Shown here: piece after piece, positions 1 through 64,000 of the stretch | How positions within the stretch are numbered: the first letter of the stretch is position 1 | Layout: each line of letters opens with the position of its first letter | Assembly (NCBI RefSeq): GCF_024399475.1 | Contig: NZ_CP101620.1 | Span: 1,345,608-1,409,607 of the forward strand | Length of the DNA: 64,000 nucleotides | Direction: 5' to 3' | DNA from: Allocoprobacillus halotolerans | GTDB taxonomy: Bacteria; Bacillota_I; Bacilli_A; Erysipelotrichales; Coprobacillaceae | Made by a program: the position numbers and the translations under genes | Notes under the pieces: generated by a model | What the model was told of the DNA's origin: nothing | What the model saw: only the letters and a program-made list of their open reading frames with translations | The model's database searches: none

Positions 1-1200
1 TTCACGTTTAAATAATCTGGCTAGTTTATTACTTCTTATAATACTTTCATTTTGACTTCTTAAAGCAATCGCTCCATATTGGGTAGGGGTTGTTCTTTCT
101 AAAGGGGATAAAACAATCGATTGTTCAATAGTGGATTGATATGTTTTGGATTGAAAAGATTTTTCTTGTTGTTTCCTTTGTTTTTCTTCACGTCTATGAA
201 TCTCTTGTAAGATTTGATGATTCTGTGTTTTTTCAGCTTCGTTTTCAAGTGATTCAATACGTCTAAAATCTTCCTCTGAAAGATCAAGCTGATATTTTGT
301 TGGAGTTTGTTGAGGTTTGTCTTGAGAGGATGAACCTTTTTGAAATTGAACAGCAATTTCACTTGCCATTTGAGAGAAAAGACTTTGTGTCACACCAGCA
401 ATCTTAGAACCATTTTGAATTGTATCAAAAATTTCTTTCACCGTTTCATCCATAATAGGTTGACATAACGATAAAATATCTTGTGCAAGTTTTAAACGTT
501 CTTTGGTATTGTGTGTTAATAAACGAGCTTTAATAGCAAGTTTTCTAATGTCTTCAAAACTTTCAGGTAAGTAATGAGGTAAATAGATAATACTTTGATT
601 GAGTTGAAAACGATAACCATAAGTACAAATGACCATAATTTCTTTGATGATTTTATCCATTAAAAAGGTTGTATCTTGTTTGGATTGTTCGCTTTGCATA
701 AAATGGTTGATGATAGCTTGTCTGGCATACATTAATGCATTCCATGTTTCAGGATATTCTATTCCTAAAGCATTCTCTATGGCACCTTCTTCAATGGCTT
801 TTAAGACAAGTGGTAAATTGGTTTGATATACATACCTTGTGAGAATATTTTTTAGATCAGGATAAGCTATTTTTTGATCTAAAAAATATTTGGTAGCATG
901 ATTGGTTTGATGCAGTGTCTCTTTGGCATCTTCATAAGTCTTGGATAAAATAGAAAAATTACTATAAAGTAATGAGGCCAATTCATGGAATAATAATCCT
1001 TCCATAACCATTTCGTAGCCTTGAGGATGGAAGTTTGCTAGATAACGATAAGGTGCTTTTTCACCAAGTGTAATATATCCATGATGATTTTGAATCTTAG
1101 AACTATGTTCAATACTTTCATCAATTTGGAGATGGATGGGCATACGTGCATATAAAACTGTATCTTTTTTGAGTTTGCTTTTTAATTCAGACGTTATCAT
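1..1200 (-). CDS. Partner protein of MoxR-type ATPase, N-terminal 400 residues (truncated by window edge)
   Basis: An uninterrupted frame runs from the ATG at 1200 down to base 1, giving 400 codons with no stop, so the C-terminus lies outside the window. The start overlaps the stop of the upstream ATPase gene in a classic ATGA arrangement, which shows translational coupling. The visible part is helical and includes an FHELASLLYS segment near residue 80 and a charged Gln/Glu/Lys-rich stretch near residues 320-365. MoxR ATPases are usually paired with a von Willebrand A (VWA) protein; a VWA domain, if present, would lie in the missing C-terminal part. The VWA assignment is inference from context only; the reading frame itself is clear. 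Confidence 0.65.
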   Translation of the reverse strand, partial: MITSELKSKLKKDTVLYARMPIHLQIDESIEHSSKIQNHHGYITLGEKAPYRYLANFHPQGYEMVMEGLLFHELASLLYSNFSILSKTYEDAKETLHQTNHATKYFLDQKIAYPDLKNILTRYVYQTNLPLVLKAIEEGAIENALGIEYPETWNALMYARQAIINHFMQSEQSKQDTTFLMDKIIKEIMVICTYGYRFQLNQSIIYLPHYLPESFEDIRKLAIKARLLTHNTKERLKLAQDILSLCQPIMDETVKEIFDTIQNGSKIAGVTQSLFSQMASEIAVQFQKGSSSQDKPQQTPTKYQLDLSEEDFRRIESLENEAEKTQNHQILQEIHRREEKQRKQQEKSFQSKTYQSTIEQSIVLSPLERTTPTQYGAIALRSQNESIIRSNKLARLFKRE

Positions 1201-2840
1201 ATTTCATCTTTCTGTTGCATAAATTCATGAACAATTAAAGACATAACTGATGAAGCAGGACCATTTGTCGCAAGAATTTGACGAGCATCTTCTAAATTTA
1301 GTATTTCATCATCTTCTTCAGCTAATTCTGAAATGATTGTGACAAGGCTGGCACGAATCACATCACCATCTAAATCAACAGTTTTATTTGCCCAGTTTAA
1401 TAAAGTTCTTAAATCAATTCTTTGCGTTGTTTCGTTTCCTTCATTGATAATCACATTATGGAAAGCATCGAGTAATGTTGCCATCTTTCTTGCAATAATA
1501 GCTTCAATTCCTGTTTCTTTGATAATAATTTGAGCCATTTTATCAATTGGTAATTGACTGATTTTTATTTTATTTTGAATGCGTGATTTATGAGAGAGGT
1601 TCATTTCATTTGTTCCAGTATAGCCAATATTCATACTTTCCCCAAATCTAAAGAAAGGATGTGCATGAATGATTTCACCATTATCTAAGATTTTCTGTTT
1701 TGTACCATCTAAAACATCATTCAATGATGAAATAATATCACTATCCACCATATTAATTTCATCAAAGATAAACATTCCTCCATACTTCATCATTAAACTT
1801 AATGGACCATATTCAAAAACAGTTTCACCATTTCTTAAAACATATTTACCAAATAAAGTGGATTCATCAATCGAACGACTTCCAACCATTTTTAAAGATG
1901 GTAAACCCAACGCTCCAGCAATACAAAGCAGTTTGGTTGTTTTTCCAGTACCAGAAGGCCCATAGTATAAACATGACCATGTTTTTCCTCTTTGAAAAGA
2001 TTTGATTAAATCAAAATCATTTTGATCTAAATATTCACGATTTTGCATATAGAGTTGTTCGTTGCTTTTTATAGATTCTTGAAGAAATAAAGGGAGTTTT
2101 TGTCTTTCTTGTTTGGAATAAAGAGGACATATATCTAAAATTGTATAAGATGAAGAAGATAAAGATTGATAAATTTGTTGTTTTGATTGTAAGTCTAATA
2201 AAAGTTGTTGAGGATCATTTTGAAATAAATAAGTTGGTGTTAATGATTGGGTATTAAAGGTAATATGGAGATGTTGCATGAGTTCTTCTACGGAATCATA
2301 ATGTAAAGATAGAAAACAATCGTGTTGTTGGAGAATATCTTTTAATAATTGAATAAGGCTTTGAGCGATATGTAAAACATATTTATATTCATTGGCATCC
2401 CAATTATTACCCTGATGATGGTTTGACATTTTGAGTTGTCGCCAGTTTGTATAAATGTCTTCAAAGGATTCAATTTGATAATGGTTATAAATATAGTTAA
2501 TCGCAATGAAAAGTAAACGATAGAGACTATCGTTTTGTTGTTGAGTTGTGGCTATAATAAAACGTTGGTCATGTAAAGAGTATTCAAGATAGGCTTCCTT
2601 TTGGTTTGCGTGAATCATTTGAAACAATAAAGACTGTTCATGAATAAAGAGATAAACATCATCTTCATTGTCAACGCTATGGACAATGCTTTGAATGGCT
2701 TTTGCTGTTTCATATTCATATGGATAAGTTGTTCCTTCAATAAGTTCAAGAGATTCTTTTTGACCGTAAAGAATTTGGTCACTATGGTATCCTGGGGAAA
2801 TAGAGTAAGGTCTATATTGTTTAAGTTCATCGAGTATCAT
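1197..2840 (-). CDS. MoxR-type AAA+ ATPase
   Basis: The 547-residue protein has a variable N-terminal half (about 1-280) and a C-terminal AAA_5/MoxR module. Walker A is GPSGTGKT at residues 294-301, Walker B is MFIFDEINM around residue 350, and a sensor-like TGTNEMN and an arginine-bearing SRIQNKIKI follow. MoxR proteins are chaperone-like ATPases that act with VWA partners in maturation or metal insertion. The downstream gene overlaps by four bases and is the likely partner. The long N-terminal extension is not typical of the minimal 330-residue MoxR and was not recognised. The start has a GGAGCG-type ribosome site just upstream. Confidence 0.85.
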   Translation of the reverse strand: MILDELKQYRPYSISPGYHSDQILYGQKESLELIEGTTYPYEYETAKAIQSIVHSVDNEDDVYLFIHEQSLLFQMIHANQKEAYLEYSLHDQRFIIATTQQQNDSLYRLLFIAINYIYNHYQIESFEDIYTNWRQLKMSNHHQGNNWDANEYKYVLHIAQSLIQLLKDILQQHDCFLSLHYDSVEELMQHLHITFNTQSLTPTYLFQNDPQQLLLDLQSKQQIYQSLSSSSYTILDICPLYSKQERQKLPLFLQESIKSNEQLYMQNREYLDQNDFDLIKSFQRGKTWSCLYYGPSGTGKTTKLLCIAGALGLPSLKMVGSRSIDESTLFGKYVLRNGETVFEYGPLSLMMKYGGMFIFDEINMVDSDIISSLNDVLDGTKQKILDNGEIIHAHPFFRFGESMNIGYTGTNEMNLSHKSRIQNKIKISQLPIDKMAQIIIKETGIEAIIARKMATLLDAFHNVIINEGNETTQRIDLRTLLNWANKTVDLDGDVIRASLVTIISELAEEDDEILNLEDARQILATNGPASSVMSLIVHEFMQQKDEI

Positions 2841-2913
2841 ATTTATCGCTCCTTTTCTTGTTTCATATTATAACATGAATCCAACATATCACAAATTATG
2901 TGCTTATATAAAT

Positions 2914-2940
2914 AAAAAACGATCTTTCGATCGCTTTGTT
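2914..2940 (-). terminator. Terminator of the tRNA operon
   Basis: On the minus strand the sequence GCGATC-GAAA-GATCG forms a GNRA-type hairpin followed directly by TTTTTT, a few bases after the CCA end of tRNA-Glu. This is a good intrinsic terminator for the tRNA transcript. Confidence 0.85.
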
Positions 2941-2946
2941 TTCATA

Positions 2947-3022
2947 TGGTGACCTGTACGGGATTCGAACCCGTGAATGCATGCGTGAAAGGCATGTGAG
3001 TTAACCGTTTCTCCAACAGGCC
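2947..3022 (-). tRNA. tRNA-Glu (TTC)
   Basis: Complete cloverleaf with encoded CCA. The acceptor pairs GGCCTGT with ACAGGTC (one G-T), and the anticodon stem CATGC/GCATG encloses CTTTCAC with anticodon TTC. It is the last tRNA of the operon. It is the substrate of the GltX encoded near 42 kb. Confidence 0.95.
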
Positions 3023-3029
3023 ACAAAAA

Positions 3030-3105
3030 TGGCGCTTGAAGTAGGACTCGAACCTACGACCGATCGGTTAACAGCCGATTGCTCTACCAACTGAGCTATT
3101 CAAGC
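3030..3105 (-). tRNA. tRNA-Asn (GTT)
   Basis: Acceptor GCTTGAA/TTCAAGC, discriminator G and encoded CCA are all present. The anticodon stem ATCGG/CCGAT encloses CTGTTAA with anticodon GTT. Confidence 0.95.
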
Positions 3106-3115
3106 GTTTTATAAA

Positions 3116-3188
3116 TGGAGCGGGTGATGGGAATCGAACCCACGTAGTCAGCTTGGAAGGCTGAAGTTCTACCATTGAACTACACCGC
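3116..3188 (-). tRNA. tRNA-Gly (TCC) with one base missing from the 5' acceptor strand
   Basis: The anticodon loop CTTCCAA reads TCC, and the D-arm, T-arm and CCA end are normal. The 3' acceptor strand is CACCCGC, but the 5' strand reads GCGGTG where GCGGGTG is required, leaving one C unpaired. The tRNA is 73 bases instead of 74. The loss falls in a GGG run, like the other single-base losses in this window, so it may be a sequence error rather than a defective tRNA. Confidence 0.9.
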
Positions 3189-3196
3189 ATTTGAAA

Positions 3197-3285
3197 TGGT
3201 GCCCAGGGCCGGAGTCGAACCGGCACGGATTTTAAGGTCCGCAGGATTTTAAGTCCTGTGCGTCTACCAATTTCGCCACCTGGGC
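3197..3285 (-). tRNA. tRNA-Leu (TAA)
   Basis: Type II tRNA with a long variable arm, acceptor GCCCAGG/CCTGGGC and encoded CCA. The anticodon stem CAGGA/TCCTG encloses CTTAAAA with anticodon TAA. Confidence 0.95.
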
Positions 3286-3301
3286 ATATATCAGTTTTTA
3301 A

Positions 3302-3376
3302 TGGTGACCGCAGGCGACTCGAACGCCTGACCCTCTGATTAAAAGTCAGATGCTCTACCGACTGAGCTAGCGGGTC
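3302..3376 (-). tRNA. tRNA-Lys (TTT) with one base missing from the 3' acceptor strand
   Basis: The anticodon stem TCTGA/TCAGA encloses CTTTTAA with anticodon TTT. The 5' acceptor strand is GACCCGC, but the 3' strand reads GCGGTC where GCGGGTC is required, so the tRNA is 75 bases instead of 76. The missing base is again from a GGG run. Confidence 0.9.
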
Positions 3377-3382
3377 AAAAGA

Positions 3383-3466
3383 TGGTGGGGAGGGGCGGAT
3401 TCGAACCACCGAACCGAAAGGAACTGAGTTACAGTCAGCCGCGTTTAGCCACTTCGCTACCTCCCC
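3383..3466 (-). tRNA. tRNA-Tyr (GTA)
   Basis: Type II tRNA with a long variable arm, acceptor GGGGAGG/CCTCCCC and encoded CCA. The anticodon stem CTGA/TCAG encloses a loop with anticodon GTA. Confidence 0.94.
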
Positions 3467-3471
3467 GTATA

Positions 3472-3547
<76 letters not shown>

Positions 3548-3550
3548 AAA

Positions 3551-3626
3551 TGGTGGAGGTTAACGGGCTCGAACCGCTGACCCTCTGCTTGTAAGGCAGA
3601 TGCTCTCCCAACTGAGCTAAACCTCC
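3551..3626 (-). tRNA. tRNA-Val (TAC)
   Basis: Acceptor GGAGGTT/AACCTCC with encoded CCA; the anticodon stem TCTGC/GCAGA encloses CTTACAA with anticodon TAC. Confidence 0.95.
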
Positions 3627-3630
3627 AACA

Positions 3631-3706
3631 TGGCTGGGATAGCTGGATTCGAACCAGCGCAATGACAGAGTCAAAGTCTGTTGCCTTACCGCTTGGCTAT
3701 ATCCCA
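3631..3706 (-). tRNA. tRNA-Gln (TTG)
   Basis: First tRNA of the operon. The acceptor TGGGATA/TATCCCA has the U1-A72 pair typical of tRNA-Gln, and the loop CTTTGAC gives anticodon TTG. A glutaminyl-tRNA synthetase gene lies near 40 kb, so this tRNA may be charged directly. Confidence 0.95.
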
Positions 3707-3719
3707 ACAGTGCTTATTT

Positions 3720-3748
3720 AATATATCAATTTTTTTGAGTATAGTCAA
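3720..3748 (-). promoter_or_regulatory. Promoter of the nine-tRNA operon
   Basis: On the minus strand TTGACT (3748-3743) and TATATT (3725-3720) are separated by exactly 17 bases, a near-consensus sigma-A promoter just upstream of tRNA-Gln. Confidence 0.75.
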
Positions 3749-3789
3749 TATTTTTTGAACGAAAATTTGATTTTTTTCATATTTCCTAT

Positions 3790-3822
3790 TTCAAAAGAAA
3801 AGATGAATCCACAGATTCATCT
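3790..3822 (-). terminator. Terminator of the aminotransferase gene
   Basis: On the minus strand AGATGAATC-TGTG-GATTCATCT forms a 9-bp hairpin followed by TTTTCTTTT. The stem includes the stop codon of the aminotransferase gene. Confidence 0.8.
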
Positions 3823-5097
3823 TATTTCTAATAATTTTTCAACACTAACAAGTTTTACACATAGGACAAAAAGATCAGTTGCCTGTTTCAATTCTTCTAA
3901 AGGTGGGTAAGAAGGTGCAATTCTAATTATAGAATCATGTGGGTCTTTTCCATATGGGAAAGTTGCTCCAGCATCTGTTAAAATGACACCAGCCTCCTTA
4001 CATTTTTGAACAATGTCTTTGGCACAATCTTGAAGTGCTTCAAAAGTAATAAAATATCCACCCAATGGTTTTGTCCATGTTCCAATTTGTAAATCAGCTA
4101 ATTCTTTTTCAAAAATATCAATAACCATTTCAAACTTTGGTCTTAATAAGTCAGCCTGTTTTTGCATATGCTCAGTTAAACTTTCAAAGTTTTGGAAATA
4201 CTTAGCGTGTCTTAACTGATTCAATTTATCATGACCAATAGATTGTACAGTCATATGTTTTAATGTATCTTTTTTATTATTCATAGAAGTTGCCATCGCT
4301 GCCACACCAGCTCCTGGGAAAGTGACTTTAGAAGTTGAACAGAATTCAAACACCATATCAGGATGACCAGCATCTTGACAAGCTTTTAAAATATCTTTGA
4401 CATGACTTTGCTTATCATTATAAAGATGATGAACGACATAGGCATTATCCCAGAAAATTCTAAAATCTTTAGCAGCTGGTTTTAAATGTGCAAATCTTTC
4501 AACGACTTCATCACTATATGTAATTCCAGATGGATTAGCATATTGTGGGACACACCAGATTCCTTTTACACTTTCATCTTCTTGAACATATTTTTCTACT
4601 AAATCCATATCGGGACCATTATCATCCATTGGAATTGGAATCATTTCAAAACCAAAATGTTCAGTAATCGCAAAATGACGATCATAACCTGGTACAGGAC
4701 ATAAAAATTTAATTTTATCCAAACGACACCAAGGTGTATTTCCTAAATAACCATGTGTATAACCACGACTGATTTGATCAAACATGATTGTTAGACTTGA
4801 ATTGCCATAAACAATAATCTGATCAGGTGTTGTTTCTACCATATCAGCAAAGAACTTCTTGGCCTCATCAATACCATCCAAGATCCCATAATTACAATAA
4901 TCCTTTTGTTTAGAAAAATCATAATGACTATTGATTGTATCTAACATTGGCATAGAAAGTTCAACCTGTGAAAAATCAGGTTTTCCACGTGCCATATTTA
5001 ACTGTAAATGCAAATCTTTCATGTCTTGATATTGTTTTGATAATTGTTGATGTAAAGTTTTTAATTCATCTTGATTCATCTCTTGATATGCTTTCAT
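3817..5097 (-). CDS. PLP-dependent aminotransferase (fold type I, aspartate/alanine type)
   Basis: At 426 residues this matches the fold-type I aminotransferases of the Aminotran_MocR (AspT-like, type 1c) family. The N-terminal LQLNMARGKPDFSQVELS, the central NPSG motif in QYANPSGITYS, and FCSTSKVTFPGAG carrying the PLP-binding lysine are visible, with a C-terminal RIAPSYPP segment that contains the carboxylate-binding arginine. It probably transfers an amino group between aspartate or alanine and 2-oxoglutarate in the cytoplasm. A GAGGGAT ribosome site precedes the ATG. It is a single-gene unit ending in its own terminator. Confidence 0.85.
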   Translation of the reverse strand: MKAYQEMNQDELKTLHQQLSKQYQDMKDLHLQLNMARGKPDFSQVELSMPMLDTINSHYDFSKQKDYCNYGILDGIDEAKKFFADMVETTPDQIIVYGNSSLTIMFDQISRGYTHGYLGNTPWCRLDKIKFLCPVPGYDRHFAITEHFGFEMIPIPMDDNGPDMDLVEKYVQEDESVKGIWCVPQYANPSGITYSDEVVERFAHLKPAAKDFRIFWDNAYVVHHLYNDKQSHVKDILKACQDAGHPDMVFEFCSTSKVTFPGAGVAAMATSMNNKKDTLKHMTVQSIGHDKLNQLRHAKYFQNFESLTEHMQKQADLLRPKFEMVIDIFEKELADLQIGTWTKPLGGYFITFEALQDCAKDIVQKCKEAGVILTDAGATFPYGKDPHDSIIRIAPSYPPLEELKQATDLFVLCVKLVSVEKLLEIR

Positions 5098-5172
5098 TGT
5101 CTATCCCTCACTTTGAAGTCATTGTACCTTTTCGACGCATAAATTGCAATCTTTATTTTTATTAAAAATTTT

Positions 5173-6297
5173 TTATTCATTTACTTGTAATCTATGTAAA
5201 ATCACAACAAACGTTGTCTTATCTTTATGACTGGTTGCTAGTATTTCTCCATTATGAATTTGAACAATATTTTTCGCAATCGCTAATCCTAAACCTGTTC
5301 CTCCTGTTGAAGAAGAACGTGAGGCATCACTACGATAAAACTTATCAAATATATAAGGTAAATCAGCACTGTCAATAGGATTACCATAATTCCTAATTTT
5401 GATAGTGACTGTTTCATCATCATTTAAAACTTCAATCTTAATCTTTTTACCATCTTCACCATATTTAACAGCGTTAGATAATAAATTATCAAAAACTCTC
5501 GCAATTAACTGACCATCACCTTTAATAAATAAATTGTTTTGACTGATTTTCACTTCTGGGGTGATGTGATGTTCCTGAAATGTTGGATAAAATTCATCCA
5601 CAATCTGTAAAACTAACTCTGTAATATTGATTGTTGTCATATGTACTTTAACATTAGCTTGATCTAAGCTTGTAAATTCAAATAAATCATCCATCATACT
5701 TTGTAATCTTTTGGATTTTTCATAAGCCACACTAGAATATTTTTGGATTTCTTCTTTTGTTAATTGTTGATTGTTTTTAATTAATTCTAAATAACCAACA
5801 ATTGTTGTCAGTGGAGTACGTAAATCATGTGCCACATTTGTAATCAAATCATTTTTCTGCTTTTCAGCATTTCTTTCAGCATCATAAGCCATACGTTCAT
5901 TTTCTTTAAGAATTTCACTTTCTTTTTCTTTATCACTTAAAGTTTTTGCAAGAGCATTAATATTGGCAGCTAATAACCCTAATTCATCATCATATTTAAT
6001 TGGTGCTTCAACTTCATAGTCACCAGCTGTAACCTTTTGAATCGTACCACTTAAAACATCGATATACTTTAAAGTAATGTTCATTAAATCAGAGAAAGTT
6101 ACTAAAAATATTAATAAAGAAATCAAAAACGCAAAAATGTATAACCATTCATAAGGTAAGTCGAAGAAATTCGTATGTTCAAATATAATCATTAATGCCG
6201 AGTCACATATAAAAGCTATAAAATAAGCCACAATAATATTAATAAATAAACGCCAACGAAAACTACTGATAAATAATCTTTGTAATTTTTGAATCAT
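5173..6297 (-). CDS. Sensor histidine kinase, VanS-like
   Basis: The 374-residue protein has two N-terminal membrane segments (about 18-38 and 50-70), a HAMP-like linker to about residue 120, a coiled segment, then HisKA with the phospho-acceptor His157 in AHDLRTPLTT. The ATPase domain shows the N box NLLSNAVKYG, G1-type YIFDKFYRSD and G2 GGTGLGLAI. The extracellular loop is very short, suggesting sensing of a membrane or cell-wall cue. The start overlaps the response regulator stop by four bases, so the two genes are co-translated. The ligand cannot be read from the sequence. Confidence 0.9.
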   Translation of the reverse strand: MIQKLQRLFISSFRWRLFINIIVAYFIAFICDSALMIIFEHTNFFDLPYEWLYIFAFLISLLIFLVTFSDLMNITLKYIDVLSGTIQKVTAGDYEVEAPIKYDDELGLLAANINALAKTLSDKEKESEILKENERMAYDAERNAEKQKNDLITNVAHDLRTPLTTIVGYLELIKNNQQLTKEEIQKYSSVAYEKSKRLQSMMDDLFEFTSLDQANVKVHMTTINITELVLQIVDEFYPTFQEHHITPEVKISQNNLFIKGDGQLIARVFDNLLSNAVKYGEDGKKIKIEVLNDDETVTIKIRNYGNPIDSADLPYIFDKFYRSDASRSSSTGGTGLGLAIAKNIVQIHNGEILATSHKDKTTFVVILHRLQVNE

Positions 6298-6989
6298 AGT
6301 TCAAATTTATAACCTACGCCCCAGACTGTTTTAATATGTCGAGGATTTCTAGGCTGCCTTTCTATTTTTTCTCTTAGTTTTCTAATATGCACCATAATTG
6401 TATTATTAGAATTATTTGATTTCATCTGCCAGATTTTTTCAAATATATCATCAATAGAAAAGACTGTTCCTGGTTGACTAGCTAATAAAACAAGAATTTC
6501 ATATTCGATTCTTGTAAGAGCTAAAGGCGTTCCATCCAAAGTCACTAATTTCTTTTGTGTATCAATGATTAAATCAGTAGCCTCAATTAAATGAGAAGAA
6601 TGATTGATAGGTTTATTTAAAACATGATAACGACGTAATTGTGATTTCACTCTGGCAACAAGTTCCATCGCATTGAATGGCTTGCTGACATAATCATCTG
6701 CACCAGTCAGTAAGCCTTCAATCTTATCCGAATCAGCTGTTTTGGCTGACACAATAATCACAGGAATATTATATTGTTCACGAATCATTTTTAAAGCTTG
6801 AATGCCATCAATTTCAGGCATCATAATATCTAAAATCACAAGATCAATTTGATACTTGACAATATCTTCAATCAAGGTAAAAGCATCATACCTTTTTTCA
6901 ACCATATAACCTTCTTGGGTTAAATAAATTTCAATCAAATCAGTAATTTCTTTTTCATCATCTACCACAAGTATATGAGGTGTTTCCAT
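6294..6989 (-). CDS. Response regulator, OmpR/VanR family
   Basis: The 231-residue protein has a receiver domain with Asp10/Asp11, phospho-acceptor Asp54 in VILDIMMPEIDG, Ser81 and Lys103 in SKPFN, and a C-terminal OmpR winged helix ending KTVWGVGYKFEL. The phospho-donor is the kinase encoded immediately downstream. A TAGGAGG ribosome site precedes the ATG. It is divergent from the PTS EIIC gene at 7228, sharing a 240-base intergenic region, but there is no proof it controls that gene. Confidence 0.92.
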   Translation of the reverse strand: METPHILVVDDEKEITDLIEIYLTQEGYMVEKRYDAFTLIEDIVKYQIDLVILDIMMPEIDGIQALKMIREQYNIPVIIVSAKTADSDKIEGLLTGADDYVSKPFNAMELVARVKSQLRRYHVLNKPINHSSHLIEATDLIIDTQKKLVTLDGTPLALTRIEYEILVLLASQPGTVFSIDDIFEKIWQMKSNNSNNTIMVHIRKLREKIERQPRNPRHIKTVWGVGYKFEL

Positions 6990-7171
6990 TGCTTATCGCC
7001 TCCTAAACATATTATATAGAAATTCATAAAAACAACAATCATTTTCAAGAGAAAAACTGTATTGTTTTGATTCATCATACAAGAGTATGACGGAAAATTG
7101 GAAAAAAATTTTAAAAAAATAATCAAAAATGAGAAAATATTGAAAGAAAATGCCATTGATATGACAAATAA

Positions 7172-7201
7172 TTGAAAGCGTTATCATTTGTTTTTTATAA
7201 T
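7172..7201 (+). promoter_or_regulatory. PTS operon promoter overlapped by a CcpA cre box
   Basis: TTGAAA (7172-7177) and TATAAT (7196-7201) are 18 bases apart. The sequence TGAAAGCGTTATCA at 7173-7186 fits the cre consensus TGWAANCGNTNWCA at every position and overlaps the -35 box, the geometry expected for catabolite repression of the sugar operon that follows. Confidence 0.8.
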
Positions 7202-7227
7202 AGCCCTAGAAGAGGAGGAAAAGAAAA

Positions 7228-8544
7228 ATGAAAGACAAATTAATGGAAGCTATTTTAAAAGTAGCAGAAAAATTACAAACAAACCGTTATATGTCAGCAA
7301 TTAGAAATGCTTTTACAGCATTATTGCCAATCACGATTTGCGGGGCATTTAGCGTTTTGTTTACAAGCGTTATCTGTACACCAAATGAAAAGGGAATAAG
7401 TTTAGCTAACTTTGAAATGTTTAGTTGGTTAGAAAACTTAAATCCAATGTTTAATGCTGCATATTATGCTACATTAAATTTCTTGACTATTGGACTTATT
7501 GTGTTGATTGCCATAGAATTGGGGAGATATTATGGATTTCAACAAGATATGACATTACCTTTAGTCGCACTTTCTTGTTATATCACATTATGTGCTACAA
7601 GTGTACAAGCTACAAATGATGATGGAATTGTATTTGATGTTGCAAATGTACTTGCAGTGAATTATACAAATGCACAAGGGTTATTCATGGCTATGATTTC
7701 AAGTGTTCTTTCTAGTGAACTTTATATGAGATTTGTTCGAGGGGGAAAACTTAAAATTTCTTTGCCTGAAACTGTACCAAGCAATGTAGCGAATGCATTT
7801 AATGTATTGATTCCTGGAGTTGTCACAATTTTCATTATTTCAGGTATTGGATTATTATTTGATACTGTTTTTGGATATTCTTTCTACGATGCGATTACAA
7901 AGTGGATCCAAGCACCACTTACAGGAGTATTGACAGGATTACCAGGATACTTATTATTGTTCTGGGTATCTACATTATTATGGGTTGTAGGTATTCATGG
8001 AACACAAACTTTAGGAGCTATTTATTCAGCACCAATGTTATTAGCATTAACAGAAAATACAGATGCTATTACAAAAGGACTTGAACCAACAAATATATTA
8101 AATACAGGATTTATTAGTTGTTTTTCAATCATTACAGGAGCAGGGCTTACTGGTGGTTTATTAATAGCAATCTTGTTGTTCTCAAAACGTGATGACTATC
8201 GTACGATTGCAAAATTATCAATTGCACCAGCTGTATTTAACATTAATGAAACAATGACATTTGGATTACCAATTGTATTGAATCCTATTTTAGCGATACC
8301 ATTTATGCTTGCTCCAGTTGTTTCAGCGACTTTTGCATATTGGATGACAACCATTGGTTTTGCGCAAGTGATTTCCTTCCAGGTTCCTTGGACAACACCT
8401 GTTGGGATTATGGCATTCCTCGCTACAGGAGGACATATTGGAACAGCAATTACACAAATTATTTGTGTGGGATTATCTATCTTGATTTATACACCATTTG
8501 TACTTGTTGCAAATAAGCAGGCATCAATAGAAGAAAGCGCATAA
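7228..8544 (+). CDS. PTS EIIC, lactose/cellobiose family
   Basis: The 438-residue polytopic membrane protein has family landmarks LWVVGIHGTQTLG near residue 255, FNINETMTFGLPIVLNP near 345 and VPWTTPVG near 390. It is the membrane channel for a beta-glucoside, diacetylchitobiose or similar disaccharide; phosphorylation needs EIIA and EIIB proteins, which are not next to it. A PTS EIIB is encoded alone at 33.8 kb. A GAGGAGG ribosome site precedes the ATG, and the promoter carries a perfect cre site, so glucose repression is likely. The downstream NagB-like and GH4 genes suggest an amino-sugar or beta-glucoside substrate. Confidence 0.9.
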   Translation: MKDKLMEAILKVAEKLQTNRYMSAIRNAFTALLPITICGAFSVLFTSVICTPNEKGISLANFEMFSWLENLNPMFNAAYYATLNFLTIGLIVLIAIELGRYYGFQQDMTLPLVALSCYITLCATSVQATNDDGIVFDVANVLAVNYTNAQGLFMAMISSVLSSELYMRFVRGGKLKISLPETVPSNVANAFNVLIPGVVTIFIISGIGLLFDTVFGYSFYDAITKWIQAPLTGVLTGLPGYLLLFWVSTLLWVVGIHGTQTLGAIYSAPMLLALTENTDAITKGLEPTNILNTGFISCFSIITGAGLTGGLLIAILLFSKRDDYRTIAKLSIAPAVFNINETMTFGLPIVLNPILAIPFMLAPVVSATFAYWMTTIGFAQVISFQVPWTTPVGIMAFLATGGHIGTAITQIICVGLSILIYTPFVLVANKQASIEESA

Positions 8545-8566
8545 CAATAAAATGAGAGGAAAAAAC

Positions 8567-8836
8567 ATGAGTAAAGTAGAGTTGACAGAAACACAGAAAA
8601 ATATTATTCAAATAAGAAAAAGAATGAATCGTCGTGCTTTTGAAGAAGAAAAGTTTAATGGTTTTACAAAAGAAAAAATGTGGACATATTTATGGGTTTT
8701 CCTTTTTACGCCTTATGGTATATATCGCTTATTTGATAAGAAAAACGAATTTCTCTATCAACAAAAGGTCGCATGGTTAATAGTGGCTATTGTATATATG
8801 GTTTGTATCATTAATCAATGGATGAGAATTTTTTAA
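8567..8836 (+). CDS. Small membrane protein of the PTS operon
   Basis: The 89-residue product has a basic N-terminus and two hydrophobic stretches, WTYLWVFLFTPYGIYRLF and VAWLIVAIVYMVCII. An earlier in-frame ATG at 8552 exists, but its codons contain the GAGAGGA ribosome site that serves the ATG at 8567, so the later start is preferred. It lies 22 bases after the EIIC gene and is surely cotranscribed. The family was not recognised; it could be an accessory subunit of the transporter, but this is only positional inference. Confidence 0.7.
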   Translation: MSKVELTETQKNIIQIRKRMNRRAFEEEKFNGFTKEKMWTYLWVFLFTPYGIYRLFDKKNEFLYQQKVAWLIVAIVYMVCIINQWMRIF

Positions 8837-8840
8837 AGTA

Positions 8841-8870
8841 TATCCCAGATGATGTTTTTCTGGGATATAT
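8841..8870 (+). repeat. Intercistronic hairpin
   Basis: TATATCCCAG and CTGGGATATA form a perfect 10-bp inverted repeat separated by about ten bases. It has no T-tract, so it is more likely an mRNA-stability or processing element between two operon genes than a terminator. Confidence 0.6.
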
Positions 8871-8885
8871 AGAAAGGGAAACGAT

Positions 8886-9605
8886 ATGAAATTAATTATA
8901 GAAGAAAATGAACAAAAGATGAGTGAAAGTTGCATGCATATTGTTTTAGGTGCAATGATGCAAGATAAACGTGTTAATATTTCATTAACATCAGGACGTT
9001 CTCCAAGAAAAATGTATGAAATGATGATTCCTTATGTGAAAGATCAAGATAAATTTAAGGATATTCAATATTATATTTTTGATGATGGTCCATGGAAAGG
9101 ACAGGAGCATGGACCTATTTGGGATGAAATGCATGAGTTGTTTTATACGCCAGCTCATATTCCAGATTCACAAATACATTGTGTTACTGAAGATAATTGG
9201 GAAACATATGATGAAGAAATCAGAAATGCAGGCTGTATAGACGTCATGGTTATTGGTTTAGGATGGGATGGACATTTTTGTAGTAATTGTCCACGCTGTA
9301 CACCAATGGATAGCTATACTTATAAAATTTTACGTGATGATCAAGTGAAGGTGAATCCAACATATCGTCCACGTGATAATATTCCTTATGTTTATACGAT
9401 GGGACCTAAAAGTTTGATGCGTGTTAAACATTTGGTTATGATTGTTAATGGAAAAGAAAAAGCAGAAATCTTGAAGCGTATGTTAGATAGTGAAATAAGT
9501 GATGAATTGCCTTCAACTGTCTTAAAATTACATCCAAATTTTACAATTATTGCTGATCAGGATGCAGCGTCATTGTTAAATCCTGAAGATTATAGAAGAT
9601 ATTAA
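8886..9605 (+). CDS. NagB/6-phosphogluconolactonase-like sugar-phosphate isomerase/deaminase
   Basis: The 239-residue protein belongs to the glucosamine-6-phosphate isomerase/6-phosphogluconolactonase family: SLTSGRSPRKMYEMM near the N-terminus, IFDDGPW, and VIGLGWDGHFCSNCP matching the GxGxDGH active-site loop. The family interconverts glucosamine-6-phosphate and fructose-6-phosphate or hydrolyses 6-phosphogluconolactone. Its position after a PTS EIIC suggests a role in catabolising the imported phospho-sugar. The usual motifs are somewhat diverged, so exact activity is not assigned. An AGAAAGGG ribosome site precedes the ATG. Confidence 0.8.
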   Translation: MKLIIEENEQKMSESCMHIVLGAMMQDKRVNISLTSGRSPRKMYEMMIPYVKDQDKFKDIQYYIFDDGPWKGQEHGPIWDEMHELFYTPAHIPDSQIHCVTEDNWETYDEEIRNAGCIDVMVIGLGWDGHFCSNCPRCTPMDSYTYKILRDDQVKVNPTYRPRDNIPYVYTMGPKSLMRVKHLVMIVNGKEKAEILKRMLDSEISDELPSTVLKLHPNFTIIADQDAASLLNPEDYRRY

Positions 9606-9612
9606 TAGAATA

Positions 9613-9671
9613 AGACAAACTATTAAATGTCAATAATTAATTTAAAAAAATGATTTTAATAGTGTTTGTCC
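9613..9671. repeat. Imperfect inverted repeat after the NagB-like gene
   Basis: GACAAACTATTAAA and TTTAATAGTGTTTGTC pair over about 14 bases with one bulged base, around a 25-base AT-rich loop. It may be part of the IS110 end or a weak terminator. The rest of 9606-9789 holds no gene. Confidence 0.4.
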
Positions 9672-9688
9672 TGATTTAGAGGAGCAAT
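9665..9688 (+). repeat. IS110-element subterminal inverted repeat, transposase 3' side
   Basis: The 24 bases here (containing CTGATTTAGAGGAGCAAT) match the reverse complement of 11234-11257 at 22 of 24 positions. The pair brackets the IS110 transposase gene closely. Confidence 0.65.
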
Positions 9689-9789
9689 CCGATGTTCTTT
9701 GATGTTTTTAGTGGATTTTTGGGTGCACTAAAAACAACTTCTCAAAACTCAGTGTTTGAAAGCTCTTACATTTTAGGTTTTCTTTGTTT

Positions 9790-11193
9790 TTAAGCTACTG
9801 ATTCCGTTGCTTCGTTCCTATAAACAAAGCGATGGATTTCACCATTGATATCAGAATACTGATAAATCTGTTTTCTGGTATTCTTTGGAAAATCTAAAGA
9901 TATTGAATTGAAGAACGTATTTCGGGTTTCTTCTGGTAATCGCATGATATTTTCATGCATGATTATAAAACTGCTTTCGTTTTTCATGATTGAATAGATA
10001 TATCTGGCAATGCGATTGGCAACTGCAATGACCGCTAATTTATGACGCTTTTTATTTCCGTTCTTCACTCTTTCAAATAAGTGTTTAAGAACAGGATTAT
10101 GTCGTCTGGCAAATTCGGCAATCATGTAAAGAGCGTGTCTCAGGTATTTTGAGCCTTTCTTGGAAATCTTGCCCATGATTTCCACAGACTTGCCAGAACG
10201 CTTGTTACGTGGTGATGAACCACTGTAAGAGACATAATGATCAGCATTTTTGAATCTGAAGATGTCTCCGGTTTCAGCGATGATAACAGCGGCAGTCAAA
10301 GGACCACAGCCAGTGATGGTCAACAGCAGACTGTAAACATTAAAAGTGGCAGCAAGCTTTCTGATATCTTTTTCAATCAGTTTCAATTGTGTACGAATAT
10401 GGATGATGCTTTCAACAGTGTTGGAAATAACATATCTCATATGATCGGATACATGTGGAACCAGTGTATCCTGAGCATAATTGAAAAGCTTATCAATCTT
10501 ATCCATACTGCAGCGATGTCTAGTTGCTTCGTAAACAAGATGAAACACTTCATTTTTGGAAGCATTTATGATATCATGCGAAGTAGGATATTGAGATAAG
10601 ACAGCCAGGAAAGCAGCTGATTTAGGTTCAAAAACATACTGAAGTTCAGGGAAATAACAATCACAAAGGGCAATGAGACGGTTAGTTTCCTGAGAATAGA
10701 GTTTTTTAATCTGATAGTGTCTGTGAACGAGAGCCTTAAGATCTTGATATCCGTTTTTGTTTTCAAAAACAGAATCTGAAACATATTTGACCTGATCATC
10801 AGTACCGATAATGGAACAGATGGTTTGAGCATCCAAAGGATCAGATTTAGATATATTATGGCTTTCTCTCCATTTATTAACGAAATCCGTATTAAGCTGA
10901 TGGATTTCTTCATCGCTATTACAGTTTTGTTTAATAAAGGTGTAGATATTAGTAGAATATATGCCAGTGACTTCCAAAGCAAAATAAGTGTGGAGACAGT
11001 ACTGATCACTGGAATACTTTCTAACAGTATTTAAAAACTCAACAACTTCAGATTTAATAAACTTAAAAGATAATTTTTTTCTAAGGAAATGAGGTTTGAC
11101 CGATCTTAATTCAGGGACAGCCAGAACAGCAGCATCAGCCTTGCCTTTAGAGACATCAATGCCAACATAAAGATTGTAATTGTAATTTTTCAT
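9790..11193 (-). CDS. IS110-family transposase (DEDD recombinase)
   Basis: The 467-residue protein begins with VGIDVSKGKADAAVL, the RuvC-like DEDD N-terminal domain, and has the C-terminal transposase_20 domain with LLTITGCGPLTAAVIIAETGDI and YSGSSPRNKRSGKS, which carries the catalytic serine region. Length and motifs are those of an intact IS110 recombinase. In this family, DNA targeting is guided by a bridge RNA encoded in the flanking non-coding DNA. An AAGAAGG ribosome site precedes the ATG. Confidence 0.92.
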   Translation of the reverse strand: MKNYNYNLYVGIDVSKGKADAAVLAVPELRSVKPHFLRKKLSFKFIKSEVVEFLNTVRKYSSDQYCLHTYFALEVTGIYSTNIYTFIKQNCNSDEEIHQLNTDFVNKWRESHNISKSDPLDAQTICSIIGTDDQVKYVSDSVFENKNGYQDLKALVHRHYQIKKLYSQETNRLIALCDCYFPELQYVFEPKSAAFLAVLSQYPTSHDIINASKNEVFHLVYEATRHRCSMDKIDKLFNYAQDTLVPHVSDHMRYVISNTVESIIHIRTQLKLIEKDIRKLAATFNVYSLLLTITGCGPLTAAVIIAETGDIFRFKNADHYVSYSGSSPRNKRSGKSVEIMGKISKKGSKYLRHALYMIAEFARRHNPVLKHLFERVKNGNKKRHKLAVIAVANRIARYIYSIMKNESSFIIMHENIMRLPEETRNTFFNSISLDFPKNTRKQIYQYSDINGEIHRFVYRNEATESVA

Positions 11194-11440
11194 AAAAAAT
11201 GACCTTCTTTCTAAAGTATGTAAATGGTTTTGAATTGCACCTCTAAATCAAGACAAACGCAACCTCGTAAATGCGGAGACAAGTGAGAATACACTGCTGC
11301 AACAAACTCATTCGGGTATAAAGTACGCCTTGAACAGAGGATTAAGTCTTTTAGAAGTGAACATAACAAGATGGCCGCAGGAGAAAAGAATAAAACCTTG
11401 ATTCAAAACGAAACTATTATCTTAAAAGAGAGTGTAGAAG
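11194..11440 (-). ncRNA. Candidate bridge-RNA region of the IS110 element
   Basis: This gene-free stretch lies directly 5' of the transposase, where IS110-group elements encode their bridge RNA. It is less AT-rich than its surroundings and includes short complementary segments. No full secondary structure or target/donor loops could be established by eye, and the 9606-9789 flank is an alternative site, so this is a position-based suggestion. Confidence 0.35.
11234..11257 (+). repeat. IS110-element subterminal inverted repeat, transposase 5' side
   Basis: Partner of the repeat at 9665-9688, matching as reverse complement at 22 of 24 positions; contains GCACCTCTAAATCAAGAC. Confidence 0.65.
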
Positions 11441-11447
11441 CAAGGAT

Positions 11448-11483
11448 TTTTTAAACAACTGAGATATCTCAGTTGTTTAAAAA
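11448..11483. promoter_or_regulatory. 36-bp perfect palindrome upstream of the GH4 gene
   Basis: An uninterrupted perfect palindrome is centred on AACTGAGATATCTCAGTT and extends through TTTTT/AAAAA arms. It lies 48 bases before the GH4 start. There is no T-tract on either side, so a terminator is less likely; a regulator operator or a preferred IS110 target are both possible. Confidence 0.6.
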
Positions 11484-11530
11484 GAGAAATCCTTAATTCA
11501 AACTTCTATACATATTATACGAGGAGAAAA

Positions 11531-12940
11531 ATGATGGAAAAGAAGCCTGTAAAAATTGTGACTATTGGTGGTGGAAGTAGTTATACACCTGAATTAATGG
11601 AAGGATTTATCAAAAGATATGATGAACTTCCAATCAAAGAAATCTGGTTAGTTGATATTGAAGATGGTAAAGAAAAATTAGAAATCGTTGGGACAATGGC
11701 TCAACGTATGTGGGATGCATCTCCTTATGATGTGAAAGTGCATTTGACTTTAGATCGCAGAGAAGCTTTAAAAGATGCTGACTTTGTCACAACACAATTT
11801 AGAGTTGGCTTATTAAATGCTCGTATTAAAGATGAAAGAATTCCATTGTCATATGGGATGTTAGGACAGGAAACCAATGGCGCTGGAGGAATGTTTAAAG
11901 CTTTAAGAACAATTCCGGTTATTCTTGATATTGTAAAAGATATGAAAGAATTATGTCCTGATGCATGGCTTGTTAATTTTACAAATCCAAGTGGAATGGT
12001 AACTGAAGCTGTCATGAGATATGGAAAATGGGATAAAGTCATTGGATTATGTAATGTACCAGTTGGAGCGATGATGAAAGAACCAAAAATGATTAATAAA
12101 TCATTAGATGACTTGACATATAAGTTTGCTGGATTGAATCATTTCCATTGGCATAAAATATTTGATAATGCAACAGGGCATGATATAACACAAAAAGTGA
12201 TTGATGCTATCTATGATCCAAATGTAGATGATGGCACACCAAAAAATATTTTCAATGTCAAATTTTTTAAAGAACAATTAGATCAAATGCAAATGATTCC
12301 ATGTGGATATCATAGATATTACTATCGTCAAGAAGAAATGTTAGCACATGCTTTAGAAGAATATAATGATCCACAGGTTGGAACAAGAGGACAACAAGTC
12401 AAACAAACAGAAGCAGAACTCTTTGAATTGTATAAAGATCCTCATTTAAATTATAAGCCAGAACAACTTGCAAAAAGAGGTGGAACACATTATAGTGACG
12501 CTGCATGTGAAACTATTGCATCTATTTATGCTAATAAAAATACGCATATTGTTGTATCTACAAAAAATAATGGAGCTATCCCAGATTTACCAACAGATTG
12601 TACAGTAGAAGTATCTGCATATATTGGCTCAATAGGAGCTAAGGCTATTGCTTTTGGAGAATTACATCCAGCTGAAAGAGGATGGCTACAATGCATGAAA
12701 AATATGGAATTGTGTGTAGAAGAAGCAGCAGTAACAGGTAATTATGATTTGTTACTTCAGGCATTTATTTTGAATCCACAAGTTGTATCAGGGACAACAG
12801 GAAAACGTATTATGGATGAATTATTGATTGCTCATAAAAAGTATTTACCACAATTTGCTGATAAGATTGCTCAGCTTGAAGCTGAAGGTGTAACAATCAA
12901 AGACGATATTGCTAGAGAATTAACTGAAAAAGGATTATAA
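11531..12940 (+). CDS. licH: 6-phospho-beta-glucosidase, glycoside hydrolase family 4
   Basis: The 469-residue protein has the GH4 NAD-binding start VKIVTIGGGSSYTPELMEGF, the NFTNPSGMVTEAV segment, the metal-binding Cys in GLCNVP and His in GLNHFHW. GH4 enzymes use NAD+ and Mn2+ with an oxidation-elimination mechanism to cleave 6-phospho-disaccharides in the cytoplasm. The sequence resembles LicH/CelF-type phospho-beta-glucosidases more than MalH, although the alpha alternative is not excluded. It follows the PTS genes, now separated by an IS110 copy, and has a GAGGAG ribosome site. A strong terminator follows. Confidence 0.85.
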   Translation: MMEKKPVKIVTIGGGSSYTPELMEGFIKRYDELPIKEIWLVDIEDGKEKLEIVGTMAQRMWDASPYDVKVHLTLDRREALKDADFVTTQFRVGLLNARIKDERIPLSYGMLGQETNGAGGMFKALRTIPVILDIVKDMKELCPDAWLVNFTNPSGMVTEAVMRYGKWDKVIGLCNVPVGAMMKEPKMINKSLDDLTYKFAGLNHFHWHKIFDNATGHDITQKVIDAIYDPNVDDGTPKNIFNVKFFKEQLDQMQMIPCGYHRYYYRQEEMLAHALEEYNDPQVGTRGQQVKQTEAELFELYKDPHLNYKPEQLAKRGGTHYSDAACETIASIYANKNTHIVVSTKNNGAIPDLPTDCTVEVSAYIGSIGAKAIAFGELHPAERGWLQCMKNMELCVEEAAVTGNYDLLLQAFILNPQVVSGTTGKRIMDELLIAHKKYLPQFADKIAQLEAEGVTIKDDIARELTEKGL

Positions 12941-12969
12941 AAAAGACCACTTAAGATGAATCTTCTTTA

Positions 12970-13006
12970 TTTGTCTATTCAAATAAAGAAGATTTTTTTC
13001 ATGAAG
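12970..13006 (+). terminator. Terminator after the GH4 gene
   Basis: AATCTTCTTTATTTG and CAAATAAAGAAGATT form a perfect 15-bp stem with a 6-base loop, followed by TTTTTTC on the plus strand. Confidence 0.85.
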
Positions 13007-13016
13007 TCGTCTTGTA

Positions 13017-13880
13017 TTATGTTCTATCATTACGTTCTTTAATCACTTTATTTTCAAAATGATGGATATAATTGATATTTTCTTCATAATCTTTCATAAA
13101 GAGAAGCATATAAATGTTATCTAATAGAAAGGTCATAGATATTTTAGATGCAAATGCACCTTGTTTAATCACATCATTTTCACCATGATTTAAAATGACT
13201 GCATATTTACAAAGTTTAATAAGAGAAGATTTCTCGTTTGAAGTAATCAAGATAACGGGAATATTAAGATTAATATTTTCAAAAGCCCAATTCTTGACTC
13301 TTGAACTTGATGCATTATTACTGATAATTAAAGCAATGGGATTTTTAGATGATTTGAAACGATGGACATTTTCAAATCCGATTTGAGTATTGCAATAGAT
13401 AGGGAGTCTTAGTTTTTGACATTTAAGAACAAAATCTTGTGCAATTAATAATGAAGAACCCACCCCATAGACAGTAATGGCATCTGAGCGGTAGAGGAGA
13501 TTGGCAATATTTTTGAGTTGATCAATATCTAAAGAATGGTACACATCAGCAATGATTTGATGATACATTTGATAGAATCTTTTTGGAATATCATTTTCAT
13601 GAATTTCTTGTTCAATAGGCATATTAATTTCAATACGTTTCTTACTAAGAACTAGGGAATTAAGTTCTGATGCAAACTTGATTTTAAAATCTGAATATCC
13701 CTTGACACCTAATTTTTTTGTCAATCTCACGATACAAGAAGTTGAAGTATAAGTGGCTTTTGCTAATTCATCAACACTTAAATTAATAACTTTTTCTGGA
13801 TTTTTTAAAATGAATTCAATAACAATCAGTTCATTATGCGTAAAGTTTTTATGATCTTTTAATTTATTAAATAATATCAT
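13017..13880 (-). CDS. MurR/RpiR-family transcriptional regulator
   Basis: The 287-residue protein has an N-terminal HTH_6 domain (YTSTSCIVRLTKKLGVKGYSDFKIKF near residues 45-75) and a C-terminal SIS sugar-phosphate-binding domain (AITVYGVGSSLLIAQDFV, LIISNNASSSRVKNWA). RpiR regulators sense sugar phosphates. It converges on the GH4 gene and probably controls that sugar locus; the 36-bp palindrome upstream of GH4 is a candidate operator, although this is inference. Intact, with a GAGGTAC ribosome site. Confidence 0.88.
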   Translation of the reverse strand: MILFNKLKDHKNFTHNELIVIEFILKNPEKVINLSVDELAKATYTSTSCIVRLTKKLGVKGYSDFKIKFASELNSLVLSKKRIEINMPIEQEIHENDIPKRFYQMYHQIIADVYHSLDIDQLKNIANLLYRSDAITVYGVGSSLLIAQDFVLKCQKLRLPIYCNTQIGFENVHRFKSSKNPIALIISNNASSSRVKNWAFENINLNIPVILITSNEKSSLIKLCKYAVILNHGENDVIKQGAFASKISMTFLLDNIYMLLFMKDYEENINYIHHFENKVIKERNDRT

Positions 13881-13906
13881 TTGTACCTCTATCAGTAATA
13901 GCTTTA

Positions 13907-14278
13907 TTACTTTTTATTCAATTTCCATTGAATAATACGATGCATCAATTTTTTAGAATTCTTCTTTTGTTTGTTATCAAATTCAATTTTATAAGATGTA
14001 AATAACGCATTGATTTTTCCAGTAGGATCTTCAATAATATAAAAACCAGAAAAAATTCCTTCTTTTTTTGAAATATCATGAGCATCAAAAGGAAGATAGT
14101 AATAATAGTCCTGGGTATCATCAATGATTTTTAAAAGATTATTATGGATTCCAACAACATAATAATTCTTACCGTCTGTTAAATCAACTTGCGTATCATC
14201 TCCTTTAAATTGCACAATACCCATATATTCAAGCATTTCTACATGATTTGTTTCTAAATTCAATCTTTCTACTAACAT
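13907..14278 (-). CDS. Hypothetical protein (123 aa)
   Basis: A soluble, mostly beta-rich 123-residue protein with a TTGGAGG ribosome site directly before the ATG, so it is likely expressed. It lies 26 bases upstream of the RpiR gene on the same strand and is probably cotranscribed with it. No signal peptide, membrane segment or known motif was recognised. The tyrosine-rich patch DDTQDYYYYLPFDAHD is its most distinctive segment. Confidence 0.65.
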   Translation of the reverse strand: MLVERLNLETNHVEMLEYMGIVQFKGDDTQVDLTDGKNYYVVGIHNNLLKIIDDTQDYYYYLPFDAHDISKKEGIFSGFYIIEDPTGKINALFTSYKIEFDNKQKKNSKKLMHRIIQWKLNKK

Positions 14279-14833
14279 ATTTATCCTCCAATCGTATTTT
14301 GAAAGCTATACTCATATAAATATTTTAGTCAAAAATGATGATAAATACAATGAAAAAATCTTCAATTAAAGGTCATTGATAAATGTTTGCTTATCAATGA
14401 TATGATAAGCAATAAAAAATGGTTTAAAGAATAGAAAAGGTACATCTAATCTTCGTGATTGGTATATCTTGTTTATGGTTTTCATAGATAAAATAATGGT
14501 AAACGTCAATCCTTAGGCATACTATCTTCAGAGTTTGTGATTATAATATAGATGTAGAAATGGGTATGAGAATCGTACATTTGATGTGATGGGATAGGTA
14601 TTATTTTTTTGTCTATTAAATCATGAAAAATCATCACACAGTCTATTGATTGGAGAAAGATGATTTATCATAAAATAACCTATGCGCAAGCAAAGAATAA
14701 TTAAAATGCTCATAATAGCTAATAAAGAAATCATGGATTGATAAGTTAACATATGCAAAAGATATATACATAAATTAAAAATCCTAATTTGCACCGTGTT
14801 GGTTTTCTTATTTGAAAAAGTACCATTTTATCA
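14279..14833. other. Gene-free, probably decayed DNA
   Basis: No convincing gene was found. On the minus strand one short frame starting near 14752 encodes about 44 residues with a hydrophobic stretch (MISLLAIMSILIILCLRIGY), and neighbouring frames carry other fragments, as in a decayed membrane-protein gene. No ribosome binding site was seen. Confidence 0.35.
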
Positions 14834-15841
14834 GGTTTTAGAAATAAATACATCTCTATATTTAAGTGTTTTGGGGTTGTTTATTGCTCTAATCAATAGC
14901 TTTTCAACTTTTTCCAGCTTGTTTGTTGGTGGATTCATTATGAATGAATATAGATTTAGATAATTTTGCAAATCATCTCTATCAAAACCACTATGTGCTT
15001 TTAGAAATCCTTGTAACATCCTGCATTGTTGATTTTTTTCGTTTAATGGATTGTCTTTGTCTTTTAATTTCTTGCATTCATTTGCATCATAACTTTCTTC
15101 GGGTAAAGCCAGTTCTTTAATTAATATTTTATGTGATTTTTCTTTATCGTGTACAAGATGTGATTTGGATGCAATATGATTTATAAACGCTACTTTTGTT
15201 TTCTTTTGAGATGTTTTTCCTACACCCTCAAGAAAGGCATAAACATTCGTTCTATCATACCCTATGGCAATGCAATATTGATTTCTTGACAGTTCACGTA
15301 ACTGCTTTCCATTTTTAGTTGCTTTTTTAAACTGACTACTGGATAATAAGTTTCATCTATCATGACTTTACCTTTTAAGATGATATCATCCTGATAATTT
15401 TCCAGTAACAGAAACAACTTTTTTAGCCAGTATTTGGTTGTCGTATTAGCATTTTTATTGGTTTTTGATGTCACATTCAGACTTTCATAACGGAATATAT
15501 CTAAGCAGAATTCTATCCATTCAGTTATAAATATTTTTCGGTTATCAAAAATCGTATTGGTAATGATAGTAAACGAATGCTTACAGCCATTGCAAAAATA
15601 TCGTTGAATTCCTGTTTTCGTATGTCCATGCTTGTGAATGTTGTGAGAATTACATAATCGACAGCAGTCAACAGAAAAAGAATTCAAAAGTGTTATTTCC
15701 TTTGAATTAGAGATATCAGGATGCTTATTATCATATTCCTGTTGATATCTTTTTTATAAATTCCTGCATAGGAGATAGTTTGTCTAGGTTATCCCAAGGT
15801 GTTTTTCTCCTGGAAGAATTACGTTTATATTTAGTTTTCAT
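14834..15841 (-). pseudogene. IS1595-family transposase, frameshifted
   Basis: Read across frames this is one protein of about 335 residues: an N-terminal zinc-ribbon (CRLCNSHNIHKHGHTKTGIQRYFCNGCK), a DDE segment MIDETYYPV, and a C-terminal part ending NYLNLYSFIMNPPTNK. Two frame breaks lie in runs of six T at 15323-15328 (seven needed) and 15750-15755 (five or eight needed). The start is the ATG at 15841. The breaks match the homopolymer errors seen elsewhere in the window, so the element may be intact. IS1595 transposases belong to the ISXO2-like DDE group. Confidence 0.75.
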
Positions 15842-15920
15842 GGTGGTGCTCCTCTCTGCTTAAGTGAGTAACTATACAGAGGACCACCACAGACACAAAT
15901 GCATAGTTACTCACTTAAGC
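15841..15920. repeat. Nested inverted repeats beside the IS1595 transposase
   Basis: GCTTAAGTGAGTAACTAT (15858-15875) is repeated exactly in inverse at 15903-15920. A second pair, TGGTGGT(GC)TCCTCT and AGAGGACCACCA, interleaves with it. These are probably the element end plus a target structure; the other end of the element was not identified. Confidence 0.55.
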
Positions 15921-16084
15921 ATACTTGTATTTGCTTAAATAAGCTATGCATATTGTATCATAAATGGATGAAAACAACGACACAGTGCAAAAAATATGAT
16001 CTTAAATTAAATAATATTAAAGGAATTATAATAAAGGAGTTCATGATAAATGATAGCCAGTATACCTTTCCTCTTTTATCCATC

Positions 16085-16590
16085 ATTTCATATAATAGAT
16101 GAAAGTTATAGATAAGAATAAGACACCAACAACACATAAGATCATTTGACGAGAAAAAATGAGTTTGTTCTTTGTTATTTGAAGTAATTCAATATGTTGA
16201 AAAGAGTTATTCACAGAAATATTCATAATGTGAAGTTAAGAAATGAATATTTTTAAATCATGGAAATTTTCACAAAAAAGTGTGTAAGCAACACAAGTTT
16301 TGTTTTGTATTTTGTGATAAGTCAGATGGTTGAAAACTTTTTGGAAGAATATCCAAAATATTGTGTGTATGGGTTTGATTAAGGATTGAAAGCAAAATTT
16401 CTTTGTCATTCATGAGTAAAGAAGAAAGATTGGCATAGGCTTGTTTGTTAAGGATATCTTGATAAAGAGAATTGGAATTTTGAAATTCATGAATAATTTT
16501 TGTCTTCAGACTGTGAATAGTAACGAAACGATTATAACAAAAGAAAATAGAGATGCTAATATTATCGTTTTTTAGGAAAAATTTGTTATA
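16085..16590 (-). pseudogene. Remnant of a minus-strand membrane protein gene
   Basis: Two adjacent open stretches in different frames read like pieces of one protein: one near 16270-16590 (LSSLLMNDKEILLSILNQTH) and one ending with a membrane segment near 16100-16230 (MILCVVGVLFLSITFIYYMK). Stops and frame changes separate them. No family was recognised. This could also be chance, because no ribosome site supports it. Confidence 0.25.
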
Positions 16591-16608
16591 ATGAAAAAGG
16601 TGATTATT

Positions 16609-17322
16609 ATGTTTACAAAAGAACAAATCAAACAATTTAATGCTATGGATATGAAGATTTATGAATATATTATTACCCATGAATTAGAATTTCCTTATAT
16701 GAGTATTCGCGAACTGGCTGATGGTGTTTCTACATCCACAGCATCTATTTTACGTTTTTGTAGAAAATTGGGTTATGATGGATTTAAAGAATTAAAATAT
16801 GTCTTTAAAAATGATTTAAGAGAGAAATCGTTGTTGAAAAAATATGACTTTGCTGAAATTATTCATTGTATAGAAAAATTGGATAGTCCTTTTTATCGTG
16901 AAAAGTTTACTGAGGCGACAATGATGATTGGTAATGCTGATATTCTTTTGTTTATTGGAATAGGAGATTCGGGGATTATGGCTGAGTATGGAGCAAGATG
17001 TTTTACAAACTATGGCAAGTTATCTGTGGCAGTGAAAGATCCGTATTCAAATATGGCTTTTTCCGGAGAAAAATGTGTTGTTATGGCGTTATCTGTATCA
17101 GGTGAAACAGTAGAAACTATTGAAATGTTAAAAGGATGTCGAAAAAGTGGTTGTCGTATTATTGGGATAAGTGCAACGGAAAATAATACATTATCGAGAT
17201 TAAGTGATTTAATGATTCCTTATTATATTAATAGAAAGCGTGTGAATGAAAGAGAATTAACTTCACAATTACCGGCTATGAGCATTATTGAAAAATTAGC
17301 TGGGATGACTATGGAGATGTAA
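16609..17322 (+). CDS. MurR/RpiR-family transcriptional regulator
   Basis: The 237-residue protein has an N-terminal HTH (VSTSTASILRFCRKLGYDGFKELKYVFK) and a C-terminal SIS domain (ILLFIGIGDSGIMAEYGARCF, VVMALSVSGETVETIEML). The ATG at 16609 is preferred because AAGGTGA lies six bases upstream; an earlier in-frame ATG at 16591 lacks this spacing. It sits immediately upstream of a PTS EIIC and GH1 gene and is the likely phospho-sugar-responsive regulator of that operon. Confidence 0.88.
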   Translation: MFTKEQIKQFNAMDMKIYEYIITHELEFPYMSIRELADGVSTSTASILRFCRKLGYDGFKELKYVFKNDLREKSLLKKYDFAEIIHCIEKLDSPFYREKFTEATMMIGNADILLFIGIGDSGIMAEYGARCFTNYGKLSVAVKDPYSNMAFSGEKCVVMALSVSGETVETIEMLKGCRKSGCRIIGISATENNTLSRLSDLMIPYYINRKRVNERELTSQLPAMSIIEKLAGMTMEM

Positions 17323-17480
17323 CAAATTGTTACAATAATGTTACTTTTTGTTAGAATTGAATGATTGTTATGAATGGGGAAACCCCTTTTTTGTTGAGTT
17401 GGCTTTGCTATAATGCAGACGTAGATAAGAAACCGGTTTCAAATTATCTGTCAAAACAACAGAATAAGGGAGGAAAAATT

Positions 17481-18821
17481 ATGGACAAGATGCAAGCAAC
17501 GATGGAAAAATATTTCGTTCCATTTGCTGCCAAAATCAATGGTCAGCGCCATGTAGCTGCGGTTCGTGATGCGTTTACGTTATCATTCCCACTTACAATG
17601 GCTGGGTCAATGGTTTTATTGATTAATTATGTTTTCTTAGATCCAAGTGGATTTATTGCGAGTTTACTTCATTTAGGAGATTTGATTCCAAATCTAGCTG
17701 ATTATCAAGCTATTTTAAATTCAGTTATTAATGGGACAACAAATATCCTAGCAGTTTTAATTGCTTTTTTAACAGCTTATCAGTTAGCTGAAGAAATGGA
17801 TGGAGATAAAGTTTTATGTGGTGTCACTTCTTTATCTGCATACTTCATTTTATATCCTGCTGCCAGAACTTTTGAAGATGGTTCAGGTACAGGTTTAACA
17901 ACAACTTATTTAGGAGCACAAGGTTTATTCGTTGCTTTATTTGTTGGTTTATTTGTGGCAGAAGTTTTAACACGTTTAGGACGTAATTCTAAATTAAGAA
18001 TTTCTATGCCGGCAATGGTACCACCTGCTGTTTCAAAATCATTTAACTTATTAATTCCAATTATGATTGTTCTTGGATTAACAGGTTTAATTAACTTTAT
18101 CTTTAGTAATATTACATCTGATGGTATTCAAGTGTTAATTTACAATGTCATTCAAGCACCGTTAACATCTTTAGGAAGTTCAATGGGTACTATCTTAACA
18201 TTTGTTGTGGTACAACAATTCTTATGGGTATTAGGTATTCATGGTCCAAATACATTAAGTGCATTACGTTCAGTGATCTTTACTGAACAACAAAATATGA
18301 ACTTGGCTTATGTGGCAGCTAACGGAACTGCATGGGGTGCTCCTTATCCTGTCAACTGGGGTTCAATCAACGATGCATTTGGTAATACAGGTGGTTCAGG
18401 AGCGACTTTAGGTTTGATTATCGCGATGTTTATTGCAGGACGTAAAAACAAAGCACAATATCAAATTGCTAAAATGTCATTGGCACCAGGATTGTTCAAT
18501 ATCAATGAACCAATTATCTTTGGGTTCCCATTAGTTATGAACCCAATGTATGTTGTGCCATTTATATTGGCACCAGTTGTATGTAATATCTTTGGTTGGT
18601 TCTGTGTTGAAGTCATTAAAATTATTCCACCAGTTGCTTATAGTGTAGCTTGGACAACACCAGGTTTCTTGATCCCATTCTTAGGTTCAGGAGCGAATAA
18701 TGTCATGGCATTAGTGATTGGTTTTGTCTGTGTAGCTATTAGTACAGTGATTTATTTACCATTTGTTATCGCAAGTACAAGAGCAGCCATCAAAGCTGAA
18801 CAAGCAGGCGAAGGTGAATAG
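17481..18821 (+). CDS. PTS EIIC, lactose/cellobiose family
   Basis: The 446-residue membrane protein is a paralogue of the EIIC at 7.2 kb, with FLWVLGIHGPNTLSALR, FNINEPIIFGFPLVMNP and VAWTTPGFLIPF. The start at 17481 is set by AAGGGAGG seven bases upstream; the frame extends further 5' but has no ribosome site there. No EIIA or EIIB is adjacent. It is followed within two bases by the GH1 gene, so import and hydrolysis of a beta-glucoside are coupled. The leader contains a 12-bp palindrome GAAACCGGTTTC at 17430-17441 that may be an operator. Confidence 0.9.
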   Translation: MDKMQATMEKYFVPFAAKINGQRHVAAVRDAFTLSFPLTMAGSMVLLINYVFLDPSGFIASLLHLGDLIPNLADYQAILNSVINGTTNILAVLIAFLTAYQLAEEMDGDKVLCGVTSLSAYFILYPAARTFEDGSGTGLTTTYLGAQGLFVALFVGLFVAEVLTRLGRNSKLRISMPAMVPPAVSKSFNLLIPIMIVLGLTGLINFIFSNITSDGIQVLIYNVIQAPLTSLGSSMGTILTFVVVQQFLWVLGIHGPNTLSALRSVIFTEQQNMNLAYVAANGTAWGAPYPVNWGSINDAFGNTGGSGATLGLIIAMFIAGRKNKAQYQIAKMSLAPGLFNINEPIIFGFPLVMNPMYVVPFILAPVVCNIFGWFCVEVIKIIPPVAYSVAWTTPGFLIPFLGSGANNVMALVIGFVCVAISTVIYLPFVIASTRAAIKAEQAGEGE

Positions 18822-18823
18822 TT

Positions 18824-20240
<1,417 letters not shown>

Positions 20241-20241
<1 letters not shown>

Positions 20242-21116
20242 TGAAATATCTTGTTTTGGATGTGGGTGGCAGTTCTATTAAATATGCTTTGATGAATGAA
20301 CAGGCTCATATTGAAGAACGTGGTTCAATACCAACACCACAAGATACCTTAGAACATTTTATTGAAACAATAGGACAGCTCTATGATCGCTATCAAGATT
20401 GTATTGAAGGAATAGCTATTTCTATGCCAGGTATCTTAGATCCTCAAAGTGGTTATTGTTTTACCGGTGGTGTGTTGTCTTATATTCGTGAGATTCCAAT
20501 GAAAGAAAAACTCCAACAACGTTGTCCTTGTCCTATTACAATTGGTAATGATGCCAAATGTGCAGGAGCAGCTGAACTTGGTTTTGGAAATTTAAAGGGC
20601 ATTGAAGAGGGTGTTGTCATTGTTTTAGGAACAGCTATTGGAGGTTGTGTCATATCACAAGGTGAGGTACAATATGGAAAGCATTTCTTTGGTGGAGAAT
20701 TTTCAATGATTTTCTCTCAAGGAATAGAAGGTGAAGATTTTTGGTGGGCAACCAATGGTATTCTTGGTTTGTTAAAATGTGTGCAAAAGTGTCTTGGTAC
20801 AGATCAAGAATATAATGGTGTGCAAATCTTTGAAATGGCCAATCAAGGTCATTCAAAAGTTCAAGAAGCCATTAAAGATTTTGTAAGAATCTTAGTGAAA
20901 CGCATTTATAGTTTACAATGTGTTTTAGATCCTGAAAAATTTGTTATTGGTGGTGGTATTAGTGCTCAACCTATTCTCTTTGAATATATTGAAGAAATTA
21001 ATAATGAAATATTTGAAAACAATGACTATTATGTCAAACCAGTCATTGAACCATGTTATTATCGTAATGATGCTAATTTAGTAGGTGCATTATATCAGTT
21101 TTTAAATCAAGAATAA
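20241..21116 (+). CDS. ROK-family sugar kinase
   Basis: The 291-residue protein has the ROK ATP-binding start VLDVGGSSIKYALM, the GNDAKCAGAAELGFG segment and VIVLGTAIGGCV. The usual ROK zinc-binding CXCGXXGCXE is not obvious. It probably phosphorylates glucose or a glucoside released by the upstream phospho-glucosidase. The ATG overlaps the GH1 stop as TAATG, so translation is coupled. Confidence 0.87.
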
Positions 21117-21139
21117 GGAAGGAAAGGAATAGATGTCAA

Positions 21140-21778
21140 ATGAAAAACTTTTTTAATCAATTAAGAAATGAATCTAAAAATTCAACGAGTTATATCAAAA
21201 GATTTATCGCATACGCTATTGATTGGTATTTAGGAGGTGCATTAGCATCTATTCCTCTTATCCTTCTTTATATGTCTTTACATGAAGATGCCTCATACAT
21301 ACCACAAGTGATTACTATTTTTGAGGGCTCTTATCAGTTGATTGCAGGGTGCTTATCTTTTTCAGTGAGTTTACTCTATTATATTGGTATTCCACTTTAT
21401 ACAAAAGGTCAAACTTTAGGTAAGAAATTCTTAGGCTTAAAAATCGTTGGTGATCACTATGATGATATAACTGTTAAACAACTTCTTATAAGACAAGGAA
21501 TTATGATTTTATTGGTTGAAGGAAGTATTTACACTGCAAGTAATATGTTACATCAAATGATTAATGTTGTGACAGGATTTAACTTTGCTTCATTGTATGC
21601 TTATATTGGTATAGTTATTAGTTTAATTTCTGTGATTTGTGTGTTTGTTTTTCAATCTAAGAAATCTTTACATGATATTGTCGCAAAAACTTTAGTGGTT
21701 GATATCAAATCACCACAATATGCATATGAAGTGAAGAAGAATAAAAAAATACGTAAAAAACAATTGAAACTTTCTTAA
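21140..21778 (+). CDS. RDD-family membrane protein
   Basis: The 212-residue protein has the RDD signature YIKRFIAYAIDWYLGG near the N-terminus, a KGQTLGKKFLGLKIV segment, and about four membrane segments with a basic C-terminal tail. RDD proteins are poorly defined, with some implicated in ion or solute transport. It follows the ROK kinase by 23 bases and appears to be the last gene of the operon before a terminator. Confidence 0.82.
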   Translation: MKNFFNQLRNESKNSTSYIKRFIAYAIDWYLGGALASIPLILLYMSLHEDASYIPQVITIFEGSYQLIAGCLSFSVSLLYYIGIPLYTKGQTLGKKFLGLKIVGDHYDDITVKQLLIRQGIMILLVEGSIYTASNMLHQMINVVTGFNFASLYAYIGIVISLISVICVFVFQSKKSLHDIVAKTLVVDIKSPQYAYEVKKNKKIRKKQLKLS

Positions 21779-21788
21779 AACTTATTTA

Positions 21789-21814
21789 AACTGAACTTAA
21801 GGGTTCAGTTTTTT
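21789..21814 (+). terminator. Terminator of the GH1/ROK/RDD operon
   Basis: AACTGAAC and GTTCAGTT form an 8-bp stem with a six-base loop, followed by TTTTC. Confidence 0.8.
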
Positions 21815-21833
21815 CTTTATAAGGGGTGATTTG

Positions 21834-22558
21834 ATGATTACAATTGAAAAATTGAATACACTCAATGATTTAGAAATGGCGATTTATCATTATGTTGAAG
21901 CTCATCGTGATGAGGTTGTGAGAATGAAATTAAAGGATGTAGCAGATGTGATTCATGTCTCACCATCCATGGTCACACGTACAGCCCAAAAGATTGGTTT
22001 TGATGGTTTTGTAGAGTGGAAAACAGCTATTAAAATGGAAAATAAAAATCATTTACATCATAAAGAAAATAAATTAAATTATATTTTAGATTATTTTCAA
22101 AAAGTAGATAATAAAGAATTTGATGAAACAATAAATCAGGCTGTGCAAATGATTGTCAAAAGTCAAGAAGTTTTATTTTTGGTATAGGCATTTCAGGAGC
22201 CATTGCTAAGTTTGCCAGTTACTTATTTAATCGTAAGGGAAAAAGAAGTGCAGTTTGTGATGATTTTAGTATGCGTACGAATATTTATGATAAAAATGAT
22301 TGTGCCATTGTTTTAACGGTATCAGGAGAAACAGATAAGATTATAGAACGTATTATTGCGTTGAAAAATGATGGTATTCGTGTAATCGTGATTGCTAATA
22401 GTGCGTCTTCATCTGCAGCTAAAATGGCTGATTTAGCTATTTGTTATTATGTGCCAAGTGATCGTAATCAATATTTTTATAGTTCAGCGACACAAGTTCC
22501 TGTTATTTATATACTAGAAACATTAGCTGATTCATTGATAGAATATGGAATTGAATAA
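21834..22558 (+). pseudogene. MurR/RpiR-family regulator, frameshifted
   Basis: Two frames join into one RpiR protein of about 241 residues: HTH (IHVSPSMVTRTAQKIGFDGFVEWK) then SIS (ISGAIAKFASYLFN, AIVLTVSGETDKI). The break is at the T-run 22176-22180, where five T are present and six give SQEVLFFGIGISGA. Start at 21834 is set by AAGGGGTGA. It lies downstream of the beta-glucoside operon and is probably functional if the run is misread. Confidence 0.8.
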
Positions 22559-22572
22559 ATAATAAAAAATGA

Positions 22573-24271
<1,699 letters not shown>

Positions 24272-24315
24272 GGCTGTAAGGAATAACTTTTAAAGTTATT
24301 TCCTACAGCTTTTCA
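24272..24315. terminator. Bidirectional terminator between pyrG and the nitroreductase gene
   Basis: GGCTGTAAGGAATAACTTT pairs with AAAGTTATTTCCTACAGC with one bulge, and is followed by TTTTC on the plus strand. It separates convergent genes. Confidence 0.75.
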
Positions 24316-24316
24316 C

Positions 24317-24871
24317 TTACAATTGCGCATCAATATAAGAAATATTATCAGCTTCTTTATGGCGTTTCTCAAATGAATCATCAATATTTCCTAATAAAAC
24401 CATGACAAGGGGTGTGTAACCATCAGGTAAATGCAACATTTGAAGAATAGATTCTTGGCTAAAAGCCATAATAGGTCCCATGGCAAATCTTGAACCTATT
24501 CCTAGTTCAGTAGCCGCTAATAACATATTTTGGGCTGCACATGAAACATTTGCCATATTAAATCCATTTTCATCATTGCCTCCAAGTGCTGATAAAACAA
24601 CAACAGTAGGTGCATTTCTGGTAGCATTATACCCTGGCTGATTTGCCATCGCTTTAGCAAATTCATTTCCAGAATTTTTCATCATTTCTAAAGTGACAAT
24701 ATTGATTTTATTTATCATTTCTTTGTCATTGATGACTGTAAAATGAATTTTTCCAAAAATTGGTGCATAGAGTCCAGCTTCAACAATTGTTTGCATATCA
24801 TTTGTAGAAATCGGTGTGGATAAAAAAGTTTCTGGACTTTTTCTTTTTTGAATTGTGTCTAATGTTTTCAT
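24317..24871 (-). CDS. Nitroreductase-family protein
   Basis: The 184-residue flavoprotein starts with RKSPETFLSTPISTNDMQTIVEAGLYAP, the typical NAD(P)H/FMN nitroreductase N-terminus, and has SCAAQNMLLAATELGIGSRFAMGP in the middle. It is divergent from an HxlR regulator gene, a common arrangement in which the regulator controls the reductase in response to redox or electrophile stress. AGAGAGG precedes the ATG. Confidence 0.88.
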   Translation of the reverse strand: MKTLDTIQKRKSPETFLSTPISTNDMQTIVEAGLYAPIFGKIHFTVINDKEMINKINIVTLEMMKNSGNEFAKAMANQPGYNATRNAPTVVVLSALGGNDENGFNMANVSCAAQNMLLAATELGIGSRFAMGPIMAFSQESILQMLHLPDGYTPLVMVLLGNIDDSFEKRHKEADNISYIDAQL

Positions 24872-24978
24872 ATAAAAACCTCTCTTTCTTTACTTATTTG
24901 GTTTGACGTAGTAATATTAGCTTATCAATAAAATAAATACAAGTACTGAAATTTTTCTTAGTGTAAAGGAGGCTTATT

Positions 24979-25296
24979 ATGAAAGATTGTCCAGTCAAAT
25001 ATGCATTAACAGTTTTATCAGGAAAATGGAAATTATATATCATTTATGTATTATCCCAAGAAAAGACTATTCGCTTTAATGAACTTCAAAGAAAAGTTGG
25101 AGATATTTCAGCTATTATGCTTTCAAAAAATTTACAAGAACTTGAAAAAGATGGTATTGTTATGAGAAAGCAATTTGAGGAAATTCCACCACATGTTGAA
25201 TACTCATTATCCAAGTTAGGTCAAAACTTAACACCTGCTTTAGAGTCATTAGGAAAGTGGGGAACGGAAGTTTATCTTCATCAAACACAGCAATAA
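24979..25296 (+). CDS. HxlR-family transcriptional regulator
   Basis: The 105-residue winged-helix protein has the HxlR features: an N-terminal CPVKYALTVLSGKWKLYIIYVL with the conserved Cys4, FNELQRKVGDISAIMLSKNLQELEKDG, and a C-terminal helix for dimerisation. It is divergent from the nitroreductase gene and likely its regulator. AAAGGAGG precedes the ATG. Confidence 0.9.
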   Translation: MKDCPVKYALTVLSGKWKLYIIYVLSQEKTIRFNELQRKVGDISAIMLSKNLQELEKDGIVMRKQFEEIPPHVEYSLSKLGQNLTPALESLGKWGTEVYLHQTQQ

Positions 25297-25366
25297 ATAT
25301 GTTTTTATTGATTTGATTATGGAATGTTGAAAGAAATATGATAAAATAGTCCTAGGGGGCTTAGAT

Positions 25367-26113
25367 ATGGCTATACATTTGATATATTTTAGTGGAACAG
25401 GAAGTACACAAAAAGTTGTTCGATTTATAGGTGAACAATGGGAAGAACCTTTATTAGAATATGATTTATCAAAACGAGATTTTTCATCGCATGAATTTCA
25501 ACAGGATGAATTATGTATTGTCGGTGTTCCTTCTTTTGGTGGAAGAGTACCAACAATTGCAATTCAAAGACTACAATTATTAAAAGGACATCAAACGCCA
25601 GTTATTCTTGTGGTGACATATGGTAATAGACATTATGATGATACATTTCTTGAATTAAAAGATACACTTGAATCATTAGATTTTGTATGTGTTGGGGCAA
25701 TGGCTGTGGTTTGTGAACATTCTATTGTGCACGAATATGCGAAAGGTAGACCCAATCAACAAGATTATCAACAGATTCAAGAACTTGTTAATCAACTCCA
25801 AAATAATCTCCATCCTATTGATGTTCCTGGCCATAAACCATATAAAGAATTTAAAGGTGGTTTGAAACCAACAGTGACTTCTCAGTGTACAAAATGTGGA
25901 ATATGTGCTAAACTTTGTCCAGTGGGAGCTATTGATCTTTTGCATTTAGATTCAACAGATGAAAACTGTATTTCATGTATGCGTTGTGTATCTGTTTGTC
26001 CATCACAGGGTCGTATCTGTGATCCACAAATCGTAGAAGCAACACGTATCAAATTGCAAAAGATTTGTACAATTGATAAACCAAATGAATTGATAGGAGG
26101 GTCAACATGTTAA
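25367..26113 (+). CDS. EFR1-type ferredoxin (flavodoxin-like plus 2[4Fe-4S])
   Basis: The 248-residue protein has an N-terminal flavodoxin-like domain (YFSGTGSTQKVVRFIG) and a C-terminal ferredoxin with two CxxCxxCxxxCP clusters: CTKCGICAKLCPVGAI and CISCMRCVSVCPSQG. This is the architecture of EFR1-family electron carriers in anaerobes. The last seven bases overlap the next gene. Confidence 0.88.
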   Translation: MAIHLIYFSGTGSTQKVVRFIGEQWEEPLLEYDLSKRDFSSHEFQQDELCIVGVPSFGGRVPTIAIQRLQLLKGHQTPVILVVTYGNRHYDDTFLELKDTLESLDFVCVGAMAVVCEHSIVHEYAKGRPNQQDYQQIQELVNQLQNNLHPIDVPGHKPYKEFKGGLKPTVTSQCTKCGICAKLCPVGAIDLLHLDSTDENCISCMRCVSVCPSQGRICDPQIVEATRIKLQKICTIDKPNELIGGSTC

Positions 26114-26760
26114 AGGCGATATTTATTGATCATATGGGAACATTGGTATATGAACAAAGTGAATGGTTAACAAAATTAATGGATGTATGTGTTGAAAATT
26201 CCAAAGAGAAAGATGCTCAAAAGATTGGGGAATTATGGTATCAAAAACATGATGAATTGATTGCTCAATATAATGGAGAAAATTATAAAAAAGAATATGA
26301 TATAGCTTTAGAAGCATTTGAAAAGATTAAAGATGAAATAGGATTAGAAGGAGATAGTCGTCAATATTGTGACTTGCTTGTTCAACATTGGATTCATACA
26401 CCTGCTTATGATGATTCTTATGATTTCTTTGAACAATGTCCTTTACCTATTTATATTATTACAAATAATGATTTGACTTATGTTGAAGAAAGTATGAAAA
26501 ACTTAGAACTTGAACCAAAAGCTATTATATCAAGTGAAACCACACATTATTATAAACCAGCGAAAGAAATGTTTGAAAAAGCATTAGAAATCACAAAATT
26601 GAAAGCTGATGAAGCTGTTTATATTGGTGATAGTTATAATAAAGATATGCAATCAGCGAAAAGTGTTGGTATGAGAGCTTTCTTAATTGGACATAAGGAT
26701 ATAGATGATCCTGAAATTACATGTATTGATACATTATTAGATGTATTTGAATATTTATAG
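26107..26760 (+). CDS. HAD-superfamily hydrolase
   Basis: The 217-residue protein starts FIDHMGTLVYEQS, a HAD motif I variant in which the second Asp is replaced by His-Met (DHMGT rather than DxDGT), and has motif II IYIITNNDLTYVE, a lysine in HYYKPAKEMFEKAL and motif IV VYIGDSYNKDMQSAKSVGM. The overall fold is that of phosphoglycolate-phosphatase-like HAD enzymes. It is translationally coupled to the ferredoxin gene. Confidence 0.8.
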   Translation: MLKAIFIDHMGTLVYEQSEWLTKLMDVCVENSKEKDAQKIGELWYQKHDELIAQYNGENYKKEYDIALEAFEKIKDEIGLEGDSRQYCDLLVQHWIHTPAYDDSYDFFEQCPLPIYIITNNDLTYVEESMKNLELEPKAIISSETTHYYKPAKEMFEKALEITKLKADEAVYIGDSYNKDMQSAKSVGMRAFLIGHKDIDDPEITCIDTLLDVFEYL

Positions 26761-26782
26761 TCCTTCAAAAAGGACTATTTTT
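26757..26782 (+). terminator. Terminator after the HAD hydrolase gene
   Basis: AGTCCTT-CAAA-AAGGACT hairpin followed by ATTTTT. Confidence 0.75.
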
Positions 26783-26908
26783 AATGAGCCTCATATTTTA
26801 TAAATATCACTTTCATTCATTCAAAGGTTACCAAGACAAAGATTGAAAATAGTACTTATACACATTGAAAGATTGCTGAATACTTCAATAAGAACTGAGT
26901 TTTATAGA

Positions 26909-27550
26909 TTAATCTAAACAAGATTGATCTTTTCTTTTAGCTGTTTGAATCCAAAAATTTAACATATTAATGGATGTTATAATGAGTTCATTGCCTTCGG
27001 TTTCATTATAATCATTTTGATAATTCCAACGACTATAATAATAATCTGCAATACTTGTAAGAGAAGTAACAGCTAAATCAATGAATTTATCATCCATTTG
27101 AAGATGAAGTTTTTGGAAAATGTCTTCAAGCAATTTCTTTCTTCCTATGCATTCACATTCATGGCGATAATTATTAGGATTATTTTTATCATGACAATGA
27201 ATAAACATATGATACCCAATGATAGGTGGATATTGTTTTAACCATAATTGAACTCTTTTACTTAATAATTCTTCAGATCCCTCTACAACATGCAATAATA
27301 AGGGATTTCCTAAACAAATATCTTTATAAATGCTATCTGTATATAAAAAATCTTTGATATTTTCAGATTCGATTTCATTGGTCATATAGGTTGCTAAATC
27401 ATATTTATCTTGAAAATGATAATAAAAGGCTTTTTTACTTAAACCACATTCTTGACATATTTCATAAACACGAATTTGATCTAATTTCTTTGTTTGAAGT
27501 AAAGACATAAGTGACTGAGATAATAATGTTTTTGTATCCTTAATTTCCAT
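26909..27550 (-). CDS. TetR/AcrR-family transcriptional regulator
   Basis: The 213-residue protein has an N-terminal TetR HTH (LDQIRVYEICQECGLSKKAFYYHFQDKYDL) and a long ligand-binding helical domain. It is divergent from the two short-chain dehydrogenase genes at 27.7-29.4 kb, whose promoter it may repress. The ATG at 27550 is preferred over the GTG at 27559 because AGAGGTG is six to seven bases upstream. Confidence 0.85.
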   Translation of the reverse strand: MEIKDTKTLLSQSLMSLLQTKKLDQIRVYEICQECGLSKKAFYYHFQDKYDLATYMTNEIESENIKDFLYTDSIYKDICLGNPLLLHVVEGSEELLSKRVQLWLKQYPPIIGYHMFIHCHDKNNPNNYRHECECIGRKKLLEDIFQKLHLQMDDKFIDLAVTSLTSIADYYYSRWNYQNDYNETEGNELIITSINMLNFWIQTAKRKDQSCLD

Positions 27551-27690
27551 TTTTAACACCTCTTTGAAATTATCTTATCACTATCAAAAGATAAAGACAA
27601 TGAGGGTTACGATTTTATAAAGTGTCCCTATGAGTAAAAAAATAAATTTGATATATTAAAATGAGAAGAAATCACAAGGAGGAATTTCAG

Positions 27691-28566
27691 ATGGGACAAT
27701 TATTAAAAGGAAAAGCAGCTGTTGTGACTGGAGCAGGTGGAGATTGTGGAATTGGTCGTGCCATTGCATTGGCATTTGCTAGTGAAGGTGCAAGTGTTGT
27801 TGTGAATGATTTTGCACAATATGAAGATGGGACAAAGATGGCTGATACTGTTGTTCAACAAATTGTTGAAAATGGTGGTCAGGCGGTAGCAAATTATGAT
27901 AGTGTAGCAACTATGGAAGGTGGAAAAAATATTATTCAGACATGTATTGATCATTTTGGAAAAATTGATATTCTTGTGAATACTGCAGGAAATCATATTG
28001 GTGGATTGATTGAAGAAGCAACGGAGGAACAGCTTGATTCTTTGTATCAAGTGCATATGAAAGGACATTTTGCTTGTACCCAAGCAGCCGTTAAGGAAAT
28101 GAGAAAACAAGGAAATGGTGGAAGTATTATTAACTTTTCTTCACCTAGTGCTTTTGGTGGTGAAGGCGCACAAGGTTGGCAATTATTATATGGTTCTATC
28201 AAAGCAGCAATCTTAGGATTTACACAACATTTATCAGTTGGATTGGCTAATGATCACATTCGTGTGAATGCAATTATGCCTGCAGCTATTTCCAAATTAA
28301 ATACCTCAGCAACACAATTTGTAGATATGGGAGATGGTTTACCATATACAGATGGTTATCAAAGTGCTGAACATATTAGTGATGTTGTTCTGTATTTAGC
28401 GAGTGATACCTCTCAACATATTACTGGAAAATATTTATATATTCGTTCATCAGATATTTGTTCCTTTGCAAGATCTTGCAGTATTATTGATAGCCAACAT
28501 AAATTTTTTAGAAAAGCCAATGGTGAACATTGGACTCAAGAAGAATTGGCAAAGTTGCCTTTATAA
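27691..28566 (+). CDS. Short-chain dehydrogenase/reductase (SDR)
   Basis: The 291-residue SDR has the nucleotide-binding motif TGAGGDCGIGRAIALAFASEG, the NTAG motif VNTAGNHIGG, the catalytic serine region INFSSPSAFGG and YGSIKA (YxxxK). It ends with ANGEHWTQEELAKLPL, as in 3-oxoacyl-ACP-reductase-like proteins of anaerobes. The substrate is not assigned. Start at 27691 follows AAGGAGG; the earlier in-frame ATG at 27661 lacks a ribosome site. Confidence 0.85.
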   Translation: MGQLLKGKAAVVTGAGGDCGIGRAIALAFASEGASVVVNDFAQYEDGTKMADTVVQQIVENGGQAVANYDSVATMEGGKNIIQTCIDHFGKIDILVNTAGNHIGGLIEEATEEQLDSLYQVHMKGHFACTQAAVKEMRKQGNGGSIINFSSPSAFGGEGAQGWQLLYGSIKAAILGFTQHLSVGLANDHIRVNAIMPAAISKLNTSATQFVDMGDGLPYTDGYQSAEHISDVVLYLASDTSQHITGKYLYIRSSDICSFARSCSIIDSQHKFFRKANGEHWTQEELAKLPL

Positions 28567-28570
28567 GCTT

Positions 28571-29410
28571 ATGAATCAAGAAACAAAAGTTTGGCTCATT
28601 ACAGGGGCAAGTAAAGGAATAGGGAAAGCCATCCTTCAATGTGCTTTAAAAAATGGTGACTGTGTTGTAGCAACAGTAAGAGATGTAAAAGCTATTGAAG
28701 TTTCAGAAGAATTATTGGATAGATTGATGGTTTTTAAGTTAGATGTTTCATGGCTAAATCAAAAGATTTATGAAGAAATGGTAGCAAAAGCAATAGAGAA
28801 ATTTGGAAAGATTGATATTCTTGTAAATAATGCAGGATTTGCAGTTATTACAAATTTTGAAGAAACAAGTGAAGAAATGATTAAACAAATATTTGAAGTG
28901 AATTTATTTGGAATGATGAGAGTAACACGTGCTGTTTTACCCGTAATGCGAAAACAACAAAAAGAGCATATTATTAATATAGCTTCAGCAGCTGGATATG
29001 GTGTTGGACCAGTTGTCTATCATACGTCAAAGTTTGCTGTCACAGGTTTTTCAACTTCTTTAGCATTTGAAGTTGAACCCTTTGGCATAAAAGTGACAAA
29101 TGTAGCACATGGTTTGTTTAGAACTGGTTTTTATGATCAAGGAGTTTGGAAAACAGAGGTTGATCAACATGTTTGTGATTATGATGTAATCAGATAGCAA
29201 ACTGAATTTGTAGAAAATGCTCGTCAACATCAACAAATGGGTGATCCAGATAAATTAGCTGCATTGTTGTTAAAAGTTGTTAATAGTTCATGCTCACCAT
29301 TACATTTGCCTGTTGGTGAGGATGCAGTTGAAACAATGGAACAATATTGTCAAAAGATAAATGCTGATATTGATTTATGGAAGGAAAAGGCTAAAAAAAC
29401 AAGTTATTGA
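28571..29410 (+). pseudogene. Short-chain dehydrogenase with an in-frame TAG stop
   Basis: From the ATG at 28571 the frame reads MNQETKVWLITGASKGIGKA with NNAG and YHTSK motifs typical of classical SDRs. A TAG at 29195-29197 interrupts it after 208 codons, but the same frame continues for about 70 further residues (QTEFVENARQHQQMGDPDKL) to a TGA at 29408-29410, giving 279 residues in all. Unlike the frameshifts elsewhere in the window, this break is a simple in-frame nonsense codon. It lies four bases after the first SDR and was probably cotranscribed with it. Confidence 0.75.
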
Positions 29411-29539
29411 TTTGATAAAAATTTTCTTGAAAAGATAGTCATTTTAAAAAGTTATGATACGTTTTTTTCATCTTGTGTTTGTTTTCTTGTGTCACTATAA
29501 AAAAATGATAAAATAAAATCATATGAGGAGGAAAATGAT

Positions 29540-30388
29540 ATGACAATAAAAGTGATTATTATGGATGTAGATGGGACACTCACAAATAGTCAAAAAGTAG
29601 TGACACCAGAAACAAAAGAAGCATTATTAAAAGCACAAGATGCAGGAGCAATCTTAATTTTAGCATCTGGTAGACCAACATCTGGTTTAAGAGATTTATC
29701 AAAAGAATTACAAATGGATAAACATAATGGATTATTGGTTTGTTATAATGGAGCTAAAGTTGTGGACTGCCAAAGCGAAGAAGTTTTATTCAATCAAGCT
29801 TTAAGCATTGAAGAAGCCAAAGCTGTTTTAGAACATATGAAAAAATTTGATCGTGTTCGTCCAATGATTGATCATGGTGAATATATGTATGTCACAAATG
29901 TCTATGATAACATCATTCAATTTAATGGTGGACCATTTAATGTTATGGAATATGAATCTCGTGGTGGAAAATATAAATTATGTGAAGTGGATGATTTAGC
30001 TGCTTTTGTTGATTTTCCATTAAACAAAATTTTAACAACATCTGACCCTGAATATTTACAGGAACACTACAAAGAGATGCAAGCACCATTTATTGATACA
30101 TTAAGCTGTATGTTTACAGGACCTTTCTATTTTGAATTTACAGCAAAGGGTATTGATAAAGCCAAAGCTTTAGATATTGTTTTAAAACCAATGGGTTATA
30201 AACAAGAAGAAATGATGGCTTTTGGAGATGGGCATAATGATACTTCAATGGTCAAATATGCAGGTATCGGTGTGGCTATGGCTAATGCTGTGGAAGATTT
30301 AAAAGCGATTGCGGATGATGTGACTTTATCTAATGATGAAGATGGTATTGCAAAATCTATTTACAAATATATGCCAGAAATAAAATAA
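29540..30388 (+). CDS. Cof-type HAD-superfamily phosphatase
   Basis: The 282-residue protein has motif I IIMDVDGTLTNSQK, a large C2B cap, and motif IV AFGDGHNDTSMVKYAGIGVAMANA, characteristic of Cof-type HAD phosphatases such as YidA, which hydrolyse sugar or nucleotide-related phosphates. GAGGAGG precedes the ATG. It is about 46% identical by eye to the Cof protein at 47.2 kb. Confidence 0.9.
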   Translation: MTIKVIIMDVDGTLTNSQKVVTPETKEALLKAQDAGAILILASGRPTSGLRDLSKELQMDKHNGLLVCYNGAKVVDCQSEEVLFNQALSIEEAKAVLEHMKKFDRVRPMIDHGEYMYVTNVYDNIIQFNGGPFNVMEYESRGGKYKLCEVDDLAAFVDFPLNKILTTSDPEYLQEHYKEMQAPFIDTLSCMFTGPFYFEFTAKGIDKAKALDIVLKPMGYKQEEMMAFGDGHNDTSMVKYAGIGVAMANAVEDLKAIADDVTLSNDEDGIAKSIYKYMPEIK

Positions 30389-30436
30389 ATTGTATATTCA
30401 TAAAATATTGATTATAATGTTCATGAGGTGAAGCTT

Positions 30437-31285
30437 ATGAACATTTTTAATAAACTTGATCAAGTGATTGACTTAACAGATAATGAAAAAATACTTGTTG
30501 ATTATATGAAACAACATACTGATGATTTTATTAAATATAATGCTTCTCAGATTGCTGAAGAATGTTATGTATCCATGTCAACAATCTATCGTTTATGTCA
30601 TAAATTAGGCATTGCAGGATTATCAGATTTAAAACTTCAAGTATCAGCTTCGATTGAGGATTATTTAAAAGAAGCTGATGATTTTGATTATAATTATCCT
30701 ATCAAGCAAAATGAAACACAGTATCAGATTGCGCATAAATTAAAAGATGTTTATCAACAAACAGTCACTTCAACATTGAATTTGCTTGATTTAGAACAAT
30801 TACGTTTATCAGCCAGTCTACTTAAAAAAGCACAGTATATTGATGTGTATACATCAGCTGGAAATATCTATTTTGCCCAAAATTTTAAATTTCAGATGCA
30901 AGAAATTGGTATTTATGTCAATGTACCTATTGAAGATTATCAACAAAATTTACTTGCGGTAAGTAGTGATGCCAAACATGTCGCCATTGTGATTTCTTTT
31001 GGTGCAAGAGGAACTTCAGCTGAACATATTACCCATTTATTAAAGAAAAATAAAACACCAATTATTTTAATCACATCAACTTTAGAAAATCCATTAGAAA
31101 AATATGCTCAGCATATTTTATATATGAGTTCATATGAAGATCACTATAATAAGATTTCTTCTTTTGCGACACGCTTATCTTTATTGTATTTACTAGATTG
31201 TTTATATACTTGTTATTTTAGATTGGATTATCAAAATAATATTGATAAGAAATTACGTTATTATGAAACAATGACAAAACAATAG
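30437..31285 (+). CDS. MurR/RpiR-family transcriptional regulator
   Basis: The 282-residue protein has an N-terminal RpiR HTH (CYVSMSTIYRLCHKLGIAGLSDLKLQV) and a C-terminal SIS domain (IDVYTSAGNIYFAQNF; VAIVISFGARGTSAEHI). The ATG at 30437 follows GAGGTG by seven bases; an upstream GTG at 30428 is possible. It is followed with a seven- to ten-base gap by a paralogue, and both lie upstream of a Gfo/Idh-type dehydrogenase. Confidence 0.88.
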   Translation: MNIFNKLDQVIDLTDNEKILVDYMKQHTDDFIKYNASQIAEECYVSMSTIYRLCHKLGIAGLSDLKLQVSASIEDYLKEADDFDYNYPIKQNETQYQIAHKLKDVYQQTVTSTLNLLDLEQLRLSASLLKKAQYIDVYTSAGNIYFAQNFKFQMQEIGIYVNVPIEDYQQNLLAVSSDAKHVAIVISFGARGTSAEHITHLLKKNKTPIILITSTLENPLEKYAQHILYMSSYEDHYNKISSFATRLSLLYLLDCLYTCYFRLDYQNNIDKKLRYYETMTKQ

Positions 31286-31291
31286 GTGAAA

Positions 31292-32129
31292 ATGATGAAT
31301 ATTTTTACTAAGATTAAACAAGAAAAACATTTTACAGAAGGAGAAAAAGTATTTGCTGAGTATATATTAAATCATCCTCATGATATTGTTCAATATGATG
31401 TACAATATATTGCAAAAAAGAGTTATGTGTCTGTTTCAGCCATTTACAGAGTTATTGAAAAATTAGGATTATCTGGTTTTAATCAGTTAAAAGTTGAGAT
31501 TTCTTTACAATTAGAAAATTATTAACGTAAAGATAAAGAGGTTGATTATAATTATCCATTTCAAAAGAAAGATACTCACTATCAAATAATGGAAAAGATG
31601 TATGCATTATATAATCAAACGATTCAATCAACCATTGAAATGATTGATTTAGATGTTTTTTAAAAGTTGTTCAAGCTTTATATAATGCCGACCACATTGT
31701 GGTCTTTCCATCTGTTGGAAACTATTTTGTGGAGAGTGTTTTCAACAGAATATGTTAGAGATAGGTATCCATATTGATGTGGCTACGGAAAGATATTATC
31801 AGCATTGGTATGCAAACTCATGTCAAAAAGGGGACGTTGTGATGTTGATTAGCTATGCTGGCAGAACACCACAGATGGCTGAATTAGTCAAGGTTCTTAA
31901 GAAAAAGGAAGTCACAATGATTTTGATTTCATCAATGATTGAAATAGATTTTGCTAAAGATGTAGATTATCATTTGTATTTTTCTCCATATGAAGATTCT
32001 GAAGAAAAGATTGCTTCCTTTTCATCACGTGTTTCTTTACAATATTTATTAGATTGTATTTATGCAAGTTATTTTAATAGAGATTATGAAAAGAATTTAG
32101 AAGAACGCTTTGCGCATTATATTGAATAA
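31292..32129 (+). pseudogene. MurR/RpiR-family regulator, multiply disrupted
   Basis: This is a close paralogue of the gene just upstream. The HTH part (SYVSVSAIYRVIEKLGLSGFNQLK) is intact, but a TAA follows at 31523-31525, and T-runs at 31656-31661 and 31739-31742 each appear one T short for the frame to continue. Reading through gives the full RpiR protein ending DRDYEKNLEERFAHYIE. The combination of an independent nonsense codon and two frame breaks suggests true decay, though the two T-run breaks could be sequencing errors. Confidence 0.75.
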
Positions 32130-32214
32130 AGATATAACTGGAAAGAATAATTTCAAAAGTATGACTTCATCATTCCATAGTCACGCATATCAATAACGAT
32201 GATAGGCATAATCC

Positions 32215-32471
32215 GTTGTCGGAATTGTCACAATTGGTTTATCAATATATTGAAGTAGCTGTGGTTTATAATGGAAATAGAAATTTTTTTACAAAAAGTT
32301 ATCAAATATCATCGCACATTAACGATTTATCTAGAAACATTAATCTAAAATGGATTGACAATTTTAAATGTTATAGAACCTCAACCATCTTTAGAAATGA
32401 TGGATATAGAAGGTATGCAAGATGAATTACGTAGACCAATGATGTTGTTGATATCTGCACAAAAGAGGTGA
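32215..32471 (+). pseudogene. SAM-dependent methyltransferase remnant (C-terminus)
   Basis: In one frame the sequence reads KVIKYHRTLTIYLETLI, a TAA, then NGLTILNVIEPQPSLEMMD and DELRRPMMLLISAQKR before a stop near 32471. That is the typical C-terminal end of class I SAM methyltransferases of the UbiE/YodH group (YHRTLSTYL and DELRRPMMLL motifs). No catalytic N-terminal domain is present. The stretch 32130-32214 holds nothing recognisable. Confidence 0.6.
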
Positions 32472-32475
32472 AAAG

Positions 32476-33460
32476 ATGAAATTAGGAATTGTTGGAAGTG
32501 GCATGATTGTAAGGAATTCCTTTCCTTTGTTCATGAATTAAAAGATATAGAATGTATTCATATTTCTGGTACATTAAGAAGTGAAGAAAAACTTAAAATG
32601 TTGGCTAAAAAATATGGGTTTCAACGTTATTCTACCAATTATCAAGATTTATTAAAAGATTCACAAGTAGATACTATTTATATAGCATTACCAAACCATC
32701 TTCATTATGAATATGCAAAACAAGCATTAGAACATCAAAAACATGTGATTATTGAAAAGCCAATGGCTTCAACATATAAAGAAGCTAAAACATTGCAAAC
32801 ATTAGCTATAAAAAATCATTTGTTGATATGGGAGGCGATTACAAATCAGTACTTATCACAATATGTCTATATCAAAAAAATTTTGAATGATATAGGTAAT
32901 ATTCAAACTGTAACATGTCAATTTTGTCAATATTCATCACGTTATGATGCTTTTTTAAAGGGGAAGTTTTACCTGTTTTTGATTATCAAAAATCAGGTGG
33001 AGCTTTAATGGATCTTAACATTTATCAAATTCATTTTATTGTAGGATTATTTGGAGAACCAACAGATGTTTTGTATTATCCTCATATAGAAAAACATATA
33101 GATACATCAGGTGTTCTGATTATGCATTATCCTCATTTTCAATGTGTTTGTGTATCAGCAAAAGATTATCAAGCATCTTCTGTTAATATTATACAAGGCA
33201 CTCAGGGAAGTTTATGTATTGAAAGTCCTGTCAGTCAAATTAAAGATATAAAACTAATCAAAAATGACGGAACACAAATCAATATTCATGGACATAATCA
33301 TCATGTCATGTATGAAGAATGGTTAGCTTTTATAGAAATGTTTCAACATAAAGATTATGAAAGATGTTATAAAATGTTAGAACATAGTTTAACTGTCAGT
33401 AAAATTCAAACAATTGCTAGAAAAAAAGCAGGAATAATATTTCCGGCTGATTCTTTATAA
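32476..33460 (+). pseudogene. Gfo/Idh/MocA-family oxidoreductase, two frameshifts
   Basis: Joined across frames this is a full-length protein of about 328 residues: Rossmann start MKLGIVGSGMIV, dehydrogenase motif YIALPNHLHYEYAKQALEH followed by IIEKPMAS with the catalytic Lys, and SGGALMDLNIYQIHF. Breaks lie at AA 32511-32512 (one A short) and GGGG 32960-32963 (one G short). Both are homopolymer gaps, so the gene may be intact. Its substrate is unknown. Confidence 0.8.
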
Positions 33461-33482
33461 AATATTCTTTTAGCAAATTTTA

Positions 33483-33511
33483 TTGACTTCAATGAAGTCA
33501 TGATTTATAAT
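33483..33511 (+). promoter_or_regulatory. Strong sigma-A promoter of a small transcript
   Basis: TTGACT (33483-33488), exactly 17 bases, TATAAT (33506-33511), with no coding gene following. Confidence 0.7.
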
Positions 33512-33517
33512 GTAAAT

Positions 33518-33614
33518 GAAAAGGAACAACTGATATAGTGGTTAAGCCTTGGATTTATAAGTTCGAAATAACTGCCTAAACTTTTCCGTGGCTAGAGGCA
33601 GTTATTTTTTTATG
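33518..33614 (+). ncRNA. Candidate small non-coding RNA
   Basis: A near-consensus promoter is followed by about 95 bases without a credible reading frame, ending in a strong intrinsic terminator. The segment AGTGGTTAAGCC resembles a tRNA D-arm, but no cloverleaf forms. The 5' segment GAAAAG can pair with CUUUUC in the terminator loop. The RNA class was not recognised. The following stretch to 33754 shows no feature. Confidence 0.5.
33569..33614 (+). terminator. Terminator of the candidate small RNA
   Basis: AATAACTGCCT and AGGCAGTTATT form an 11-bp stem around a loop of about 18 bases, followed by TTTTTT. Confidence 0.8.
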
Positions 33615-33755
33615 CTTTTATCAATAATAATAAGAAGCAATTTTATTATAACATTTAAGAATGTCACAATAAATGTTAGAAAACCTAACATAATCATAAC
33701 GATTTGTAATCACTTAATGCTATGTTGTCCTTTGAAAGTTGATTTTAAATAAAAA

Positions 33756-33788
33756 TAGCTACCTCAAAATCAAGGTAGTTATTTTTAT
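33756..33788 (-). terminator. Hairpin at the 3' end of the PTS EIIB gene
   Basis: AATAGCTACCTC and the matching AGGTAGTTATT form a stem-loop with TTTTT on the plus side and TTTTAT on the minus side. It likely terminates the minus-strand EIIB transcript and may act in both directions. Confidence 0.6.
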
Positions 33789-33811
33789 AATATGATATAA
33801 TAATTGTAGTT

Positions 33812-34111
33812 CTAAATTTGAGCTAATGCTTCTTCAAGAACTTTTTTAGCATTGAATTGAGTGAAATCTTCATCGCTAATTAAAATAACTGGAGTTTCAG
33901 GTCTTGCGAGATCTTCAAATTTTCCAATTGAACTTCTTAATTGAGGAGTCACTAAAATGATATCTGCCTGTTCAATAGAATATTCAATCATTGTTTCAGT
34001 TGTTGCCCATATAATGATTTCAACTCCTATTTTAGAAGCTTCATCTTTTAAGGCAGAGGCAAACATATTAGAAGTCACTCCAGCTTTACAGCATAATATT
34101 ATTTTTTTCAT
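33812..34111 (-). CDS. PTS EIIB, lactose/cellobiose family
   Basis: The 99-residue cytoplasmic protein has the EIIB start MKKIILCCKAGVTSNMFASAL, with the phosphorylated cysteine Cys7 or Cys8 in the P-loop-like CKAGVTSN. The more common motif is CSAGMSTS, so this is a divergent member. It transfers phosphate from EIIA to the sugar carried by an EIIC. No EIIC or EIIA is adjacent; it might serve the EIIC proteins at 7.2 or 17.5 kb. AAAGGAGAAC precedes the ATG. Confidence 0.87.
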   Translation of the reverse strand: MKKIILCCKAGVTSNMFASALKDEASKIGVEIIIWATTETMIEYSIEQADIILVTPQLRSSIGKFEDLARPETPVILISDEDFTQFNAKKVLEEALAQI

Positions 34112-34198
34112 AAATTGTTCTCCTTTCTTTGTTTTATAAGATTATTTTATCATAAGTATGGAAAAAGTGAAAAAAATTCAATAAAAATAAAAAAACTC

Positions 34199-34229
34199 TT
34201 GACTGTAGAGCGACTCTATAGTGTTCAAT
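34199..34229 (+). promoter_or_regulatory. MerR-type promoter with spacer palindrome
   Basis: TTGACT (34199-34204) and TTCAAT (34224-34229) are 19 bases apart, the long spacing typical of MerR-controlled promoters. The spacer contains the dyad CTGTAGAG-CG-ACTCTATAG. The MerR-like gene starts 26 bases later, so autoregulation is likely. Confidence 0.65.
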
Positions 34230-34254
34230 GAGGTTGTAGAAAGGAAGGATTTAT

Positions 34255-35289
34255 ATGAAAACAAGTGATTTAGAAAAAGAATTAGGTTTATCTAAGCATA
34301 CGATTCGTTATTATGAAAAAGAAGGTTTGATTACACCACAAAGAGATGATAATGGTTATCGTCGTTATAGTGAGGAAGATCTTCAAACATTAAAGTTAGT
34401 GAAGTTTTTAAGAGGTTTAAATATTTCTATTGATGATGTCAAAGCGATTATTCAAGGGCAATTAGATTTTCATGAATGTTTAAAAGTCAATCAAATTCAT
34501 TTAGAAAATCAAATAGAAAGCATGAAAGAAGTCAAAAAGACAATAGATAACTATCATGATAAAGATTTGCCTTTGATTCCAGCTTTAGAAAATATAGAAG
34601 TCAATACAAAGAACTGGAAATTAGGTTTTCAAAAAACAACAAAAGCTGTATCTATTGGTAGAAAACTTACAAAATCTTGGGCTAAAAGACAAATTGTTTA
34701 TGGTATGATTGTAGGTGCTTTGATGTCATTGCTTATTTCTATGTGGTTTATATCAGATGATTATCCAATATGGATGAAGGTTTTGATTTACTTCATTGTG
34801 TTTATAATTATGCAACTGTTTATTATAGCTTTTTCTTATAAGAGTACAAGTTCAGCCATGTTAGATCAAACCTTAAATCAATCCATAGAGTTTTTAGATG
34901 ATGGTATACGCTATTATCAATTTAAAAATCCAATCAAGAATATTCGATATTTCTTTGCAGTATTATTTGGTAAAGATGAAAAATTTATGCAACATTATCG
35001 TTATGAAGATATTCGTAAGGTTTCATTGTTTGCTCAAAAACGATATATGAAACTTGTTTCACCAATTGCATATGAAAATTATGTTGTTGATTTTGAATTT
35101 GAATTTCATGATGGACAAAAGTTTTATTTCTACTATCCAATGATTTTAGATGATGATTCAAGATATATTGCGACAATTTTAGAGGCTAAAGTTTCATGTA
35201 TTGAAGATAAAGATCACATTTTATATGCTATGAAAAATGGTTTAAATATAACAGATTACATGATGAATGAAAATAAACAAGATTTATAA
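34255..35289 (+). CDS. MerR-family regulator with membrane-anchored C-terminal domain
   Basis: The 344-residue protein has an N-terminal MerR HTH (MKTSDLEKELGLSKHTIRYYEKEGLITPQR), a coiled-coil linker, two membrane segments around residues 150-200 and a C-terminal beta-rich domain of unknown type. A DNA-binding protein fused to a membrane anchor is unusual. It is followed 32 bases later by a close paralogue. The promoter upstream has MerR-type spacing. Confidence 0.85.
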   Translation: MKTSDLEKELGLSKHTIRYYEKEGLITPQRDDNGYRRYSEEDLQTLKLVKFLRGLNISIDDVKAIIQGQLDFHECLKVNQIHLENQIESMKEVKKTIDNYHDKDLPLIPALENIEVNTKNWKLGFQKTTKAVSIGRKLTKSWAKRQIVYGMIVGALMSLLISMWFISDDYPIWMKVLIYFIVFIIMQLFIIAFSYKSTSSAMLDQTLNQSIEFLDDGIRYYQFKNPIKNIRYFFAVLFGKDEKFMQHYRYEDIRKVSLFAQKRYMKLVSPIAYENYVVDFEFEFHDGQKFYFYYPMILDDDSRYIATILEAKVSCIEDKDHILYAMKNGLNITDYMMNENKQDL

Positions 35290-35321
35290 TATATTTGATA
35301 AGATGAAGGGAAGGATAGATT

Positions 35322-36344
35322 ATGAAAACAAGTGATTTAGAAAAGGAATTAAAGCTATCTAAACATACGATTCGTTATTATGAAAAAGAAGGTTTGATTA
35401 CACCTCAAAGAGATAGTAATGGTTATCGTAATTATAGTGATGAGGATGTTCAAACATTAAAGCTAGTGAAGTTTTTAAGAGGGTTAAATATTTCTATAGA
35501 CGATGTCAAAGCAATTATCAATGGTGATTTAGATTTCCATGAATGTTTAGAAGTGAATCAGGTTCATTTGGAAAAACAAATAGAAAGTATGAAAGAAATG
35601 AAACAAGCTATAGATGCTTACCGTGATAAAGATTTACCATTGATACCAGGTTTAGAAAATATAGAAGTTAATACAAAGAATTGGAAACTTGGATATCAAA
35701 AAACAACCAAAGCTGTATCTTTAGGAAGAAAATTAACGAAAGCGTGGGCCAAAAGACAGATGTTGGCGGCAGGAGGAAGTTCTCTAGCATTATCAGCAGC
35801 TTTTACAGTATGGTTATCAATAGTGATTGATCCTATTATCGTACGAATTATTGTCTTTATATGTTTCTTTTTAGGATTGTTTGTGCTAATGATTGCCACT
35901 GCATTCGCCAGAACATTTGCAATGATGATGGATAATTCTTTAGATCAATCTGTGGAGTTTTTAAGTGAAGGGATACGTTATTATCAATTTAAAGGCTTGA
36001 AAGCGAATCTTAAATATTTTATTGCAGTATTAATGAATAAGGATAAAGATATTATGAAGTTTTATCGTTATGAAGATATTACAAAAGTATGTATTTATAC
36101 TAATCTTAAGTATATGGGTATTGGTGCGCCAATGGCTATCGATGTTTATGTAATGGACTTTGAATTTCATTTCAGTGATGGCAACAAGTTTTATTTCTTT
36201 TGGCCGATGATTTTAGACGATGATTCAAGATATATTGGAGCTATTTTAGAAGCTAAAGTTCCTTGTATTGAAGATAAAGATAATGTTTTATATGCCATGA
36301 AAAATGGTTTAAATATTACTGATTATATGTTGAATAAGGATTAG
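35322..36344 (+). CDS. MerR-family regulator with membrane-anchored C-terminal domain (paralogue)
   Basis: The 340-residue product repeats the layout of the gene just upstream: nearly identical HTH (SDLEKELKLSKHTIRYYEKE), coiled coil, two membrane segments and the same C-terminal domain (ILDDDSRYIGAILEAKV). The membrane segments are the most divergent part. The pair is a tandem duplication, probably cotranscribed. GAAGGGAAGG precedes the ATG. Confidence 0.85.
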   Translation: MKTSDLEKELKLSKHTIRYYEKEGLITPQRDSNGYRNYSDEDVQTLKLVKFLRGLNISIDDVKAIINGDLDFHECLEVNQVHLEKQIESMKEMKQAIDAYRDKDLPLIPGLENIEVNTKNWKLGYQKTTKAVSLGRKLTKAWAKRQMLAAGGSSLALSAAFTVWLSIVIDPIIVRIIVFICFFLGLFVLMIATAFARTFAMMMDNSLDQSVEFLSEGIRYYQFKGLKANLKYFIAVLMNKDKDIMKFYRYEDITKVCIYTNLKYMGIGAPMAIDVYVMDFEFHFSDGNKFYFFWPMILDDDSRYIGAILEAKVPCIEDKDNVLYAMKNGLNITDYMLNKD

Positions 36345-36416
36345 CACAACATTTCACATTTTTACATGATGATTTTATTGAATTAGACATCTATCATAAT
36401 GATAGGTGATAAAAAA

Positions 36417-37103
36417 ATGAAATTATTTAAAGATTATAAAAATTATTGGGACTATATGCAACCTTATCGTAGTGCAGTTAATTTAGTAAAAGCAAAACTT
36501 GAAGGCATTGATGATGAATTAAAGTGTGAACATGGATATAGTCCTATTCATCAGATTCAATCAAGAATAAAATCACTTGAAAGTATTGAAGAAAAGATAG
36601 AGCGTAAACATTATTCAAATACGCTAGATTCATTAAAGAAACTTTATGATATTGCAGGATTAAGAGTCATTTGTCATTATATCAATGATATTCAGTATAT
36701 TTCCCAATTGTTTATCATGCACGAAGATATTCATTTATTAAAGACAGTGAATTATATTGATTATCCTAAAGAAAGTGGATATCAGTCTTTACATTTGGTT
36801 GTTGAAGTATCTATCTATTGTCAAAATGGTTTAATGAAAATACCAGTAGAAATTCAACTTAGAACGATTGCGATGGATTGTTGGGCAAGTTTAGAACATG
36901 ATTTGCTTTATAAAAATAAAAGAGCAATTTCAAAGGATATTCAAGATGAATTGAAAGAATGTGCCAAACGCATAGCGTTAACTGATTTACAAATGCAAAG
37001 AATATATCAAAAAGTTTATCAGGAAAAAAGAAAAAGAAGAAACAATCATCAGTCAAACGAGAAATGCTATCAAATCTATAACTTCATAATATTGGTTAAA
37101 TGA
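36417..37103 (+). CDS. Small alarmone synthetase (RelA/SpoT-domain GTP pyrophosphokinase)
   Basis: The protein has the RelA/SpoT synthetase motifs YDIAGLRVICHY, ESGYQSLHLVVEV and VEIQLRTIAMDCWASLEHDLLYK and lacks hydrolase, TGS and ACT domains, so it is a small (p)ppGpp synthetase of the YjbM/YwaC type. The ATG at 36417 follows AGGTGAT. The C-terminus after residue about 203 looks frame-shifted: with one A fewer in the run of six at 37024-37029, the tail would read EKEKEETIISQTRNAIKS. The next stretch, 37104-37179, is empty. Confidence 0.87.
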   Translation: MKLFKDYKNYWDYMQPYRSAVNLVKAKLEGIDDELKCEHGYSPIHQIQSRIKSLESIEEKIERKHYSNTLDSLKKLYDIAGLRVICHYINDIQYISQLFIMHEDIHLLKTVNYIDYPKESGYQSLHLVVEVSIYCQNGLMKIPVEIQLRTIAMDCWASLEHDLLYKNKRAISKDIQDELKECAKRIALTDLQMQRIYQKVYQEKRKRRNNHQSNEKCYQIYNFIILVK

Positions 37104-37168
37104 GGATTTTATATATATTATCATTTCATAGAATAAAAATCCTATGTTATAACATACTTATATATGAC

Positions 37169-37179
37169 AAACTACTGTT
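37169..37179. repeat. 11-bp target duplication, left copy
   Basis: AAACTACTGTT here is repeated exactly at 38757-38767, directly outside both ends of the IS4-type element. Confidence 0.8.
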
Positions 37180-38756
37180 TTGAGTTTCGGTAAAAAAATA
37201 AAAAACAGGTAAAAAGTTATTCACAAATTGCCTGTTTTGCTTTATTTATAAGGAAAATCAGCCTCTTAAATGTTATAATAATTTTAGATCAATAAACAAA
37301 ATTTAGGAGGGATTTTCCATGAGTTATTTTACCACAGATCTATATGAAACGAAAAGAGAAATTGTCAATTTTTCTAATAAATTATCAGACAGTCTTGATA
37401 AACCTGCTGCCAAGTTTGTCATGGACATGATGTTTGGTCTTGCAAGAAGTCAAAGTGTTCTACTTAGCGATATTGCCAGAGCTCTTGATGAAAATATCAA
37501 GCTCAATTATACAATTGACAGATTATCCAATCATTTGGCTCAATTTGATGATGAAGCAATGAACCAAATGAAATCCAATTATAATGATATGGTTATCAAG
37601 CATCTTAGCGAAGACAGGATCATTTTACTTGATAACAGTGAAATCATCAAAAAATATGGAAGAAAATTTGAAGATCTTTGTATGGTCAGGGATGCTTCCT
37701 CACTTAAGGATGACATTTATCCTGGATACCATGTATGTGAGGCAACTGCCCTCACACAGGATCAACATCATCCAATATCTTTGTATAGCCATATCTATTC
37801 AACTGAAAGTGAAGGATTCAGGTCAATGAACGATGAAACAATAAAGAGCATAAAATATGTCAAATCTCTCATTCCTGAAAGATGTACATTTGTATGTGAC
37901 AGAGGATATGATGCCAATGTATTTTATGATTACTTCATAGATGAAAATCATAATGCAGATGATTTCATCATCAGACTCAAAGAAAATAGAACATTATTGT
38001 TTAAAGGGAAGCCAAAGAAAGTAGGAGAAATCGCCAAAAGAAGAAAAGGCAAGATTAAGATGAACATGTATTTTTCTAAGGAAGATAGTGAAGTCTATGT
38101 ATCACATACGAGAGTGGAACTGCCATCACAAAAGGGAAGGATATTAAATCTAGTCATTGTGTATGGATTAAGTGAAGAAAAACCGATGATGCTTTTAACG
38201 AATAGAGAGATCAGGAATAAAAGAGATGTGCATAAGATAGTGAGGGCATATATGTCAAGGTGGCGAATCGAGGAGAAATTCAGATTCAAAAAGAATCAGT
38301 ATGGTTTTGAAAATATAAGAGTAAGGACAATGAAATCAATAAATGTATTGAATACGATATTGATGATGCATATAGGGCATATAACACTGTTGGCAGAGAA
38401 AGTAGACAAGAAATTACTGGTCATAAAGATGATAGAGAGAAGCAAATCGCTTAAAGGAAAGAGATATTACTGGTGCTATCAGATCAGTAAAGGGATACAG
38501 GAAATATTAAAATATGCACAAAAGGGAATCAAGGAGTTTCAAAATATAAGAGAGAAGCAGGAATACAGGCAGCTACAACTGAAACTATAAAATGAACATA
38601 TAGTAAATAATAAAAAAGGTCATGAAAATGACACTTTTTCAGCTACAATAAAAAGAGAACAAAAACAAAAAAGATGATATAGATAAGAAAACAAGGGTTA
38701 TGACAATAAACAACAAGACATACCCTTCAAAAAAGAATGCAAAAAACCGAAAGTCA
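37180..38756 (+). mobile_element. IS4-type insertion sequence, complete
   Basis: The 1577-bp element has a single intact DDE transposase, imperfect terminal inverted repeats (TTGAGTTTCGGT left, TTGACTTTCGGT right, 11 of 12 matching) and an 11-bp target duplication. Length and target size fit the IS4 family, whose members duplicate about 10-13 bp. Confidence 0.85.
37319..38590 (+). CDS. IS4-type transposase (DDE)
   Basis: The 423-residue protein has the first catalytic Asp near residue 105 (IILLDNSEI), a second in VCDRGYD, and Glu in the C-terminal Y(2)R(3)E(6)K-like RWRIEEKFRFKKNQYGF. The GGAGGGATTTTCC ribosome site precedes the ATG. It is intact, so the element may be mobile. Confidence 0.9.
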   Translation: MSYFTTDLYETKREIVNFSNKLSDSLDKPAAKFVMDMMFGLARSQSVLLSDIARALDENIKLNYTIDRLSNHLAQFDDEAMNQMKSNYNDMVIKHLSEDRIILLDNSEIIKKYGRKFEDLCMVRDASSLKDDIYPGYHVCEATALTQDQHHPISLYSHIYSTESEGFRSMNDETIKSIKYVKSLIPERCTFVCDRGYDANVFYDYFIDENHNADDFIIRLKENRTLLFKGKPKKVGEIAKRRKGKIKMNMYFSKEDSEVYVSHTRVELPSQKGRILNLVIVYGLSEEKPMMLLTNREIRNKRDVHKIVRAYMSRWRIEEKFRFKKNQYGFENIRVRTMKSINVLNTILMMHIGHITLLAEKVDKKLLVIKMIERSKSLKGKRYYWCYQISKGIQEILKYAQKGIKEFQNIREKQEYRQLQLKL

Positions 38757-38767
38757 AAACTACTGTT
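38757..38767. repeat. 11-bp target duplication, right copy
   Basis: AAACTACTGTT, matching 37169-37179. Confidence 0.8.
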
Positions 38768-38769
38768 CA

Positions 38770-38798
38770 TTGATTTTATTATTGTTATGTGGTATATT
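38770..38798 (+). promoter_or_regulatory. Promoter-like pair next to the IS4 right end
   Basis: TTGATT (38770-38775), 17 bases, TATATT (38793-38798), two bases outside the target duplication. Confidence 0.4.
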
Positions 38799-38805
38799 AT
38801 ATTTA

Positions 38806-38890
38806 GAAATCGGAGAACCATAGCCTGAGTTGGAATAAAGTAGTTTGTTGACAGAGATGCAACTCATGTTGTTATCTCTGTTTTATTTTT
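38806..38890 (+). ncRNA. Possible short transcript ending in a terminator
   Basis: After a promoter-like pair the sequence runs about 45 bases without a gene and ends in a hairpin ACAGAGA...TCTCTGT followed by TTTTATTTTTT. It shares only a loose AGCCU...UGGA resemblance with the candidate RNA at 33.5 kb. The hairpin overlaps the end of a TetR remnant on the other strand, so it could instead be a terminator left from a lost gene. Confidence 0.3.
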
Positions 38891-39070
38891 TATATATTCT
38901 TGGCCAATAAAACCAAACAATCCAGTCGCAAGCATCGATTGAGTAAAAGTCACTAGTTCATCAAAGCTTAAATTCTTTCCATTTTCATACCAATGTAACT
39001 TTACGCTGATTAGTGCTGAATAACAAAAAGTAATAATATAATCTTTTAAATCACGTGGTTTATAGAGCTT
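38864..39070 (-). pseudogene. TetR-family regulator remnant (C-terminal domain)
   Basis: A minus-strand frame of about 68 residues reads LKDYIITFCYSALISVKLHWYENGKNLSFDELV..., the end of a TetR ligand-binding domain (TetR_C type), ending in TGA at 38864-38866. The HTH half is absent. The IS4 insertion nearby may mark the rearrangement that removed it. Confidence 0.6.
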
Positions 39071-39120
39071 TTTTTATTTGATGTATGATATAATAGTGAA
39101 AAGAAGAAAAGAGGGATTTT

Positions 39121-39776
39121 ATGAGTTTGTTTGATAAAGCAAAAAAGAAAAAGAAGTCGAAACAAAAGATGTTTCGACATTAGGATGGGATGCAATTGTT
39201 CAGGTATGTGAAAAGATATATCCTAATCAAAAAGATCCTAAGCATTATGGGACGTTGGTGAGTTGGAGATTAGGTGGCAATGATCCATTAGATGGCATCA
39301 GTATTTATGATGGTGGTGACTATTGGCATTTTGTGACTTTTGGATTATCGGAACTTTATGAGAAAGAATCTAAGAATCAAGAGATTAGTGGGTATGGTAT
39401 GGAATTTACTTTGAAATTAAAGAAAGGTTATAGTGATGATGAGGAATCTGAAATCAAAGGTATTTGTGGTATCCTTCAAACACTCGCTAGAATCACTTTT
39501 CAAAAAGGAGAAGTCTTTGGACCTTATGAATATATCTATACTGGACAAAAACAAGGTGTGGATATAAAACAGACTTCTATGTTAACGGGTTTTATTACTG
39601 TTGTTGACAACGATTTGAAAACAACCATGACACCAAATGGTCAAGTGACTTTTGTGGAATTGATTGGGGCGACAGATAAAGAACTTCTCGCTGTTCATAA
39701 CCATCAATTGACAGTAGAAGAACTTTATCAAAAAATAGGAGATATCACTGATTATCAAAGAGAATCAGTGATATAG
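39121..39776 (+). pseudogene. Suppressor-of-fused (SUFU) domain protein, frameshifted near the start
   Basis: After a frame correction the protein begins MSLFDKAKKK..., then VETKDVSTLGWDAIVQVCEKIY and continues YGTLVSWRLGGNDPLDGISIYD to the stop at 39776, about 218 residues, matching the bacterial SUFU domain. The break is in the A/G-rich run at 39148-39155, where one A is missing. A GAGGGATTTT ribosome site precedes the ATG at 39121. Bacterial SUFU proteins often occur with toxin or immunity loci; none is visible here. Confidence 0.8.
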
Positions 39777-39779
39777 TAA

Positions 39780-39807
39780 AAAAGCATGAATTTCATTTCA
39801 TGCTTTT
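39780..39807. terminator. Bidirectional terminator between SUFU gene and glnS
   Basis: AAAAGCATGAA and TTCATGCTTTT form a perfect 11-bp stem with a six-base loop, flanked by A and T tracts, between convergent genes. Confidence 0.85.
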
Positions 39808-39813
39808 AAAAAA

Positions 39814-41487
39814 CTATTTTTTTGGTAATTTAAATGAACTTTTTAATGAAACAATTCTATTGAAAACAAGATGTTCGTCTGTAGAATCTTTTGTATCAAC
39901 ACAGAAATATCCATTTCTTACAAATTGGAATGCATCTCCTGGTTTGGCTTCTTCAATTGCTGGTTCAATATAACAATCTTCTACAACTGTTAAAGAGTTA
40001 GGATTTAAATTCATACTTCCATCTTCATTATAAACACCTTTTTCTTCATCAACAAGGTTTTCATATAATCTTGCAGTGACTTTTTTCGCAAATGGTACAG
40101 GTACCCAATGAATTGTTCCTTTGACTTTACGTCCTGTAAATCCAGTTCCGTTTTTTGTGATAGGATCATATGTACAATGGATGATAGTAACTTTGCCATT
40201 TTCATCTTTTTCATAGCTTACGCATTTGACAAAATATGCATTCATTAAACGGACTTCGTTACCTGGGAATAAACGGAAGTATTTTTTAGGTGGTTCTTCC
40301 ATAAAATCATCACGATCAATCCAAAGTTCTTTACAGAATGGAATTTGTTTGATACCTAATTCAGGATTCTCCATATTCACTTGGGCATCTAAATATTCAA
40401 CCTGTCCTTCAGGATAATTATCAATCACAAGTTTAATAGGATCTAAAACAGCCATCACACGAGGTGCTTTTGGTTTTAAATCATCACGAATACAGTATTC
40501 AAGCATCGCATAATCTACAGATGAATTACTTTTTGCGACACCAACTAAATCCATAAATGTTTTTAATGATTCAGGTGTAAAACCACGTCGTCTTAAAGCT
40601 GCAATTGTGACTAAACGAGGATCATCCCAACCATCGACAATGCCTTGATCAACCAAGCGTTTAATATAACGTTTACCAGTCACAACATTTGTTAAATAAA
40701 GTTTTGCAAATTCAATCTGTTTTGGTGGTTCAGGATATTCTAATTCTTGAACAACCCAATCATAAAGTGGACGATGATCTTCAAATTCTAATGTACAGAT
40801 TGAATGCGTAATATGTTCAATCGCATCTTCGATAGGGTGCGCAAAATCATACATTGGATAAATGCACCATTGATCACCAGTGTTGTGATGTGTCATTCTA
40901 GCAATACGATAAATAATCGGATCACGCATATTGATATTTGGAGAAGCCATATCAATTTTGGCACGAAGAACCTTACTTCCATCAGCAAATTCTCCATTCT
41001 TCATTCTTTCAAATAAATCAAGATTTTCTTCAATAGTACGATCACGATAAGGTGAGTTCTTACCAGGTTCTGTTAAAGTTCCACGATATTCTTTAATTTC
41101 TTCAGCTGTTAAATCACAAACATAGGCTTTTCCTTTTTTGATTAATTTGATAGCTGCTTCATACATGTGTTGAAAATAATCAGAAGCAAATTTCACTTCA
41201 CCATCATAATGTGCACCTAACCATTCAACATCTTTAATGATAGAATCTACAAACTCAGTTTTTTCTTTTGTTGGATTTGTATCATCAAAACGGAGATTAA
41301 ATGTTCCATTATATTTTTTAGCAAGTCCATAATTTAATAAAATAGACTTTGCATGACCAATATGTAAATAACCATTAGGTTCAGGTGGAAAACGTGTCGC
41401 TACTTTTGTATATGTTCCTTCCTCTAAATCTTTATCTATAATTCTTTCAATAAAATTTTTACTGATAACTTCTTTGTTATTATCCAT
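39814..41487 (-). CDS. glnS: Glutaminyl-tRNA synthetase
   Basis: The 557-residue class I synthetase has the HIGH motif in [17 protein letters not shown] and a C-terminal beta-barrel anticodon-binding domain. The region aligned to the KMSKS loop reads [13 protein letters not shown], in which the usual MSK is TGK. It charges tRNA-Gln directly; the matching tRNA-Gln is in the operon at 3.6 kb. Its presence beside gltX suggests Gln-tRNA is made directly rather than by GatCAB transamidation, although gatCAB elsewhere cannot be excluded. Confidence 0.95.
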
Positions 41488-41618
41488 AGTCCAACCAACC
41501 TTCCTTCAATATATGCTTTAGTTTACCATATTTTTTGAAAATATAAAACAGTTTCTAAAGATATAGTTTTGTATATTAGCCATATTTATGCTAGAATAAG
41601 GCAGAAAGGGTGATGAAC

Positions 41619-42098
41619 ATGATGAGAATTGGACAATCTATTGATATTCATCAGTTGGTTGAAGGACGACCACTTATTTTAGGTGGTGTGGAAATCCCTT
41701 ATGAAAAAGGGTTAAAAGGACATAGTGATGCTGATGTTTTGCTTCATGCGATTATTGAAAGTGTTATTGGAGCGATGGGACTAGGAGATATTGGGAAACA
41801 TTTTCCTGATACTGATCCAAAATATAAAGGCATTTCATCTATGGTTTTATTGGAACATACCTACAATATGATGAAACAAGAAGGCTATGTTATTGGTAAT
41901 ATTGATAGTTTGATTTTATGTGAAGAACCAAAGATGGCACCACATATTCGTCAAATGAAAGAAAATGTTGCACGAGTTCTTCATTGTGACATCACACAGG
42001 TGAATATTAAAGCCACAAGAGGAGAAAAGATGGGCTTTATTGGTAGAAAAGAAGGTATTGTTGCCCAAAGTGTTGTATTATTAAATAAGGAAGGATAG
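41619..42098 (+). CDS. ispF: 2-C-methyl-D-erythritol 2,4-cyclodiphosphate synthase
   Basis: The 159-residue protein has the IspF motifs MRIGQSIDIHQLVEGRPLILG, KGHSDADVLLHA and GDIGKHFPDTDPKYKG with metal ligands Asp and His, and KATRGEKMGFIGRKEG. It performs the fifth step of the non-mevalonate isoprenoid pathway. The usual start reads MRIGHGYDVH; here IGQSIDIH is a mild variation. AAAGGGTG six bases upstream favours the ATG at 41619 (41622 is possible). It is six bases upstream of gltX. Confidence 0.93.
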   Translation: MMRIGQSIDIHQLVEGRPLILGGVEIPYEKGLKGHSDADVLLHAIIESVIGAMGLGDIGKHFPDTDPKYKGISSMVLLEHTYNMMKQEGYVIGNIDSLILCEEPKMAPHIRQMKENVARVLHCDITQVNIKATRGEKMGFIGRKEGIVAQSVVLLNKEG

Positions 42099-42104
42099 AT
42101 AAAA

Positions 42105-43535
42105 ATGAGTAAAATACGAACAAGATTTGCCCCAAGTCCAACAGGATATATGCATATTGGGAATCTTAGAACAGCTTTATATGAATATTTAATTGCAAAA
42201 CATGAAGATGGGGATTTTATTTTAAGAATTGAAGATACAGATCAGGAAAGAGAAGTTGCTGGTGCTGTAGATATGATTTATGATGTTTTAGAAAAAACAG
42301 GTTTACATTATGATGAAGGACCTGATCAACCAGGAAAAGTTGGACCTTATATTCAATCACAAAGATTAGATATTTATAAGGAATATGCGGATAAATTGGT
42401 TGAATTAGGTGGTGCACATTATTGTTTCTGTGATGAGGAAACAATTGAAGCCGCTAAAAAAGAAAACAGTGATCATGAAGAATTGGGATATATTGATCCA
42501 TGTAAATCATTATCTTTAGAAGAAGCAAAACAAAGAATCGCTAATGGTGAAAAATATGTTGTCAGACAAACCATTCCAAGTGAGGGAATCACTTCTTTTG
42601 AAGATGAAGTTTATGGACATATTGAAGTTGAAAATGCTGGATTATCTGAAGGTGTCTTATTAAAAAGTGATGGTTATCCAACATATAACTTTGCTAATAT
42701 CGTTGATGATCATTTAATGAATATTACTCATGTTGTCAGAGGGAATGAGTATTTATCATCAACACCTAAATATAATTTAATCTATCAGGCATTTGGATGG
42801 GAGCCACCTGTTTACATTCATTGCCCACCCGTTATGAAAGATGAAACACATAAATTAAGTAAACGTAATGGGGATGCTTCTTATCAAGATTTAATTTCTA
42901 GAGGATTTTTAAGTGAAGCTATCTTAAATTATATTGCATTGTTAGGATGGTCACCAAAAGAAGAAAAAGAAATTATGTCTTTAGATGAATTGATTCAAGA
43001 ATTTAGTGTGGATCGTATTTCTAAATCTGGTGCTATTTTTGATATAGATAAATTAAAATGGATGAATAGCCAATATTTAAAAGAAAAATCTTTAGATGAA
43101 GTGGTTGATTTATGTTTGCCATTCTTACAAAAAGCTTATGATTTATCTAATAAAGATGAAACATGGATTCAAAAATTAATTGATGTACATCGTGACCATA
43201 TCAGTTATGGAGAAGAAATCATTGAACAAGTGGCATTATTCTTTGAAGATGAAATGCAAGTCAGTGATGAAGCTAAAGCATTTATGCAAGATGAAAGTAT
43301 TCCTCATACATTAGCGGTTTTTAAAAATCATCTTGAACAATTACCAGATGAAGAATTTGATGAAGATCATATCTTTGCATGTATTAAAGCAACACAAAAA
43401 GAAGCGAAAGCAAGAGGAAAGATGTTATATATGCCAATTCGTATTGCGACGACAGGTATTATGCATGGACCTGATCTTGCTAAATCAATAGTATTATTAG
43501 GAAAAGAAAAGGTTTTATCAAGATTAGAAGGATAA
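42105..43535 (+). CDS. gltX: Glutamyl-tRNA synthetase
   Basis: The 476-residue class I synthetase has the HIGH motif SPTGYMHIGNLRTALYEYL and the KMSKS-type KLSKRNGD. It charges tRNA-Glu. It is cotranscribed with ispF, an arrangement seen in other Firmicutes. Confidence 0.96.
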   Translation: MSKIRTRFAPSPTGYMHIGNLRTALYEYLIAKHEDGDFILRIEDTDQEREVAGAVDMIYDVLEKTGLHYDEGPDQPGKVGPYIQSQRLDIYKEYADKLVELGGAHYCFCDEETIEAAKKENSDHEELGYIDPCKSLSLEEAKQRIANGEKYVVRQTIPSEGITSFEDEVYGHIEVENAGLSEGVLLKSDGYPTYNFANIVDDHLMNITHVVRGNEYLSSTPKYNLIYQAFGWEPPVYIHCPPVMKDETHKLSKRNGDASYQDLISRGFLSEAILNYIALLGWSPKEEKEIMSLDELIQEFSVDRISKSGAIFDIDKLKWMNSQYLKEKSLDEVVDLCLPFLQKAYDLSNKDETWIQKLIDVHRDHISYGEEIIEQVALFFEDEMQVSDEAKAFMQDESIPHTLAVFKNHLEQLPDEEFDEDHIFACIKATQKEAKARGKMLYMPIRIATTGIMHGPDLAKSIVLLGKEKVLSRLEG

Positions 43536-43620
43536 TACCTTCTTTTTCATTAAAAAAGAAATCATTTGACACAAAAATTTCATATTTTCGTGCTATACTA
43601 TTATCTAGGGGTGGTATACA

Positions 43621-44424
43621 ATGCAAAATAAAATTATTGTTTCAGTATTAGGCTTTTTTATTCTTGTTGATACAATACTGATTTATTTAGCATTAACTAT
43701 TTCCCCAGCTAAACTCAAAAGAAATGTTTTTACCTTTCAATATGGTCAAGATATTCCTACAGAGGTTAGTGAATATGTCAATGCTAACGGCTCGGTTTTA
43801 GAAAATGTGAAATTAGATTTATCTCAAGTTTCTAAAGAAGTTGGAAAATATAAGGCATCTATTACTTATTTTAATGAAACACAATATTTTGAAATCGTTG
43901 TTCAAGATACAATTAAACCAAAGTTTCAATTAAAGAAAGTTGAATGGCATATCCAAGTAGGTGAAACTCTAGAAGCTAAAGATTTAATTCAAAACATTGA
44001 AGATTTTTCTAAGACACATGTCTATTTTTATAATGAAAAAACACAGGAAAAAAGTGAATCAAAAAATTTTCCAATAGAAGGAACACAAATTGAAAGAATT
44101 ATTGTTGAAGATAAACATGGAAATCAATCAAGTGCATTAAGAGTGAAGATTGTTGTTGAAAAGAATAAGCAGCCTCCAGTGATTAATGGTATTGATGATA
44201 TTGAAATTCAAGTCGGTGAAACAATTGATTTAATGTCAGGTGTTAAAGCTAAAGATGATCTTGAAGGAGATATTACATCACGTATTATTGTCAGTGGTCA
44301 TGTAGATAATATGACACCAGGAATTTATGAAATTATGTATACTGTCAGTGATAAAGATGGAAATACAACACAAGTTATAAGAAAAGTGACAGTGATAGAG
44401 GTAGAAATAGAAGATGATAACTAA
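43621..44424 (+). CDS. Membrane-anchored surface protein with Ig-like (DUF5011) domain
   Basis: The 267-residue protein has an N-terminal membrane segment (IIVSVLGFFILVDTILIYLA), then an extracellular part with a C-terminal immunoglobulin-like domain of the DUF5011 type (VKAKDDLEGDITSRIIV; PGIYEIMYTVSDKDGN). A second similar repeat may precede it. It likely faces the cell wall. Its C-terminus overlaps the rhomboid gene by 11 bases, so the two are co-translated. Confidence 0.8.
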   Translation: MQNKIIVSVLGFFILVDTILIYLALTISPAKLKRNVFTFQYGQDIPTEVSEYVNANGSVLENVKLDLSQVSKEVGKYKASITYFNETQYFEIVVQDTIKPKFQLKKVEWHIQVGETLEAKDLIQNIEDFSKTHVYFYNEKTQEKSESKNFPIEGTQIERIIVEDKHGNQSSALRVKIVVEKNKQPPVINGIDDIEIQVGETIDLMSGVKAKDDLEGDITSRIIVSGHVDNMTPGIYEIMYTVSDKDGNTTQVIRKVTVIEVEIEDDN

Positions 44425-44983
44425 TATTTATGTATTGATATGTGCAATTATATTTATATATATTCAATTTATGCAACATGATGATAAATGGCATTGCGCT
44501 TTAAAATTAGGAGGATTTTATCCTCCTTATATTAAAGAATTTCATCAGTATTGGCGCTTTATAACAAGTCATTTTATTCATGCAGAATTTTTCCATTTCT
44601 TGATGAATGCTTATGCTTTATACCAAATTGGACATTTTTTAGAAGCATGTTTAGGAACACTCCCATATTTATATTTGATACTCATATCAATGATATTAAG
44701 TTCAATGTTGAGTTATAGTGCAGCTGAACTTTCTTCACGTTATTATGATACATTGACAATTGGAGCTAGTGGCGTTGTCTTTGGATTCTTTGGTGCTATT
44801 ATTGTTTTAGGTTATGTTGTGGGTGGACCATTTATGAGTGTTTTAGAAAATTTTACAATGGTCATTGTGATTAATCTTGTTTATACATTTATAGATAGTC
44901 GTATCTCAAAGACCGGACATATTGGTGGACTCATTGGCGGTATCCTCGCTATGGTGATGATGTTGGCATTGCATATTGTATGA
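44414..44983 (+). CDS. Rhomboid-family intramembrane serine protease
   Basis: The 189-residue polytopic protein has HAEFFHFLMNAYALYQIG, the serine motif GASGVVFGFFG, and GHIGGLIGGI with the catalytic His. These form the rhomboid catalytic Ser-His dyad. It may process membrane-anchored proteins such as the Ig-domain protein encoded just upstream, although that substrate link is inferred only from the overlap. Confidence 0.9.
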   Translation: MITNIYVLICAIIFIYIQFMQHDDKWHCALKLGGFYPPYIKEFHQYWRFITSHFIHAEFFHFLMNAYALYQIGHFLEACLGTLPYLYLILISMILSSMLSYSAAELSSRYYDTLTIGASGVVFGFFGAIIVLGYVVGGPFMSVLENFTMVIVINLVYTFIDSRISKTGHIGGLIGGILAMVMMLALHIV

Positions 44984-45420
44984 GAATCTTTGTAGACGGT
45001 GATGCTTCGCCTTATAAAAATGAAATCTATGATTTATCTATTCAATATCAAATTCCAATGTATGTTTATTTAGATTATGCTCATTTGTTAAAAGAAGCAC
45101 CTTATCAGGTTATTGAATGTGAAATTGGACGAGATAGTGTTGATATGCGTATTTTATCTGATTTACAAAAGAATGATATATTAATTACACAGGATTATGG
45201 TTTATCTGCTTTGGCATTAGGTAAAGGTGCTTATGTTTTACATGTTTCAGGCTTACAAATTACATCAAATAATATTGATGAATTATTGTTAAGACGTTAT
45301 CTTGGAGCACATCAAAGGAAAAGTCATAAACATATTAAAGGTCCATCAAAACAAACAAAAGAAGATAAAATATATTTTTTAAAACAATTAGAAAGCTTAT
45401 TGAAACACTTATGCAAATAG
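44980..45420 (+). CDS. YaiI/YqxD-family (DUF188) protein
   Basis: The 146-residue protein starts MRIFVDGDASPYKNEIYD, the DUF188 signature, with LITQDYGLSALALGKGAYVLH later. These are small PIN-like-fold proteins of unknown function. It overlaps the rhomboid gene in an ATGA arrangement. Confidence 0.87.
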   Translation: MRIFVDGDASPYKNEIYDLSIQYQIPMYVYLDYAHLLKEAPYQVIECEIGRDSVDMRILSDLQKNDILITQDYGLSALALGKGAYVLHVSGLQITSNNIDELLLRRYLGAHQRKSHKHIKGPSKQTKEDKIYFLKQLESLLKHLCK

Positions 45421-45459
45421 GTGTTTTTCATATATTAAAGTCAAAAACGGAGGAAATAT

Positions 45460-45948
45460 ATGGAACTTTGGGATGCGTATGATAAGTCTTTTATAAAAAT
45501 ATCAGGATTAACACTCATAAGAGGAAAAGAAATACCAAAGGGTGTATATCATTTGGTCTGTGATGTTTTGGTTCAACATGAAGATGGGACTTATTTGTTA
45601 ATGAAAAGAGATTTAAGAAAAACATTTGGTGGTATGTGGGAAGCAACGGCAGGTGGTTCAGCGTTGGTAGGTGAAAAGCCGTTAGAATGTGCTAAAAGGG
45701 AACTTGTTGAAGAAACAGGGATTATAGCTGATGAACTTATAGAGGTAGGAAGATGTATGGGGCATCATGAGATTTATGTTGAATATCTTTGCGTGACGAA
45801 TTGGGATAAAAATCAGATTACATTACAAGAGGGTGAAACAATAGCTTATCAGTGGGTAGAGCGAGATATGCTTCGTGCAATGAATGATGATGAATTAGTG
45901 ACTGAAAGAATACAAAAGTTTATACATGAATTAAATAGTTGGTATTAA
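45460..45948 (+). CDS. NUDIX hydrolase
   Basis: The 162-residue protein has a complete Nudix box GGSALVGEKPLECAKRELVEETGI (GX5EX7REUXEEXGU) and resembles the group that starts with a DAYD segment (isopentenyl-diphosphate-isomerase-like or Nudix of the YfcD type). It hydrolyses a nucleoside-diphosphate derivative. GGAGGAAATAT precedes the ATG. Confidence 0.88.
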   Translation: MELWDAYDKSFIKISGLTLIRGKEIPKGVYHLVCDVLVQHEDGTYLLMKRDLRKTFGGMWEATAGGSALVGEKPLECAKRELVEETGIIADELIEVGRCMGHHEIYVEYLCVTNWDKNQITLQEGETIAYQWVERDMLRAMNDDELVTERIQKFIHELNSWY

Positions 45949-46031
45949 AAAAATCATTTCTATTCATAAGGTTTTTATAAGAATATGCGAGAAAGAAAAC
46001 GATAATAAAATGAAAATGGAGGAAGAAAATC

Positions 46032-46310
46032 ATGTGGATGATTACTGGAATCATAAGTGTTATAACAACCATTATTGCTTTGTTAATGGCTGTGAATCAA
46101 AATAAGAAAAAAGTTTATATCAGTGTTACTGCAATAACATTTTTAGTGATAACTTTATTATTACAGTATAATCAAGTGAATGTTTGGGTGATGAAGGAAG
46201 ATTGGTCTGCCTTAATGGATGTTATTCCTTCAATGAATGGTATCTTATGTGGATACACTGTGATTATCTTATTGGCTAATGGAATCGCTATGGCTATAAA
46301 GAATAAATAA
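46032..46310 (+). CDS. Small three-segment membrane protein
   Basis: The 92-residue product has three hydrophobic stretches separated by short loops and a basic tail (MAIKNK). A GGAGGAAG ribosome site precedes the ATG. No family was recognised. Confidence 0.65.
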   Translation: MWMITGIISVITTIIALLMAVNQNKKKVYISVTAITFLVITLLLQYNQVNVWVMKEDWSALMDVIPSMNGILCGYTVIILLANGIAMAIKNK

Positions 46311-46311
46311 A

Positions 46312-46335
46312 AAAGTTTCATAACGAAACTTCTTC
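46312..46335 (+). terminator. Weak terminator after the small membrane protein gene
   Basis: AAGTTTC-ATAAC-GAAACTT hairpin followed by CTTC, with only a weak T-tract. Confidence 0.4.
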
Positions 46336-46358
46336 ATGTGCCCACTTAAAGATAAATT

Positions 46359-47081
46359 CTATCTGAGATGGGCAATGCAATGTTCATAATAATAAAGTTT
46401 AGTAATAGCTAGTATCCTTTTAGCGTTTTGATGCCATATCACTAAATAATCATGGGCCTCCTGATAATAACCTAATCCTCCTAAAGCACTAGAAATATTC
46501 ATATGTGAAGTATAATTCAATATTGCTTTTTGAAAGATTGGTACATTACAAAGGTGATAAGTCATTTGAATATAGAGTTGACAATCTTGATATAAGTAAA
46601 AGTAATAATATTTCTTTTCAAGATGGACATTGATAAATGCAAAAATGAAATAGAGCGTTGTGATAGTTATGAAAAGTAATATAACAGGAAAGTTCGTAGA
46701 TTGATGAAATAATATATTGATAAATATATGATATTCTAAACCAAGAGTGACTGTTGCTATGCAGAAATAATAGATAAGTAATGCCAAAATACGTTTTTGA
46801 ACATACATAGTGGCATAAGATAAAGCCTGATCATGATGAATATCAGGATGCTTTTCTAAGAAATCTTCTAACCAATTATTGATAGGCATGATTGTTTTAT
46901 TTTTAGAAAAATACATTCTCCAATAAAGCATCATAATACCAATAAACGAGATAGTATATATTGTGCGAATGATAGATGTATAAATATAAACATTGATACG
47001 CAACAAGAAAAACAAAAAGACTAAAAATGATAAAAATGTATAGATAAGTATTTGATTTCTAAGTTTATTTTTTAGATTCAT
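46359..47081 (-). CDS. Hypothetical membrane protein (240 aa)
   Basis: The protein has four hydrophobic segments in two pairs (about residues 12-32 and 36-56, then 95-115 and 130-150) and a soluble tail with YYQEAHDYLVIWHQNAKRIL. GGAGGAATCT precedes the ATG. No family was recognised. Confidence 0.65.
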   Translation of the reverse strand: MNLKNKLRNQILIYTFLSFLVFLFFLLRINVYIYTSIIRTIYTISFIGIMMLYWRMYFSKNKTIMPINNWLEDFLEKHPDIHHDQALSYATMYVQKRILALLIYYFCIATVTLGLEYHIFINILFHQSTNFPVILLFITITTLYFIFAFINVHLEKKYYYFYLYQDCQLYIQMTYHLCNVPIFQKAILNYTSHMNISSALGGLGYYQEAHDYLVIWHQNAKRILAITKLYYYEHCIAHLR

Positions 47082-47206
47082 ATAGATTCCTCCAATGAAG
47101 TGATTATATTATAGATATTTCTCTAAAGTATGTGAAAAGTAACGAAAAATAGGATATGGACAAAATAAATAAAATTTTATAAGATAATAAAGACATGGAG
47201 GGTATT

Positions 47207-48025
47207 ATGAAATATAAATTAATAGCGTTAGATTTAGATGGGACTTTAAAAGATTCTCATAATCAAATTACATTAAAGACAAAAGGAGCTTTAATTGCTT
47301 TACAAAAACAAGGTGTAAAAATTGTTTTAGCATCAGGTAGACCAACGGCAGGTTTAAGACATGAAGCTAAAGAACTTTTATTGGATCAATTTGGTGGTTA
47401 TTTGTTATCGTTTAATGGAGCGAGAGTTGCAAGTGCGAAAACAAATGAAACAATATATGAACAGACATTAACGATTGAAGAAGCAAAATTAGCATATCAA
47501 AGAGCGAAAGAATTTAATATGGCATGTATGACATATAAAAATGATATGATTTACACAGAAGATATTGACGATGAATACGTTTGTGTAGAAGCAAAAATTA
47601 ATGATATTGGAAAAAAACAAGTTTCATCATTTATAGATATCTTAGAAGATCCTATTCATAAGGTTTTATTGACAGGTAAACCAGAATATGTGGCTTCGAT
47701 TGAAGAAGAATTTAAAAAGCCTTTTGGCGATAGTTTAAGTATTTATCGTAGTGCACCATTCTTTTTAGAAGTGATGGCACAAAACATTGATAAAGCTGCT
47801 TCTCTTCATCGTCTAGCAACTACATTAGGTATCAAACAAGAAGAAGTGATAGCTTTTGGTGATGGCTATAATGATTTAAGCATGATTGAATATGCTGGAT
47901 TAGGTATCGCTATGGGTAATGCTGTTGAAGGCGTCAAAGAACGTGCACAAATCATTACGAAAACAAATGATGAAGATGGTATTGCTTATACTTTATCACA
48001 AATATATAAAGGAGTGGAATATTAA
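47207..48025 (+). CDS. Cof-type HAD-superfamily phosphatase
   Basis: The 272-residue protein has motif I LIALDLDGTLKDS and motif IV AFGDGYNDLSMIEYAGLGIAMGNA and resembles the Cof protein at 29.5 kb. The ATG at 47207 follows GGAGGG; the upstream ATG at 47195 overlaps that site. Its stop overlaps the ATG of the next gene (TAATG). Confidence 0.9.
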   Translation: MKYKLIALDLDGTLKDSHNQITLKTKGALIALQKQGVKIVLASGRPTAGLRHEAKELLLDQFGGYLLSFNGARVASAKTNETIYEQTLTIEEAKLAYQRAKEFNMACMTYKNDMIYTEDIDDEYVCVEAKINDIGKKQVSSFIDILEDPIHKVLLTGKPEYVASIEEEFKKPFGDSLSIYRSAPFFLEVMAQNIDKAASLHRLATTLGIKQEEVIAFGDGYNDLSMIEYAGLGIAMGNAVEGVKERAQIITKTNDEDGIAYTLSQIYKGVEY

Positions 48026-48197
48026 TGTTACCTAAAGATACTGTTATGCTTTTAAGTTTTATTAATATGAAATTAAGAGATCAGTATGATTCATTAGAAG
48101 CATTATGTGAAGATTTAGATGCTTCACAACAAGAAATTATTGAAACATTGAAAAAATTGATTATGTCTATGATCAAGAACATAATCAATTTAAATAA
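48025..48197 (+). pseudogene. DUF4250 protein, frameshifted
   Basis: The sequence starts MLPKDTVMLLSFINMKLRDQYDSLEALCEDLDASQQEIIETLKK, typical of DUF4250. At the A-run 48151-48156 (six A) one more A would give the usual tail IDYVYDQEHNQFK and a stop at 48195-48197. Without it, the frame runs on into the next gene and makes a false fusion protein. Function unknown. Confidence 0.78.
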
Positions 48198-48207
48198 GGA
48201 GATAAAA

Positions 48208-48630
48208 ATGGAATATAAAAGAATCAATCAAACTATATTTGTAAGAATAGATAAAGATGAAGAAATCTTAGAACAAGTCAAAAAAGTTGCTTTACAAGAA
48301 CAGATTCAACTTGCTAGTATTCAGGCATTAGGAGCTGTCAAGGATATCACAATAGGTGTCTTTCAAACAGATACGAAACAATATCTTGCCAATACATTTC
48401 AAGGAAGTTTTGAAATTGTTTCCTTAACTGGAACTATTGATACGATGAATGATGAATTTTATTGTCATTTACATATGAGTGTTGGTAATGAAAAAGGTGA
48501 AGTCTTTGGTGGACATTTGAATAAAGCTATTGTTAGTGCAACATGTGAAATGGTTATCACATTGATTGATGGAAAGATTGATAGAGAATTGAATGAAGAA
48601 ATAGGACTTAATTTATGGAAGTTTGCATAA
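48208..48630 (+). CDS. PPC/DUF296-domain protein
   Basis: The 140-residue protein (starting MEYKRINQTIFVRIDKDEE) has the PPC (plants and prokaryotes conserved) domain with CHLHMSVGNEKGEVFGGHLNKA, the metal-binding histidines of this fold. PPC proteins occur as trimers and are often called DNA-binding, though bacterial functions are unsettled. The ATG at 48208 follows AAGGAG. It would be read as the tail of the DUF4250 fusion if the frame break were ignored. Confidence 0.82.
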   Translation: MEYKRINQTIFVRIDKDEEILEQVKKVALQEQIQLASIQALGAVKDITIGVFQTDTKQYLANTFQGSFEIVSLTGTIDTMNDEFYCHLHMSVGNEKGEVFGGHLNKAIVSATCEMVITLIDGKIDRELNEEIGLNLWKFA

Positions 48631-48669
48631 TATGTGCAGACTTTTTAGCAATAGAAAGGAGTTGAAAGA

Positions 48670-49178
48670 ATGATTTATTTCACAAGTGATTTACATTTAG
48701 GACATGAAAATATTATACGTTTAAATGATAGACCTTTTGAAAATGTAGAGGATATGAATAGAGTATTGATCCAAAATTGGAATAGTTTTGTAAAGAAGAA
48801 TGACTTTATTTATATTTTAGGTGATTTGACTATGAAACTTCCTTTAGAAAAAGCGAATCAAATCATTAGTCGATTAAATGGAAGAAAGATATTGATTAGG
48901 GAAATCATGATAAAAACTATGATGAAAATCTTTTTGAAGATATTTGTGATTATAAAGAATTGAAGTATCAAAAGCGATTCTTTGTTTTATCTCATTATCC
49001 ATTTTTAGAGTGGAATCATAGCTTTAGAGGTTCTATGCATTTACATGGGCATCAACATAATCAAAGTCTTTATAATTTAGAAATGAGAGAAAAAGGGATA
49101 AAGAGGTATGATGTGGGTGTGGATGCTAATGAGTATAGACCGATAAGTATTGATGAAATCATAGAGCTTTTTGATTAA
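48670..49178 (+). pseudogene. Metallophosphoesterase, frameshifted
   Basis: Joined across frames the protein is a calcineurin-like phosphoesterase: MIYFTSDLHLGHENIIRLNDR, ILGDLTMK, the NHD motif across the break (LNGRKILIRGNHDKN), LSHYPFLEWNHSF and HLHGHQHNQSL. The break is at GGG 48899-48901, where four G are needed. Metal ligands Asp, His, Asn and the GHQH motif are all present, so the gene is probably functional in the cell. Confidence 0.83.
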
Positions 49179-49284
49179 AGCTAAATGATATGTATATTAT
49201 TTGTGAATATGAAAAAAACAAGTTCAAATAAATAGTGAGTTATGTTATAATGTTAAAAATGTATGAGTAGAAGGGAGATTTAAT

Positions 49285-50487
49285 ATGTTAGATTTAAAAC
49301 AGTTTCAAGAAGCGAAAAAGAGAGTTGATGAAGTGATTGTTCCTACTCCCTTAATATATAGTGAGGCTTTTTCAAAAGAATGTAAGAATCAGGTTTATAT
49401 TAAACCAGAAAACTTGCAGAGGACTGGAGCTTTTAAGATTAGAGGGGCATACAACAAGATTGTGAAAATGGATGATGAGTCCAAACAAAAAGGATTAATT
49501 GCATCTTCAGCAGGGAATCATGCACAAGGGGTGGCATATGCAGCTTCTAAATTAGGTGTGAAAGCAACGATTGTGATGCCTAAACATACACCATTAATTA
49601 AAGTAGAAGCAACACAAGCTCATGGTGCAGAAGTTGTGTTAGCTGGAGAAGTTTATGATGAAGCCTATCAGGCTGCTTGTGATTTACAAAAAGAATATGG
49701 TTATACTTTTGTCCATCCGTTTAATGATGAGGATGTGATTGAAGGACAGGGAACTATTGCTTTAGAAATTTTAGAAGAATTGCCTGATGCTGATATTATT
49801 TTAGTACCTATTGGTGGTGGTGGATTGATTTCTGGAATTGCTTGTGCTGCTAAACAAATTAAACCAACGATTAAAATTATTGGTGTTGAACCAGAAGGAG
49901 CCGCCAGTGCTTTAGCCGCTATTAATGAAGATCAGGTGGTGGCTTTAAAAGAAGCTAATACGATTGCTGACGGAACGGCTGTTAAAGAAATTGGTGATAT
50001 GACTTTTGATTATATTAAAGAATATGTGGATGGCATTATTACAGTTTCTGATTATGAATTGATGGATGCTTTCTTATTGCTTGTTGAAAAACATAAGTTG
50101 GTGGCTGAAAATTCAGGGATTTTATCATTGGCGGCACTTAAGAAATTAAATGAAAAGAATAAGAAAGTGGTGTCTTTAATTAGTGGTGGGAATATTGATG
50201 TTTTAACAATCTCATCTATGATTAATAAAGGATTGATTGCTAGAGGACGCATCTTTACATTTACAGTACAATTATTAGATAAACCTGGTGAATTGGAATA
50301 TGTTTCTCATGTTTTATCTCAATGTAATGCCAATGTTATTGGTGTTGAACATAATCAGTTTAAAAACTTTGCTCGTTTCTCTGAAGTGGAGTTACGTGTG
50401 ACTTGTGAAACCAATGGGGAAAAACATATTCAAAAGATTATTGATACATTTAATGATGAAGGTTATGAAATTGCAAGAATTAATTAA
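49285..50487 (+). CDS. ilvA: Threonine ammonia-lyase (threonine dehydratase)
   Basis: The 400-residue fold-type II PLP enzyme has the lysine motif RTGAFKIRGAYNK, SSAGNHAQGVAYAASKLGV and the glycine-rich PIGGGGLISG, with one C-terminal ACT domain (LLDKPGELEYVSHVLSQCNANVIGVEHNQ). One ACT domain and this length fit the tdcB/ilvA-type enzymes that give 2-oxobutanoate and ammonia. Biosynthetic versus catabolic role is not settled. GAAGGGAG precedes the ATG. Confidence 0.92.
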   Translation: MLDLKQFQEAKKRVDEVIVPTPLIYSEAFSKECKNQVYIKPENLQRTGAFKIRGAYNKIVKMDDESKQKGLIASSAGNHAQGVAYAASKLGVKATIVMPKHTPLIKVEATQAHGAEVVLAGEVYDEAYQAACDLQKEYGYTFVHPFNDEDVIEGQGTIALEILEELPDADIILVPIGGGGLISGIACAAKQIKPTIKIIGVEPEGAASALAAINEDQVVALKEANTIADGTAVKEIGDMTFDYIKEYVDGIITVSDYELMDAFLLLVEKHKLVAENSGILSLAALKKLNEKNKKVVSLISGGNIDVLTISSMINKGLIARGRIFTFTVQLLDKPGELEYVSHVLSQCNANVIGVEHNQFKNFARFSEVELRVTCETNGEKHIQKIIDTFNDEGYEIARIN

Positions 50488-50582
50488 TAATTTTTTATCT
50501 TTGTGATTATTATTTATCATTTTCTTGAATGTATAAAAGTAAAAATATATACTTATTAAGAATAAGGAAAGGAATGAGAAAA

Positions 50583-50666
50583 ATGAAAGATTTTGGATTA
50601 AAAATCACTCATAAAACATCAATGATTTCAAAATCTTCTTTTTCTTATTTTTTATATTTGTTATAG
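50583..50666 (+). CDS. Leader peptide ORF upstream of carB (27 aa)
   Basis: A 27-residue ORF starts at ATG 50583 after AAGGAAAGGA, reads MKDFGLKITHKTSMISKSS..., and ends TAG one base before a terminator hairpin. Position, ribosome site and overlap with the terminator are typical of an attenuator leader. The peptide is rich in Ser, Lys, Leu and Phe and lacks arginine, so it is not an obvious arginine-type leader. Confidence 0.5.
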   Translation: MKDFGLKITHKTSMISKSSFSYFLYLL

Positions 50667-50698
50667 GACATATCATTGTTATTTGATATGTCTTTTTT
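50667..50698 (+). terminator. Terminator in the carB leader
   Basis: GACATATCA and TGATATGTC form a perfect 9-bp stem with an 8-base loop, followed by TTTTTT. It ends 20 bases before carB and would reduce transcription into it. Confidence 0.8.
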
Positions 50699-50718
50699 AT
50701 GAAGAAGGAGGAAAAGTT

Positions 50719-53700
50719 ATGCCAAAAAGAGAAGATGTAAACACAGTATTAGTGATTGGTTCTGGACCAATTATCATTGGACAAGCTTGTGAATTTGATT
50801 ATTCAGGAACACAAGCATGTAAAGCATTAAGAAGTTTAGGATATAAGATTGTTTTGGTGAATTCAAATCCAGCAACAATCATGACAGATCCTGAAACAGC
50901 TGATGTGACTTATATTGAACCTTTAAATTTAAAGAGATTAACACAAATTATTGAAAAAGAAAGACCAGATGCCCTGTTACCTAACTTAGGTGGACAATCA
51001 GCCTTAAACTTATGTGCTGAATTAAATAAAGCTGGTGTTTTAGATAAATACAATGTTAAAGTACTTGGAGTTCAAGTAGATGCCATTGAACGTGGGGAAG
51101 ACCGTTTAGAATTTAAAAAAGCCATGAATGAACTTGGTATTGATATGGCAAGAAGTGAAATTGCCAATACCGTTGAAGAAGCTTTAGCCATTGCTGATAA
51201 GTTAGGATATCCAGTTGTTGTAAGACCTGCCTATACAATGGGTGGTGCTGGAGGAGGACTTGTTTATAATGTTGAAGAATTAAAGACAGTCGTTTCTCGT
51301 GGTTTACAAGCTAGCCTTGTTCATGAATGTTTGATTGAAGAATCTATTCTTGGATGGGAAGAATTAGAAGTTGAAGTTGTTAGAGATGCTAAAAACAATA
51401 TGATTACGGTATGTTTTATTGAAAATATTGACCCATTAGGTGTTCATACTGGAGATTCTTTCTGTAGTGCACCGATGTTGACAATTTCTCAAGAAGTGCA
51501 AGATCGTTTAAAAGATCAGGCTTTTAGAATTGTTGAATCTATTGGTGTTATTGGGGGAACAAATGTTCAGTTTGCTCATGATCCAAAAACAGATAGAATC
51601 GTTGTTATTGAAATTAATCCAAGAACTTCTCGTTCAAGTGCATTAGCTTCTAAAGCAACAGGTTTCCCAATTGCCTTAGTTTCAGCAATGTTAGCAGCTG
51701 GTTTAACATTGGATGAAATTCCTTGTGGTAAATATGGAACTTTGGATAAATATGTACCTGATGGAGATTATGTGGTTATTAAATTTGCAAGATGGGCATT
51801 TGAAAAATTCAAAGGTGCACAAGATAAATTAGGAACACAAATGAAAGCTGTTGGAGAAGTTATGAGTATTGGTAAAACTTATAAAGAAGCTTTCCAAAAA
51901 GCCATTCGTTCATTAGAAATTGGTCAATATGGATTAGGTTATGCGAAAAATTTCAATGAACTTACAAAAGAAGAATTATTAGAAAAATTAACTGTTCCTA
52001 CAAGTGAAAGACAATTCATTATGTATGAAGCTTTAAGAAAAGGAGCAACAGTTGAAGAATTATATGAATTAACAAGTATTAAACATTACTTCATTGAACA
52101 AATGAAAGAATTAGTTGAAGAAGAAGAAATGTTGAAATCTTATGCAGGAAAACAATTACCTGTTGATGTGTTAAAACAAGCTAAACAAAATGGTTTCTCT
52201 GATAAATATTTAAGTCAAATCTTAAATGTTGAAGAATCTGTTATTAGAAATGAAAGAATTGCTAATGGTATAACACAAGCATGGGAACCAGTACATGTGA
52301 GTGGTACTGAAAATAATGCATACTATTACTCTACATATAATGCAAAAGATGATAGCGATATTCATCATGATAAGAAAAAGATTATGATTTTAGGTGGTGG
52401 ACCTAACCGTATTGGGCAAGGAATTGAATTTGATTATTGCTGTGTTCATGCTTCTCTTGCTTTAAAGAAATTAGGTTTTGAAACAATTATTGTTAACTGT
52501 AACCCAGAAACAGTATCTACTGATTATGATACTTCTGATAAATTGTATTTTGAACCACTAACATTAGAAGATGTTTTAAGTATTCATGATAAAGAAAAAC
52601 CTGTTGGTGTAATTGCTCAATTTGGTGGACAAACACCATTAAACTTAGCATCTCAATTAAAAGCCAATGGTGTACATATCTTAGGAACAACGCCTGAAAC
52701 AATTGATATGGCAGAGGATAGAGATTTATTTAATGAAATGATGGAAAAATTAAATATTCCTATGCCTGAATCAGGAATGGCTGTTAATGTAGATGAAGCA
52801 TTAGATATTGCTAAAAGAATTGGTTATCCGTTAATGGTAAGACCTTCTTATGTTTTAGGTGGACGTGGAATGGAAGTTGTTTATGATGATGACAGCTTAA
52901 AAGAATATATGGCAGCAGCTGTTGGTGTGACACCTGATCGTCCAATCTTAATTGATAGATTCTTAAATAACGCAATGGAATGTGAAGCTGATGCTATTAG
53001 TGATGGTACAAATGTCTTTGTTCCAGCTGTTATGGAACATATCGAATTAGCGGGTATCCATTCAGGAGATTCAGCTTGTATCTTACCTTCAAAACATATT
53101 CCAATGAGACATTTAGAAACAATTAAAGAATATACAAAAAAAATTGCTAAAGAAATGAATGTACGTGGACTTATGAATATGCAATATGCAATTGCTGGTG
53201 ATAAAGTTTATGTCTTAGAAGCTAATCCAAGAGCTTCACGTACAGTACCGCTTGTATCTAAAGTATGTAATATCAACATGGTGAAAATTGCGACTGATAT
53301 TGTAACAAGTGAATTAACAGGTAGAGAATCACCTGTTCCAACATTAACAGAAAAGAAAATTCCTCATGTTGGTGTCAAGCAAGCAGTATTCCCATTCAAT
53401 ATGTTCCCAGAAGTTGATCCTGTTTTAGGACCTGAAATGAGATCAACAGGAGAAGTTCTAGGTTTAGGTGGTTCATTTGGAGCAGCGATATATAAGGCTG
53501 AAGAAGCTACACAAACTGTTTTACCGACTGATGGAAAAGTTTTAATCAGTGTTAATGATATGGATAAAGCACAAGTTGTTGATTTGGCAAAAGGATATTA
53601 TGATGCTGGATTTACAATTGTCGCAACTGGAAATACTTATGCCTTAATTAATGAAGCAGGTGTACCTGTTGAAAAGATTAAGAAATTAAATGAAGGTCGT

Positions 53701-53937
53701 CCAAACATTACTGATGCTTTAACAAATGGTGAATTAGCAATGGTGATTAATACACCTCATGGTAAACAAAGTGCTCATGATGATAGTTATATTAGAAAAA
53801 CAGCTATTAAGATGAGAATTCCATATATGACAAATATTGCTGCTGCAAAAGCTGCATTAGAAGGAATTATGGAAATGAAGATTCATGGTAGCCATGCTGT
53901 AAAATCTTTACAAGAATACCATAGTGAAATTCAATAA
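50719..53937 (+). CDS. carB: Carbamoyl-phosphate synthase large subunit
   Basis: The 1072-residue protein has two homologous ATP-grasp halves: the first starts MPKREDVNTVLVIGSGPIIIGQACEFDYSG, the second KIMILGGGPNRIGQGIEFDYCC, with PSYVLGGRGMEVVY and a C-terminal MGS-like allosteric domain. It makes carbamoyl phosphate from ammonia supplied by the small subunit CarA. No carA is adjacent, which is unusual. AAGGAGG precedes the ATG at 50719; the upstream in-frame ATG overlaps the leader terminator. Confidence 0.96.
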   Translation: MPKREDVNTVLVIGSGPIIIGQACEFDYSGTQACKALRSLGYKIVLVNSNPATIMTDPETADVTYIEPLNLKRLTQIIEKERPDALLPNLGGQSALNLCAELNKAGVLDKYNVKVLGVQVDAIERGEDRLEFKKAMNELGIDMARSEIANTVEEALAIADKLGYPVVVRPAYTMGGAGGGLVYNVEELKTVVSRGLQASLVHECLIEESILGWEELEVEVVRDAKNNMITVCFIENIDPLGVHTGDSFCSAPMLTISQEVQDRLKDQAFRIVESIGVIGGTNVQFAHDPKTDRIVVIEINPRTSRSSALASKATGFPIALVSAMLAAGLTLDEIPCGKYGTLDKYVPDGDYVVIKFARWAFEKFKGAQDKLGTQMKAVGEVMSIGKTYKEAFQKAIRSLEIGQYGLGYAKNFNELTKEELLEKLTVPTSERQFIMYEALRKGATVEELYELTSIKHYFIEQMKELVEEEEMLKSYAGKQLPVDVLKQAKQNGFSDKYLSQILNVEESVIRNERIANGITQAWEPVHVSGTENNAYYYSTYNAKDDSDIHHDKKKIMILGGGPNRIGQGIEFDYCCVHASLALKKLGFETIIVNCNPETVSTDYDTSDKLYFEPLTLEDVLSIHDKEKPVGVIAQFGGQTPLNLASQLKANGVHILGTTPETIDMAEDRDLFNEMMEKLNIPMPESGMAVNVDEALDIAKRIGYPLMVRPSYVLGGRGMEVVYDDDSLKEYMAAAVGVTPDRPILIDRFLNNAMECEADAISDGTNVFVPAVMEHIELAGIHSGDSACILPSKHIPMRHLETIKEYTKKIAKEMNVRGLMNMQYAIAGDKVYVLEANPRASRTVPLVSKVCNINMVKIATDIVTSELTGRESPVPTLTEKKIPHVGVKQAVFPFNMFPEVDPVLGPEMRSTGEVLGLGGSFGAAIYKAEEATQTVLPTDGKVLISVNDMDKAQVVDLAKGYYDAGFTIVATGNTYALINEAGVPVEKIKKLNEGRPNITDALTNGELAMVINTPHGKQSAHDDSYIRKTAIKMRIPYMTNIAAAKAALEGIMEMKIHGSHAVKSLQEYHSEIQ

Positions 53938-53947
53938 GATAAAATAT

Positions 53948-53982
53948 GAGAATAGATGATGAATTCATTTATTCTCTTTTTT
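53948..53982 (+). terminator. Terminator after carB
   Basis: GAGAATA pairs with TATTCTC, extended by inner GATGA/TTCATT pairs, followed by TTTTTT. Confidence 0.8.
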
Positions 53983-54074
53983 CGTCTTAATTGGCGAAAT
54001 TCTTTTTCTAACTATTATCTATAAAATATCATTAAATTCATCTTTTTTGATATATTTATTGTTGAGGTGGTTTG

Positions 54075-54351
54075 ATGGAATCAATCATTATCGAAGTGAT
54101 TTATATAGTTATGATGTTTGTTGGAATTATACTTTACGAAGCAATCAATGATAAGTGTATTATATGTTTTTTTGGTCAATCTTTCTTTCCTAATTTGTTT
54201 CAAAGAAAAGGACAAGAAAAAAGATTCAAGATTGGTTGGCATTTTTTTATTTGTATTCTCCGGTGTTCTTGTTTTGCATCAAAGTTATATTTTACGCATG
54301 TTGAAAATCAGTTGTTTTGCCAGAAAAAACTTATCCTCAGATAAGCTTTAA
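54075..54351 (+). pseudogene. Small membrane protein, frameshifted
   Basis: The protein starts MESIIIEVIYIVMMFVGIIL after GAGGTGG and, if the T-run at 54167-54173 has six T instead of seven, continues FLVNLSFLICFKEKDKKKDSRLVGIFLFVFSGVLV to a stop at 54351. That gives about 92 residues with three hydrophobic segments. It overlaps the purF stop on the other strand by four bases. No family was recognised. Confidence 0.5.
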
Positions 54352-55751
54352 TCATCTTGAAATTCATTATCATAAAGAGGCGTCACATAATGACGGTTGA
54401 AACAAGCCGTGCATAAATCACAGGTATGTTCCTTTTTAAAGTGAATAGATTGTTTTAATCCTTCTTCGCTAATAAAGGCAAGTGAATCAGCACCAATATA
54501 TTCACAAAGTTCAAGTACGGACATTTTATGTGAAATGAGTTCATCTAAAGTTGAAGTATCAACACCATAGAAACATGGATAACGAATAGCAGGTGAAGCT
54601 ATTCTGACATGAACTTCAGTTGCTCCAGCTTCTTTCAGTAAAGCAACAATACGTTTTGAAGTTGTGCCTCTAACAATGGAGTCGTCAATCATGATGACTC
54701 TTTTTTGATTGACGATTGAAGAAACAGCAGAAAGTTTCATACGCACACCTTGATTTCTTAATTCTTGAGTCGGTTGAATAAACGTTCTTCCCACATATTT
54801 ATTTTTAATTAATCCCATTTCATACGGAATATGCGATGCTTCAGAATATCCAATAGCAGCTGAAATAGATGAATCAGGTACACCAATCACAATATCCCCG
54901 TCAACAGGACTCTCCTTATAAAGTTGTTTTCCCGCATTTTTACGTGTCGTATGAACATTAATCCCATCAATAATACTATCAGGACGAGAGAAATACACAT
55001 ATTCCATTGCACAGATTTTATCATGAATAGGGTGTTTGGTATAAAGGCGAGAAAGTAATTGATTGTCTTTGACTCTAACAATTTCACCTGGTTCAACATC
55101 TCTGATAAACTTAGCACCAACAATATCTAAAGCACATGTTTCTGATGCAAAAACATAAGCACCATTAGGTAATTGCCCAATTGTCAGAGGTCTTAAACCG
55201 TAGCGATCTCTAATCGCATAAAGACGATCTTCTAATAATATTAAAAAAGCAAAAGCACCATCTAATTTTTCTAATGAAGCACAAATACGATCAATCATAT
55301 GTCCTTTTTGACGTTTGATCAAATGTCCTAGGATTTCTGTATCAGAAGAAGATGAGAAAATACTTCCTTGAGCTTCAAGTTCAGCCTTTAAGACATTGGC
55401 ATTGACAATATTTCCATTATGACAAATACCCATATCACCATTTAATGTTCTAAAAAGTAAAGGTTGGACATTCATAATGCCACCACCACCAGCAGTTGAA
55501 TAGCGGACATGTCCAATCGCATGAATACTTTCCATTTGATTGAGTTTGGCATCATTGAAAACTTCTGTGACAAGTCCTTCACCTTTATGAATAGAAAGCT
55601 GATGATTATTTGCTGTTAATATACCAGCACCTTCCTGTCCACGATGTTGAAGGGCATGTAAACCATAATAACAAAGTTTAGCAGCGTCTTGATGTTGAAA
55701 AACACCAAAAACACCACATTCTTCATGCATTTCTTTTAAATCATTATCCAT
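54348..55751 (-). CDS. purF: Amidophosphoribosyltransferase
   Basis: The 467-residue enzyme has a short propeptide before the nucleophile Cys12 in EECGVFGVFQ, class II glutaminase motifs (GHVRYSTAGGG, ICHNGNIVNA), the PRPP motif VIMIDDSIVRGTTSKRIV and C-terminal CDLCTACF with cysteines that may bind an Fe-S cluster, as in the Bacillus-type enzyme. It starts de novo purine synthesis. The 5' leader has a long hairpin that could control access to the ribosome site. AAAGGAGAAC precedes the ATG. Confidence 0.96.
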   Translation of the reverse strand: MDNDLKEMHEECGVFGVFQHQDAAKLCYYGLHALQHRGQEGAGILTANNHQLSIHKGEGLVTEVFNDAKLNQMESIHAIGHVRYSTAGGGGIMNVQPLLFRTLNGDMGICHNGNIVNANVLKAELEAQGSIFSSSSDTEILGHLIKRQKGHMIDRICASLEKLDGAFAFLILLEDRLYAIRDRYGLRPLTIGQLPNGAYVFASETCALDIVGAKFIRDVEPGEIVRVKDNQLLSRLYTKHPIHDKICAMEYVYFSRPDSIIDGINVHTTRKNAGKQLYKESPVDGDIVIGVPDSSISAAIGYSEASHIPYEMGLIKNKYVGRTFIQPTQELRNQGVRMKLSAVSSIVNQKRVIMIDDSIVRGTTSKRIVALLKEAGATEVHVRIASPAIRYPCFYGVDTSTLDELISHKMSVLELCEYIGADSLAFISEEGLKQSIHFKKEHTCDLCTACFNRHYVTPLYDNEFQDD

Positions 55752-55758
55752 TCTTGTT

Positions 55759-55855
55759 CTCCTTTATATTAAGGAATAGGAGATATACTATTGAAATTTG
55801 TTGTATAAGATGTAACACAAAAAATTGATATTTTGGGATTCAATATCTCCTATTC
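55759..55855 (-). promoter_or_regulatory. purF 5' leader with mutually exclusive pairings
   Basis: On the minus strand the leader begins near 55855 with GAATAGGAGATATTGAA (55855-55839), which pairs with TTCAATAGTATATCTCCTATTC (55795-55774). The 3' arm's TATCTCC can alternatively pair with the ribosome site AAGGAGA (55765-55759). This arrangement of anti-anti-SD, anti-SD and SD is like a translational switch. No known riboswitch class was recognised. Confidence 0.55.
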
Positions 55856-55861
55856 GTGTTT

Positions 55862-55890
55862 ATTATAACGAAATATGAGTTTGTTTTCAA
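55862..55890 (-). promoter_or_regulatory. purF promoter
   Basis: On the minus strand TTGAAA (55890-55885), exactly 17 bases, TATAAT (55867-55862). Transcription would start near 55855 and give a leader of about 100 bases. Confidence 0.75.
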
Positions 55891-55929
55891 TAGAATATAA
55901 TAATAATTTATTAAAATGATAAAAAATCA

Positions 55930-55958
55930 TTGACAAAGGTACTCCTTTGTAGCATAAT
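55930..55958 (+). promoter_or_regulatory. glnN promoter with operator-like palindrome
   Basis: TTGACA (55930-55935), 17 bases, CATAAT (55953-55958). The palindrome ACAAAGG-TACT-CCTTTGT at 55933-55950 overlaps the -35 box and fills the spacer, a good place for a repressor. It does not match the GlnR consensus TGTNAN7TNACA. Confidence 0.7.
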
Positions 55959-56005
55959 GCAAGATAAGCAAACGTAAAATAGGCGTATATAAGGAGTGAT
56001 AGATT

Positions 56006-58096
56006 ATGGAAAAGAAAATAACTGATATTTTTGGTACATTGGTTTTTGATGAAGAAGTAATGGAAGAAAGACTTGCAAAAGATACTTTCAGAGAACTTCA
56101 AAAAACGATTAAAGAGGGGAAATCATTAAATATTAAGATTGCTAATGCTGTTGCGAATGCAATGAAAGATTGGGCAGTAGAACATGGCGCAACGCATTAT
56201 ACGCATTGGTTTCAACCAATGACAGGTGTAACAGCTGAAAAACATGATGGGTTTATTGGAACGAACAGAAATGGTAAGGTTATTTTAGAGTTTTCTGGGA
56301 AAGAATTAATTAAAGGGGAACCGGATGCCTCATCTTTTCCAAGTGGAGGTTTACGTGCCACATTTGAAGCACGTGGTTATACAGCATGGGATCCAACATC
56401 ATATGCTTTTATTAAAAATGGTGTATTGTGTATTCCAACAGCGTTCTGTTCTTATTCAGGACATGCTTTAGATAAGAAAACACCATTACTAAGAAGTATG
56501 CAGGCTGTCAATAAACAAGCTTTACGTATTTTAAAATTATTTGGTAATGAAGATGTTAAAAGTGTTAAAACAACAGTAGGTCCTGAACAAGAATATTTCT
56601 TAGTTGATAAAAAATATTATGAACAAAGAAAAGATTTAATTTATACAGGAAGAACTTTATTTGGAGCACCATCTCCTAAAGGACAGGAAATGGAAGATCA
56701 TTACTTTGGAACAATTAAAAGTAGAGTTCAAGAATTTATGAATGAATTAAATGAAGAATTATGGAAATTAGGTGTCCTTGCCAAAACTGAACATAACGAA
56801 GTGGCACCTGCTCAACATGAATTAGCACCTATATTTTCAACAACAAATATTGCGACAGACCACAATCAATTAACAATGGAATTGATTCAAAGAATTGCTA
56901 AAAAACATGGGACGGTAGCATTATTACATGAAAAACCATTTGAAGGTATTAATGGAAGTGGAAAACATAACAACTGGTCATTATCAACAGATACAGGTGT
57001 GAACTTGTTAGAACCAGGCGAAACACCATATGAAAATGCTCAATTCTTAATCTTCTTATGTGCGGTTATTAAAGCTGCTGATGAACATCAAGATTTATTA
57101 AGATTGTCAGTCGCAACAGCTGGAAATGATCATCGTTTAGGAGCAAACGAAGCACCACCAGCCATTATTTCAGTATTTTTAGGTGATGAATTAACAGAAG
57201 TCTTAAAAGCCATTGAAGAAGATCGTGCTTATGATTCTAAAGAAAAAGAAGTAATGAAGATTGGGGCACATGTTTTACCAAAATTCCCTAAAGATACAAC
57301 GGATCGTAACCGTACTTCACCATTTGCTTTTACAGGTAATAAATTTGAGTTCCGTATGCCAGGGTCAAGTTCTTCAATTGCAGGATGTAATATTGTTTTA
57401 AATACAGTCATTGCAGATGAATTAAAACAATTTGCTGATATTTTAGAAAAAGCACCTGATTTTTCTTCAGCATTACATGCTTTAATTCAAGGAACAATTA
57501 AAGAACATAAACGTATTATTTTTAATGGTAACGGTTATGATGATGCTTGGGTCGAAGAAGCAAAAAAACGTGGATTATTAAACTTACGTACAACACCTGA
57601 TGCTTTACCATATTTTGTCAAAGATGAAAATATTGAATTATTCAAAAGACATAAAGTCTTTGATGAAGAAGAAGTACGTTCTCGTTATGAAATCATGATG
57701 GAAGAATATGTGAAGATTTTAAATATTGAAGCCTTAACAATGTTGGATATTGCACAAAAAGAAATTTTACCTGCAGTGAGTCAATATTCATATGACTTGG
57801 CACAAACATCTACGTTGAAAACAAGTGCTGAAGTTGGTTCAGTATATGAAAAAGCTATGTTAAAGGATATTTCACAATTATTAGATGAAGCTTATCTAGC
57901 AACACAACATTTAAAAGATGTTCTAACAAAAGCACCAAGTTTAGATGGTTTTGAACAAGCAGCTTACTATTATCGTGATGAAGTCATTCCAGCTATGGAT
58001 GCTTTACGTGCACCATGTGATAAACTTGAACAAATCACATCAAAAACTGCATGGCCATTCCCAACTTATGGTCAATTGTTATTTGGTATTATATAA
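56006..58096 (+). CDS. glnN: Glutamine synthetase type III
   Basis: The 696-residue protein has the GSIII N-terminal domain ([29 protein letters not shown]), and catalytic GS motifs [47 protein letters not shown] and [12 protein letters not shown]. The length is right for GSIII, which forms a dodecamer. It makes glutamine from glutamate, ammonia and ATP. It is followed by asnB and gltB, both glutamine users, in one direction. AAGGAGTG precedes the ATG. Confidence 0.96.
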
Positions 58097-58120
58097 ATAA
58101 ATGAGAGAGGGGTATGAGAT

Positions 58121-59700
58121 ATGTGTTCAATTATGGGGTATAGTTCAAAGTCTATAAAAAAAGAGGTGTTTTTGAAAGGATTTGAAAGAACACATACAAG
58201 AGGACCGGATGATATGCGTATCGTAGATACGGGTGAAGGACTACTTGGATTTCAACGTTTATCTATTATGGGATTAAATGAATATGGGATGCAGCCATTT
58301 CAAAGAGGTCAACATTATGTAGTCTGTAATGGGGAAATTTACGGATTTCGTGTCATCAAAGAGAAATTAATGAAGCAGGGGTTCACTTTTCAAGGGGAGA
58401 GTGATTGTGAAATCCTGCTTCCTCTTTATCAACAAATGGGTGTCGATATGTTTAGACAGCTTGATGGAGAATTTGCTTTGATTTTATATGATGGTGACCG
58501 AAAAAGTTTTATTGCCGCAAGAGATCCAATTGGTATTCGACCATTATTTTATGGTTATGATGACAATCAACATATTGTCTTTGCTTCAGAAGCTAAAAAT
58601 TTGGTTGGTATCTGTGAAAAAATTATGCCATTTCCACCAGGACATTATTATCAGGATGGTCAGTTTATCTGTTATCGTGATATAAGTGAAGTTAAAGATT
58701 ATCATCATGATGATTTAGATACGATTTATATAAAGATTCATGATTTATTAGTGAAAGGCATTGAAAAAAGATTGGATGCTGATGCACCACTTGGATTCTT
58801 GTTAAGTGGTGGTTTAGATTCATCACTTGTCTGTGCTGTGTCAGCTCGTCTTTTGAAAAAACCTATTCGTACTTTTGCGATTGGAATGGAAAAAGATGCC
58901 ATTGATTTAAAATATGCCAGAGAAGTTGCTGATTTTATTGGTAGTGCCCATACGGAAGTGATTATTACCAAAGATGATGTGATTGAAGCATTAGAACCAG
59001 TAATCTATGCCTTAGGCACTTATGATATAACAACCATTCGTGCATCGATAGGAATGTATTTACTTTGTCAATATATTCATCAACATACTGATATACGTGT
59101 GTTATTAACGGGGAAATTTCTGATGAATTGTTTGGCTATAAGTATACAGATTTTGCGCCAGATGCAAAAGCTTTTCAAGAAGAAGCAGAAAAACGTATTC
59201 GAGAATTATATATGTATGATGTCTTACGTGCTGATCGTTGTATCAGTGTTCATTCTTTAGAAGCAAGAGTTCCTTTTGGAGATTTAGCTTTTGTGGATTA
59301 TGTGATGCATATTGACCCAGAAAAGAAAATGAATACTTATGGTAAAGGAAAATATTTATTAAGAAAAGCATTTGATAAAGGTTATTTACCTGAGAGTATT
59401 TTAATGCGTGAAAAAGCAGCGTTTTCTGATGCAGTGGGACATTCTTTAAGTGATGAATTAAAAGCTTATGCTGAATGTTGTTATAGTGATAAAGAATTTG
59501 AACAAAAATGTAAACAATATGATTTTGCGAAACCTTTTACAAAAGAGTCTTTATTATATCGTGAAATTTTTGAAAAATATTATCCACATCAAGCACATAT
59601 GGTTAAAGATTTTTGGATGCCTAATCAAGCATGGGAAGGATGTCAGGTCAACGATCCTTCTGCAAGATTTTTAGCAAATTATGGTGATAGTGGGAAGTAG
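58121..59700 (+). pseudogene. asnB: Asparagine synthase (glutamine-hydrolysing), frameshifted
   Basis: The protein has the glutaminase domain starting with nucleophile Cys2 (MCSIMGYSSK; RLSIMGLNEYGMQPF; CNGEIYGFR) and the synthetase domain with PPi loop FLLSGGLDSSLVC. The break is at GGGG 59110-59113, where five G give LLTGEISDELFGYKYTDF. Both halves are otherwise intact, about 526 residues in total. As a homopolymer loss it is probably a sequencing error. The enzyme converts aspartate and glutamine to asparagine and glutamate. Confidence 0.88.
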
Positions 59701-59713
59701 AAAGGGTGATTGA

Positions 59714-62700
59714 ATGGAAACATATAATCAAGGATTACGCCATGTTTTAGAACATGATGCCTGTGGAATCGGGGCTGTTGTGCATATTGATGGCCGTCAA
59801 GATTATCAAGTTGTTGATCAGGCATTGACAATTGTTGAAAAACTAGAACATCGTGCTGGAAAAGATGCCAGTGGTGAAGTAGGTGATGGAGTCGGTATTT
59901 TATTACAGATTTCACATCGCTTTTTTACCAAAGTCGCAAAAACTTTAGAAATCACTTTACCAAAACCTTATGAATATGCGGTAGGAATGTTCTTTTTGCC
60001 ACAAAAAACACTCACAAGACAAAAAGCTATGAAAACATTTGAACATATTGTCAAACTTCATCATGTTCAGTTTTTAGGATGGCGAAAAGTGCCATGTCAT
60101 GAAGACATTTTAGGTCAAAAAGCTAAAGATTGTATGCCTTATATTATGCAATGTTTGATTCAAAAACCTAAAAATTGTCAAGATCGTATGGATTTTGAAA
60201 GAATACTTTATATGATTCGTCGTGAATTTGAAAAATCATCACCACAGACTTATGTTGTGTCATTATCTTCTTCTACAATTGTTTATAAAGGAATGTTTTT
60301 GGTTCATCAGTTAAGAGAGTTTTATGATGATTTACAAGATCACGATTATCATAGTGCAATTGCTTTGGTACATTCTCGTTTTTCTACGAACACCAATCCA
60401 AGCTGGCAAAGAGCCCATCCTAATCGTATGATTGCTCATAATGGAGAGATTAACACGATTCGTGGGAACGCTAATCGTATGCTGGCAAGAGAAGAAACAT
60501 TGCACTCTGATTATTTTGAATCAGATATGTCTAAGATTTATCCAATTGTGGATGTGCATGGATCGGATTCAGCGATGTTAGATAATACTTTAGAGTTTTT
60601 ATATATGAATGGCATGCCTCTAGCAAAGGCGATGATGTTGTTGATACCGGAGCCTTGGAAAAATACAGCTATGTCACAAACAAAAAAAGATTTTTATCAT
60701 TATTATGCATCTATGATGGAACCTTGGGATGGACCAGCAGCCATCTTATTCTCTGATGGTATTTCAATGGGAGCAACACTAGATCGTAATGGACTAAGAC
60801 CATCACGTTATTATATTCTTGATGATCAAACCTTGATTTTATCATCTGAAGTGGGTGTATTGGATATTGATGAAAGTCGTATCGTTAAAAAATCGCGTTT
60901 ACAGCCAGGTAAAATATTATTGGTTGATATACAAAAACAACAGCTTATTGAAGATGAAGTTTGTAAAATGAATTATGCGAAGGAACATCCATATGGAGAA
61001 TGGTTGGATTATTATCTTTTACATTTAAAAGATTTACCAGCACCGGACAAAAAATCTCATATTCATAGTCAAAGTGATCGTGATATTTTATATAAAGTCT
61101 TTAATTATAGTTATGAGGATGTCAAGGATATGATTTTACCAATGGCTCAAAATGGCGCTGAACCAACAGCGTCAATGGGAACAGATATTCCTTTAGCCAT
61201 GTTAAGTCAAAAACATCCAACATTATTTCATTATTTTAAACAACAGTTTGCGCAAGTAACCAATCCACCCATTGATGCTTTAAGAGAAGAAGTGGTTGTA
61301 GATACAACGGTATATTTAGGTTCAAGTGGCAATTTATTACAAGATCAGTCAAAGAACTGTCAGGTATTAGAAATTAATAATCCAATTCTTGATAGTCGTG
61401 ATATGGATAAGTTAAAACAATTAAATCAAGATGGTTTCCATAGTCAAGTGATTTCATTATTATATTATAAAGGCATTTCTTTAAAAGAAGCCTTAGAACA
61501 ATTATTCTTAGATTGTGACAAAGCCTATCGTCAGGGTGTCAATATTTTAATTTTATCTGATAAAGGTGTGGATGATAATCATTTGGTTATTCCATCATTA
61601 TTAGCTGTATCAGCTATTGAAAGTCATTTGGTCAAAACAAAGAAGAAAACAGCTATGTCTATTGTCTTGGAAAGTGGTGAACCACGAGATGTGCATCAAT
61701 TTGCCTGTTTATTAGGTTTTGGTGCGACTGCGATTTATCCCTATTTAGCCCATGAATGTATTATTGAAATGATTCAATTAAATATGTTAGATAAAGAAGA
61801 TAATAAAGCGATAGAAGATTATAATCATGCGATTTTAAAAGGTATTGTGAAGATTGCTGCAAAGATGGGAATTTCAGCTTTACAATCTTATCAGTCAGCT
61901 CAAATTTTTGAAGTTGTTGGTTTAAAAGAAGATGTGATGGAAAATTATTTCCCAAATACTGTTTATCGTGTGGGTGAAAAAGGAATGGAAAATATTGAAC
62001 AAGATATTCATTACTATCATGACCATGCTTTTGATCCACTAGGTTTAAAGACAGATACTTCATTAAAGAGTTTAGGTTTCCATAAGTTCCGTCGCGGGCC
62101 ACAAAGTGAAGAACATATGTATAGTCCTGAAACCATTGTGTTATTACAACAGGCAACACAAACAGGAAACTATGATTTGTTTAAACAATATTCAAAACAA
62201 TTAGACAATGAACCTTTTGCCCTTCGTCATTTATTAGAATTTGATTTTAGTCAAAGACAACCAATAGATATTGATGAAGTAGAAAGTGTAGAATCCATTG
62301 TAAAACGTTTTAAAACAGGTGCGATGTCTTATGGTTCTATTTCTAAAGAAGCCCATGAATGTTTAGCCATTGCGATGAATAGATTAGGTGGAAAATCTAA
62401 TTCAGGTGAAGGTGGAGAAAATCCTGAACGTTTATATACAGAGAAAAATAGTGCAATTAAACAAGTGGCAAGTGGACGCTTTGGAGTTACAAGTGAATAT
62501 TTAGTCAGTGCCAAAGAAATTCAAATCAAGATGGCACAGGGAGCAAAACCAGGTGAAGGTGGACATTTACCAGGACAAAAGGTTTATCCATGGATTGCCA
62601 AAACACGTTATTCAACTCCGGGAGTCACTTTGATTTCACCACCACCACATCATGATATTTATTCGATTGAAGATTTGGCACAACTCATTTATGATTTAAA

Positions 62701-64000
62701 AAATGCCAATCGTCAAGCACGTATTTCTGTCAAACTTGTTTCAGAATCAGGAGTAGGAACGATTGCGTCAGGCGTTGCGAAAGCTGGCGCGAGGTTATTT
62801 TGATTTCAGGTTATGATGGTGGAACTGGTGCGGCACCACAAAGTTCTATTCATTATGCAGGTTTGCCTTGGGAATTAGGTTTAGCTGAGGCTCATCAAAG
62901 TTTAATTGAAAATGATTTAAGAACGCATGTTGTTTTAGAAACAGATGGAAAATTAATGACTGGACGAGATGTTGCTGTGGCGGCATTATTAGGGGCTGAA
63001 GAATTTGGTTTTGCGACGGCACCATTAGTCACAATGGGTTGTATGATGATGCGTGTTTGTCATTTGGATACATGCCCTGTCGGGATTGCGACACAAAATG
63101 AAAAATTACGTCAACGTTTTAGAGGAAAACCTGAATATGTGATGAATTTCATGTTGTTTATTGCTCAAGAATTACGTGAAATCATGGCACAGTTAGGATT
63201 TGCCAGTATTGATGAAATGGTTGGACATATGGAACTTCTTAAAGCAAAAGAAGGTTATGAAAATGTGACATCTTTCTTTAGTCAACAAAATTATCATGCT
63301 TATTATCATCATGAAGATGTTTACGATTTCCAACTTGAAAAGACACAAGATATGCAAAATCTTTTACCACGTTTCTTACCTGCATTTCAGGCGGAAAAGC
63401 CTCATCGTGAAAAAATTAAGATTTCCAGCCTTGATCGTAGCTTAGGAACATTGCTTGGTAGTGAAGTGACACAACGTTTTCATGGTCAGCTTAATGATGA
63501 TACTTATGTCATTGAATGTAATGGTGGGGCAGGTCAATCATTAGGAGCCTTCTTACCTAAAGGCATGACAATTGATATTCAAGGTGATGCCAATGACTAT
63601 TTTGGTAAAGGTTTATCAGGTGGTAAATTGATAATCAAACCATCAGCACAGGCTAGTTTTATAGCACAAGACAATGTGATTATTGGAAATGTCGCTTTAT
63701 ATGGCGCAACATCAGGAGAAGCCTATATATGTGGACGTGCCGGTGAACGTTTTGCAGTCCGTAATTCAGGAGCTATTGCCGTTGTTGAAGGTTGTGGCGA
63801 TCATGGGTTAGAATATATGACTGGTGGAAAAGTCGTTGTCTTAGGAAAAACAGGAAAGAACTTTGCAGCTGGTATGAGTGGTGGTATTGCCTATGTTTTA
63901 GATCAGGATCATGATTTATATTTACGTTTGAATAAAGAACTTGTGACAATGCAGGAAGTCACAGAACATATTGATATTGAAGATTTAAAATCTTTGCTTA
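59714..64000 (+). pseudogene. gltB: Glutamate synthase large subunit, frameshifted and cut by the window end
   Basis: From ATG 59714 the protein has a class II glutaminase domain with nucleophile Cys in EHDACGIGAVV, the central domain, the FMN-binding synthase domain (KPGEGGHLPGQKVYPWIA), the 3Fe-4S motif GCMMMRVCHLDTCPVGIATQ and the start of the C-terminal GXGXG beta-helix. The break is at 62790-62791, where one G is missing in GGCGC-GAGG (GCGGAG needed); beyond it the frame VILISGYDGGTGAAPQSS continues open to base 64000. The enzyme makes two glutamates from glutamine and 2-oxoglutarate. Probably an intact gene misread by one base. Confidence 0.9.

Follow-up and report, generated by a model that had tools for sequence, protein, structure and literature searches.

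Does purF, whose enzyme takes the first step of purine synthesis and commits PRPP and glutamine to it, carry a regulatory RNA of its own between promoter and ribosome binding site? In the 64-kb stretch of DNA analyzed here (the window), the gene lies on the minus strand (54348-55751, ATG at 55751) and encodes an amidophosphoribosyltransferase of 467 amino acids, which we take to be PurF from an earlier sequence-only reading and from the N-terminal propeptide-CGVFG layout, as in Bacillus PurF. By our own reading of size and sequence, the divergent neighbor that starts at 56006 on the plus strand is probably a type-III glutamine synthetase (glnA). The purF promoter, TTGAAA-17-TATAAT, occupies 55862..55890 of the minus strand, with the -35 box TTGAAA running from 55890 and the -10 box TATAAT, which does not change across five of five Massilimicrobiota species, ending at 55862; transcription should therefore begin near 55855, the predicted start being the first base of the 5' arm of the leader. 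Since the interval originally proposed (55759-55890) takes in the promoter too, the leader RNA itself spans only about 55857-55752, a length of ~105 nt. No intrinsic terminator was found in this leader, the only terminator-like site on the minus strand (55950-55933) being located upstream of the promoter, and transcriptional control by attenuation therefore lacks support.

The leader, all parts of which are given on the minus strand, opens with the 5' arm GAATAGGAGATAT (55843..55855), the 5' strand of helix P1, which mimics a Shine-Dalgarno (SD) sequence and would serve as an anti-anti-SD. Together with the 3' arm ATATCTCCTATTC (55774..55786), which holds the anti-SD TCTCCT at 55783-55778, it forms a perfect 13-bp inverted repeat with a 56-nt loop in the window leader, and the purF SD AAGGAGAA follows at 55757..55764. 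The 3' arm thus has two alternatives, i.e., to pair with the 5' arm over 13 bp or to mask the SD (TCTCCT/AGGAGA), with duplex energies of -16.9 and -9.0 kcal/mol, respectively. The proposal of the sequence-only reading that this arm can hide either the 5' arm or the ribosome site was borne out, both pairings being present on the minus strand and conserved in five species. The 5' arm is part of an invariant 5' block, CGAATAGGAGATATTGAATCC(Y) (55835..55856), at the predicted transcription start, within which an alternative hairpin, GG-A-GAU[AUUGA]AUC-CY (55835..55850), would take up the 5' arm in an OFF state. The interior holds the P1b 3' strand TTCAATA (55789..55795), whose partner is TATTGAA (55845-55839), and a weak inner hairpin P2, UUGUGUUA-CAUC-UUAUACAA (55801..55820), with an invariant 3' side, ACATCTTATACA (55813-55802), and a drifting 5' side.

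Is such a repeat more than chance? Among the seven perfect inverted repeats of at least 11 bp with a loop of 20 to 120 nt in the window, it ranks second in length, and dinucleotide shuffling of the intergenic region produced a repeat of such length in 0.3% of cases. Folded by itself, the window leader is only mildly unusual, its z score being -2.1 or -1.1 according to where the ends are set. The alignment fold energy of five species amounted to -17.6, compared with -3.6 ± 2.2 for column shuffles (z score of -6.5), and none of 1,000 shuffles was as low. The strong evidence for an element beyond chance is comparative. The longest repeat of this kind in the window is a 19-bp perfect one, TGCTTAAGTGAGTAACTAT, with a 27-nt loop at 15857-15921.

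The comparison covers five species (G000 to G004) of one genus of gut bacteria, Massilimicrobiota, the name being taken from matching records. In each of the five, the promoter is followed in unchanged order by the 5' arm, the 3' arm with TCTCCT, and the SD AAGGAGAA, and three stretches are invariant: the 21 nt of the 5' block, the 12 nt of the P2 3' side, and the 11 nt of ATCTCCTATTC. These stretches are under strong selection, because just 47 of the 165 fourfold sites of purF (28.5%) are invariant. The gap between the arms varies from 48 to 57 nt across species without helical phase, as would be expected for RNA loops. P1a never varies among the five species and shows no compensatory double change, so covariation neither supports nor rejects the main helix. 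Two substitutions in P1b of G004 retain pairing via G-U, and the pairs of P2 are lost and retained with about equal frequency, leaving the inner hairpin poorly supported.

The two competing folds were compared through ensemble energies computed with one helix imposed at a time, for ON that between the arms and for OFF that between anti-SD and SD. The ON fold is favored by 4.5 to 5.7 kcal/mol in three species (ON/OFF of -23.3/-17.7 in G000, -23.7/-19.2 in G002, and -21.6/-15.9 kcal/mol in G004), and the OFF fold is favored by 1.1 to 2.8 kcal/mol in the other two (-23.8/-24.9 in G001 and -23.4/-26.2 kcal/mol in G003). The gap between the folds therefore stays within about 6 kcal/mol, and the predicted default state is not uniform, with OFF as the ground state in G001 and G003 and ON in the other three, which counts against a switch. 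The SD region of G001 and G003, GAAUAAGGAGAAUAU, nearly repeats the 5' arm (GAAUAGGAGAUAU) well past the SD core and forms with the 3' arm an SD-masking hairpin of ~15 bp (z score of -3.5); this extended copy is more than SD function alone requires. The invariant AUCC, which is unused by the main helix, is predicted to find its partner in the 5' arm, either GGAGAU or UAGGA, so that the OFF fold has a place for both arms, and a 5' self-hairpin (the GGAGAU form or the overlapping UAGGA/UCCUA) was obtained for all five 30-nt prefixes, at -2.5 to -4.2 kcal/mol. In predicted folding during transcription, the arm helix forms once the 3' arm has been made, ahead of the SD, and ON would hence be the default on kinetic grounds, barring the intervention of a factor. 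Mutually exclusive folds, one of which hides the SD, are conserved in all five species, as expected of a translational cis-regulatory leader.

The distribution of the element was then considered beyond the genus. An exact 19-mer search among 84,980 species, from which near copies of the window's genome were possibly left out, returned four records, all of them Massilimicrobiota, and a covariance-model search of 43 genomes of the family and 196 of the order gave the five Massilimicrobiota as the only convincing members. Five weak covariance-model matches were inspected and set aside: two are short hairpins lying immediately upstream of an SD-ATG, and the remaining ones lie within or overlap a coding sequence or are devoid of an SD-masking layout. 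A 16-nt 5' block occurs exactly at purF only in each genome, and the 13-mer arm with one mismatch recurs at a low level only. Two short own-genome BLAST matches of the intergenic region (L002 and L003) revealed no further member; the L002 match, upstream of a short regulator-like open reading frame (ORF), has the middle segment alone in common, and the motif is not enriched. The motif TTGTGTAAAATCTTATACAT is found in four genomes, where the G003 copy overlaps a coding-sequence start (MYKILHK...) and was taken as a coincidence. The sister genera do not have the element, the leaders of G025 and G022 being short and the hairpin at the same place in G013 being different, and the element appears to be genus-specific. 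The earlier expectation that related purF leaders should share the arms thus holds at the genus level and fails at the family level. About 90 nt upstream of purF in G013 (L010; another genus, PurF 83% identical), the hairpin GAAAGAGA/UCUCUUUC has an SD-masking alternative, with a leader fold z score of only -1.1; it may descend from the same element, with compensating deletions, or have arisen by convergence.

On these grounds, we give about an even chance to the Massilimicrobiota purF leader being a genus-specific cis-acting RNA switch that governs the initiation of translation. In the ON state, the 5' arm, an SD look-alike at the start of the mRNA, would pair with the 3' arm, and the helix would close around the middle segment and leave the purF SD open. 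In the OFF state, the 5' arm would fold on itself (GGAGAU with AUCCY), and the freed 3' arm would pair with the SD and block the ribosome. The conserved 5' block and the middle segment would sense something, be it a metabolite, a protein, or the ribosome, that shifts the balance, and purF would thereby gain its own control. The sequence of the leader, its conservation, its position, and its competing pairings are direct observations, from which we infer the formation of both folds in vivo, an effect on translation, and a trigger. The basis is five sequences from one genus with sister genera devoid of the element, and in G000, G002, and G004 the dual pairing is possibly a by-product, because any arm that mimics an SD will in any case be able to pair with the real one. 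The sequence-only reading had spoken of a translational riboswitch or thermosensor; a translational switch fits the conserved exclusive pairing, but for a metabolite riboswitch in particular, the missing covariation in the main helix and the restriction to one genus are unfavorable. A thermosensor is not favored: instead of melting alone, the competing fold calls for another conserved partner, the 5' arm, and the fold predicted at 37°C for three of the species is the one in which this arm is paired.

Much of the leader would look alike if its extreme-5' hairpin were a static stabilizer guarding the purF mRNA from 5'-end-dependent decay, perhaps through 30S subunits that bind its SD-like strand (STAB-SD type), and the SD complementarity were a by-product. 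The hairpin begins at the predicted +1, the 5' arm contains an SD-like sequence, and sister-genus leaders may have other 5' hairpins (UAUAGGU/AUCUAUA in G025 and that of G013). STAB-SD and aprE-type stabilizers likewise place a hairpin and an SD-like sequence at the start of the mRNA, and works cited in PMC3997798 provide Bacillus precedents, with 5' stem-loops and 5' SD sequences stabilizing aprE and cryIIIA mRNA. However, a stabilizer has no need of an exact sequence, whereas the invariant stretches of the purF leader include AUCC and the P2 3' side outside the main stem; the SD-masking alternative fold also sets the leader apart from such stabilizers, the extended copy of the 5' arm in G001 and G003 would be unexpected, and we regard this explanation as possible but unlikely. 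Even less probable is a DNA operator, in which the block from +1 to +22 and its inverted copy ~70 bp downstream, or alternatively the semi-palindrome TTGTRTAA-N4-TTATACAA between them, would be the binding site of a repressor controlling purF or its divergent neighbor glnA. Its appeal lies in an invariant site that overlaps the predicted start, in the inverted repeat, and in the imperfect palindrome in the middle; yet the 5' block has no second exact copy in any of the genomes, the palindrome shows no enrichment when set against the reversed control, the arm spacing has no helical phase, the G-U-type changes of G004 would break DNA symmetry, and a Bacillus subtilis-type PurR was not found in five genomes. 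The first four of these points favor an RNA over a DNA element.

Within the translational-switch reading, a metabolite riboswitch proper, the middle region of which would act as an aptamer and bind glutamine or a compound of the purine pathway, is a minority share and, taken by itself, possible but unlikely. The conserved segments enclosed by P1, the anti-anti-SD/anti-SD/SD layout, and the control of the committed purine step are in keeping with it; the occurrence in one genus only, the very small conserved core, and the lack of an Rfam class at an E value of ≤10 argue against it. It is rather doubtful that the leader represents a hitherto undescribed class of riboswitch, restricted to the genus, in which glutamine or a metabolite of the purine pathway is sensed and purF translation is adjusted separately from the ZTP-controlled remainder. 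A leader peptide is the most remote of the alternatives: AGGAG followed by UUG AAU CCY would open a short upstream ORF, the translation of which would melt the 5' arm. UUG-AAU-CCY is present in all five species, with a synonymous C/T change (Pro), but the AGGAG-UUG spacing is only 3 nt, and the frame varies from 6 to 24 codons between species, shifted by indels. A conserved upstream ORF, as in a leader-peptide attenuator, was accordingly not found in the five species, neither frame nor length being kept. The erm-type translational attenuators likewise have mutually exclusive arms and SD masking, but unlike the purF leader they rely on a conserved leader ORF.

How does a translational switch at purF compare with known RNAs? 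By eye, no known purine, PRPP, or guanidine class had been recognized, and an Rfam search of the leader gave no match at the gathering threshold or at an E value of ≤10. The Vibrio vulnificus adenine switch is a translational riboswitch with an anti-anti-SD/anti-SD/SD layout. In this ON-type add switch, one 3' strand likewise serves the closing helix and the SD-masking helix without a terminator, whereas the purF leader has no recognized aptamer, is confined to one genus, and has an unusually long P1 (11 to 13 bp) starting from the predicted +1. Work related to such translational riboswitches has been published (PMC8342710). The PRPP riboswitch class controls purine genes, and the examples presented in PMC5912903 work through a terminator; a terminator of this type is absent at purF, and the PRPP, ppGpp, and guanidine-I (ykkC) classes gave no Rfam match. 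The ZMP/ZTP riboswitch (RF01750) likewise controls purine synthesis, and Massilimicrobiota carries it on its main pur operon, but its covariance model matched the purF leader neither in sequence nor in structure. Translational leader switches are a known kind, of which the purF leader would be a new, narrow case matching no known family. No literature on Massilimicrobiota or Erysipelotrichia with purF and a riboswitch was found.

The main purine operon is distant from purF and comprises purE, C, M, N, H, D, and L with an fhs-like gene in front, named by sequence and order (purM by TIGR00878), and it is headed by the ZTP riboswitch, e.g., at L132:9010-9089 in G000, L133:8362-8441 in G003, and L134:4228-4306 in G004. 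Since purF was not seen among the ORFs listed in this operon and the search for B. subtilis-type PurR gave no match over the cutoff in the five genomes (partial matches concerned the phosphoribosyltransferase part only), purF seems to be regulated on its own. Purine synthesis in Massilimicrobiota would thus apparently manage without a Bacillus-type PurR, with a ZTP riboswitch on the operon and an apparent separate RNA switch on purF. The short, strictly conserved leader offers a compact, testable example of how a new translational switch (or riboswitch) comes about between promoter and ribosome site, for which the sister genera show the state without the element.

A second, distant PurF-like protein (MSGFFGVAS..., ~31% identical) adjoins a ttcA-like gene in the genus (L034 to L037); this paralogue and its neighbor are broken in G000 only (L038), where frameshifts in the assembly are likely. 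A frameshift in the same assembly is also likely for an asparagine synthase-like gene that is split into two overlapping ORFs at 59128-59260 of the window, the minus strand of which carries a nine-gene tRNA cluster at 2950-3706. On the glnA side of the intergenic region, the 5' UTR (55950-56005, plus strand) shows by eye a small hairpin of changing sequence between start and SD in five species (AAACG..CGTTT; GTAAAC GGATAG GTTTAC in G004), with much larger forms in G022 and G013, and this hairpin is a possible glnA leader element.
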